Shown here: positions 1-37,741 of the stretch, one piece after another
How positions within the stretch are numbered: position 1 is the first letter of the stretch
Layout: each line of letters starts with the position of its first letter
DNA from: Bacteroidales bacterium
Lineage (GTDB): Bacteria > Bacteroidota > Bacteroidia > Bacteroidales > UBA932
Assembly (NCBI GenBank): GCA_017455065.1
Contig: JAFTBU010000055.1
Location: 1-37,741, forward strand
DNA: 37,741 nt
Reading direction: 5' to 3'
Notes under the pieces: generated by a model
Told to the model about the DNA's origin: nothing
Database searches by the model: none
What the model saw: only the letters and a program-made list of their open reading frames with translations
Made by a program: the position numbers and the translations under genes

Positions 1-125
1 GGCATGGCTGCACGGATACGGGTGTCATCCGTGATCTCGAATTTCTCATTTAGAGGGACGTTGAAATCCACTCTGACGATGGCTTTCTTGCCAGCGAAAT
101 CATAATTGTCGATGTGCTTTTGCAT
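1..125 (-). CDS. pgk: Phosphoglycerate kinase, N-terminal part (cut by window edge)
   Basis: The minus strand from the ATG at 125 reads 41 codons and runs off the window. The N-terminus includes [12 protein letters not shown], the phosphoglycerate kinase signature in which Arg, Asp and Asn bind 3-phosphoglycerate, followed by [12 protein letters not shown], also typical of the family. The enzyme makes ATP from 1,3-bisphosphoglycerate in glycolysis, in the cytoplasm. A -7 box (159-166, minus) lies 33 nt upstream, so the mRNA should have a short leader. It is divergent from the methyltransferase at 195. Identification is firm; only the N-terminus is seen. Confidence 0.93.
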
Positions 126-158
126 AAATATATGAAGCTTAATATGTTTTCGGAATGG

Positions 159-187
159 CAAATTTAGTAATTTTCTCCATATCTTTG
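159..187. promoter_or_regulatory. Face-to-face divergent promoter, pgk / methyltransferase
   Basis: CAAATTTA at 159-166 is the minus-strand -7 box TAAATTTG for pgk. TATCTTTG at 180-187 is the plus-strand -7 box for the methyltransferase. The two are 13 nt apart and point away from each other. The plus box is 7 nt before the ATG at 195, so that mRNA is probably leaderless. Confidence 0.6.
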
Positions 188-194
188 CAATGTT

Positions 195-1112
195 ATGGTC
201 GAATATCCCGGAACACAGTGGAAAGATTATGAGCTGATTGACAGCGGAAAAGGCGAGAAGCTCGAGCGCTTCGGCCGTTTCTGCCTCGCACGTCCCGAGC
301 CCAAGGCTCTTTGGGACAAAACCATGAGCGAGCCGGACTGGAACAGGATGGCTCACACCCGGTTCAAGCCGGGCGCCGGATTCGGAAAGGCCGGCAAGGA
401 AGACAGCGGCACCTGGACCATGCTCAAGCCCATGGACGACCAGTGGTATATCCGCTACCCCGGCGTCGCCGACGGACTCCGGCTCGACCTGCGCCTCGGC
501 CTCACTTCTTTCAAGCACGTAGGCGTCTTCCCCGAGCAGGCCCCCAACTGGGAATTCATCTTCGGCCAGGTCTCCAGACTCAAGGCCGCGGGGAAAGAAA
601 AGCCCCGGGTCCTCAACCTTTTCGCCTACACCGGAGCAGCATCCCTCGCCGCCAAGGCGGCGGGTGCGGATGTGACGCATCTCGATTCGGTCCGGCAGGT
701 GGTGACCTGGGCCCGTGGCAATATGGAAAGCTCCGGCATGGACGGCATCCGCTGGGTGGTGGAGGATGCCATGAAATTTGCCCGCAGGGAGCTCAAGAGG
801 GGCAATCTGTACGACGGCATCATCCTCGACCCTCCCGCCTACGGGCACGGTCCCGACGGGGAGAAATGGAAACTCGACGAATGCCTTTTCGACATGATGA
901 AGACCGTCGCGTCCATACTCGCCCCCAAGGACAGTTTCCTCGTTCTCAACCTCTACTCCAACGGCTATTCAGCCCTGCTCGGCGAGACCGTGGTGCGCCA
1001 AGCCTTCGGCCTGGCACCTTCGCAGCAGGGTATTACGAGCGGAGAGCTTTCCCTGTGCGACCGCTTCGGAAAAGCCCTCCCTCTGAGTATCTATGTAAGG
1101 CTGGTCAGATAG
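195..1112 (+). CDS. Class I SAM-dependent methyltransferase, RlmI/RlmK-like
   Basis: A 305-residue cytoplasmic protein of the SAM-dependent rRNA methyltransferase type. Residues 138-150 carry the SAM-binding motif I ([12 protein letters not shown]) and 209-217 carry motif [10 protein letters not shown]. DPPxxG-type motifs are found in RNA base methyltransferases; the substrate here is not determined. No N-terminal PUA domain is present, unlike RlmI of enterobacteria. The ATG at 195 is preferred because the -7 box at 180-187 lies just upstream; another ATG at 190 would be only 2 nt after the box. The stop is 1 nt from the stop of the convergent DUF2723 gene, leaving no room for a terminator. 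Confidence 0.8.
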
Positions 1113-1113
1113 A

Positions 1114-4100
1114 CTAGCTGTCCTGGATCGTCACTCCCGCCGAGGTCACCAGATTGTTGAACTGGTTCCTCAAGTTCTCAGAGCCTTCAGCATCCCCTCC
1201 GAGCTTCATGATGTCGGTGAGGAAATATATGTAGCTTCCACAGAGCTCGAAATCGGTCTGCGCCACCTGGTAGAAGTCCAGATAGTACTTGGCAGTGACG
1301 AGAAGCTCCTCTCCGAGCTGGGCAGCGAGCGCGGCAGCCTTTTCCTTCTTGCCCAGTTTGTAGTACAGGTCCACCATGCTGCAGACCATGTAGTCATTGG
1401 ACGAGAAGCCCACGCAGATGGATTCGAGAGGATAGTGCTTCATGATGGCCAGACCCTTGTCCACGAGGGCTTCCGCCTCGTCGTTGTAACCCAGGTCATA
1501 GAAAGTCTTGGCGGCCGAGTAGAACAGGCCCCTGACGGACATCACGCCCAGGTGGGAATAGAGGTTCTGGTGGTCGATGAAATAGTCTCCCCTGGCCAGG
1601 GCGTCCCATTTGTACTCCTCGGTGAAGAGGCGGTGCAGTTCGTTGGGATCGCAGAGACCGACACTGCTGTTTGAAGAACCGGTCTTGATGGGCACGAACT
1701 TGTGGGAATAGCCCTCGAACATGAGATAATCCTTGATGCCGATGTTGATGTTGATGTCGCCGCCGCCGCTCAGGAAATGGAGAGGACGGTCCCACTGGTA
1801 ATTGGCCAGCAGGTCGAGAAAGAACAGCTCGGGCTTGGTGATGAAGTCCTTGGAATCGGGGATGGTGAGGATGATCTCATCGGGTATCACCTCCTCGAAA
1901 TCGCTGCTGAGTATGCCGTACTTGATCACGTTCTCCTTGTTGACAGGGACGGATATCTGCCTGGAGGCGATGTAGTCCACCCTCTTGCCGTTGGTGAGAG
2001 GCACCTTGAGCTCGGGATGGCGGAAGATGGCCACTACGTCGGATATGGACATCACCCCGCCGCGGGTGTCGTTGATGGGCACATATTCATTGGAACCGTA
2101 GAGATACATTTCGTGGGGGATGCTGAGTTTCAGCGGGGCGGACTCGTTGCAGGCCCAGGTCATCTGGTCGATGTGCCAGTCGGTGCCGAGCAGGGAAGTG
2201 TTGCAGATACGCACGTCGGTGCGGACATTCTCCACCTCCTGGGCGTACCAGAGAGGGAAGGTGTCATTGTCCCCGTGGGTGACGAGTATGCCGTCGGGGC
2301 CGCAGGAATTGAGATAATTGGCTGCAAGCTCGGGGGCCGTGGCGCGGTTGGAGCGGTCGTGGTCATCCCAGTTCTGGGCGGCCATGAGGGCGGGTACGCC
2401 GAGGAAGAGCACGGTCACCAGGCCGGCGATGAGCACCGAATCACGCTTGGTGGCTTCCTTGATCCAGGTATATACGGCCGCTACGGCCAGACCTATCCAC
2501 ACGCAGAAGAAGTAGAAGGAGCCCGCATAGGCGTAGTCCCTCTCCCTGACCTGCAGAGGCGGCTGGTTGAGATATATCACGATGGCTATACCTGTCATGA
2601 AGAACATCAGGAAGGTCAGCCAGAATCCCCTCTTGTCCCTGAAGAACTGGAAGAAGAGGCCCAGCAGGCCGAGTATCAGGGGCAGGAAGAAATAGTGGTT
2701 CTTGCCCTTGTTGTCCTTGAGAGCCTCGGGAGCGTCGTCATGGCTGCCCAGGCGTATCTCGTCGAGGAAGTCGATGCCGCTCTCCCAGTTTCCGAAGAAT
2801 ACGTCGCCGGGAGTGGGGCTGTGGATGTCGTTCTGGCGTCCCACGAAATTCCACATGAAGTACCTCCAGTACATCCAGTTCAGCTGGTAGTCGAAGAAGT
2901 ACAGCAGGTTGGCGCCCATCGTAGGCTTGCGATAGGTGGCGCCGGGGACTGAATGGCCCTTGCCCTGGGTGTAGACGGAGTAGAATTCCTCATACTTGCC
3001 GTTGCCGAGAGACTGCCACATACGGGGGAAGAGCATCTTTCCGGAAGAACGGTACTTGGGGGTGAGGGGGCCTTGCACTTTCTTGTATTTTCCGTCGAGC
3101 GGGGCCCAGTAAGTGGTGTTCTTCAGATCGTACGGAGCGTCGAAATACTGACCGTAGACTATGGGGGAACTGCCGTACTGCTCGCGGGAAAGGTATCTCA
3201 CGAGGGTGAAGGCGTTGTCCGGCTGGTACTCGTTGGTCGGAGTCTTGGCGCAGGAACGGATGATATCGATGGAAAATACCGAGAATCCTATGATGATGGA
3301 GGTAAGGCAGAGCAGGGCCGTGTTCAGGAAGACCCTTTCCTGGCGAAGGGTGACGAAGAGTCCCCAGAAGCAGGCAGCGAACACCAGCAGCATGAACACT
3401 GCGGCTCCGGTGTTGTACGGGAGGCCGAGGGTGTTGACGAAGAACAGGTCCACGTAGGCCGCCAGCTTGGGCAGGATGGGGATCACCACAAAGAGTATGA
3501 GTCCCAGGATGACCACGCCGATGGCGAAGATCTTCACCACTTCCCAGAGGGTGAAACGGGTGTTCTCCCTCTTCTTGAAAAAGTACATGAAGACCAGGGC
3601 CGGGATGGCCAGGAGGTTCAGCAGGTGGACGCCTATGGACAGACCCATCAGGAAGGCTATCAGCACTATCCAGCGGTTGGCATGGGGCTCGTCGGCATGG
3701 TCGTACCACATGGTCATGGCCCAGAATACGGCTGCCGTGAAGAGCGAGGACATAGCATACACCTCTCCCTCGACTGCGGAGAACCAGAAAGTGTCGGAGA
3801 AGCAGTAGGCGAGGGCGCCCACGAGGCCGGAGCCTATGATGGCAACGGCCTGGCCGGGGGTGTAGTCCCCGTCAGGGTCTTTCTTGACGAGCCTTTTCAC
3901 CAGGAAGACAATGGTCAGGTACAGGAAGAATATCGTCAGTGCCGAGCAGATGGCGCTCAGGGCGTTGACGAGGACTGCCGCATGCATATTGTCCCCGAAC
4001 AAGGTGAAAAAGCGGGCGAAGAGCTGGAACACGGGGTTTCCCGGGGGATGTCCCACTTCGAGCTTGTAGGATGAGGCAATGAACTCGCCGCAGTCCCAGA

Positions 4101-4206
4101 AGGATGCGGTGGGCTCTATCGTGGCCAAATAAGTGACGGCGGAAATGACGAGCGCTGCCACAGCGCTGATCCGGTGCCACAGGTTGAATGTTTTCTGGTT
4201 CATCAT
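1114..4206 (-). CDS. DUF2723 family membrane glycosyltransferase (GT-C type, GT117-like)
   Basis: A 1,030-residue integral membrane protein. The N-terminal half has about a dozen hydrophobic segments. Early in it is the DUF2723 hallmark around residues 30-48, IEPTASFWDCGEFIASSY followed by HPPGNP, whose acidic residues are expected to be catalytic in GT-C enzymes using a lipid-linked sugar. The C-terminal third is soluble and looks helical/TPR-like. The open frame extends to 4251, but that extension runs through a clear minus-strand -7 box (4213-4220), so translation should start at the ATG ATG pair at 4206/4203, 6 nt after the box. The likely role is glycosylation of exported proteins or envelope glycans. 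The acceptor is unknown. Confidence 0.85.
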   Translation of the reverse strand: MMNQKTFNLWHRISAVAALVISAVTYLATIEPTASFWDCGEFIASSYKLEVGHPPGNPVFQLFARFFTLFGDNMHAAVLVNALSAICSALTIFFLYLTIVFLVKRLVKKDPDGDYTPGQAVAIIGSGLVGALAYCFSDTFWFSAVEGEVYAMSSLFTAAVFWAMTMWYDHADEPHANRWIVLIAFLMGLSIGVHLLNLLAIPALVFMYFFKKRENTRFTLWEVVKIFAIGVVILGLILFVVIPILPKLAAYVDLFFVNTLGLPYNTGAAVFMLLVFAACFWGLFVTLRQERVFLNTALLCLTSIIIGFSVFSIDIIRSCAKTPTNEYQPDNAFTLVRYLSREQYGSSPIVYGQYFDAPYDLKNTTYWAPLDGKYKKVQGPLTPKYRSSGKMLFPRMWQSLGNGKYEEFYSVYTQGKGHSVPGATYRKPTMGANLLYFFDYQLNWMYWRYFMWNFVGRQNDIHSPTPGDVFFGNWESGIDFLDEIRLGSHDDAPEALKDNKGKNHYFFLPLILGLLGLFFQFFRDKRGFWLTFLMFFMTGIAIVIYLNQPPLQVRERDYAYAGSFYFFCVWIGLAVAAVYTWIKEATKRDSVLIAGLVTVLFLGVPALMAAQNWDDHDRSNRATAPELAANYLNSCGPDGILVTHGDNDTFPLWYAQEVENVRTDVRICNTSLLGTDWHIDQMTWACNESAPLKLSIPHEMYLYGSNEYVPINDTRGGVMSISDVVAIFRHPELKVPLTNGKRVDYIASRQISVPVNKENVIKYGILSSDFEEVIPDEIILTIPDSKDFITKPELFFLDLLANYQWDRPLHFLSGGGDININIGIKDYLMFEGYSHKFVPIKTGSSNSSVGLCDPNELHRLFTEEYKWDALARGDYFIDHQNLYSHLGVMSVRGLFYSAAKTFYDLGYNDEAEALVDKGLAIMKHYPLESICVGFSSNDYMVCSMVDLYYKLGKKEKAAALAAQLGEELLVTAKYYLDFYQVAQTDFELCGSYIYFLTDIMKLGGDAEGSENLRNQFNNLVTSAGVTIQDS

Positions 4207-4209
4207 AAC

Positions 4210-4244
4210 TTGCAAAGATACAAAAGGAATCCTTATCTTTGCAA
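4210..4244. promoter_or_regulatory. Symmetric bidirectional promoter, DUF2723 / SUI1-like gene
   Basis: A perfect 11-bp inverted repeat, TTGCAAAGATA (4210-4220) and TATCTTTGCAA (4234-4244), is formed by two -7 boxes facing outward with 13 nt between them. The TTTG read on the minus strand at 4245-4242 lies 21 nt from the minus -7 box, as expected for a -33 element. On the plus strand CTTG at 4209-4212 sits at the equivalent place. Each promoter therefore uses the edge of the other as its -33 region. Confidence 0.7.
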
Positions 4245-4258
4245 AAATCATCCCTAAG

Positions 4259-4606
4259 ATGAGCGAAAACGACTGGAAGAAAAGACTTGGCGTGGTTTAT
4301 TCCACCAATCCCGATTTCAATTACGTCAGCGACGATGCCGCCGTAGAGGCTGAGACGCTGCCGCCGCAGAAGCAGAGGCTCACGGTCTGCATCGACCGCA
4401 GGGCCCGCGCCGGCAAGCAGGTGACCCTGGTCAAGGGTTTCACCGGCACCGCCGCGGATCTCGCAGCCCTAGGAAAGACGCTGAAGGTCAAGTGCGGGGT
4501 CGGGGGTACCGCCAAGGACGGGGAGATCACCATCCAGGGCGACCTCCGCGACAAAGTCACCGCCCTGCTCTGCGAGATGGGGTACAATGCCAAAAGAGGT
4601 AACTGA
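4259..4606 (+). CDS. yciH: SUI1/eIF1-like translation factor (YciH family)
   Basis: A 115-residue protein. The conserved SUI1 core is in the C-terminal two thirds: a basic strand with ARAGKQVTLVKGF near residues 50-62, then LKVKCGVGGTAKDGEITIQGD, matching the eIF1/YciH fold, which binds the small ribosomal subunit near the decoding site. Its precise role in bacteria is unsettled. The longer in-frame extension upstream of 4259 would run back through the divergent promoter and the start of the DUF2723 gene, so the ATG at 4259, 17 nt after the plus -7 box, is chosen. It is the first gene of an overlapping operon: its TGA overlaps the ATG of the DUF4271 gene. Confidence 0.85.
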   Translation: MSENDWKKRLGVVYSTNPDFNYVSDDAAVEAETLPPQKQRLTVCIDRRARAGKQVTLVKGFTGTAADLAALGKTLKVKCGVGGTAKDGEITIQGDLRDKVTALLCEMGYNAKRGN

Positions 4607-5316
4607 TGCTGCAGGATTCCGCATTCACCGGCGGCCGCATAGTGATGCCGCAGACTCCCGGAGACCTCCTGCCGGCGGCCGCCTGGAGCGACAGCCCGCT
4701 GGTGAGGGTGCTGATTGCCATATCCGTCTTCCTGCTCCTGATCGCCCTGCTGGACATCATCCGCCTGCTCCCCGACATCTTCGAGGCCGTCTCCCGCTGG
4801 AAGGGCAATGTCAACCTGGAGCACAACCTCAGCATAGCCCGCAACCGCGACCGCATCGCCTACGCCTTCTTCCTCCCGTTCTGCCTGATCTGCGACCGCT
4901 TCGGATTTTACACCCCCCGTTTCCTGGCTTTCATTCCAGAAGGATACACCGTGCTGGGGGTGCTCGGAGCCTGGCTCGTCTTCCTGATGCTGCGGTGGCT
5001 GCTGTTCTTTTTCTGGCACCCTTCGGGCGTGGATCACGACCACAGGATGGCCGCCCACAGGAACCTTTTCAACAAATTCATATTCTTCACCATGCTGATG
5101 CTCCTGACGGTGGGCATATTCGCCCTCACAGGCACTTCAGAAGGCACTTTCAGATTGATACTGCTCGCTGAAACGGGCCTCATGTTCCTCCTCTCCTGGA
5201 TACACACGGTTCAAATTTTAAATACCCGATGTGCGGGATTAAGCACTTTTTTGTATCTTTGCGCCCTGGAATTCGCACCGGCGGCATTGCTTGTGATTAG
5301 TGCATTGCTTTTATGA
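4606..5316 (+). CDS. DUF4271 family membrane protein
   Basis: A 236-residue protein with hydrophobic segments near residues 33-55, 85-105, 113-137, 155-175, 180-200 and 212-235, so an inner-membrane protein. It matches the DUF4271 family of Bacteroidota in its sequence and by lying directly upstream of hemD, which is the usual arrangement. Biochemical role unknown. The start overlaps the previous stop (TGATG), and its own stop overlaps the hemD start (ATGA), so the operon is translationally coupled. The 3' end contains a TATCTTTG (5254-5261) that could be an internal promoter for the downstream genes. Confidence 0.8.
   Translation: MLQDSAFTGGRIVMPQTPGDLLPAAAWSDSPLVRVLIAISVFLLLIALLDIIRLLPDIFEAVSRWKGNVNLEHNLSIARNRDRIAYAFFLPFCLICDRFGFYTPRFLAFIPEGYTVLGVLGAWLVFLMLRWLLFFFWHPSGVDHDHRMAAHRNLFNKFIFFTMLMLLTVGIFALTGTSEGTFRLILLAETGLMFLLSWIHTVQILNTRCAGLSTFLYLCALEFAPAALLVISALLL
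5254..5261 (+). promoter_or_regulatory. Possible internal promoter for hemD-rnpA-yidD
   Basis: An exact TATCTTTG -7 box lies inside the last codons of the DUF4271 gene, about 50 nt before the hemD ATG, in a locally AT-rich stretch. No convincing TTTG is found 19-21 nt upstream, and the bases also encode conserved-looking residues (TyrLeuCys), so it may be chance. Confidence 0.35.
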
Positions 5317-6047
5317 AGATACTTATATCCCAACAGACGCCATCAAACATGGCTCAGTATTCAGTACTGAAAGAGCATTTCGGAGTCGAACCGGAGTTTC
5401 ACCCTTTTTACCGAATCGAACCACTCACAGCCAAGGAATTCAGGGCACAGAGGATCAATTTCCAGGACTACACCGCTGTGGTATTTTCGTCCAGGATCGC
5501 CATCGACGCCTATTTCAAACTTTGTGAGGAATTCCGTTTCAAGGTGCCCGAGACCATGAAGTATTTCTGCACCACCGAGATGGTGGCCATGTATCTCCAG
5601 AAGCACATCGTGTTCCGCAAGAGGAAGATCTTCTCCGGGAACGGCACTCCCGAATCCATAATCTCCATCATAGGTTCCAAGCACAAGGCTGAGAAATTCC
5701 TCATCGCCACTTCGGACAACTCCCACTCGGATGTCATCACCAGCCTCTTCGACAAGAACAAGCTGGACTACTCGACCGCCGTGCTGGTGAAGTCCGTCAA
5801 CCAGGACCTCCACGGACTGGATCTGGCTTCCTACGACATCGTGGTGCTCTGCAATTCCAACGATGTCAAGTCCCTCTATGAAAACTACCCCGATTTCCAG
5901 CAGGGTAATATCAAGTTCATCTCCTATGGCAAGGGAATAGTCAGGGCGATGGACGAGGCAGGTCTGACCATCGAAGTCAAGGCTCCCACCCCGGAGGCCC
6001 CTTCAGTGGCAAAGGCCATCGAAATGTACCTCGAGAAGCATTCATAA
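5313..6047 (+). CDS. hemD: Uroporphyrinogen-III synthase
   Basis: A 244-residue cytoplasmic protein of the HemD fold, two alternating alpha/beta domains that close and rearrange hydroxymethylbilane into uroporphyrinogen III. Recognisable pieces are VVFSSRIAIDAYFKL near residues 50-65 (the usual F-S-S/T segment), the strand/loop IATSDNSHSDVI near 130-141, and the C-terminal ISYGKGIVRAMDEAGL, matching the family's G-x-x-T/V-A-x-A-x-x-x-G pattern. Length is normal. It sits in an operon with rnpA and yidD, overlapping both neighbours by a few bases. No other haem genes are in view. Confidence 0.85.
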   Translation: MKILISQQTPSNMAQYSVLKEHFGVEPEFHPFYRIEPLTAKEFRAQRINFQDYTAVVFSSRIAIDAYFKLCEEFRFKVPETMKYFCTTEMVAMYLQKHIVFRKRKIFSGNGTPESIISIIGSKHKAEKFLIATSDNSHSDVITSLFDKNKLDYSTAVLVKSVNQDLHGLDLASYDIVVLCNSNDVKSLYENYPDFQQGNIKFISYGKGIVRAMDEAGLTIEVKAPTPEAPSVAKAIEMYLEKHS

Positions 6048-6427
6048 TGGTAAGTGCGGGTCCCGCTACCCTTTCCAAGGAACAGATAGTCCGTGGCAAG
6101 ACAAGTATCGACCGCCTGGTATCCGGTGGCAGATGGATCACTGGCTCCCGCATCAAATGCTGCTATCTCCACCCCGGCGGAGCTGAAGTCAGCCGCATCC
6201 TGGTTTCCGTACCCAAGAAATTTTTCAAGCGCGCGGTCAAGCGCAACCTCCTGAAGCGCCGCATGCGCGAGAGCTACCGCCTGCAGAAATCCCTGCTCGC
6301 CGGCTGCGAAGGCTGCCTGGACCTGATGTTCGTGTACAACAGCGCCGAATGCGCATCTTTCGATGAAATCAAGGAGGATGTGCGCATGATCATGGAAGGC
6401 ATAGCTGAAAAACTGGCGGAGAAATGA
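6047..6427 (+). CDS. rnpA: Ribonuclease P protein component
   Basis: A 126-residue basic protein that binds RNase P RNA and helps it mature tRNA 5' ends. The family's RNR motif is at residues 61-78 ([18 protein letters not shown]), preceded by the strand [11 protein letters not shown]. The start codon overlaps the hemD stop (TAATG) and the stop overlaps the yidD start (ATGA). The rnpA-yidD order is the classical bacterial arrangement, here with hemD upstream as in other Bacteroidota. Confidence 0.93.
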
Positions 6428-6657
6428 AAAATGTCCTCAAGACCATATTCACGGCACCTTTCATACTGCTGATCAAGTTTTATCAGCTGTGCATCTCGCC
6501 GCTCACCCCGCCCTCCTGCCGCTTCACCCCCACCTGCTCGCAGTACGCCCTGGAGGCTTTCCGCAAATACGGCCCCTTCAAAGGTTTCTGGCTGAGTCTG
6601 AAAAGGATTTTGCGCTGCCATCCCTGGGGAGGCAGCGGCTACGATCCCGTCCCCTAG
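6424..6657 (+). CDS. yidD: Membrane protein insertion efficiency factor YidD
   Basis: A 77-residue protein with the highly conserved YidD core: an amphipathic N-terminus, then [20 protein letters not shown] with its conserved cysteines, [10 protein letters not shown], and the C-terminal [17 protein letters not shown]. It acts at the inner membrane face alongside YidC. It is the last gene of the operon. Its TAG lies in the palindrome CCTAGG, whose other strand supplies the stop of lepA, so the two convergent genes overlap by 4 bp. Confidence 0.95.
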
Positions 6658-8444
6658 GAATCGAGTTTGAGGACGGCCATGAAGGCGCTCTGGGGCACCT
6701 GGACCGTACCGATCTGGCGCATGCGCTTCTTTCCCTCTTTCTGCTTTTCGAGCAGTTTGCGCTTGCGGGTCACATCACCTCCGTAACATTTCGCAGTCAC
6801 ATCCTTGCGGACCTGCTTGACGGTCTCGCGGGCTATGATCTTGGCGCCGATGGCAGCCTGGATGGGGATGTCGAACTGCTGGCGGGGGATGAGGTCCTTG
6901 AGCTTGACGCACATCTTGCGGCCGAAATCGTAGGCATTGTCCTCATGGATGAGGGTGGAAAGGGCGTCGGCGGGCTCTCCGTTCAGCAGGATGTCCAGCT
7001 TCACCAGACGCGCCGGACGGTATCCCACGATGTGATAGTCGAATGAGGCGTATCCCCTGGAGATGGTCTTCAGCTTGTCATAGAAATCGAAGACGATCTC
7101 GGAGAGGGGCATGTCGTAATTGAGCTCCACCCTGTCGGCGGTGATGTAGTGCTGTCCGACGAGGGTGCCCCTGCGGTCCAGGCAGAGCTTCATGATGGGG
7201 CCGAAGTAGTCGGCCTTGCTGATGATCTGGGCGCGGATGTACGGCTCCTCGATGTGGTCGATGAGGGTGGGCGCCGGGAGGCCGGAGGGGTTGTGGACGT
7301 CGAGCACTTCCCCCTGCATGGTGTACACCTTGTAGGAGACGTTGGGCACGGTGGTGATGACGTCCATGTCGAATTCGCGGAAAAGTCTTTCCTGGACAAT
7401 CTCGAGATGCAGCAGCCCGAGGAAGCCGCAGCGGAAGCCGGAACCCAGGGCGAGGGAACTCTCCGGCTCATAGACGAATGAGGCGTCGTTGAGCTGGAAC
7501 TTCTCGAGCACCGCCCGGAGCTCTTCGAACTTGCTGGCATCAACGGGGTACATGCCGGCGAAGACCATGGGCTTGACCTCCTCGAATCCGGCGATAGCGG
7601 TGGAGCAGGGCTCCGCCACATGGGTGATAGTGTCGCCGACCTTGACCTCGGTGGCACTCTTGATACCGGTGATGATGTAGCCCACATCGCCGCAGCCCAC
7701 TTCGGCCGAAGGGATGAGCTTCATCTTCAACGCCCCCACTTCCTCGGCCTCGTACTCCATCCCGGTATTGAAGAACTTCACCTTGTCGCCCTTGCGGACG
7801 CTGCCGTTCTTGACTTTGAAATAGGCGATGACGCCCCGGAAGGAATTGAACACAGAGTCGAAGATGAGGGCCTGGAAACGTCCGTCGGGATCTCCCTGCG
7901 GGGCGGGGATGCGGTCCACGATGGCATCCAGGATAGGCGGCACGCCCTCACCGGTGCGGGCGGACACCTTGAAGACATCGGAAGGGTCGCAGCCGAGCAG
8001 GTCGCAGATCTCGTCCGTGACCACGTCCACCTGGGCCGATTCCATGTCTATCTTGTTCAGCACAGGGATGATCTCCAACCCGTGGTCTATGGCCATGTAG
8101 AGGTTGGAGATCGTCTGCGCCTGAATGCCCTGGGAGGCGTCCACCACCAGGAGGGCGCCTTCGCAGGACGCAATGCTTCTCGAAACTTCATAGGAGAAAT
8201 CCACATGCCCCGGAGTGTCGATGAGGTTCAGTTTGTACTGCTCCCCGTCTTTCTTGTAGAGCATCTGGATGGCGTGGCTCTTGATGGTGATGCCTTTCTC
8301 CTTCTCCAGGTCCATATCGTCCAACACCTGGTTTTCCATCTCCCGGGCGGCCAGGGTGCCGGTAAGCTCCAGCAGACGGTCGGCCAGGGTGCTCTTGCCA
8401 TGGTCGATATGGGCTATGATGCAGAAGTTCCGGATGTTTTTCAT
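6654..8444 (-). CDS. lepA: Elongation factor 4 (LepA), back-translocating GTPase
   Basis: A 596-residue translational GTPase, the usual length. G1 is AHIDHGKS (11-18), G3 DTPGH (76-80) and G4 NKID (130-133). The EF-G-like domains II, III and V follow, and the C-terminal domain ends in a basic stretch with [17 protein letters not shown] that binds tRNA and 23S rRNA. It acts on stalled or mistranslocated ribosomes. The start is 4 nt after the tkt stop, so the two are probably cotranscribed. No promoter is seen between them. Confidence 0.96.
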
Positions 8445-8448
8445 CTGC

Positions 8449-10470
8449 CTAGAACAGCTTGTTTACCTGCTCGTACACATTCTCGGCGGTGTAGCCGAGT
8501 TTCTCGTCGAGTACCTTGTAGGGAGCGGAGAAACCGAAGGATTCAAGTCCCCAGATGGTACCCTCGGACTCGGGAACGAGGCCCTGGAGGGTGACAGGCA
8601 GACCTGCGGTCATACCGAACTTCTTCACGCCTGCGGGCAGCACGCTCTGCTGGTAAGCCTTGGGCTGCTGGCGGAAGAGACCCTCTGAAGGCACGCTCAC
8701 GACGCGGACCTTCTTGCCGTCTGCACGGAGGAGCTTGGCACCGGCCTCCAGGGTGGAGACTTCGGAACCGGAAGCCACGAGGATCACGTCGGGATCGGGG
8801 TCGGAGCCGGCCACGATGTAGCCGCCCTTGGCCACCTGGCTGTAGTCATTGCCCTCGGGGAGGTTGGCGATGTTCTGGCGGGAGAAGATGAGAGCGGTGG
8901 GAGTCTGGGTGTTCTCCATGGCGAGAGCCCAGGCCTCGGTGGTCTCCTTGGCGTCAGCGGGACGGAGCACCAGGACGGAGTTGCGTCCGTGATGGTTCTT
9001 GAGTTTCTCCATCAGGCGGATCTGGGCCTCCTGCTCCACGGGCTCGTGGGTAGGACCGTCCTCACCTACGCGGAATGCGTCATGGGTCCAGATGAACTTG
9101 ACGGGAAGCTCCATCAGGGCAGCCATACGTACGGCGGGTTTCATGTAGTCGGAGAACACGAAGAAAGTACCGCAGGCGGGGATGACGCCTCCGTGCAGGG
9201 CCATGCCCATGCAGCAGCAAGCCATGGTGAGCTCGGCGACACCAGCCTGGAAGAAGGCGCCGGAGAAGTCACCGGACTTGAAAGCGGTGGTCTTCTTGAG
9301 GAATCCGTCGGTCTTGTCGGAGTTGGAAAGGTCGGCGGAAGCGCAGATCATGTTGGGCACCTGCTCGGCAAGGACCGACAGGCAGGCTGCGGAGGCGGAA
9401 CGGGTGGAATCGTTGTCCTTCTGGGTCACCTTGCTCCAGTCGATCTTCGGAGCCTTGCCGCTGAACCAGTCTGCGAGCTGGGCTGCCTTCTCGGGGTTGG
9501 CTGCCGCCCAGGCCTTCTCCTCAGCCTTGCGCTCTGCTGCGATGGCCTCGAGCTCTGCCGCCCTCTTGGCATACAGATCCTTCACGTCATCGAAGATGGC
9601 GAAGGGGTTCTCGGGATCGCCGCCGAGATTCTTGACGGTATTTACGAATGCGCCGCCTCCGAGAGGAGCGCCGTGGGTCTTGCAGTTGCGCTCGTAGGAA
9701 GAACCGTCCTCCTTGAGTGCGCCCTTGCCCATGATGCACTTGCCGATGATGAGGGTCGGCTTGCCCTGGGCCTTCTGGGCTGCGTCGAGAGCCTTGCGGA
9801 TCTGCTCGACGTCATTGCCGTTGATCTCGATGACGTCCCAGCCGAAAGCACGGTACTTGGCAGCGGTGTCCTCGTTCATCACGACGTCGGTCGTGGATGA
9901 GAGCTGGATGTCGTTGGAGTCGTAGAACATGATGAGGTTGTCCAGACCCAGGATGGAAGCGATGCGGGCGCCGCCCTGGCTGATCTCCTCCTCGATGCCG
10001 CCGTCGGAGATGTAAGCGTAGATCTTCTCCTTGGAGAAGGTGGGGTTGCCGGTGCGGGCTGCAAGGAACTTGGCTGCGATGGCAGCGCCGATGGCGAGCA
10101 CATGTCCCTGTCCGAGAGGGCCGGAGGTGTTCTCGATGCCCCTTTCGAGGTTCAGTTCGGGATGTCCGGTGGTGGGAGAGCCCCACTGGCGGAGATTGGC
10201 GAGTTCGTCGAGCGTGAATTTACCGGCCAGGCAGAGCTGTCCGTAAAGCATGGGTGCCATGTGGCCCGGATCCAGGAAGAAGCGGTCGCGTCCTGCCCAG
10301 CGGGGGTCCTTGGGATCATACTTGAGATACTCGGAATAGAGCACGTTGATGAAATCTGCTCCACCCATAGCGCCGCCGGGATGGCCGGACTTGGCCTTCT
10401 CGACTGATGCGGCGGCCAGAATGCGGATGTTGTCCGCTGCGTGATTCAGCACGCTGATTGAATTTGCCAT
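8449..10470 (-). CDS. tkt: Transketolase
   Basis: A 673-residue thiamine-diphosphate enzyme of the non-oxidative pentose phosphate pathway that moves two-carbon units between sugar phosphates. Family marks include [13 protein letters not shown] at the N-terminus, TSGPLGQG, the cofactor loop [10 protein letters not shown]...FYDSN, the pyrimidine domain from about residue 345 with [20 protein letters not shown], and [18 protein letters not shown]. The frame continues to a TTG at 10488, but the ATG at 10470 ([14 protein letters not shown]) is the better start. A minus-strand TAAATTTG (10517-10524) would give a leader of about 40 nt. It is first of a two-gene operon with lepA. Confidence 0.95.
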
Positions 10471-10516
10471 ATCTGTATCGTTTATCAATTATTGTTTCGC
10501 GTTATTTCGAATCTTA

Positions 10517-10524
10517 CAAATTTA
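10517..10524 (-). promoter_or_regulatory. Probable -7 box for tkt-lepA
   Basis: CAAATTTA on the plus strand reads TAAATTTG on the minus strand, a full match to TAnnTTTG, 46 nt upstream of the tkt ATG. No clear TTTG -33 element is seen. It lies in the short AT-rich gap between trmN6 and tkt. Confidence 0.45.
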
Positions 10525-10545
10525 ATAATAATTTTCGATACTCCC

Positions 10546-11268
10546 TTAGAGATAGAAATCCTTTGTGAGCGCGGCGAATTCCGCCGTCCTCGCAGGCCCC
10601 TCCTGGAGCACCAGGGTCTCTTCCCTCAACTCCTCCCTTCGGCGGGAGAATTCCGCCAGCAGCCTCGAAGGAGCCTTCGCCGCCGTCGAGCGTACCCGCA
10701 GCAGCCTGAAGGGGTACAGCCCGAACGAAGCGGCGGTGCGCCGCAGCGGGGTTTCGCACTCTGCGGGCAATATCAGCGCCAGCCGCCCCTCCGGGGTCAG
10801 GTGCTCAGCCGCGAAGGCGCAGATTTCCCGCCAGGAAAGGCTGTCAGTATGCCTGGCGGCACTTTCCCTCCGGTCGGGATTGCGCAGGGAATTGTCGAAA
10901 TACGGCGGGTTGGAGAATATCAGGTCAATGCTCCCGACGGGGGTGTATCCGGAGAGGGGACAATGCCGGGCCGACAGCCACCCCGGCCAGGGGGACGCGG
11001 CGAAATTGGCCTCCGCCTCCGCTGCGGAAGCGGCGTCTATGTCGATGGCGTCGATCTTGGGGAGCTGGGTGCAGGACGGGGGAAGAAGGTCCGAGAGCCG
11101 CTGCGCAGCCATCAGGGCGATCACACCGGTGCCGGTGCCGATGTCCAGCAGGGTGCGGTCCCCGGGCAGCAGGGTCATGGCGGCGCCGAGCAGCACTCCG
11201 TCGGTATTGACTTTCATCGCCGAGGAGTCGTTGGACACGCTGAATCGCCGGAAACGGAAGACGGACAT
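10546..11268 (-). CDS. trmN6: tRNA1(Val) A37 N6-methyltransferase
   Basis: A 240-residue SAM-dependent methyltransferase. The N-terminus FRFRRFSVSNDSSAMKVNTD matches the YfiC/TrmN6 family, motif I is DIGTGTGVI (42-50), and the catalytic N6-adenine motif NPPY is at 120-123. The family methylates A37 next to the anticodon of tRNA-Val. It starts 3 nt after the lolD stop and is probably cotranscribed with it; this pairing reflects operon packing and no obvious shared function. Confidence 0.87.
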   Translation of the reverse strand: MSVFRFRRFSVSNDSSAMKVNTDGVLLGAAMTLLPGDRTLLDIGTGTGVIALMAAQRLSDLLPPSCTQLPKIDAIDIDAASAAEAEANFAASPWPGWLSARHCPLSGYTPVGSIDLIFSNPPYFDNSLRNPDRRESAARHTDSLSWREICAFAAEHLTPEGRLALILPAECETPLRRTAASFGLYPFRLLRVRSTAAKAPSRLLAEFSRRREELREETLVLQEGPARTAEFAALTKDFYL

Positions 11269-11271
11269 CGC

Positions 11272-11925
11272 TCAGACGAAAAGGCCGTCCTTCATATGGC
11301 AGGTGCGGTCGCACATGTCCGCGAGGCCGGGGTCATGGGTGACGATCACGATGGTCTGCCCGAGCGAAGCCCTCAGGTCGAAGAAAAGTTTGTGGATCTC
11401 CTCCTTGGTGTGGCTGTCCAGGTTGCCGGTGGGCTCATCGGCCAGGAGCACCGCGGGTTCGTTCACCAGGGCCCTGGCTATGGCCACCCTCTGCTGCTCG
11501 CCTCCGGAGAGCTCCGAGGGCTTGTGCGAGGCGCGGTCCGAAAGGCCCACCCTTTCCAGCAAGGCCTGAGCCTCGGCACGGGCCTGCTTTTCGGGCTTCC
11601 CTGCTATCAGGGCGGGGATCATGACATTTTCCAAGGAGTTGAATTCCGGAAGGAGATGATGGAACTGGAAGACGAAACCCAGCCTGCGGCCCCTGAATGA
11701 GGACAGGGCCTTGCCGCTCAGGGAGAGCACATCGGTGCCGTCTATCTCCAGACTGCCGGAGTCCGGGGTGGAGAGGGTGCCGAGGATTTCGAGGAAAGTG
11801 GTCTTGCCGGCGCCGGATGCGCCCATGATGGCGATGACCTCGCCTTTGTCCACACTGAAATCGAGTCCCTTGAGGACTTCCAGGTTCCCGAAGGATTTCC
11901 TTATCTGTTCCGCTTTGATGATCAT
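11272..11925 (-). CDS. lolD: Lipoprotein-releasing ABC transporter ATPase LolD
   Basis: A 217-residue ABC ATPase: Walker A GASGAGKT (35-42), signature LSGGEQQR (139-146), Walker B LLADEP (160-165), and H-loop VTHD (195-198). The length and the form of the segments around the signature fit the LolD/MacB-type export ATPases; no LolC/E membrane partner is adjacent, which is common in Bacteroidota. Start choice: a perfect -7 box lies at 11932-11939 and directly touches an upstream ATG at 11931, so transcription should begin near the ATG at 11925, giving a leaderless mRNA starting MIIKAEQ. A MacB-like ATPase remains possible. Confidence 0.82.
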
Positions 11926-11931
11926 ATCCAT

Positions 11932-11939
11932 CAAAGATA
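11932..11939 (-). promoter_or_regulatory. -7 box for lolD-trmN6
   Basis: Minus-strand TATCTTTG ends 6 nt before the ATG at 11925. This places the transcription start at or next to the start codon and decides between three nearby start codons (11934 TTG, 11931 ATG, 11925 ATG). Confidence 0.65.
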
Positions 11940-11990
11940 GGGATTTTTAAAGACAGAACAATTTTCCTTCCGAGACACCGACACAATCTA

Positions 11991-12188
11991 TCACCTTACC
12001 CTCGGACAGCAGAAATCCCTGACCGCCTTCCGGAAGGCTCGTACAGATAAAGAAGAAATCCAGATCATAATGTCTCTGCCGTTTTGACGGATCTGTCTCC
12101 ATGCAGGGTCACATCCGCAAAAAACGATGAAGGACAACAGCAACCCACCGATTGCCAAAGCTATTTGATATAGTGGCTTAACTTCCAT
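11991..12188 (-). CDS. Possible small membrane protein, unrecognised
   Basis: A 65-codon frame starting inside the last 28 bases of the propeller lipoprotein gene. It has one hydrophobic segment (about residues 7-26) ending in FCGCDPAW, then a mixed basic tail. The overlap with the upstream gene could mean coupled translation. I do not recognise it, and its composition matches the AT-rich islet, so it may equally be decayed sequence. If real it would be a small single-pass or lipid-anchored protein. Confidence 0.3.
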   Translation of the reverse strand: MEVKPLYQIALAIGGLLLSFIVFCGCDPAWRQIRQNGRDIMIWISSLSVRAFRKAVRDFCCPRVR

Positions 12189-13234
12189 AATACCACATTA
12201 TTATCTACATCATATCCCTGGCCGTATATAATGCCGTCTGAAGCGATGGAAAAAGAACTGATGAAAACAGGAGAACAGTAGGCTTTCAACAGGACGCCAT
12301 CTAAATCCATCTCGAGAATGGTGCTTTTAAGCGCAGAATAATTATTGTCGAAATAATCTCCTATATAATTCATATACACTCTTTCATCGTATGAACACGC
12401 ATACACAAAAGCATAGGGTATCTTTCCCTTAAACAATACCTGTTCTCCACTCAAGCCATATTCCACTGACAGTTTTCCCGGACCGGAAAGACGTTTGAGT
12501 TTTTTGCCGGAAGAATCATATATCTCTATGAGCGGTTCCCCGGAAGAAACATAAAAAATGCGGTCGCTACTGTCAAAAGGAACTATGAAACCTTGAGAAA
12601 CATTGTATGTATCATAACGCGGGTTACCTGTTTTCACGTTGCCATGATGCCCGGGAGATGTGAAAATGATACGTTCCTGGCCATTATTGACAAAGCCGGA
12701 GTGCTTATCTGCGAAACAATATGCATTCTCATAGAGCATGGTATTTTCATTCAGTTTGGTTGCAAATGTTGAACGGATATCTGAGTAATCGTCCAAAACC
12801 GTTGGAAAGTAAGAAGATGGGGCGTTCAACAATGCCGCGACATCCACTAATAAAACCCTTCGCCTCACTACATCTCTCAGATAAAGAGCGTCCGAATCCA
12901 TATGAGGTATCGGCAACAGAGCTTCAAGAGGTCCGTTTCCATACATCAAAGTACTGGCCAGGACTTTTCCTGTTCCCAAATCCGCCAATTCTACTAAATA
13001 ACTGCCTTCCTGTGGTTTATTGACTACCACCAGTACACTGTCAGCATAGACGAAGAATCGTGATGCCCGTGGAAAGAGACGGGAACTCTCGACAAGTTCC
13101 GCGCGTAACGGTTCTTTCTGTTCCTCCCCGGCAGAGAAATCATACTCCGCAGGCCATTCTTCACTTACTGCAGTCCTGCATCCATGAAATGAGAATAAAC
13201 AGATTAATAGTATTAACAAATGATTAGTTTTCAT
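12161..13234 (-). CDS. TolB-like 6-bladed beta-propeller lipoprotein (BF3164-like)
   Basis: A 357-residue exported lipoprotein. The signal peptide MKTNHLLILLICLFSFHGC ends in a lipobox-like Cys at residue 19. The body shows repeated propeller-type strands: VVVNKPQEGSYLVELADLGTG, the MYGNGPLEALLP segment typical of the BF3164-like family, LYLRDVVRRRVLLVDV, and a C-terminal blade IIYGQGYDVDNNVVLWKL. Members of this family often lie beside small NVEALA peptides, and a remnant of one overlaps this start by 11 bp. The gene is AT-richer than its neighbours, suggesting transfer. Function is unknown; a role with secreted peptides is inference. Confidence 0.72.
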   Translation of the reverse strand: MKTNHLLILLICLFSFHGCRTAVSEEWPAEYDFSAGEEQKEPLRAELVESSRLFPRASRFFVYADSVLVVVNKPQEGSYLVELADLGTGKVLASTLMYGNGPLEALLPIPHMDSDALYLRDVVRRRVLLVDVAALLNAPSSYFPTVLDDYSDIRSTFATKLNENTMLYENAYCFADKHSGFVNNGQERIIFTSPGHHGNVKTGNPRYDTYNVSQGFIVPFDSSDRIFYVSSGEPLIEIYDSSGKKLKRLSGPGKLSVEYGLSGEQVLFKGKIPYAFVYACSYDERVYMNYIGDYFDNNYSALKSTILEMDLDGVLLKAYCSPVFISSFSIASDGIIYGQGYDVDNNVVLWKLSHYIK

Positions 13235-13409
13235 TTGGTACTGGGATTTTTTGCTTTCCAGAGCATGACAAAGTGTTTCCTAAATAAGTAATAGAACATT
13301 CACCCTCATTCCCTTCACAATCCTCACAAGAAGATAAAGCTTCTGCATCTTGTGATGTAATATCAGCCACACAGTTACGAGATAAAAGGAAAAGCCCAAT
13401 ACAAAGATA
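13224..13409 (-). pseudogene. NVEALA-like Cys-rich peptide gene, start region broken
   Basis: Between a TGA and the TAA at 13224-13226 lies an open frame with no ATG. It reads CIGLFLLSRNCVADI, then TSQDAEALSSCEDCEG, NEGECSITYLGNTLSCSG and a short tail. QDAEALSS fits the NVEALA cleavage motif, and four Cys follow, as in that family. Upstream, in the neighbouring frame, 13446-13402 encodes KFYIYLVFSIILISL, a natural first half of the signal peptide, so a one-base frameshift plus loss of the start ATG would explain what is seen. A GTG at 13370 could start a 48-residue product without a signal. The stop overlaps the propeller ATG by 11 bp, as for a coupled pair. The family assignment rests on motif resemblance only. 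Confidence 0.5.
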
Positions 13410-13432
13410 TCAAAATGATACTAAAAACCAAA
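13402..13432 (-). promoter_or_regulatory. Promoter-like TTTG-N19-TATCTTTG upstream of the propeller gene
   Basis: On the minus strand TTTG (13432-13429) and TATCTTTG (13409-13402) are separated by exactly 19 nt, the consensus layout for Bacteroidota sigma-A promoters. If used, transcription begins inside the former signal peptide of the NVEALA-like frame and produces a leader of about 160 nt for the propeller gene. Confidence 0.5.
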
Positions 13433-13511
13433 TATATGTAAAACTTTTATGCGATTTGCACACATAGCAATAAAAGAGAAACCGTGAACAAGTCACCGTA
13501 GGTAGTATCAT

Positions 13512-13527
13512 TATTTTTGTATCTTTA
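13512..13527 (+). promoter_or_regulatory. -7 box(es) for the C69 peptidase gene
   Basis: TATTTTTG (13512-13519) is a full TAnnTTTG match, immediately followed by TATCTTTA (13520-13527), one base off. Either would give a leader of roughly 12-28 nt before the ATG at 13546. The region is AT-rich, as usual for promoters here. Confidence 0.5.
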
Positions 13528-13545
13528 CGAAGAAAAGCCAACGTC

Positions 13546-15150
13546 ATGAAACGATTGATTCTCTCGGTCCTCCTGCTGTTTGCGGCTGTGGCCTCCTACG
13601 CCTGCACCAACCTTATCGTGGGCAAGAAAGCTTCCGCTGACGGAAGCGTAATGTGCACCTACAACTGCGACGGTTTCGGATTTGCATCCCCGCTGTCCTA
13701 CTACGCCCCCGGACGCCATGCTCCGGGCGAGCTGATAGCCCTCCGCGGCGAGGGCCGTTACGTGGCCCAGGCGGACTACACCTACGGGGTGGTCGGCTTG
13801 ATGAATGAAAACCAGGTCACGATAGTCGAGACCACCTGGGACGGACGCGAGGAGCTCCGCAACAGGGAAGGCTGGCTGGATTATTTCACCCTGATGCGCC
13901 TGACCCTCCAGAGGGCCACTTCGGCACGCGAGGCGATCGCCATCATGGACGCACTCATCAAAGAATACGGATACAACAGCACCGGCGAGTCCTTCGCCAT
14001 CTGCGACCCCGAGGAAGCCTGGATCATGGAGCTCATAGGCAAGGGTCCCGAGCGCAAGGGCGGAGTCTGGGTGGCCCTGAGGGTGCCCGACGACTGCATC
14101 TGCGCCTATGCCAATTCAAGCCGCATACGCCAGTTCCCCCAGGCCCGCCGGGTGGACAAGAAGCTCGGTTTCTACGTGGTCGAAGGCGAGTGCATGTACT
14201 CCGCGGATGTGATTTCCTTCGCCCGTGAGATGGGATATTTTCAGGGTGCGGACGCCGATTTCAGCTTCCGCGAAGCCTACGGTCCCCTCAACTGGAGCGC
14301 GGTGCGCTACTGCGAAGCCAGGGTGTGGAGTTTCTTCCGCCATCACTTCGACGCTGCCGAGATGGACAAATACCTGCCTTTCATCAACTATCAGCTGGAC
14401 GTCTGCGACGCCCTGCCCCTCTGGATCAAGCCGGATGCTCCCGTGTCCGTGAGGGACCTGATGAACGATATGCGCGACCACTACGAGGGCACCGCCCTGG
14501 ATATGACCGTGGACGTCAGCGCCGGCCCCTGGGCTTCCCCCTACCGCAACCAGGCTGTCAATTTCGAGGACAGCGAAGGCACTCCCATGTTCCGCGAGAG
14601 GCCGATAGGCTGCCAGCAGAGCGGCATGACCATGGTCTGCCAGATGCGCAGCTGGCTTCCCGACGCAGTGGGCGGAGTGACTTATTTCAATATGGATGAT
14701 GCCAGCATGGTGGCCTACGTGCCCGTCTATTGCGGCATCAACAGGGTCCCCGACCCCTTCAGGGCGGAGAACAACAACATCGGCGAGTTCAGCACGGAGA
14801 GCGCTTTCTGGATGAACAATTTCGTGGCCAATATGGTCTATCCCCGCTACAGCACCATGATAGCCGACCTCAAGGAGGCGCAGAAAGAGCTCGAGGACTA
14901 TTACGCAGAGGACCAGGCTGAAGTGGAGGAGCGAGCCGCCCGGCTCACCCCTGCCGAGCGCACGGACTATCTCACCCGCAAGACCATTGCCTACACCGAC
15001 CGGATGATGACCCGCTGGGACAAGCTCGCCAGGCACCTGATCGTCAGATACAACGACCAGAACCGCCAGAGTTCACCCTCCTACGCCCCTGCCTTCATCA
15101 ACGCCGTCCACGCCCAGACCGGCGACCGCTACGTCCGCCCTGCGGAGTAG
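13546..15150 (+). CDS. Secreted C69 family dipeptidase
   Basis: A 534-residue Ntn-hydrolase. A signal peptide (MKRLILSVLLLFAAVASYA) is followed directly by CTNLIVGKKASADGSVM; Cys20 is the expected N-terminal nucleophile exposed by processing, as in PepD-type peptidases. Further family marks are the strand TYGVVGLMNENQVTIVETTW and IMDALIKEYGYNSTGESFAICDP. It should cleave dipeptides in the periplasm or outside the cell. The C-terminal 100 residues are helical and charged. It is a single gene with its own promoter, followed by a repeat cluster and tRNA-Pro. Confidence 0.88.
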   Translation: MKRLILSVLLLFAAVASYACTNLIVGKKASADGSVMCTYNCDGFGFASPLSYYAPGRHAPGELIALRGEGRYVAQADYTYGVVGLMNENQVTIVETTWDGREELRNREGWLDYFTLMRLTLQRATSAREAIAIMDALIKEYGYNSTGESFAICDPEEAWIMELIGKGPERKGGVWVALRVPDDCICAYANSSRIRQFPQARRVDKKLGFYVVEGECMYSADVISFAREMGYFQGADADFSFREAYGPLNWSAVRYCEARVWSFFRHHFDAAEMDKYLPFINYQLDVCDALPLWIKPDAPVSVRDLMNDMRDHYEGTALDMTVDVSAGPWASPYRNQAVNFEDSEGTPMFRERPIGCQQSGMTMVCQMRSWLPDAVGGVTYFNMDDASMVAYVPVYCGINRVPDPFRAENNNIGEFSTESAFWMNNFVANMVYPRYSTMIADLKEAQKELEDYYAEDQAEVEERAARLTPAERTDYLTRKTIAYTDRMMTRWDKLARHLIVRYNDQNRQSSPSYAPAFINAVHAQTGDRYVRPAE

Positions 15151-15292
15151 CATCTCCCATATAGCCAGCCATTCAGCGGCTACTGTCCCCCCATGAAGCC
15201 ATCTCCCATATAGCATAACTAGTTTAGCGGATACTGCCCCCCGGGAAGCCATCTCCCATACAATCAGGCTTCCCGGGGGGCAGTATCTGCTA
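15151..15292. repeat. Three-copy 50-bp repeat, last copy inverted, forming a long hairpin
   Basis: CATCTCCCATA starts copies at 15151, 15200 and 15250. Copies one and two (49 and 50 bp) share the frame CATCTCCCATATAG...AGCGG.TACTG.CCCCC..GAAGC. In the third, the sequence after CATCTCCCATA is the reverse complement of the end of copy two. As a result 15225-15250 and 15267-15292 form 26-bp arms with a single mismatch around a 16-nt loop. There is no T-run after it, so it is not a standard terminator, although it could protect the 3' end of the C69 mRNA. Confidence 0.85.
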
Positions 15293-15305
15293 AGAAATTA
15301 ATTGC

Positions 15306-15313
15306 TATATTTG
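15306..15313 (+). promoter_or_regulatory. -7 box for tRNA-Pro
   Basis: TATATTTG, a full TAnnTTTG match, ends 18 nt upstream of the tRNA. It follows directly after the long hairpin repeat, so the tRNA is likely transcribed on its own. Confidence 0.5.
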
Positions 15314-15331
15314 CAGGCCCGTGAGGGCTAT

Positions 15332-15404
<73 letters not shown>

Positions 15405-15410
15405 CTTTTC

Positions 15411-17885
15411 TTATTTCTGGAACCTCACATTGACCTTGATATCCGCCTTGTTGTCACCGGAAGTACGTACCCAGAGGCGCTTGGCCTGTGCGTCGTAGAA
15501 CCATCCGGCATTGTCATGGACAGCCTCGGCTGAATCGAGATTGGACAGCACCTTGCCGTTCTCGGCGACACTGTCGGGCTCGGTGGCGAGGAAGGCCTTG
15601 AGGATGTAGTTGCGGGTCTCAGGGACATACTTTCCGGTAGTCTTACCCATTTCCATCGTCCACTCGCCCTCGGAGAGCTTGCTCTTGAACTCGGTGAAAG
15701 CATTGACACCCTTCTGGTAATCCATGCTCATACCGTCATCCTCGTAGAGGGTGTAGGAGCTCTCGCCGGCGGGATAGACGTCGAGGGTTATGAGATTGCG
15801 GGGGAACTCGTTGTAGTACTGCCTCTCTTCCTGCATGGGGATGATGGCACCTGCCTTGATGAAGATGGGCATGATCTCCCAAGGGGTGAGGAAGGACTTG
15901 TACTGACGGCCGGAGATCACCTCACCGGTCCAGTAGTCGATCCAGTCGCCGCCGGGGAAGTACACGGGACGGCTGAGGGCGTTCTTGGTCACCACGGGGC
16001 AGACCATCATGTTCTCACCGTACATGTACTGGTCGCAGATGTTGTAGGTATTCTCATCCTGGGGATAATCCATCACCAGAGGGGTCATGATAGGACGTGC
16101 GCTCTTCCAGAGGTCGTAGGAAGCGGAATACACGTAAGGGATCAGACGGTAGCGAAGGTTGTCGTACTGGCGGAAGATGGCCATGGCTTCCTCGCCGTAG
16201 GTCCAAGGCTCATGGTAGCGGGGATGGTCCATACCGAAGAGGGTGGCCATGGGGGTGAAGAGACCGAACTCGCACCAACGTACGTACAGCTCGGTGTCAT
16301 AGGCTGAATACTGCTCGAATCCACCCATGTTGTGGGCCCAGTAGGTAACTCCGGACAGGGCGAGGTTCAGACCGCCGCGCACGACGGGCTCGAACCACTG
16401 CCACTCGCTGCCCCAGTCACCTGCCCAGATGTAGGGATAGCGCTGGATGCCGGCGTAACCTTCACGGGTCTGGTTGAATCCGCGGGAGTTGTTGTGCTTG
16501 GCGAATTTCTCGTAAGGTGCCTTGGCGTAGGCGATGGGGAAGACATTGTGCAGGCGCTCGGGCTCCTCGCCAACCTTGAACTGGGTGTCGCCGGTGGCGC
16601 CGAACCTGCGGAAGCCGAAGGCGCTTCCTACGTCAGTCTTGAAGAACATGCAGCCCTTGTCCACCACGAGCTTGGCGGCATTGTCCCACCACCAATCGAC
16701 GGCTTTCTGGTCGAAGAAATTGACGATACCGCTGCTTTCCATGCCGGGATAGATCACACCGCCGTGGGCGAGGGCCTTGTCGAGGATCTTGAGCTCGGGG
16801 CCGTTGTCCAGGATGGAGCGGATGTGCAGACCGAAGGCGGCGACATTGTAGCCGTAGACGCGGTCGAACATGTATTTGGGATCCTTGAAGGTAGGTCTCC
16901 ACTCGAAGGTGGCACCGCCGTTGCCGAAGCCGCCGGGCTGGCCGGGCACGCGCTCGGTGTTGAAGAAACGCCAGGTGGAGTCGAGCCAGAGCACGTCGAA
17001 AGGTATCTTGTTGTCACGCATCTGCTTGGCAAGCTGGACGGGATACAAGTCGGAGGTGTACTGCTCGTTGTTCCAGGTACCGCCGGAGTAGGATCCGAGG
17101 TGCAGACCGAATGCGTATTCGGGCATCATCGGGGACTTGCCGGTGAGGTCGGTGTAGAGGTCGAGGATCTTGTAGAAGTCGCCTTTGAAGAAATAGTAGT
17201 CCATCTCTCCGCCGGTGGCCTCGAAGCTGTACTGCTCAGTGTCAGTCCAGCCCATGTCCCAGGTGTTGGGGAAGGCGTTGTGGAAGAAGATACCGTAGCC
17301 CTTGGTGCTCATGAAGAAGGGGACGGGGCAATAGTTGGCGCGGAGGATATCCTTGCCGCCGACAGCCGGCTTGGGACCGTAGCCCAGTCCAACATTGAGG
17401 CTGACCCTCTTGCCGCGCTGATCCAGGAAGTCCATCCTTTCGCCGAAGCCGAAGAAATGCTCGCGGGGATCCAGCACCACATGGTTGATGATGGCCTTGG
17501 GGTCGGAGAAATGGGCTGCGCCGGTCTCCTTGTACAGGCTCTTCCCGTCGAGGTCGAACACCTCCACTGCGTAGTTGCTCTCCTTGTCCAGTTCGATGCG
17601 GAGAGCCGAAGTGGTGAGGACGATCTTGCCGTCGGCCTGGGTCTCTTTCACCTGGACATTGTTCCAGTTGTACTTGACCACCATCCACGGTTCATTGGCT
17701 TCGAAAGAGTTGTCGCGGCTGCGACGCACTCTGAACATCTCCGGGGTGCAGAATTCAATCTTGACCGTGCCTTCCGGAGCTTTGTAAGTCATGGTTTTGG
17801 GGGCTGCAGACGCGCTGCCTCCCATGATGCCCGCCGCGAGGAATACCACTGCAGCGACAATTGCAAAATGGAGAAAACGTCTCAT
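15411..17885 (-). CDS. Glycoside hydrolase family 31 (alpha-glucosidase/alpha-xylosidase type)
   Basis: An 824-residue exported enzyme with a signal peptide ending near ASA|APK (about residue 27). The N-terminal beta domain (30-250) carries HFFGFGERMDFLDQRG and is followed by the catalytic barrel. FKTDVGSAFG holds the expected nucleophile Asp418 and WAGDWGS the acid/base Asp490, the two hallmarks of GH31. The C-terminus has the usual beta-sandwich with YLYEDDG-like SYTLYEDDGMS. Family members hydrolyse alpha-glucosides, alpha-xylosides or alpha-galactosides; the substrate cannot be fixed from sequence. No SusC/SusD or regulator is adjacent. A perfect minus-strand -7 box lies 39 nt upstream. 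Confidence 0.92.
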   Translation of the reverse strand: MRRFLHFAIVAAVVFLAAGIMGGSASAAPKTMTYKAPEGTVKIEFCTPEMFRVRRSRDNSFEANEPWMVVKYNWNNVQVKETQADGKIVLTTSALRIELDKESNYAVEVFDLDGKSLYKETGAAHFSDPKAIINHVVLDPREHFFGFGERMDFLDQRGKRVSLNVGLGYGPKPAVGGKDILRANYCPVPFFMSTKGYGIFFHNAFPNTWDMGWTDTEQYSFEATGGEMDYYFFKGDFYKILDLYTDLTGKSPMMPEYAFGLHLGSYSGGTWNNEQYTSDLYPVQLAKQMRDNKIPFDVLWLDSTWRFFNTERVPGQPGGFGNGGATFEWRPTFKDPKYMFDRVYGYNVAAFGLHIRSILDNGPELKILDKALAHGGVIYPGMESSGIVNFFDQKAVDWWWDNAAKLVVDKGCMFFKTDVGSAFGFRRFGATGDTQFKVGEEPERLHNVFPIAYAKAPYEKFAKHNNSRGFNQTREGYAGIQRYPYIWAGDWGSEWQWFEPVVRGGLNLALSGVTYWAHNMGGFEQYSAYDTELYVRWCEFGLFTPMATLFGMDHPRYHEPWTYGEEAMAIFRQYDNLRYRLIPYVYSASYDLWKSARPIMTPLVMDYPQDENTYNICDQYMYGENMMVCPVVTKNALSRPVYFPGGDWIDYWTGEVISGRQYKSFLTPWEIMPIFIKAGAIIPMQEERQYYNEFPRNLITLDVYPAGESSYTLYEDDGMSMDYQKGVNAFTEFKSKLSEGEWTMEMGKTTGKYVPETRNYILKAFLATEPDSVAENGKVLSNLDSAEAVHDNAGWFYDAQAKRLWVRTSGDNKADIKVNVRFQK

Positions 17886-17924
17886 ATCTGGTTAAATTGG
17901 TTGTAGTTTAGTTGACCATTCCCT

Positions 17925-17932
17925 CAAAGATA
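17925..17932 (-). promoter_or_regulatory. -7 box for GH31
   Basis: Minus-strand TATCTTTG, 39 nt before the GH31 start and only 4 nt past the stop codon of the upstream gene, so GH31 probably has its own transcription start. Confidence 0.55.
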
Positions 17933-17936
17933 GGAA

Positions 17937-18395
17937 TTATTTCTTTACGTTGACCTGGTCCGATTTGACCTGTTCGAAGATCAGCTGGCTGGTCGAAGGG
18001 ACCGGGTCTACAAGCCGGCCGTCTTCGTAGACATAGGTCTGGGTGGTCCCGTCTTCCATCTTGAGGGTGAGCGTTTTGCCGCGCAGCCGCCAGGTCCCGC
18101 GGAAAGTGCTCTCCGAACTGCTCCCGGGGATGGTGCCGACTTTGCCGTCAGGGCCGATAAACGTCGCGGGATGGGACGGCAGAGACCACTTGTAGGTGTA
18201 GATACACTCCTTGGCCGAGATGAAATCCAGGGTGTAAGTCTCGGTCATGGTCCCGGCGTCCAGGACGAGGACTTTGTTTATGCATATCCACTGGGTGTTC
18301 TTGAGCGCAGGCCTCTTGGCTTCCGCGCGCAATGAAGGGACCAGCAGCGACAGGATCGCTCCTATGAAGGCGAAACGGTATTTGGAATGGCTCAT
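17937..18395 (-). CDS. Small secreted protein, lipocalin-like features, unrecognised
   Basis: A 152-residue protein with a signal peptide (RFAFIGAILSLLVPSLRAEA). The mature part starts LKNTQWICIN and then alternates short beta strands (ETYTLDFISAKECIYTYKW, STFRGTWRLRGKTLTLKMEDG, QTYVYEDGRLV), which resembles the small lipocalin-like or META-type stress domains of Bacteroidota but matches none that I can name. It is in the same direction as GH31 but a promoter lies between them. The leader upstream is rich in AACCAC repeats, and a large non-coding repeat region begins about 200 bp further up. Confidence 0.6.
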   Translation of the reverse strand: MSHSKYRFAFIGAILSLLVPSLRAEAKRPALKNTQWICINKVLVLDAGTMTETYTLDFISAKECIYTYKWSLPSHPATFIGPDGKVGTIPGSSSESTFRGTWRLRGKTLTLKMEDGTTQTYVYEDGRLVDPVPSTSQLIFEQVKSDQVNVKK

Positions 18396-18604
18396 GGTTT
18401 TTGGTGGTTTTGTTAGTGGTTATCTGTAAGTGGTTATTATGGAAATGCTCTGTGGTTGCTAAATACCTGTGATTGCTGAAATTCACGGAGTTTTCTGTAA
18501 ATATAGCGATAATTGGAAAGATTTGAAACTACTGAGCGTACGACTGGCGTTTTAAAAAGGCTGTGGCAGCGAGAGCTGTTTTTGAAACTACCTGACCAGA
18601 CGAT
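18396..18604. other. Leader of the small secreted gene and flank of the repeat element
   Basis: Read on the minus strand, 18398-18460 contains repeated AACCAC-type units (CCACTTAC, CCACTAAC, ACCACC) before the ATG at 18395. TATATTTA, one base off a -7 box, lies near 18493-18500 on the minus strand. TTTGAAACTAC occurs twice, near 18523 and 18582. No credible gene is seen. Confidence 0.4.
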
Positions 18605-18660
18605 AGCAACGGGCGGGCGAGGAGGACCTTTCCCCAGAGTCCACCGCAGCCCGCCCGTAA

Positions 18661-18736
18661 CCGCCGCAGGGCGTATATTGCGGCGGTGGTGCCCTGGCGT
18701 GACTCGCCGCCGCATCGCGCATACTGCGGTGGCGAG
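18661..18736. repeat. Two adjacent GC-rich palindromes in the left arm
   Basis: CCGCCGCA/TGCGGCGG (18661-18668 and 18679-18686) and CTCGCCGCCGCA/TGCGGTGGCGAG (18703-18714 and 18725-18736) form neighbouring hairpins with loops of about 10 nt. The first recurs inverted at 19422-19447. The shared GCCGC stem resembles REP-type palindromes. Confidence 0.7.
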
Positions 18737-18969
18737 GGCCCTCGATTATGTGTCCCGGCTGCAGCCTGCCGGCCCTTCAGGCCGGTACGGCCCTGCACCG
18801 CTTTCCCGAGAACGGCTCCGGCCGATTATGAAATTCGTCAGCCCGGCGACCATGCCTTCTACGGGCCTCCAGGGGGTATAGGGTTGCCTTCTGCCACCAT
18901 TTGGTCCTCGGAAGGCAAGCCGACCCCGCTTGCAGAGGCTTCTATTGGGTGTCCGGTGTGCCTCTGTAT

Positions 18970-19026
18970 TTCGGGTTGATCCTTGATGTTCGGGTTGATC
19001 CTTGATGTTCGGGTTGAACCTTAATG
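18970..19026. repeat. Three tandem 19-bp repeats
   Basis: TTCGGGTTGATCCTTGATG occurs at 18970-18988 and 18989-19007 and, with changes (TTCGGGTTGAACCTTAATG), at 19008-19026. The exact periodicity is iteron-like. The third copy runs into the left arm of the central stem-loop. Confidence 0.8.
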
Positions 19027-19171
19027 AACATCACGGGAGCAGGGGGATGCCACTGAGTGCACTCCAGGGGGTGGTAGCGCTCCAGGTCTGGGCTCGGAGC
19101 CGAGACCTGGAGCACGGTGGTGCCCTACAGTGCACTCTGGGAGGGGATCGTGCTCCCGCCCCGTTCATTAA
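19021..19171. repeat. Central nested stem-loop, about 150 bp
   Basis: Complementary blocks occur in mirror order: TTAATGAAC (19021) with GTTCATTAA (19163), GGGAGCA (19035) with TGCTCCC (19151), GAGTGCACT (19055) with AGTGCACTC (19129), and GCTCCAGGTCT (19079) with AGACCTGGAGC (19103), around CTCGGAGCCGAG. Such nesting is unlikely by chance and predicts one long interrupted hairpin in DNA or RNA. Confidence 0.75.
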
Positions 19172-19240
19172 CGGCCGTACCGGTATAGCAGCGCCCTTAA
19201 GGTGATGGCCGCGGCCGTACCGGCCTGAAAAGCTAGAAAA

Positions 19241-19300
19241 TCGATGGCGGAGCGTACCCCCAACAGACACGCGTATAAGCACGGTTAGCTCCGCCATCGA
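19241..19300. repeat. Perfect 13-bp stem-loop
   Basis: TCGATGGCGGAGC (19241-19253) and GCTCCGCCATCGA (19288-19300) are exact complements around a 34-nt loop; CCCCTTTTGG follows on the plus strand. A shorter hairpin CAGAGTG/CACTCTG lies at 19337-19366. Confidence 0.7.
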
Positions 19301-19624
19301 CCCCTTTTGGGCCTCGCTGGCTGGATTGACCTACTCCAGAGTGCCCTGGAAGGCCGATTCACTCTGCCATCGAATTTCACGTTCTGGCTTCAGGCGGGAA
19401 AGGAGTGGCTGATTGAGGCCGCCGCCGCAATATACGCCCTGCGGCGGCGGGGGGATGCGGCACCACCGCCGCGGGACGGCTAACCGCGGCGGTTACGGGC
19501 AGGCTGCGGCGAGCTATGTTTGAGTGCTCTCCTCGCCCGCCCGTTGCTCCCGGCTGCCGGGATGGTCCAGGCTCATGGAGCGTGGCAGCTCGGGACCGGG
19601 GAAAGCGATGTCAGCGCCAGGGGG

Positions 19625-21367
19625 TTATTCCAGGATATTGCGGCGGTCGAGGAAGCGGAAGGAGGCGGCTTCGATCAGGTGTTCGCGCCGGATCTGCGGG
19701 GCGCCTTCGATGTCGGCGATGGTGCGGGCGACTTTGATGATGCGGTAGTACGCCCGCATTGACAGACCCATCTTTTCCATGAGGGTGGCCATGGTCGCGG
19801 TGCAGGTTTCGTCCAGGGGGCAGTAGTGTTCGACTTGCTTGTTGTTCATCTCGGCGTTGGTGGCAATGTCTTCGTCCCGGAAGCGGCGCTGCTGTATTTT
19901 GCGGGCGGCGGCGACGCGGGCGGCGACTGCGGAGCTGGGTTCCCTGGCGGCGACCATAGCGCTGGATTCTCTGCCAGCCCCGGAGCCCCCAAAAGCACCG
20001 CCGCCCGAGGCAGAGGCGCGACCAGGAGCCGTTCCGCTGCCAGAAAAGGCCCCGGCGCCGCCCGAAGCAGAGGAGCGACCCGGAGCAGCCCCGGCGCCTC
20101 CCGAGGCATCGCCGCTGCCGGGGGCGCCTTTGGCGGCGGCGATGCTGGAGGCGGGGACGGGGCGGACCCAGAGGTGAAGGTCGATGCGGTCGAGGATGGG
20201 GCCGCTGAGTTTGGAGAGGTAGGCGGCGCGCTGGGCGGGGGTGCAGGTGCAGCGGTCGCCTTCGCCCCAATAGCCGCAGGGGCAGGGGTTCGAGGCGGCG
20301 GCGAGCATGAAGGAGCAGGGGAATTCGATTTTGCTGCGGAGCCTGGAAATCACGACTTTCCGGTCTTCGATGGGGGCGCGGAGAGCCTCAATCACCGATT
20401 TCGGCATTTGCCCGAGCTCGTCCAGAAAGAGCACCCCGTTGTGCGCGAGGCTCACTTCCCCGGGAATCAGGCGGTCGGCCCCGCCCCCGATTATAGCCGG
20501 CAGCGAGGCGCTGTAGTGGGGAGCGCGGAAGGGGCGGCGCCGCATCAGCGAGTATTGCTCCCTGCCGTGCCCGGATACCGAGTATATCTTGCTGGTAATC
20601 AGGGATTCTTCTAATGTCATCTCCGGCAGTATCCCCGCCATTGCCCGGGCCAATGAACTCTTCCCAGCCCCGGGAGGGCCGACCATGACCAGGTTGTGCC
20701 CTCCGGCGGCGGCGATTTCGACTCCCCGCTTGGCCCCTTCCTGGCCGATGATGTCCGCAAAGTCCAGCTCGGGGCCGGAGCTCCCGCCTGCCGGCCGCCG
20801 CCGGCTGCAGAGTTCGCGGAAGGCGGCGCTGTGGCGTATCAGCAGGTCGGAGCAGTCCTCCTCACCCGACAGTATCCTCACCACTTCTTCGAAATTGCCC
20901 ACGCCGTACACCTCGATCCCGGGGTATTCCACCGCCTCGAGGGCGGAGCGGAGCGGGAGTATGCAACCGGCGAAACCCTCCTTGGCGGCGAGCTCGGCGC
21001 AGGGAAGGCCGCCCGGGATGTCGCGCACGGACCCGTCCAGGCCGAGCTCGCCCAGGACCAGGTACTTCTCCAGCAGAGGCAGCTCCCGCCGACCCGACGC
21101 TGCCACTATCCCCAGGGCAATGGGGAGGTCGTACCCGCTGCCGCTTTTGTGCAGGTCCGCCGGGGCCAGGTTTATGACTATCTTCTTGCCGGGGATCTGG
21201 TACCCCAGCGAAGCGAGCGCCGTCGTAGTACGGAGCAGGCTTTCCTTCACCGCGATGTCGGCCAGGCCCACGAGATGTATCCCTATCCCGCGGTCTATGT
21301 CCGTCTCCACCGTCACTTTCACCGCATCTATACCGATGCATTTTGCACTGTTTACATGTATAAGCAT
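19625..21367 (-). CDS. comM: ComM/YifB family Mg-chelatase-like AAA+ ATPase with low-complexity insertion
   Basis: A 580-residue AAA+ protein. The N-terminal Lon-like domain starts MLIHVNSAKCIGIDAVKV and contains HLVGLADIAVKESLLR. Walker A is GPPGAGKSS, followed by RPFRAPHYSAS, LAHNGVLFLDELGQ, and the Cys pattern NPCPCGYWG...CTCTPAQ typical of the family. ComM homologues are branch-migration helicases in natural transformation. Family members are about 500-515 residues; the excess is a Gly/Ala/Ser-rich insertion at about residues 415-475 (GAPGSGDASGGAG..., PGRSSASGGAGAFSG) between the ATPase core and the C-terminal domain. The C-terminal RAYYRIIKVARTIADIEG is normal. Divergent from tsaE, with the start only 30 bp from the tsaE ATG. 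Confidence 0.92.
   Translation of the reverse strand: MLIHVNSAKCIGIDAVKVTVETDIDRGIGIHLVGLADIAVKESLLRTTTALASLGYQIPGKKIVINLAPADLHKSGSGYDLPIALGIVAASGRRELPLLEKYLVLGELGLDGSVRDIPGGLPCAELAAKEGFAGCILPLRSALEAVEYPGIEVYGVGNFEEVVRILSGEEDCSDLLIRHSAAFRELCSRRRPAGGSSGPELDFADIIGQEGAKRGVEIAAAGGHNLVMVGPPGAGKSSLARAMAGILPEMTLEESLITSKIYSVSGHGREQYSLMRRRPFRAPHYSASLPAIIGGGADRLIPGEVSLAHNGVLFLDELGQMPKSVIEALRAPIEDRKVVISRLRSKIEFPCSFMLAAASNPCPCGYWGEGDRCTCTPAQRAAYLSKLSGPILDRIDLHLWVRPVPASSIAAAKGAPGSGDASGGAGAAPGRSSASGGAGAFSGSGTAPGRASASGGGAFGGSGAGRESSAMVAAREPSSAVAARVAAARKIQQRRFRDEDIATNAEMNNKQVEHYCPLDETCTATMATLMEKMGLSMRAYYRIIKVARTIADIEGAPQIRREHLIEAASFRFLDRRNILE
19945..20125. repeat. Degenerate in-frame tandem repeats inside comM
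   Basis: On the plus strand the blocks beginning CCGCCCGAGGCAGAGG, CCGCCCGAAGCAGAGG and CCTCCCGAGGCATCG recur with spacings that are multiples of three, encoding repeated PGR(A/S)SASGG units on the minus strand. The insertion stays in frame, so the gene remains open. Confidence 0.75.
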
Positions 21368-21381
21368 ATTTCAAATTGTTT

Positions 21382-21389
21382 TAACTTTG
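21382..21389 (+). promoter_or_regulatory. -7 box for tsaE
   Basis: TAACTTTG ends 8 nt before the tsaE ATG, predicting a leaderless or nearly leaderless mRNA. On the other strand ACAATTTG (21379-21372, one base off) ends 4 nt before the comM ATG, so both divergent genes may be leaderless. Confidence 0.55.
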
Positions 21390-21397
21390 TGCCAGCT

Positions 21398-21823
21398 ATG
21401 CAGCACGAATTGACCATAAAGGATCTCGGATCCATAGACAGCGCGGCCCGCAGTTTCCTGGAGCAGACCGCCGGACACAGCATCATCGCCCTCTACGGAG
21501 AGATGGGCGCCGGCAAGACCACCTTCACCACGGCCGTCTGCCGCGCCCTGGGAGTGAGGGAAGACGCCGTCAGCTCCCCCACCTTCTCCATTGTCAACGA
21601 GTACCGCCAAGCCGACGGACAGCCTCTGTACCACTTCGATTTCTACCGCATCGAAAAGCTCGGGGAGGCCCTGGACATTGGTTTCTACGACTATGTGGAC
21701 AGCGGGTGCCTCTGCGTGATGGAGTGGCCCGAAAACATCGAAGAGCTGCTCCCCGACGACACCCTGCGCGTAAGGATCAAAGTCGCCCCAGACGGCACCA
21801 GGACCCTGAGCTGGGAAGACTGA
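21398..21823 (+). CDS. tsaE: tRNA threonylcarbamoyladenosine ATPase TsaE
   Basis: A 141-residue P-loop protein: Walker A GEMGAGKTT (34-42), then SSPTFSIVNEY, YHFDFYRI and VMEWPENI, the classic TsaE landmarks. With TsaB and TsaD it completes t6A at position 37 of ANN-decoding tRNAs. The reading frame is open far upstream through comM, but the promoter at 21382-21389 and the family length fix the ATG at 21398. The stop lies 7 nt from the convergent lipoprotein gene. Confidence 0.93.
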   Translation: MQHELTIKDLGSIDSAARSFLEQTAGHSIIALYGEMGAGKTTFTTAVCRALGVREDAVSSPTFSIVNEYRQADGQPLYHFDFYRIEKLGEALDIGFYDYVDSGCLCVMEWPENIEELLPDDTLRVRIKVAPDGTRTLSWED

Positions 21824-21830
21824 GCTCCGT

Positions 21831-22966
21831 TCACTGCGGCACCACCGCCACATCTATCCCTGTAAGGAACCCGTTGATTTCCAATTCGGTATCGCGGGGG
21901 CCCAGCCGCAGCTTCAGCTTTTTCCCTTTCGCCCGGGGCGTGAGGGCCTGGTACAATTCTCCCCCGAAAAGACAAGCGCAGCGGGAGCTGAAGAAATAAT
22001 AATCCTGGGTTTCCTGCCGGCTACGGGGGAGCGCCACGACAGCATCCCCTTCCCGGTAAAGGCGGGAGCCGGCATGCCCGAGGCGGGTGCCCCGGAATGC
22101 CTGAAGTCGCCCGTTATGAACCATTCCCCGCCGGAGCGCTTCCCCAGGCCGGCCCAGTCCCACTCCAGGGCCCGGCTCTTCCCAACATCCACCGCCGCGG
22201 AGTCGATATGGAGGGTGGTGGTGGCGGCATCCCTGACCAGGTAGGACAATTTCCCGTCCATGCAGCGGGCGTCGAGCACCTCGTCGGCAAATTCCAGGTC
22301 AGCCCCTGCGGCGGCCACCCCGTCGCGGCAGACATAGACCCTCCGGCTGAACTCATATCCGTCCAGGAAGCAGAAACAGGGCTCTTCCCCGTCCAGATAC
22401 AGGGCCCCGGTCGGAGGATAAGCCGTGTCGAAGAGGTCCCCGAAGACTTTCCCGGTCTCGCTCCCGTAGACCAGCACCCCGTCCTTGCGGAAAGCAAAAC
22501 CTGCCCCGGAACGGCGCCGGGTCAGGGTATAGACCCCGCCCGGCAGGTCGAGTATCCCGAGCAGGTATTCCCTCCCCTCGAAATCCACCAGGATGCTCTC
22601 GTCCCGCCAGATCACCGTCCTGTCCCCCACCGACCCCTCGGCGTACAGATGCCCGCCTATCAGATGGTGCATGTCCGGGTCGGGGCTCACGCCGGAAGCC
22701 GTGCTCAGCGCAAACTGCCTCTCCATGTCTTTATATAGGACAATCTCGCATGACACCGCCCCGCAGGCGGTGTCCCTGCGCCAGTCATAGTCCTGCGGGA
22801 CAGCCACCGCCGACACCAGCAGGAAGGTATCCAGCACCGGAGGCGGGGCCGGCTGCTCCGGTTCCGGACCGGGAACGGTCCCCGGCTCCGCGTCCGGGCG
22901 GAAATCGAGGACTTCACACGCGACCGCCAGCAGGACGGCCGATACAAATGCAGCTGTGTTTTTCAT
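21831..22966 (-). pseudogene. Lipoprotein of unknown function, one-base frameshift near the C-terminus
   Basis: The N-terminus MKNTAAFVSAVLLAVAC is a lipoprotein signal with a good lipobox, followed by a Pro/Glu-rich linker (about residues 22-50) and a beta-rich body with WRRDTACGAVSCEIVLYKDMERQF and propeller-like repeats. The frame with the start ends at 21914 in an unnatural basic tail. The neighbouring frame supplies a sensible ending: GDAVVALPRS, QDYYFFSSRCACLFGGELYQ and ELEINGFLTGIDVAVV, to a stop at 21831. Restoring one G in the run complementary to CCCC at 22046-22049 joins them. Either a real mutation or an assembly/sequencing indel. Function unknown. Confidence 0.65.
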
Positions 22967-22998
22967 CTTTTTTTCCGGCAAAGGAAAAGAAAAACGGA

Positions 22999-23035
22999 AA
23001 AGCCGGGAAATCGTTCACCACGAATTCCCGGCTTT
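22999..23035 (-). terminator. Rho-independent terminator after the sigma/anti-sigma operon
   Basis: AAAGCCGGGAA (22999-23009) pairs with TTCCCGGCTTT (23025-23035). Read on the minus strand, the stem is followed by TTTTCCGTTTTTC, as expected for termination downstream of the beta-barrel gene that stops at 23063. Confidence 0.8.
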
Positions 23036-23062
23036 CACCACATATGTATCTTTCTTAGCTAA

Positions 23063-24202
23063 CTATTTATTATTTATGTCGAATTTGATACCTGCCTCGA
23101 AGTTAAGCATGAGAGGATGGTCTGTCCTGATGCTCCTGGGCTGGTTGGACTTGAAATAGTAGCGGACAGCCGGATCGATGTAGATACCCACGTTGCGCGA
23201 CAGCTTGAACTCCACGCCGAAACCAAGGCCCGCAGAGAACTGGAAGCCGCTGGCAGGCTCGCTGACCGACTTGTGCAGAGGGTCGTCCCTGAGGGAGAAC
23301 TTGTTGGACAAGCAATACTCGGCTGCACCTCCGGCGAAGGTATAGAAACGGAACACATCCGTATTGAAGAAGTCGTAGTAAAGGTTTACAGGCACACCCA
23401 GGTACTGCTGCACATTGCTCACGTCCCCGGTGTAGCTTCCGTAGGAGCCCAGGAACGAGCGGCTCAGGAGGGTATAGTTCACACCTGCGCCGACGGAGAA
23501 CCTGGGGCTGAGTCCGAAACGGATGCCGAGGCCGAAGGAGACGGGGACGCCGTAGGTGGACGCGGAATTCTCCGTGACCATGCTGCTGGCGGAACCCTCT
23601 CCGGGGGCGCCGTATCCGCGGCGGGAGAAAGTGCGGCCGGCGTCATTGCCACCGATCATACCGTCTGCGACAAGCGAGATGACGGTGCGGCCGGACGCCT
23701 CCCTGTCCTCAAAAGCCATGAGGGCGAAAGGATCGGCGTCCGGGACCGTCGTCGCCGGAGTGGAATGCTCCGGGGTGACCTCAGGAGCCTGTGCGGTCAC
23801 AGGGCCGGAAGTCGTATTTGTTTTAGTAGGTGTGTCAGTCACGGTGGCCGTCGTAACGGCGGCAGGGGTCTTGGAAGTGCGTGCAAAAGCACGGAGCCTC
23901 TCCGGTGCGGGGATGTCCGCAGGGATTTCAAGCTGCGCGGGAGAAGAAAGCTGGGCGAACATATCGCCGGTGGAATGGATGCGGCTTTCAGACCGGCCGG
24001 GCAGGAAGATCACTGCGGCGAGGGCGGCAACGGATGCAAGGGCAGGGACGGCCCACCTCAGCCATGCGGCCGGGGCGGCGGCGGTGCCCGATGCTATCCT
24101 GGAAGATACGGCACGCCAGACCCGCGAGGGTGCTTTCACCTCCGCGTTCTCTATCATGGATCTCACTTGGAGATCGAAATCGTCGAATTCTGTCTGTCGC
24201 AT
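23063..24202 (-). CDS. Dual-membrane anti-sigma factor with outer-membrane beta-barrel
   Basis: A 379-residue protein with three parts: a short cytoplasmic N-terminus (1-45, MRQTEFDDFDLQVRSMIENA...PSRVWRAVSSRI) of anti-sigma type, one inner-membrane helix (about 46-68), a Thr/Pro/Ala-rich disordered linker (about 100-165), and a C-terminal 8-stranded barrel (about 190-379) with alternating strands such as GVPVSFGLGIRFGLS and VEFKLSRNVGIYIDPAVRYYF. This is the layout of the Dma (dual membrane-spanning anti-sigma) proteins described in Bacteroides, which link the outer membrane to an ECF sigma factor. It begins 1 nt after the sigma gene. The family call rests on architecture and context. Confidence 0.78.
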   Translation of the reverse strand: MRQTEFDDFDLQVRSMIENAEVKAPSRVWRAVSSRIASGTAAAPAAWLRWAVPALASVAALAAVIFLPGRSESRIHSTGDMFAQLSSPAQLEIPADIPAPERLRAFARTSKTPAAVTTATVTDTPTKTNTTSGPVTAQAPEVTPEHSTPATTVPDADPFALMAFEDREASGRTVISLVADGMIGGNDAGRTFSRRGYGAPGEGSASSMVTENSASTYGVPVSFGLGIRFGLSPRFSVGAGVNYTLLSRSFLGSYGSYTGDVSNVQQYLGVPVNLYYDFFNTDVFRFYTFAGGAAEYCLSNKFSLRDDPLHKSVSEPASGFQFSAGLGFGVEFKLSRNVGIYIDPAVRYYFKSNQPRSIRTDHPLMLNFEAGIKFDINNK

Positions 24203-24203
24203 C

Positions 24204-24761
24204 TCAATGCTTTTTGATCCTGCTCTGCAACAACGCCCGGGCCCTGAGGAGCTGCGAGCGCGATGTAGTCTCGGAAATACCCAATTCTTCAGCTATCTCC
24301 TTGTGGGAGTAACCTTCTATCACATACATATTGAAGACCGTCCTGAAGCCTGCCGGTAACTCTGATATATAGGTCAACAATTCGTTGTAGCCTAAGTTCT
24401 GTACGGGAGTCGGCTCATCGCTCAATATGCTCCAAGCGGCATCCACGTCTTCGCTCTGCTTCAGTACGTCCTTTTTCCTGAGACTCATCAGTGCAGTGTT
24501 GACAAAGATCTTGCGGGCCCAGCCTTCGAAGGATCCCTCCCCCAAATAGCTGCCAAGCTTGGAAAACAGGGTCACAAACCCATCCTGAAGTACATCTTCC
24601 GCAGATTCCCTGTCTCCCATATAGCGCAGGCAAATGGCAAACATTTTGCGGGACAGCATGTCGTAGATGGCCTTCTGGGACCTGGGGTCGCCTTCCTTGG
24701 CGCCCTGAATCCAATCTGATTCCCGTGTATTAAGATGCTCCTTGGATTTAAAAAGTTGCAT
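24204..24761 (-). CDS. ECF sigma factor (sigma-70 family)
   Basis: A 185-residue ECF sigma. Region 2 is at about 30-95, with MGDRESAEDVLQDGFVTLFSKL and GWARKIFVNTALMSLRKK. Region 4 is at about 130-180, with LPAGFRTVFNMYVIEGYSHKEIAEELGISETTSRSQLLRARALL, a helix-turn-helix for the -35 region. The directly following gene encodes its probable membrane-spanning anti-sigma factor, so it should be released on an outer-membrane signal. No obvious autoregulatory promoter was identified; the upstream region is AT-rich and shared with the divergent TPR gene. Confidence 0.93.
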   Translation of the reverse strand: MQLFKSKEHLNTRESDWIQGAKEGDPRSQKAIYDMLSRKMFAICLRYMGDRESAEDVLQDGFVTLFSKLGSYLGEGSFEGWARKIFVNTALMSLRKKDVLKQSEDVDAAWSILSDEPTPVQNLGYNELLTYISELPAGFRTVFNMYVIEGYSHKEIAEELGISETTSRSQLLRARALLQSRIKKH

Positions 24762-24813
24762 CGGCCAATTTAATATGGCACGAAAATAGCCAAAAAATCT
24801 CTCAAAAAAGTAG

Positions 24814-24821
24814 TATTTTTG
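24814..24821 (+). promoter_or_regulatory. -7 box for the TPR/EnvC operon
   Basis: TATTTTTG ends 8 nt before the ATG at 24830, in an AT-rich divergent region, predicting a leaderless mRNA. Confidence 0.5.
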
Positions 24822-24829
24822 TATTTGTT

Positions 24830-26068
24830 ATGCGCAAAGTTTTTTTAATCATGGGCATCCTGCTGTGCTCCCTCACAGCCCTGGCACAGACTCCTCTGCA
24901 GAAAAATGTGGACGGGGCCATACTGGACGCGGTGAAGGACTTCGAGTCCGGAAACCGGGACTCAGCCCTCAAGAAACTTTCCGCCATCCTGGAGATCATC
25001 CCCGACAGCGACGCAGCACATTACTATTTCGGAGCCTACAGCTACTCCGCCGGTGACATCGATGCCGCAGAGAAGCATTTCATGAGGGCAGCCGAGCTGG
25101 ACAGCACCAACCTCTGGTACCAGGACGCCCTGGCCACCCTGTACACCGACACCGGCCGGCCCGGGGCTGCCGCGGAGATCTACGCCCGCCTGCTGGAGAA
25201 AAGCCCTTCGCAGTATCACAATTATTTCATACTGACCCTGTTGGGAGACAGGGCGGGGACCCTCGGAAAGCTGGACGAAGCGATGGACTGGTACGAAAAG
25301 GCCTTGGAGATGGAACCGGAATATACTCCGGCGAAGCTCGGGAAAGCCGAAATCTTCCGCATCCGCAGGGACTTCCCCGCATATTTCGGGATACTGCGCT
25401 CCGTGGCGGCAGACCCCATGATTGCACCGGAGCCCAAGACCCAGTTTTTCGCCACTACCTTCTCGGCATATTCCCAGATGCTCTTCCCCGCTTTCCCGGC
25501 GGACATCCGCGCCATCATGGACGCGATGGTGGAGGCCCATCCTGACAATGACGCCGTCCACACCCTCAATCTCGAAGTGCTGCTGGCGCTCCAGGACATG
25601 GAAGGGGTCATCCGCGAGTGCGAAGTCATCATCGGCATGGACCCCGCCGACAGCGCCGCGCTGCTGCAGTGCTACAGCCTCATGGGAGACTGCCATTATT
25701 CCCTCGGAGAGCACCAGAAGGCCTTCGATTCGTACGAAAAGGCCCTGAAGGTCAATCCCGGGTACTGCCCCGTGCTGAACAACTACGCCTACTACCTCAG
25801 CCAGCAGGGCAAGAAACTGCGCAAAGCGCTGAAGATGAGCAAGTACACCATCGAGCAGGAACCCGACAACCCCACCTACCTCGACACCTACGGCTGGCTG
25901 CTGCACCTGCTCGGCAGGGACAAGGACGCCAAGCCCGTCTTCAAGCATGCGATGATCTACGGAGGCAAGGACAGCGCCGTGGTCACAGCCCACTACGCGG
26001 AAGTGCTGCGCAAGCTCGGGGAGAATGACGTAGCCGACTATTACCAGAGACTTTCCGAAAGCAAATGA
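24830..26068 (+). CDS. Exported tetratricopeptide repeat protein
   Basis: A 412-residue protein with a signal peptide (MRKVFLIMGILLCSLTALA). TPR motifs run through the mature chain, for example AHYYFGAYSYSAGDIDAAEKHFMRAAELD (split around residue 62-90), DEAMDWYEKALEMEPEY (about 150-166), HQKAFDSYEKALKVNPGY and AYYLSQQGKKLRKALKMSKY. It probably acts as a periplasmic scaffold. Its stop overlaps the start of the EnvC-like gene (ATGA), suggesting a joint role in envelope or peptidoglycan remodelling. The pairing of TPR and EnvC genes is common in Bacteroidales, often with a DUF4292 lipoprotein between them that is missing here. Confidence 0.85.
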   Translation: MRKVFLIMGILLCSLTALAQTPLQKNVDGAILDAVKDFESGNRDSALKKLSAILEIIPDSDAAHYYFGAYSYSAGDIDAAEKHFMRAAELDSTNLWYQDALATLYTDTGRPGAAAEIYARLLEKSPSQYHNYFILTLLGDRAGTLGKLDEAMDWYEKALEMEPEYTPAKLGKAEIFRIRRDFPAYFGILRSVAADPMIAPEPKTQFFATTFSAYSQMLFPAFPADIRAIMDAMVEAHPDNDAVHTLNLEVLLALQDMEGVIRECEVIIGMDPADSAALLQCYSLMGDCHYSLGEHQKAFDSYEKALKVNPGYCPVLNNYAYYLSQQGKKLRKALKMSKYTIEQEPDNPTYLDTYGWLLHLLGRDKDAKPVFKHAMIYGGKDSAVVTAHYAEVLRKLGENDVADYYQRLSESK

Positions 26069-27270
26069 GACCACTCTACCGCATACTCCTGACCGCACTG
26101 CTCTGCCTGACCGGCACCGGGCTGGCGGCACAGAACGTTTCCGACAAGGAAGCGGAGCGTGACCGTCTCCAGAAAGAAATCTCCATACTCGAAAAGCAGA
26201 TCAAGGACAACCAGAAGCAGAGCAACAGCGCCCTGTCCTCCCTCTCGCTGGTGCGCAAGAAAGTCGAGACCCGCCGCAAGCTTCTCAACCGGAGCGAGCA
26301 CGAGATACGGGTGCTCGACGATTCCATCTACGCCCGCCAGCGCGAGATCAACAGGATCACCGAGCGGCTGGACACCATGACCTATTATTATGGCAAGCTG
26401 GTCAAGAACGCCTACAAAAACCGCGACGCCCGCATCTGGTACATGTACATACTCGCCAGCGACAACCTCAACCAGGCCAGCCGCCGCTACGGCTACCTGC
26501 GCAACCTCTCCGGGGAGATGAACTCCCAGGCCGCCAGGATCAAGGAGTCCAGGGCGGAGCTGGAGCAAAAGGTGGAGTCTCTGAAAGAGACCAGGGCGGA
26601 GGCGGAGGTCATGCGGCGCGAGCACAAGGCGGGATTGGATTCGCTGCGCCGGGAAGAGGCCGACGCCCAGAAGCTGGTCAAGCAGCTGAACACCTACAAG
26701 ACCCGCTACCAGTCCCAGCTGAACACCAAGAAAAAGCAGGTGGATGCCCTCGACCGCCAGATACGCGACATGATCAACAAGGCCATGGCCGCCTCATCCA
26801 AGAGCAGCGGCAAGGCCGGGAGCGCCAAGACCAGCACCGCCGTAGACACCAAGCTGGCGGGGCAGTTCGAAGCCAACAAGGGCAAGCTCCCCTGGCCGGT
26901 GGAAGGTGTGATAATGGAAAGTTTCGGCCAGCACTACCATCCGGTGTACAAGACCGTCAAGCTGCCGTTCAACAACGGAGTCAATGTGGCCGTGGATCCC
27001 GGTTCCGAGGTGAAAGCAGTGTTCGACGGTGAAGTGCGCCAGGTCATCGTGATGCCCGGATACAACAAATGCGTGCTCGTCCAGCACGGCAACTACTTCA
27101 CCTTCTACTGCAAACTCGCCTCAGTCAATGTCAAGGCGGGACAAAAAATCACGACCGGGCAAGTGCTCGGCCGTGTAGATACAATTTCGGGGGAAACCCA
27201 GGTCCATTTCCAACTCTGGAAAGACAGGACCCCCCAGAATCCTGAAAACTGGTTGAAGCCTAGAGGTTAG
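26065..27270 (+). CDS. EnvC-like murein hydrolase activator (coiled coil + degenerate LytM)
   Basis: A 401-residue protein with a signal peptide (about 1-22), long coiled coil (25-240), low-complexity linker (241-262) and C-terminal LytM/M23 domain (275-398). The zinc ligands are lost: the HxGxD site reads NNGVN (303-307), the YxHL site reads YCKL (348-351), and only His381 of the last motif remains (VHFQLW). It is therefore a non-catalytic activator of amidases, as EnvC is, acting in the periplasm at septation. The 3' end overlaps the convergent mdh gene by 11 bp. Confidence 0.9.
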   Translation: MRPLYRILLTALLCLTGTGLAAQNVSDKEAERDRLQKEISILEKQIKDNQKQSNSALSSLSLVRKKVETRRKLLNRSEHEIRVLDDSIYARQREINRITERLDTMTYYYGKLVKNAYKNRDARIWYMYILASDNLNQASRRYGYLRNLSGEMNSQAARIKESRAELEQKVESLKETRAEAEVMRREHKAGLDSLRREEADAQKLVKQLNTYKTRYQSQLNTKKKQVDALDRQIRDMINKAMAASSKSSGKAGSAKTSTAVDTKLAGQFEANKGKLPWPVEGVIMESFGQHYHPVYKTVKLPFNNGVNVAVDPGSEVKAVFDGEVRQVIVMPGYNKCVLVQHGNYFTFYCKLASVNVKAGQKITTGQVLGRVDTISGETQVHFQLWKDRTPQNPENWLKPRG

Positions 27271-28252
27271 GGTTCATCTTGCTCCAGTCGGCGATGGCGG
27301 GGATGATGCCGAGTTCGATGATTTCGTCACGCATCCTGCACAGATGCTCGTAAGAAGCAGTCAGGTCTCCCATTTCTTTCTTGGTACCGACGGGCTTGGT
27401 GAAGTGCACGCCGTCAGCGTCGATGAATGAAGGCATAGCCATCATCACATGCTCGTATCCGAGTTCAGGAGAATTGACATAGCAACCGGAAGGAAGGACG
27501 AACTTGCGTCCTCCCATGGCAGCCTCAATCATCTTCACAGCGTTGTAGGCAGGGCTCTGGAAAGAGCTGCGGCCACGGAGCTTGATGATGTTGGAACCGC
27601 CGGAAACCGTGGTCTTGCGGATGGCCGCCCATTTCTCTTCGGAAAGATTGAACTCGGAGATGGGCTTGCCGTCGATCTTGGCGTTGCTGGCAAAAACTGC
27701 CATGGACTCACCGTGTCCGCCATAAGTGTAGGCGTCGGTGACTTTGTACTGGAGCACTCCGAATTCGGCTGCGAGAGCCTCCTGGAGACGGGTGGTATCG
27801 AGAGCTGCAAGGGTCGTGACCTGCTCGGGCTTGAGTCCGGAATGCAGGAGGACCACCAGACCGGTAAGGTCTGCAGGGTTGAAAATCACCACGATATGTT
27901 TCACGTCAGGGCAATATTTCCTGACATCTTCGCCGAAGTCCTCGGCAATCTTACAGTTTCCTTTCAGAAGGTCTTCACGGGTCATACCCTCTTTACGGGG
28001 AGCACCGCCTGAAGAAAGGATGTACTTAGCGTCTTTGTATGCAACTGCGGGGTCCGTTGTCCAGGTGACGTTTGCACCAGGGAAGGCGCAATGGTCGATT
28101 TCTGCCGCTACGCCGCGGACACCGGGCTCGTAAACATCATAAAGACAGATGTTCGGAGTAAGTCCGAGCATCAAAGCTGACTGTGCCATGTTGGAACCGA
28201 TCATACCACCTGCACCTACGATCGTCAGCTTCTCATTTGTCAAAAAATCCAT
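27260..28252 (-). CDS. mdh: Malate dehydrogenase
   Basis: A 330-residue NAD-dependent dehydrogenase of the LDH/MDH superfamily. Nucleotide-binding loop VGAGGMIGSNMAQ is near residues 11-23, ILSSGGAPRKEGMTREDLL is the active-site loop, and VIFNPADLTG and the catalytic His in TYGGHGESM follow. It interconverts malate and oxaloacetate, serving the fumarate-succinate branch in anaerobic Bacteroidales. The frame is open upstream to 28336, through the promoter; the ATG at 28252 (MDFLTNEKLTIVG) is chosen. Leader of about 40 nt from the -7 box at 28294-28301. Confidence 0.93.
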   Translation of the reverse strand: MDFLTNEKLTIVGAGGMIGSNMAQSALMLGLTPNICLYDVYEPGVRGVAAEIDHCAFPGANVTWTTDPAVAYKDAKYILSSGGAPRKEGMTREDLLKGNCKIAEDFGEDVRKYCPDVKHIVVIFNPADLTGLVVLLHSGLKPEQVTTLAALDTTRLQEALAAEFGVLQYKVTDAYTYGGHGESMAVFASNAKIDGKPISEFNLSEEKWAAIRKTTVSGGSNIIKLRGRSSFQSPAYNAVKMIEAAMGGRKFVLPSGCYVNSPELGYEHVMMAMPSFIDADGVHFTKPVGTKKEMGDLTASYEHLCRMRDEIIELGIIPAIADWSKMNPNL

Positions 28253-28293
28253 GTCGTTATCTATAAAAATACCTGTCTTTTTCAAAAGCGGCA

Positions 28294-28320
28294 CAAATAT
28301 ACAAAAAATCATTATCTTTG
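28294..28320. promoter_or_regulatory. Face-to-face divergent promoter, mdh / phosphopantetheinyl transferase
   Basis: CAAATATA (28294-28301) is the minus-strand box TATATTTG for mdh and TATCTTTG (28313-28320) the plus-strand box for the transferase. They are 11 nt apart and outward-facing, the same design as at 4210-4244. Confidence 0.6.
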
Positions 28321-28338
28321 TGGTGTTATAAAACATTT

Positions 28339-28980
28339 ATGGCACTATATCTTATTAAAGATCTTGACGATGACTACCACTCGCGACTAGGTGTTTGGAA
28401 AGTCGAAGAGTCAGAAGCGGAGCTCAGAGCTCTCACATCCATTCCGACAGACGAGCTGGAGGAAATTTCTTATATCAAGAGTGAATCCCTTCGCAGGCAG
28501 AAGCTTGCAGTCCGGGCATTGTTGGACGCACTTTTCGAGGAAAAGGTTTATCTCAGTCACCATGACAACGGCAAACCGTACCTGGAAAACAACGCTATCA
28601 ACATCAGTATCACCCACACAGACAAATACGTCGCTGTCATATTGAATGACAACGACGAAGTGGGCATTGACTGCGAATCGCTGGACCGCGATTTCTCGGC
28701 AGTCGAGAAAAAGGCTCTCTCAGAAGACGAGATCGACGATCTCGACGACGAGAAGCGCAACGAGCAGCTGGCCATCTACTGGTGCGCCAAGGAAGCTGTC
28801 TACAAGAAGCTCTCCCAATACAACGTGGACTTCGCCGAGCAGATTGAAATCTCAGAGTTCAGGATGCGCAGTGAAGGAGAACTCGAGGCCACATTCATAA
28901 ACAAAGATGGTTATGAAGAGAACCTCGAGCTCCAATACATCACTTTCGACCGCCACGTACTCGTCTGGGTCGTCAGCTGA
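28339..28980 (+). CDS. 4'-phosphopantetheinyl transferase (Sfp type)
   Basis: A 213-residue protein that moves phosphopantetheine from CoA onto carrier proteins. The two magnesium/CoA motifs are present: GIDCESLDRDF (109-119) and WCAKEAVYKKL (148-158), preceded by NGKPYL and ISITHTDKYVAV. The frame opens with a TTG at 28318 inside the promoter box, so the ATG at 28339 (MALYLIKDL) is the start, 18 nt after the box. Its stop lies 3 nt from the convergent CE15 gene. The partner carrier protein is not in the window. Confidence 0.88.
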   Translation: MALYLIKDLDDDYHSRLGVWKVEESEAELRALTSIPTDELEEISYIKSESLRRQKLAVRALLDALFEEKVYLSHHDNGKPYLENNAINISITHTDKYVAVILNDNDEVGIDCESLDRDFSAVEKKALSEDEIDDLDDEKRNEQLAIYWCAKEAVYKKLSQYNVDFAEQIEISEFRMRSEGELEATFINKDGYEENLELQYITFDRHVLVWVVS

Positions 28981-28983
28981 TTC

Positions 28984-30306
28984 CTACAGGTGTTTCTTTA
29001 TGAACTCAAGATAGTAAGTCCAGTCTTGAGGCATCACACCGTGTCCACCCTCGTGGATCACGTAACCGAGCGTACTGTACACAGGATGGTCGGCTGCGGG
29101 GACTTCGTCCACCTTGGCGCCGGGGTACAGGGCATCCTTTCCGAAGAGTTCATACACCTTGGCGGCTTCGACGGCAGCCACCCATTCGCCCTTGGAGTCT
29201 GACCAAGTGTCGGTGGTACCGGTCTGGAGCAGCAGCGGACGGGGTGCGATCAGGGCGACCAGCAGGTTGGCGTCCACGGGCAGCTCGTTCACGCGGTCTG
29301 CGTAGGTGGAATAATTGTAGCAGAACTGATACCTGTAACGGCTCTCGGCGGTGATGTGGGCCACATTCTCGCCGTAGTTGCGGCGGCTGATGGCGGCACC
29401 GCCCTCACCGGAGCAGCTGGGGATGACCACGGCGAAGCGGGGATCCCTGGCGGCGGTCCAGATGGTGGTCTTGCCGAGGCGTGAGCAGCCCGTCAGGGCT
29501 ATCCTCTTGGCATCGATGTCCTTGTCCTTCTCGAAATAGTCCATGACGGTGCTGATGCCCCATGCCCATGCGGAGATGGTGCCCCACTCGTCATTGGCAG
29601 GCTGGGTCTGGCCGTCTTTGAAGAAGAGTCCGCGCACTCCGACTTTCCATCCGTCCTTGTTGTCCGGCTCGATGTCGGTGTAGCACAGGGTGGCGAAGCC
29701 GTAGCCGGCTTCCAGGAAGGTCTTGATGGTCTCATCCATGCCGAATCTCGGACGGGCGGGAGCCCCTGCGGGCATGGGAGGCATTTCCACTTTGACCCTC
29801 TGGCCGGTGGCGGGATCCCATCTGGTGCCAGGCTTCACTCCGGGATCGGAGACTGCCAGATTGTTCTGCGAGAAGCTGAGGTTCAGCAGCAGCGGGGCAG
29901 GGCCTTTCACATTCTTGGGAAGATAGATCAGCACATCGACGCTGGGTCCGTCAGGCTTGTCTGAGAGATACACCGTGACCTGCTTGCGATTGGCGAGTCC
30001 GCCGAATCCCTGGTCTTCGATCACGTCATAGCGAAGCTTAGGTTTGGGAGCGGCCCACTTTCCGTACTCGTAAGTCTCGAAGAGCTTGACGATTTCGGGG
30101 CGGCGCTTCTTCATCCACTGGCGGGCGTTCTTGACCTTCTTGCCATTGTTCATGACCAGGGGGTCGGGAAGCCCGAGTTTGTAATCACCCACTTTGGATT
30201 CATCGTAGTTGACGGGGATGCCCGCAACCACGTCGTTCTGGGCTGACACCGACGCCGTAGCGAACACGGCGAGTGCCAGTGACAGGAATAATGCTTTTCC
30301 GTTCAT
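28984..30306 (-). CDS. CE15 family glucuronoyl methylesterase-like hydrolase
   Basis: A 440-residue exported alpha/beta hydrolase with a signal peptide (about 1-22, VSA|QN). The CE15 nucleophile motif GCSRLGK has Ser275. SCSGEGGAA supplies Glu301, the acidic residue seen in bacterial CE15, and HEGGHGV supplies His422. CE15 enzymes cleave ester bonds between glucuronic acid of xylan and lignin or methanol; related bacterial members may have other substrates. It is a single gene with no adjacent xylan genes. Confidence 0.85.
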   Translation of the reverse strand: MNGKALFLSLALAVFATASVSAQNDVVAGIPVNYDESKVGDYKLGLPDPLVMNNGKKVKNARQWMKKRRPEIVKLFETYEYGKWAAPKPKLRYDVIEDQGFGGLANRKQVTVYLSDKPDGPSVDVLIYLPKNVKGPAPLLLNLSFSQNNLAVSDPGVKPGTRWDPATGQRVKVEMPPMPAGAPARPRFGMDETIKTFLEAGYGFATLCYTDIEPDNKDGWKVGVRGLFFKDGQTQPANDEWGTISAWAWGISTVMDYFEKDKDIDAKRIALTGCSRLGKTTIWTAARDPRFAVVIPSCSGEGGAAISRRNYGENVAHITAESRYRYQFCYNYSTYADRVNELPVDANLLVALIAPRPLLLQTGTTDTWSDSKGEWVAAVEAAKVYELFGKDALYPGAKVDEVPAADHPVYSTLGYVIHEGGHGVMPQDWTYYLEFIKKHL

Positions 30307-30436
30307 GATGATATAAGGTTAACGTTAGTGTCTTTGCGCAATTATAGCTATTTTCAGACACAATCAGAAGGAATTTTTCTAAATTTACGGCATCGTTTTT
30401 GATAATACACTTCATCACTAACCAATATTATCTATT

Positions 30437-30868
30437 ATGAAAGCGATTAAAATCATTGCTGCAAGCATCATGCTTCTTTGCGGAGCATTGTTTGCAAACG
30501 CCCAGCCCGGCGGCGCACGCGGACAGCGTGGCGGCGGCCAGCAGTTCGATCCCGAGCAGATGGTCCAGATGAGGGTTGACTACATGAAGGAGTCCCTGAA
30601 ACTCACCGCAGACCAGGTTACCAAGCTCACCGCAGTCTTCAAGAAACAGAATGAAGAGATGGGCAAGCTGATGCAGGGTGGCGGCCAGCCCGACATGGAA
30701 GCTTTCCAGAAACTCCGTGAGGCTGAGAACGCAGAGCTCAAGAAGATCCTCACCGCTGAGCAGTTCAAGACTTATGAGGAGTCCATGCAGCGCGGCTTCG
30801 GCGGCGGACGCGGACAGCGCGGCCCCGGTGGCGGACGTGAGGGCATCCAGATGAGGGAAAGACAGTAA
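30437..30868 (+). CDS. Small exported DUF4890-like protein with Gly/Arg-rich ends
   Basis: A 143-residue protein with a signal peptide (ALFANA|QPGG). A helical core of about residues 45-115 contains LKLTADQVTKL and LKKILTAEQFKTYEE, two LTxxQ-type motifs as in Spy/CpxP-like periplasmic proteins. Both flanks are rich in Gly and Arg (ARGQRGGGQQ, GGGRGQRGPGGGR). This fits DUF4890-type proteins of Bacteroidota; role possibly chaperone-like or metal/stress binding. It ends 8 nt before the TIM-barrel lipoprotein gene and is probably cotranscribed. Confidence 0.7.
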   Translation: MKAIKIIAASIMLLCGALFANAQPGGARGQRGGGQQFDPEQMVQMRVDYMKESLKLTADQVTKLTAVFKKQNEEMGKLMQGGGQPDMEAFQKLREAENAELKKILTAEQFKTYEESMQRGFGGGRGQRGPGGGREGIQMRERQ

Positions 30869-30876
30869 TATCCTTC

Positions 30877-31761
30877 ATGAAAAAGTATGCTTTGATTTAT
30901 GCCATCGCTTGCTTTGCGGCGATGGCTTTGTTTTGCTCCTGCAAGGGCGGAAAGGCCGCAGACGGGCCCCGTTTCAAGATTTCAGTCTGCGACTGGATGA
31001 TGATCAAACGCCAGCAGGACGGCGCCATAGAGCTGGCGGCAGAGCTCGGCTACGACGGTCTGGAAGCGGACATGAACACGCTTTCCGACTACCCTACTTT
31101 CCAGAGCCGTTTCAAAAACAATCCTGAAGAGCTTCAGAGGTACAAGGCCCTCGCCGAGGAAAAGGGCATAGAGATTTCTTCCGTGGCCATGTCCGGCTTC
31201 TACGGACAGCCCTTCGGCAAGCGCGACAGCTACATCGAGCCCGTGGCCGACTGCATCGAAGTGATGAAGGGGCTCGGAGTCAAGGTGTGCTTCCTGCCCT
31301 TGGGCATATATTCCGACATCCAGGCCGAGCCGGAGCTGCGTCCCATCGTGGTGGAGAGGCTGCGCACGGTAGGAAAGATGGCCCGCGAAGCCGGAGTCAT
31401 CATCGGCCTGGAGACCTCCCTGGACGCCGAAGGGGATCTCGCCCTGCTGAAGGAGATAGGCTGCGACGCGATCAAGATTTACTTCAAGTTCCAGAATCCT
31501 TTGGATAACGGCCGGGACATCCACAAAGAATTGCGCACCCTCGGTGCGGACAACATCTGCATGATCCATTGCACCAACACGGACGGCTTCCTCCTGAGAG
31601 ACGACCCCGAGCTGGACATGCCCGCCATCAAATCCACCCTCGAGGAGATAGGCTACAGCGGCTGGCTCGTCGTGGAGCGCTCCCGCGACGCCTCCCGCGT
31701 CCACGAGGTACCCTACAACTACGGCGAAAACTGCCGCTATCTTAAAGAAATATTCTCCTAG
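30877..31761 (+). CDS. Sugar phosphate isomerase/epimerase-like TIM-barrel lipoprotein
   Basis: A 294-residue protein with a lipoprotein-type signal (ACFAAMALFCSC, Cys22 probable anchor). The mature part is an AP-endonuclease-2/xylose isomerase-like TIM barrel: FKISVCDWMM, LGYDGLEADMN, GIEISSVAMSGFYG, VKVCFLPLGIYS, GVIIGLETSLDAEG, AIKIYFKFQNPL, ICMIHCTNTDG and WLVVERSRD, with acidic and His residues placed as in metal-dependent members. It probably acts on sugars outside the cytoplasm. Downstream is a bidirectional terminator and then tRNA-Ala. Confidence 0.83.
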   Translation: MKKYALIYAIACFAAMALFCSCKGGKAADGPRFKISVCDWMMIKRQQDGAIELAAELGYDGLEADMNTLSDYPTFQSRFKNNPEELQRYKALAEEKGIEISSVAMSGFYGQPFGKRDSYIEPVADCIEVMKGLGVKVCFLPLGIYSDIQAEPELRPIVVERLRTVGKMAREAGVIIGLETSLDAEGDLALLKEIGCDAIKIYFKFQNPLDNGRDIHKELRTLGADNICMIHCTNTDGFLLRDDPELDMPAIKSTLEEIGYSGWLVVERSRDASRVHEVPYNYGENCRYLKEIFS

Positions 31762-31766
31762 GAAAC

Positions 31767-31803
31767 AAAAAAAATCAAGCACCGTGTAAGTGCTTGATTT
31801 TTT
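31767..31803. terminator. Bidirectional rho-independent terminator
   Basis: AAATCAAGCAC (31772-31782) pairs with GTGCTTGATTT (31790-31800). A-runs before and T-runs after the stem make it work in both directions, ending the TIM-barrel mRNA on the plus strand and the tRNA-Ala transcript on the minus strand. Confidence 0.88.
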
Positions 31804-31805
31804 GG

Positions 31806-31878
31806 TGGAGATAAGGAGATTCGAACTCCTGACCCCCTGCTTGCAAAGCAGGTGCTCTACCAACTGAGCTATACCCCC
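31806..31878 (-). tRNA. tRNA-Ala (anticodon TGC)
   Basis: A 73-nt cloverleaf on the minus strand: acceptor GGGGGTA with TATCTCC (one or two G-T pairs), D-arm TAGCTCAGTTGGTAGAGCA, anticodon loop TTGCAAG giving TGC, T-arm with GTTCGAATC. This isoacceptor normally lies in the 16S-23S spacer next to tRNA-Ile(GAT); here it stands alone 5.7 kb from that tRNA. Confidence 0.95.
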
Positions 31879-31911
31879 GTGCTGAAAGCGGCTGCAAATA
31901 TATGAATAAAA

Positions 31912-32562
31912 TCAGAATTTGCAAAAATTAAGAGGCCTAAAAAATTCGGGACGGTGAAAATCCGGCTTTTCCGTATCTATCGGAAAGAGACTCACATAGT
32001 GCTTGTACTCCCCTTTGCCCCCGCATTTGTAGAAATTGCCCTGGCATGAGGCTCCCTCGAGGCTGCGGATATCGTGTATGTACAGGGCTGTGAAGGGGAT
32101 GAACAGGGCGGTCTCCCAGGCGGTACGCTCCAGCCTCTCCGGGAAGACGCTGCCGCCGAGGCTCGCCCAGCGGTCGATCGAAGCGAGCACCTCCGGGGCG
32201 GCGAGCTGCCTGTCGGCACGGCCGGAGCCGGCGCCGAGGTAGAGCTTCCCTATGCAGTTGCACTCGAAATTGTAATAGAACCCATCGCCCGCGGGAGCGA
32301 AGAAAAACTCCACGCAAGAGTCCTCCCAGATGTGTCCGAGATCCTCGCCGACACCGGCCAGCACATCGTCCTCCGTCACCTTCCAATGCAGCATCAGGCC
32401 GTCGCAGCACCAGGCCAGGGCGAAAGATGTCGCAGGAAGATAGGGGAAGCGGTCCTTCCAATTGAGGGTCTCCACGGAGCGGTACTCCAGGCCCGCCTGG
32501 GCAAACAGCGCCGGAATGGCGGCGGCCTTCACGGCGGGGGTATCTATAAATCTGAATTCCAT
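31912..32562 (-). CDS. Carbohydrate-binding family 9-like protein
   Basis: A 216-residue protein without a signal peptide. The central part (ATSFALAWCCDGLMLHWKVTEDDV, GHIWEDSCVEFFFAP, FYYNFECNCIGKLYLG) matches the CBM9/DOMON-like beta sandwich that is widespread as a stand-alone protein in Bacteroidales; the WEDSCVEFF segment is characteristic. The natural ligand is unknown. A -7 box on the minus strand (32567-32574) ends 4 nt before the ATG, so the mRNA is probably leaderless. Divergent from the GH29 gene. Confidence 0.78.
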   Translation of the reverse strand: MEFRFIDTPAVKAAAIPALFAQAGLEYRSVETLNWKDRFPYLPATSFALAWCCDGLMLHWKVTEDDVLAGVGEDLGHIWEDSCVEFFFAPAGDGFYYNFECNCIGKLYLGAGSGRADRQLAAPEVLASIDRWASLGGSVFPERLERTAWETALFIPFTALYIHDIRSLEGASCQGNFYKCGGKGEYKHYVSLFPIDTEKPDFHRPEFFRPLNFCKF

Positions 32563-32566
32563 GGCT

Positions 32567-32594
32567 CAAAGGTAAAGCTTTTTTTATACTTTTG
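32567..32594. promoter_or_regulatory. Face-to-face divergent promoter, CBM9-like / GH29
   Basis: CAAAGGTA (32567-32574) reads TACCTTTG on the minus strand for the CBM9-like gene. TACTTTTG (32587-32594) serves GH29. The boxes are 12 nt apart and outward-facing; both genes start 4-9 nt after their box. Confidence 0.6.
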
Positions 32595-32603
32595 TAAAAA
32601 TCC

Positions 32604-34196
32604 ATGACAATGAAAAAGCTTGCCCTGACCGCCCTGGCGGCGACCCTCCTGCTCTCCGCCTGCTCCCCGAAATATGATCTGTCCATCCAGGAAGGCCCCT
32701 TCGAGCCGAGCTGGGAGTCCCTCGAGCAGGGCTACCGGACCCCTGAGTGGTTCCGCGACGCCAAACTCGGACTCTGGTCCCACTGGGGGCTGCAGTGCGT
32801 CCCCGGCTGGGGCGACTGGTACGCCCGCAAGATGTATGTGCAGGGGGACCCCTTCTACGAATACCATCTGAAGACCTACGGCCATCCGTCGGAGTACGGC
32901 TTCATGGAGTTCATCCCGCAGTGGACGGCCGAGAACTGGCATCCCGACAGCCTGGTGGCCCTGTACAAGGAAGCCGGGGCGAAGTATGTGGTGGTGATGG
33001 CCAACCATCATGACAATTTCGACAACTTCGACTCCCGCTACCAGGAGTGGAACTCCGTCAACATGGGCCCGCACAAGGATATCGTCGCCCTCTTCGAGCA
33101 GGAAGCCCGCAAGCAGGGCCTCCGCTTCGGCATCAGCAACCACGCCTCGCACGCCTGGCACTGGTTCCAGGTGGCCTACGGCTTCGATCCCGAGGGTCCC
33201 AGGGCCGGAGAGCGCTACGATGCCTGGGGCCTCACCAAGAAGGACGGCAAAGGCAAATGGTGGGAGGGCTACGACCCTCAGGATTTCTATGGCAAGCCCT
33301 ATTTCGTTGCCCCCGACAGCCTCAAGACCATAAGGGAGATGAACCGCTGGCACGCCGCCAACGACAGGAAATGGTGGGAGGATGTGCCCGAGGAACTCCA
33401 CGATTTCGCGGTCAACTGGTTCCTGCGCTCCAAGCAGCTGGTGGACGACTACGATCCTGACCTGTACTACCTCGACGACGAGACCGACCTGCCCATGGGC
33501 CAGTTCGGACTGGACCTCGCCGCCCATTACTACAACACCAGCGTAGCCCGCCGCGGGTCCAACGAAGTGGTGCTCACCGCCAAGAAACTCTCCCCCGACA
33601 AACAGAAAGGCGTCACCTTCGACTGCGAGCGCTCCTCCATCCCCGAGATCAATCCCAATCCCTGGCAGACCTGCCAGTGCATAGGCCAGTGGCACTACGA
33701 CTACAAACTCTACGAGAACGACGGCTACAAGAAGGCCCCCGAGATGATAGATTCGTTCATCGACATCATCAGCAAAAACGGCAACCTGCTCCTGAACATC
33801 CCCCTGCGCGGCGACGGCAGCCTGGATGACAAGGAGATAGAGTTCCTGCACGAATTCGGCGGCTGGGTCCGCACCAACGCCGAAGGCATCTACGCCTCGA
33901 GGCCCTGGAAAATCTTCGGCGAAAAGCTGGAGGAAGGGGGCGAGGTGAGGTTCACCACCCGCGAGGGGCGCCTGTACACTTTCACCCAGGGCTTCCCCAA
34001 GACCCGCACTATAAAAGTCCGCGCCCTCGGCAAGGACTCCGCCCATGTGGAAGGCAATGTGAGCGGAGTATCCCTGATCGGCAGCGAGGCCCCCGTGAAA
34101 TGGCGCCAGACAGGAGCCTTCCTCGAGATCACGGTGCCCGCCATGACGGACGACGGCAAAGCACTGTGCTTCGCCGTCGACGGGGTGATCAAGTAA
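32604..34196 (+). CDS. Alpha-L-fucosidase-like lipoprotein, GH29
   Basis: A 530-residue lipoprotein (LLLSAC lipobox, Cys20). The GH29 barrel shows LGLWSHWGLQCVPGWGDWYAR, YVVVMANHHDNFDNFDSRY (metal/sugar-binding His pair) and the catalytic strand PDLYYLDDETDLP, whose Asp291 is the expected nucleophile. The region to about 430 completes the barrel and the rest is a C-terminal beta sandwich. It removes terminal fucose from glycans, outside the cell or in the periplasm. ATG at 32604 or 32610 (MTMKK or MKK) are both possible; the first is 9 nt after the -7 box. It stops 12 nt from the convergent LamG gene. Confidence 0.88.
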   Translation: MTMKKLALTALAATLLLSACSPKYDLSIQEGPFEPSWESLEQGYRTPEWFRDAKLGLWSHWGLQCVPGWGDWYARKMYVQGDPFYEYHLKTYGHPSEYGFMEFIPQWTAENWHPDSLVALYKEAGAKYVVVMANHHDNFDNFDSRYQEWNSVNMGPHKDIVALFEQEARKQGLRFGISNHASHAWHWFQVAYGFDPEGPRAGERYDAWGLTKKDGKGKWWEGYDPQDFYGKPYFVAPDSLKTIREMNRWHAANDRKWWEDVPEELHDFAVNWFLRSKQLVDDYDPDLYYLDDETDLPMGQFGLDLAAHYYNTSVARRGSNEVVLTAKKLSPDKQKGVTFDCERSSIPEINPNPWQTCQCIGQWHYDYKLYENDGYKKAPEMIDSFIDIISKNGNLLLNIPLRGDGSLDDKEIEFLHEFGGWVRTNAEGIYASRPWKIFGEKLEEGGEVRFTTREGRLYTFTQGFPKTRTIKVRALGKDSAHVEGNVSGVSLIGSEAPVKWRQTGAFLEITVPAMTDDGKALCFAVDGVIK

Positions 34197-34208
34197 AATA
34201 CCTGGATT

Positions 34209-37200
34209 CTATTTCTTGCGCATCTTCACCGTGTAAGATTTGCCGGCGGGGATGCGTATTTCTACTTCTTTGTCCCGGCCGAATGAGACTTCTCCGCTCT
34301 TGCGGCCGTCGCTCATCTCCCAGGTGCCGTCCGCAGCCCTGCGGCCTATCATCCTGGCCTTGACGGTGCGGCCGGTGGTGTTGAAGAATTCGACGTCGAA
34401 CCAGTCGTCCTGAAGGTTGAAATCCACTTTGATGGCCACCTTCTCGGCGTCGTCATCCTTGTCGAAATCCCAGGCTATGAGGTTCCAGGGCACGTAATTG
34501 GTGACGCAGGAGCCGCCCAGGCGGACATAGTTCATCGAAGTGAAATAATTCCTCACCCTGTCGATGTACGGGGCGCCGTAGGTGTTGTAATACTCGCGGT
34601 AGTCATTGTTCCTGAGGGCCTGGCGGTATTCCCGCACCAACTGGTCTTCAGACAGGGACACGAAGGGGGCCACGGAGACATTGGCGGCTTTGAGATACTT
34701 CTCGTCGCCGGTCCATTTCCAGAGATGGGCCATCATCACCCCGTAATACTTGGTGGGGATACGGTCCTCGTCGGTGATGAAATTGATCTCGCTGGGGAGG
34801 GTGATGCCTCCGTCGGCGGCTACGCGGGCGTGCTCGAAGAGCGAATTGAAGTACTGCAGCACGTAATTCTTGGAGAATTCGTCACCGTAGAGCTCCGCCG
34901 CCACGATGGGCGAGGCGAGGTGGAAATTGCCCCTCATAGAGTTCCAGACCCAGCGGCCGGCGGTGGCGGCCTTGGTGGCGCTCATGTAATCGCTCTTCAG
35001 GTGGAGGTGGCCCTTGGAGTTGACGTCCAGGTAGGCCTCCCTCACTCCATGGGCCGTACGCAGCAGCCTTTCCTTCACCAGAGGGTTGTACCTGTCCACG
35101 ATAGCCGCCTGGCAGGTGGAGTTCTCACCCTCCTCGAAGGTGTGCAGGCCGTCGGTCTGTATGGTGCTGACGCCGTTGGTGAGCATATTGTCGTCGTAGA
35201 TGGCCTGGAGAGAGCGCAGCACAGCATCGCGGCTCTTCTCTTTCATGATGTCCATCTCCACGAGAGGTACATAGATGTTGGTGAAATCGGAATCGTCAGA
35301 GAGGCCGCCGCCGAATTCTCCGTTGGGAGCCTGGCGATTGTCCAGATACCACTGGGCCAGATACTTCCACCTGTCAATGTGGCGGAGCTGCAGGAAGGCC
35401 CATTCGGGCATGCCCTTCGGGGCCACCGGCTCCTCATAAGGCACAATGGTGGTGGCGGGATAATACTGCTGGCGGTAGCGGAGTCCCTGCGGGTGGTCCG
35501 GATCGACCTTGAGCAGGTCGGTGAGGTCGTTCTCGAAACGGCGGAACTTCAGGAAACGGCGGCTGGCCGTAGCCTCTTCCGCAAGGGTGCCGTAGTTGTC
35601 GCGCACCTGGTTGAAACGGTCGGTGACATGCTCCGCGGCGGCTAGCTGGTAGTCTTTGAATATCAGGTCAATGCGGGTGCCCTGGAGCTTGGAGGCGGTG
35701 AAGTCCTCGCAGCCGGAGCTGATCCTCAGGTACATGGGTTTGTCTTCGGGGAGTATGCGGTCGCGCAGGTCCAGCCAGAGGGTCCTGGCCTCGCCGGGCT
35801 TGACGCTGAAAGAGAAATCCATCATGTAGCGCAGCGGGTCGATGGGATCCATCACTGCGATGTTCAGGGGGATGAGGCCGCCTTCCATAGGAGCCACATC
35901 CAGGGCGGGTATGCTCAGGCGTATGCCGTCGAGGCCAACGTGGAGCATGCGCCAGGAACTGATGTTGTTGTTGGTGTTCCAGGTGCTGCCGGCGCCGAAT
36001 TCGCTCGCAGTCTCATCGATAGGAGCGGGCACGGGCGGGACATTGATGTCCAGTTCCTTGCAGTCTGAGGGGATGATGATGTGAGCTACGGGAGAGCCGC
36101 CCTTCACCTCGGAAAGCTTCGCGTTGCGGGCTGCGGCCCAGGTGTTGGCGAGGAGCTTGGTCCTCTCGCCGGCACGGAAACGGCCGTCGATATAGCCCTC
36201 GATGTCGGTGAGCATGGGGTTGGAGAAGTCTTCGAAGTCCTGAAGGCCATAGCTCAGGGTGAGCACGGCGGGGATGTCTCCGGCCTTCTCCACCTTGAAG
36301 GCGTTGAATTCCTGGATGGGGGTCTCCTGGATGACGTTGGTGAAGGTGATTTCACCGGGCTCGTGCATGGAACTGCTATGGAAAGTCTTCTGGGTGCCCT
36401 GAGCCTTGGATGCGCTGAATCCGGGGCCGCTCATGCTGCCGAAAGCGCCGCCGGTGATCTCGAGATAGTTCCATTGCTCGGGTATGACGAAGCGGACGTC
36501 GGTGCCGGAGAATGAGTAGCAGTCCCAGTCGGGGAGCTGGAAGTAGTCGCTGCGGCCTTCGATGCGGGAGCGGTTGTACACGCCCGGCCAGGTGGTCTCG
36601 CGGAGGCCGTCGCAGGCCTTCCAGTACCATTTCTTATAATCGTAAGCCTCGGTGATCTCGATCTTGCGGACGGCGGTCACGGGGTTTTCCAGGTAGGGCG
36701 GGAGGGCTTTGTCGAAGCCCAGGAACCTGCGCCAGCCCGCAGCATGGAAGGAGCCGTCGTCGGCGGGGACGGCGGAGTAGTCGTGCGCGGCGACGAGGGC
36801 GACCTGCGCGTCGGTGAGCTGGTGGTCGTAGATGCGGACTTCGTCGATGTCACCGCCTCTCTGGACAATGTAGGCACTCTGCACCTGATAGGGGGAGATG
36901 ATGCGCGAATGGGGGCCGAACTGGTCCAGGCCGGTGTTCAGGCACACGGCGGTGTCCCTCTGGGCGACTTTCTCGCCATTGAGGTAGAGGCGCACGCCCT
37001 TTTCCTCATCCCAGCTGAAGGCAATATGTATCCACTCGTCGGGCGAAGGGGTCGGGGCGGTGGTGCTCAGACGCACGCGTACCAGGTTGTTGTCGGTGAC
37101 GAAGGCGTCGTAGCCGTGACCGTTCCAGTCTATGCGCAGCCAGACCATGTCCCAGCTGCTGTGGTCGGCGAAGGAGACCCTCCAGAGGGGGAACTCCGTC

Positions 37201-37496
37201 TCCGTCATCTCTTCGCCGGAGCGCCAGTTGAAAGCGATGGTGCCCCTCTCGGAGTAGATGTTGCCCGGGGCGAGATAGGCGTAGGTATTGCGATAATGGG
37301 CACGGATGCCGCTGCCCAGGGCACCGTCCCCGATGACGCTGACGCGGTCGAGGAAATTGGGAGTCGCCGTACCCTTGGCGATATCAGCGTTCACGCTCTC
37401 GCCGGAAAGGTAGAAAAGGGTGGCATCACCCGATTGTGCGGAAAGGCCCAGAGTCAGGCCGGTGAGGATAAGGGACAAAAAAAAGTGCCTTTTCAT
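34209..37496 (-). CDS. Large secreted LamG-domain protein, putative glycan-active enzyme
   Basis: A 1,095-codon frame minus stop, about 1,095 residues, with a signal peptide (LTLGLSA|QSGD). Residues about 25-245 form a LamG/concanavalin-like jelly roll (DEWIHIAFSWDEEKGVRLYLNGEK, GGDIDEVRIYDHQLTDAQV). A middle region of beta sandwiches follows (about 260-620). The last 400 residues look like an alpha/alpha toroid with aromatic and acidic motifs (WYLDNRQAPNGEFGGGLSDD, HLHLKSDYMSATKAATAGRW) and a beta-rich end. This is the shape of polysaccharide lyases or unassigned glycoside hydrolases, but I recognise no family. A -7 box lies 22 nt upstream, so it is transcribed independently of tRNA-Ile. Confidence 0.75.
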   Translation of the reverse strand: MKRHFFLSLILTGLTLGLSAQSGDATLFYLSGESVNADIAKGTATPNFLDRVSVIGDGALGSGIRAHYRNTYAYLAPGNIYSERGTIAFNWRSGEEMTETEFPLWRVSFADHSSWDMVWLRIDWNGHGYDAFVTDNNLVRVRLSTTAPTPSPDEWIHIAFSWDEEKGVRLYLNGEKVAQRDTAVCLNTGLDQFGPHSRIISPYQVQSAYIVQRGGDIDEVRIYDHQLTDAQVALVAAHDYSAVPADDGSFHAAGWRRFLGFDKALPPYLENPVTAVRKIEITEAYDYKKWYWKACDGLRETTWPGVYNRSRIEGRSDYFQLPDWDCYSFSGTDVRFVIPEQWNYLEITGGAFGSMSGPGFSASKAQGTQKTFHSSSMHEPGEITFTNVIQETPIQEFNAFKVEKAGDIPAVLTLSYGLQDFEDFSNPMLTDIEGYIDGRFRAGERTKLLANTWAAARNAKLSEVKGGSPVAHIIIPSDCKELDINVPPVPAPIDETASEFGAGSTWNTNNNISSWRMLHVGLDGIRLSIPALDVAPMEGGLIPLNIAVMDPIDPLRYMMDFSFSVKPGEARTLWLDLRDRILPEDKPMYLRISSGCEDFTASKLQGTRIDLIFKDYQLAAAEHVTDRFNQVRDNYGTLAEEATASRRFLKFRRFENDLTDLLKVDPDHPQGLRYRQQYYPATTIVPYEEPVAPKGMPEWAFLQLRHIDRWKYLAQWYLDNRQAPNGEFGGGLSDDSDFTNIYVPLVEMDIMKEKSRDAVLRSLQAIYDDNMLTNGVSTIQTDGLHTFEEGENSTCQAAIVDRYNPLVKERLLRTAHGVREAYLDVNSKGHLHLKSDYMSATKAATAGRWVWNSMRGNFHLASPIVAAELYGDEFSKNYVLQYFNSLFEHARVAADGGITLPSEINFITDEDRIPTKYYGVMMAHLWKWTGDEKYLKAANVSVAPFVSLSEDQLVREYRQALRNNDYREYYNTYGAPYIDRVRNYFTSMNYVRLGGSCVTNYVPWNLIAWDFDKDDDAEKVAIKVDFNLQDDWFDVEFFNTTGRTVKARMIGRRAADGTWEMSDGRKSGEVSFGRDKEVEIRIPAGKSYTVKMRKK

Positions 37497-37517
37497 TGGT
37501 TATCTGGTTATTTGAAC

Positions 37518-37525
37518 CAAAGATA
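37518..37525 (-). promoter_or_regulatory. -7 box for the LamG protein gene
   Basis: Minus-strand TATCTTTG, 21 nt before the ATG at 37496, in the 54-bp gap after tRNA-Ile. It shows that the gene has its own transcription start even though it follows the 16S-tRNA-Ile unit. Confidence 0.6.
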
Positions 37526-37550
37526 ACAAAAAAAGCACAAGAAAAATTAG

Positions 37551-37624
37551 TAGGCCCTGGCAGAGTTGAACTGCCGACCTCTACATTATCAGTGTAGCGC
37601 TCTAACCAACTGAGCTAAGAGCCT
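37551..37624 (-). tRNA. tRNA-Ile (anticodon GAT)
   Basis: A 74-nt cloverleaf on the minus strand: acceptor AGGCTCT with AGGGCCT, D-arm TAGCTCAGTTGGTTAGAGC, anticodon loop CTGATAA giving GAT, T-arm CAGTTCAACTCTG. It lies 78 nt downstream of the 16S rRNA end, as in an rRNA operon spacer, but is followed by a protein gene. Confidence 0.95.
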
Positions 37625-37702
37625 ATATATAAATAGGAAGATAAGTACAAGGACGAGTGCCTTGTTACTTAACCGCGAGCTTGCGTCTCGGACTTGCTCC
37701 AA

Positions 37703-37741
37703 AAAGGAGGTGTTCCAGCCACACCTTCCGGTACGGCTACC
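37703..37741 (-). rRNA. rrs: 16S ribosomal RNA, 3' end (partial)
   Basis: The minus strand reads GGTAGCCGTACCGGAAGG, then TGTGGCTGGAACACCTCCTTT, the universal 3' end of 16S rRNA including the anti-Shine-Dalgarno CCTCC. The rest lies beyond the window. The exact mature 3' end within 37701-37704 is estimated. Confidence 0.93.

What the first reader, a model, noticed from the sequence alone, without database searches (positions are those of the whole stretch)
18605..19548. Gene-free 944-bp element bounded by three nested inverted repeats
The arms 18605-18686 and 19422-19548 share 20-, 24- and 26-bp blocks in mirror order (two perfect, one with a single mismatch), and the interior is packed with hairpins and tandem repeats. 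No protein-like frame is seen. Candidates are a MITE-like non-autonomous element, a structured non-coding RNA, or a REP-palindrome mosaic used for nucleoid or mRNA control. It sits 76 bp past the comM stop.
Basis: seen in the sequence. Interest (0 to 1): 0.72.

Follow-up and report, generated by a model that had tools for sequence, protein, structure and literature searches.

The report
Kilobase mosaic of REP-like DNA palindromes
This gene-free stretch is a repeated DNA element built of nested palindromes; its end-piece folds into a three-way junction whose paired letters changed together across related gut bacteria, and it tends to sit beside transposase genes of the kind that elsewhere spread such palindromes.

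Summary
The element is one of 39 loci that I grouped from 148 blastn matches in its own genome. It is a mosaic of three palindromic families: X at both ends facing inwards (18602-18735 +, 19420-19548 -), Y twice and Z once inside. The X core (~90 nt) folds into a three-way junction found in 27 of 61 same-genus genomes. All 29 pairs show two-sided changes in 107 distinct copies; a structure-free alignment of 22 copies gives the same fold. Record names point to Candidatus Cryptobacteroides.

X lies beside divergent REP-associated tyrosine transposases (RAYTs): in 78 public loci chosen by an X motif alone, all 8 RAYT genes found are within 500 bp of it, none in the other ~471 kb. The own genome has three RAYTs; one has X ~120 bp away, one lies between two Z copies. 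The first one's predicted fold matches the solved RAYT 4er8 best. A relative keeps the gene pair with a ~160-bp gap and no element.

Best reading: a giant BIME/REPIN-like mosaic spread by RAYTs. Known kind, unusual REP type. Mobilisation is inferred.

The parts
18605..19548 (.). Whole composite: X - Y - Z - Y - inverted X
18602..18735 (+). Left X module; core three-way junction 18605-18693 plus a further hairpin
   Evidence: profile hit (118.8 bits); R1 hit 90.9 bits
18829..18974 (.). First Y palindrome (called V in scripts; same family as Y)
   Evidence: matched on both strands
18970..19026 (+). Three 19-bp tandem repeats linking Y and Z
19019..19173 (.). Z palindrome; same family flanks the own-genome C28 RAYT on both sides
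18776..18792 (.). Perfect 17-bp inverted-repeat arm, partner 19213-19229
19213..19229 (.). Partner arm of 18776-18792
19235..19381 (.). Second Y palindrome
   Evidence: matched on both strands
19420..19548 (-). Right X module, inverted; core 19459-19548
   Evidence: profile hit (112.6 bits); R1 hit 77.4 bits
17937..18395 (-). Small gene (152 aa) downstream; orthologue in G036 at 70% identity

Best explanation
[not shown]
For: 148 matches/39 loci in the genome; three repeat families; 8 of 11 neighbouring X pairs head-to-head, 3 direct, 0 back-to-back; R1 hits in 27 of 61 same-genus genomes; 29 of 29 pairs with two-sided change, covariation 0.432 against 0.130 shuffled and at most 0.083 slid; same fold from plain MAFFT, 19 of 24 pairs; 8 of 8 RAYT ORFs within 500 bp of the X motif, a zone holding 72 of 543 kb; own RAYTs next to X (C53) and between Z copies (C28); REP_Tyr_transpos at E <= 1e-5 in 4 of 10 proteins; best solved-structure match 4er8, a RAYT with a REP hairpin, E = 2.9e-4; gap of ~160 bp without element in G036 against 1229 bp.
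Against: X-neighbouring RAYTs are scattered over the RAYT tree (9 changes, shuffled mean 9.9), and many RAYTs have other palindrome arrays beside them. Presence of X and of RAYT are hardly linked per genome: 25 of 27 with X and 28 of 34 without X have RAYTs. No match reaches the NCBIfam cut-off of 80 bits, and PF01797 is above its cut-off in only 1 of 10. No RAYT was found beside Y. X and Z are far longer than described REPs, and own X has GTAA instead of GTAG. No movement was observed.
Confidence: 0.78

Rival explanations
1. X is a functional non-coding RNA (cis element or small RNA, or an RNA partner of the RAYT) and the mosaic is secondary.
For: G.T exceeds A.C on the X+ strand, 54 to 17 without two weak pairs, 64 to 37 with them; conserved unpaired letters.
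Against: No Rfam family; flanking genes (+,+) 16 and (-,-) 22, so no strand bias; copies on both strands and inside larger palindromes. The G.T excess also fits single-stranded DNA.
Confidence: 0.09
2. A MITE-like element moved by another transposase, for instance an IS110-type one.
For: X lies inside IS110-type elements in G071 and, by my reading, G028; ends are inverted repeats.
Against: No IS110 (PF02371) match in the own genome, 10 of 61 genomes have one; X sits at different ends and strands in the two cases; no target duplication seen at the window copy.
Confidence: 0.06
3. The stems stay complementary only by mutation (template switching that perfects quasi-palindromes), without recognition by a protein.
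For: 451 two-sided cells against few one-sided ones, as such a process would give (general knowledge, not tested).
Against: One three-way geometry kept over 27 genomes, conserved unpaired letters, adjacency to RAYTs.
Confidence: 0.04
4. Assembly artefact at palindromes.
For: 26 of 39 loci are near contig ends.
Against: Window copy internal to its contig; gene order on both sides kept in G036; related X copies in genomes assembled separately.
Confidence: 0.01

Closest known systems
REP/RAYT systems (REPtrons; TnpA_REP)
   Same: Palindromic extragenic repeats beside a HUH tyrosine transposase; the own protein's predicted fold matches 4er8 best. Folded single-stranded REP, not the inverted REP, is the substrate (PMC8266576, passages read).
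RAYT subclass 2.6 (group 5) of Bacteroidetes
   Same: Genes mostly in Bacteroidetes, flanked by 'atypical secondary structures' with copies elsewhere in the genome (PMC6006769, section 25 and passages read).
   Different: Their structures are in a figure that I could not see. The Y motif given for 2.6 is YIH[QN]NP; the own protein reads YILRNP. Assignment to 2.6 not made.
REPINs
   Same: Inverted REP doublets with a spacer forming one long hairpin, with compensatory changes, near RAYTs (PMC3116915, abstract and passages read).
   Different: There 71 bp separate the two 16-mers of a GI doublet; here the X modules are 684 bp apart with other palindrome families between them.
BIMEs
   Same: Mosaics of REP and inverted REP in intergenic regions (PMC8266576, PMC2817692, passages read).
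   Different: Much larger modules, three families, nested inverted repeats of about 1 kb.
Integron attC sites
   Same: Fold matters more than sequence on one strand (recalled).
   Different: No cassette gene seen between the tandem X copies of L186; no integrase search was made.

Membership tests
REP/RAYT system | RAYT gene with HUH motif and catalytic tyrosine in the genome | tested here: met
   3 homologues in the own genome; HxH in 9 of 10 aligned proteins, tyrosine invariant (L105 lacks HxH); fold match 4er8. Curated cut-offs: NF047646 reached by 0 of 10, PF01797 by 1 of 10.
REP/RAYT system | RAYT gene flanked by its palindromes on both sides, in inverted orientation | tested here: inconclusive
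   C28 RAYT lies between two Z copies, but these form 202-nt direct repeats (87%), and Z, a palindrome, matches on both strands. C53 has X on one side only.
REP/RAYT system | GTAG/GTGG at the foot of the hairpin | tested here: inconclusive
   GTAG between P2 and P4 in 59 of 111 rows of A5, GTAA in 5; own X copies aligned read GTAA.
REP/RAYT system | Repeat of 20-50 nt | tested here: not met
REP/RAYT system | Many dispersed extragenic copies | tested here: met
   39 loci; 29 X cores in the own genome. In a crude ORF of 37 own copies fell inside an open frame of 110 aa or more, which I did not test for coding.
REP/RAYT system | RAYT binds and cuts the repeat as single-stranded DNA | not testable with these tools
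   Needs purified enzyme.
BIME/REPIN | Repeat and inverted repeat joined by a linker | tested here: met
   8 of 11 X pairs head-to-head in own loci (partial hits counted), 0 back-to-back.
MITE | Terminal inverted repeats with target-site duplication | tested here: inconclusive
   Inverted ends present; no duplication seen at the window copy, by eye only.
Known structured RNA (Rfam 15) | Score above a family's gathering threshold | tested here: not met
   Window: only 3 tRNAs; element region 5 weak matches, all below threshold; nine relative loci: only tRNAs above threshold.
Integron | attC-like sites between gene cassettes, with integrase | tested here: inconclusive
   No cassette seen in L186; integrase not searched.

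The most novel reading that the evidence does not exclude
X is a new class of transposase recognition structure: a three-way-junction REP in which geometry and unpaired letters, not stem sequence, are read, and which is shared or swapped among divergent RAYT lineages of one genus while each RAYT also keeps palindromes of its own. Bolder and not excluded: X serves as an RNA partner of the RAYT beside it.
Probability: 0.4. Interest if true: 0.72.

Novelty: new variant of a known kind. Interest (0 to 1): 0.56.

Why it matters
REPs are among the commonest bacterial repeats, but how RAYTs read them has been worked out for a few short hairpins. Here over 100 natural copies show which letters are free (stems) and which are kept (internal loop, junction), so that recognition can be tested directly with swapped stems and changed loops. 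The case also shows REP-type systems building nested palindromes of about 1 kb, and gives a reason for many contig breaks in this assembly.

Tried and rejected
PF01797 in the own genome gave 0 matches, which at first seemed to exclude a RAYT; the protein is too divergent for that search and came up only by clustering ORFs near X. X as an IS110 bridge or seekRNA (names recalled) was considered after L095 and dropped: no IS110 match in the own genome, and X lies at different ends in two IS110-type elements. Integron-like cassettes were considered for the tandem X copies of SIG154 and dropped on reading L186. A 3'-UTR regulator was dropped for want of strand bias. X as the REP of one RAYT clade was not borne out. 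Y beside the C4 RAYT was not found; the palindrome there is single-copy in this genome. Z-profile matches also flank a RAYT in G063 (E from 2.7e-5), at E-values like those of G015, but the alignment looked poor, so I do not count it. Plasmids and viral contigs (exact pattern) gave nothing; the order search found only the own genome among 295, with strict filters and 14 candidates scored per genome. Not every motif locus has the full fold: of the 78 loci I gave 65, where 55 had a match at E <= 0.01; the other 23 (10 without a match and 13 not given before) were run, and several keep only the P2-P3 arm. The profile search of PDB sequences gave only weak matches (best 2xm3, E = 0.13). The VIA-align library was not available.

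Full report
Observation. It is not unique: blastn in the own genome gives 148 matches, which I grouped into 39 loci (38 stretches fetched, plus the window). 26 of the 39 lie within 600 bp of a contig end, so the copy number is a lower bound.

Anatomy. Profile searches resolve three families: X (~135 bp) at both ends, facing inwards; Y (~146 bp palindrome) twice; Z (~154 bp palindrome) once. Y and Z match themselves on both strands. Other loci hold other combinations: an inverted interior in L011, Z without X in L035, Y without X in L043, and in 6 of 32 aligned X copies a common insertion of about 110 nt in a hairpin loop. Of 11 neighbouring X pairs in the own loci (gap under 1.5 kb, partial hits counted) 8 are head-to-head, 3 direct and 0 back-to-back.

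The fold of X. Copies in relatives have other stem sequences but the same pairing. A covariance model from 8 copies finds 29 in the own genome and 63 in 26 of 60 other genomes of the genus. On 111 hits (107 distinct), from 100 loci that I chose out of those held, all 29 pairs show two-sided change, 96.0% of cells pair, and the covariation score is 0.432 against 0.130 for shuffles and at most 0.083 for slid versions. An earlier, overlapping set of 89 hits (77 distinct) gave 27 of 29 pairs. These alignments were fitted to the model; a plain MAFFT alignment of 22 copies, picked by me for diversity, gives the same three-way junction with 19 of 24 pairs changed on both sides. G.T outnumbers A.C on X+ by 54 to 17 without two weak pairs and 64 to 37 with them, which marks X+ as the folded strand, RNA or single-stranded DNA; the model's liking for G.U may inflate this. 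Internal-loop and junction letters are strongly conserved, but 65 of the 100 loci had been picked by an exact pattern in that loop; rows found by the model alone show it too, with exceptions such as L105 and L106.

Distribution. The exact pattern over one genome per species returned 78 loci. Their labels are Bacteroidales, Bacteroidia, Bacteroidaceae or Candidatus Cryptobacteroides, save one called Oscillospiraceae, which I take for a binning error (inference). Some of these records match genomes of the genus search in contig length and place (for instance L179 and G012), so the genus is probably Cryptobacteroides (inference). Not all are full X: 55 of 65 had a model match at E <= 0.01; the rest and 13 more were run, and several keep only the P2-P3 arm. 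In the order, 1 of 295 genomes, the own one, matched (coarse). Plasmids and viral contigs gave nothing.

The enzyme. PF01797 found nothing in the own genome. Clustering ORFs near X showed a recurring protein with an HxH motif, 18 proteins in 18 loci, some of them the same place fetched twice. NCBIfam REP_Tyr_transpos matches 4 of 10 at E = 1.2e-11 to 8.3e-6 and a fifth at 0.049, all below the curated cut-off; PF01797 is above its cut-off in 1 of 10. The alignment keeps HxH in 9 of 10 and an invariant tyrosine. The predicted structure of the own C53 protein (mean pLDDT 75, pTM 0.66) has as best solved match 4er8, a RAYT bound to a REP hairpin (E = 2.9e-4, TM 0.59 by target length), followed by IS200/IS605 transposases. 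The own genome has three such genes: C53 with X about 120 bp downstream; C28 between two Z copies within 202-nt repeats 87% alike; C4 with a palindrome found nowhere else in the genome. In G015 Z-like repeats also lie on both sides of a RAYT.

Is the adjacency more than chance? The 78 loci were chosen by the X motif alone. They hold 82 motif sites in about 543 kb and 8 RAYT ORFs; all 8 have an end within 500 bp of a site (zone of 72 kb), none lies in the other ~471 kb. Uniform placement would put about one of eight there. The model gives a match at E <= 0.001 at the motif of 6 of the 8; L168 is cut by the contig end and L163 has only the arm. The profile used to find RAYTs was built from X-neighbouring proteins, three of them (L180, L196, L202) from these loci and one more (L103) the same protein as in L189; but with the same profile most RAYTs of the genus search lie away from X. 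There, 7 of the 63 X copies outside the own genome are within 1 kb of a listed RAYT (my count; the RAYT list is cut off). Against a simple pairing: X-neighbouring RAYTs are scattered over the RAYT tree (9 changes, shuffled mean 9.9), RAYTs without X mostly show other palindrome arrays and some show both (15 loci read by eye), and 25 of 27 genomes with X against 28 of 34 without have RAYTs. X looks like a module shared by RAYT systems rather than the mark of one.

Empty site. In G036 comM, the small gene and the GH31-like gene are neighbours too. The gap between the first two is about 160 bp, keeps a similar stretch before the small gene, and is too short for the element; the own gap is 1229 bp. 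G036 has X copies elsewhere (8 hits). So the element was gained or grew in the own lineage, or was lost in G036. Only this one of 6 genomes with the small gene (own included) was compared.

Gene context. Of 119 copies outside the 39 loci (two of them on own contig C6), 69 had a neighbour called on both sides: convergent 23, divergent 8, (+,+) 16, (-,-) 22; 24 of the 119 fell inside an open frame (crude longest-ORF calling). This fits repeats tolerated at gene ends better than a sense-strand regulator.

Mechanism. TnpA_REP acts on folded single-stranded REP, not on the inverted REP (PMC8266576, passages); REPINs, inverted REP doublets, are proposed as the mobile unit (PMC3116915, abstract and passages). 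By analogy I infer that X-bracketed units are read through their X+ folds and copied as single strands, with palindromes of other RAYTs nesting inside. None of these steps was observed.

Novelty. Atypical secondary structures beside Bacteroidetes RAYTs are reported (PMC6006769, section 25 and passages). Three library searches (listings only, except the five papers of which I read parts) showed no report of a three-way-junction REP or of REPs in Cryptobacteroides; figures and supplements were not seen. Hence a new variant of a known kind.

Noticed in passing
L095 (G071:C24) 244-1726; L098 (G079:C110) 109-438; L135 (G028:C56): X lies inside IS110-type elements: in G071 downstream of the transposase and a 69-aa ORF of unknown family, near a right end shared by several contigs; in G028 upstream of the transposase on the other strand. 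G079 shows the same 69-aa ORF before X.
   Followed up: partly
L009 ~2690, L042 ~1942, L044 ~2828 (own genome, near contig ends): Three X copies stop at the same place in the P3 loop and run into IS-end-like sequence (two alike, one different), as if an insertion sequence targets this loop.
   Followed up: no
L141, L155, L169, L177, L191, L193, L207, L216 (Ca. Cryptobacteroides avistercoris): Most copies seen keep only the P2-P3 arm with the internal loop, without the P4 hairpin; L151, L157, L172, L199 and L206 (other records) show arm-only forms too.
   Followed up: partly
L231, L235, L248, L254, L261 (RAYT loci of relatives): RAYT genes lie within arrays of other, species-specific palindromes on one or both sides, different from X, Y and Z.
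   Followed up: no
L186 5930-7651 (SIG154): Non-coding units of ~813 bp, each with X, stand three times in direct tandem after the gene upstream.
   Followed up: partly
L089 265-347, 7309-7392, about 661-755 (own contig C6): A divergent X subtype with a shorter P2, in at least two copies outside any X-Y-Z mosaic; not found by blastn with the window element.
   Followed up: partly
L101, L120, L148, L158: A zinc-ribbon transposase-like protein (family name recalled, not searched) recurs near X in several species; PD-(D/E)XK-like proteins recur in L116, L117, L121, L161.
   Followed up: no
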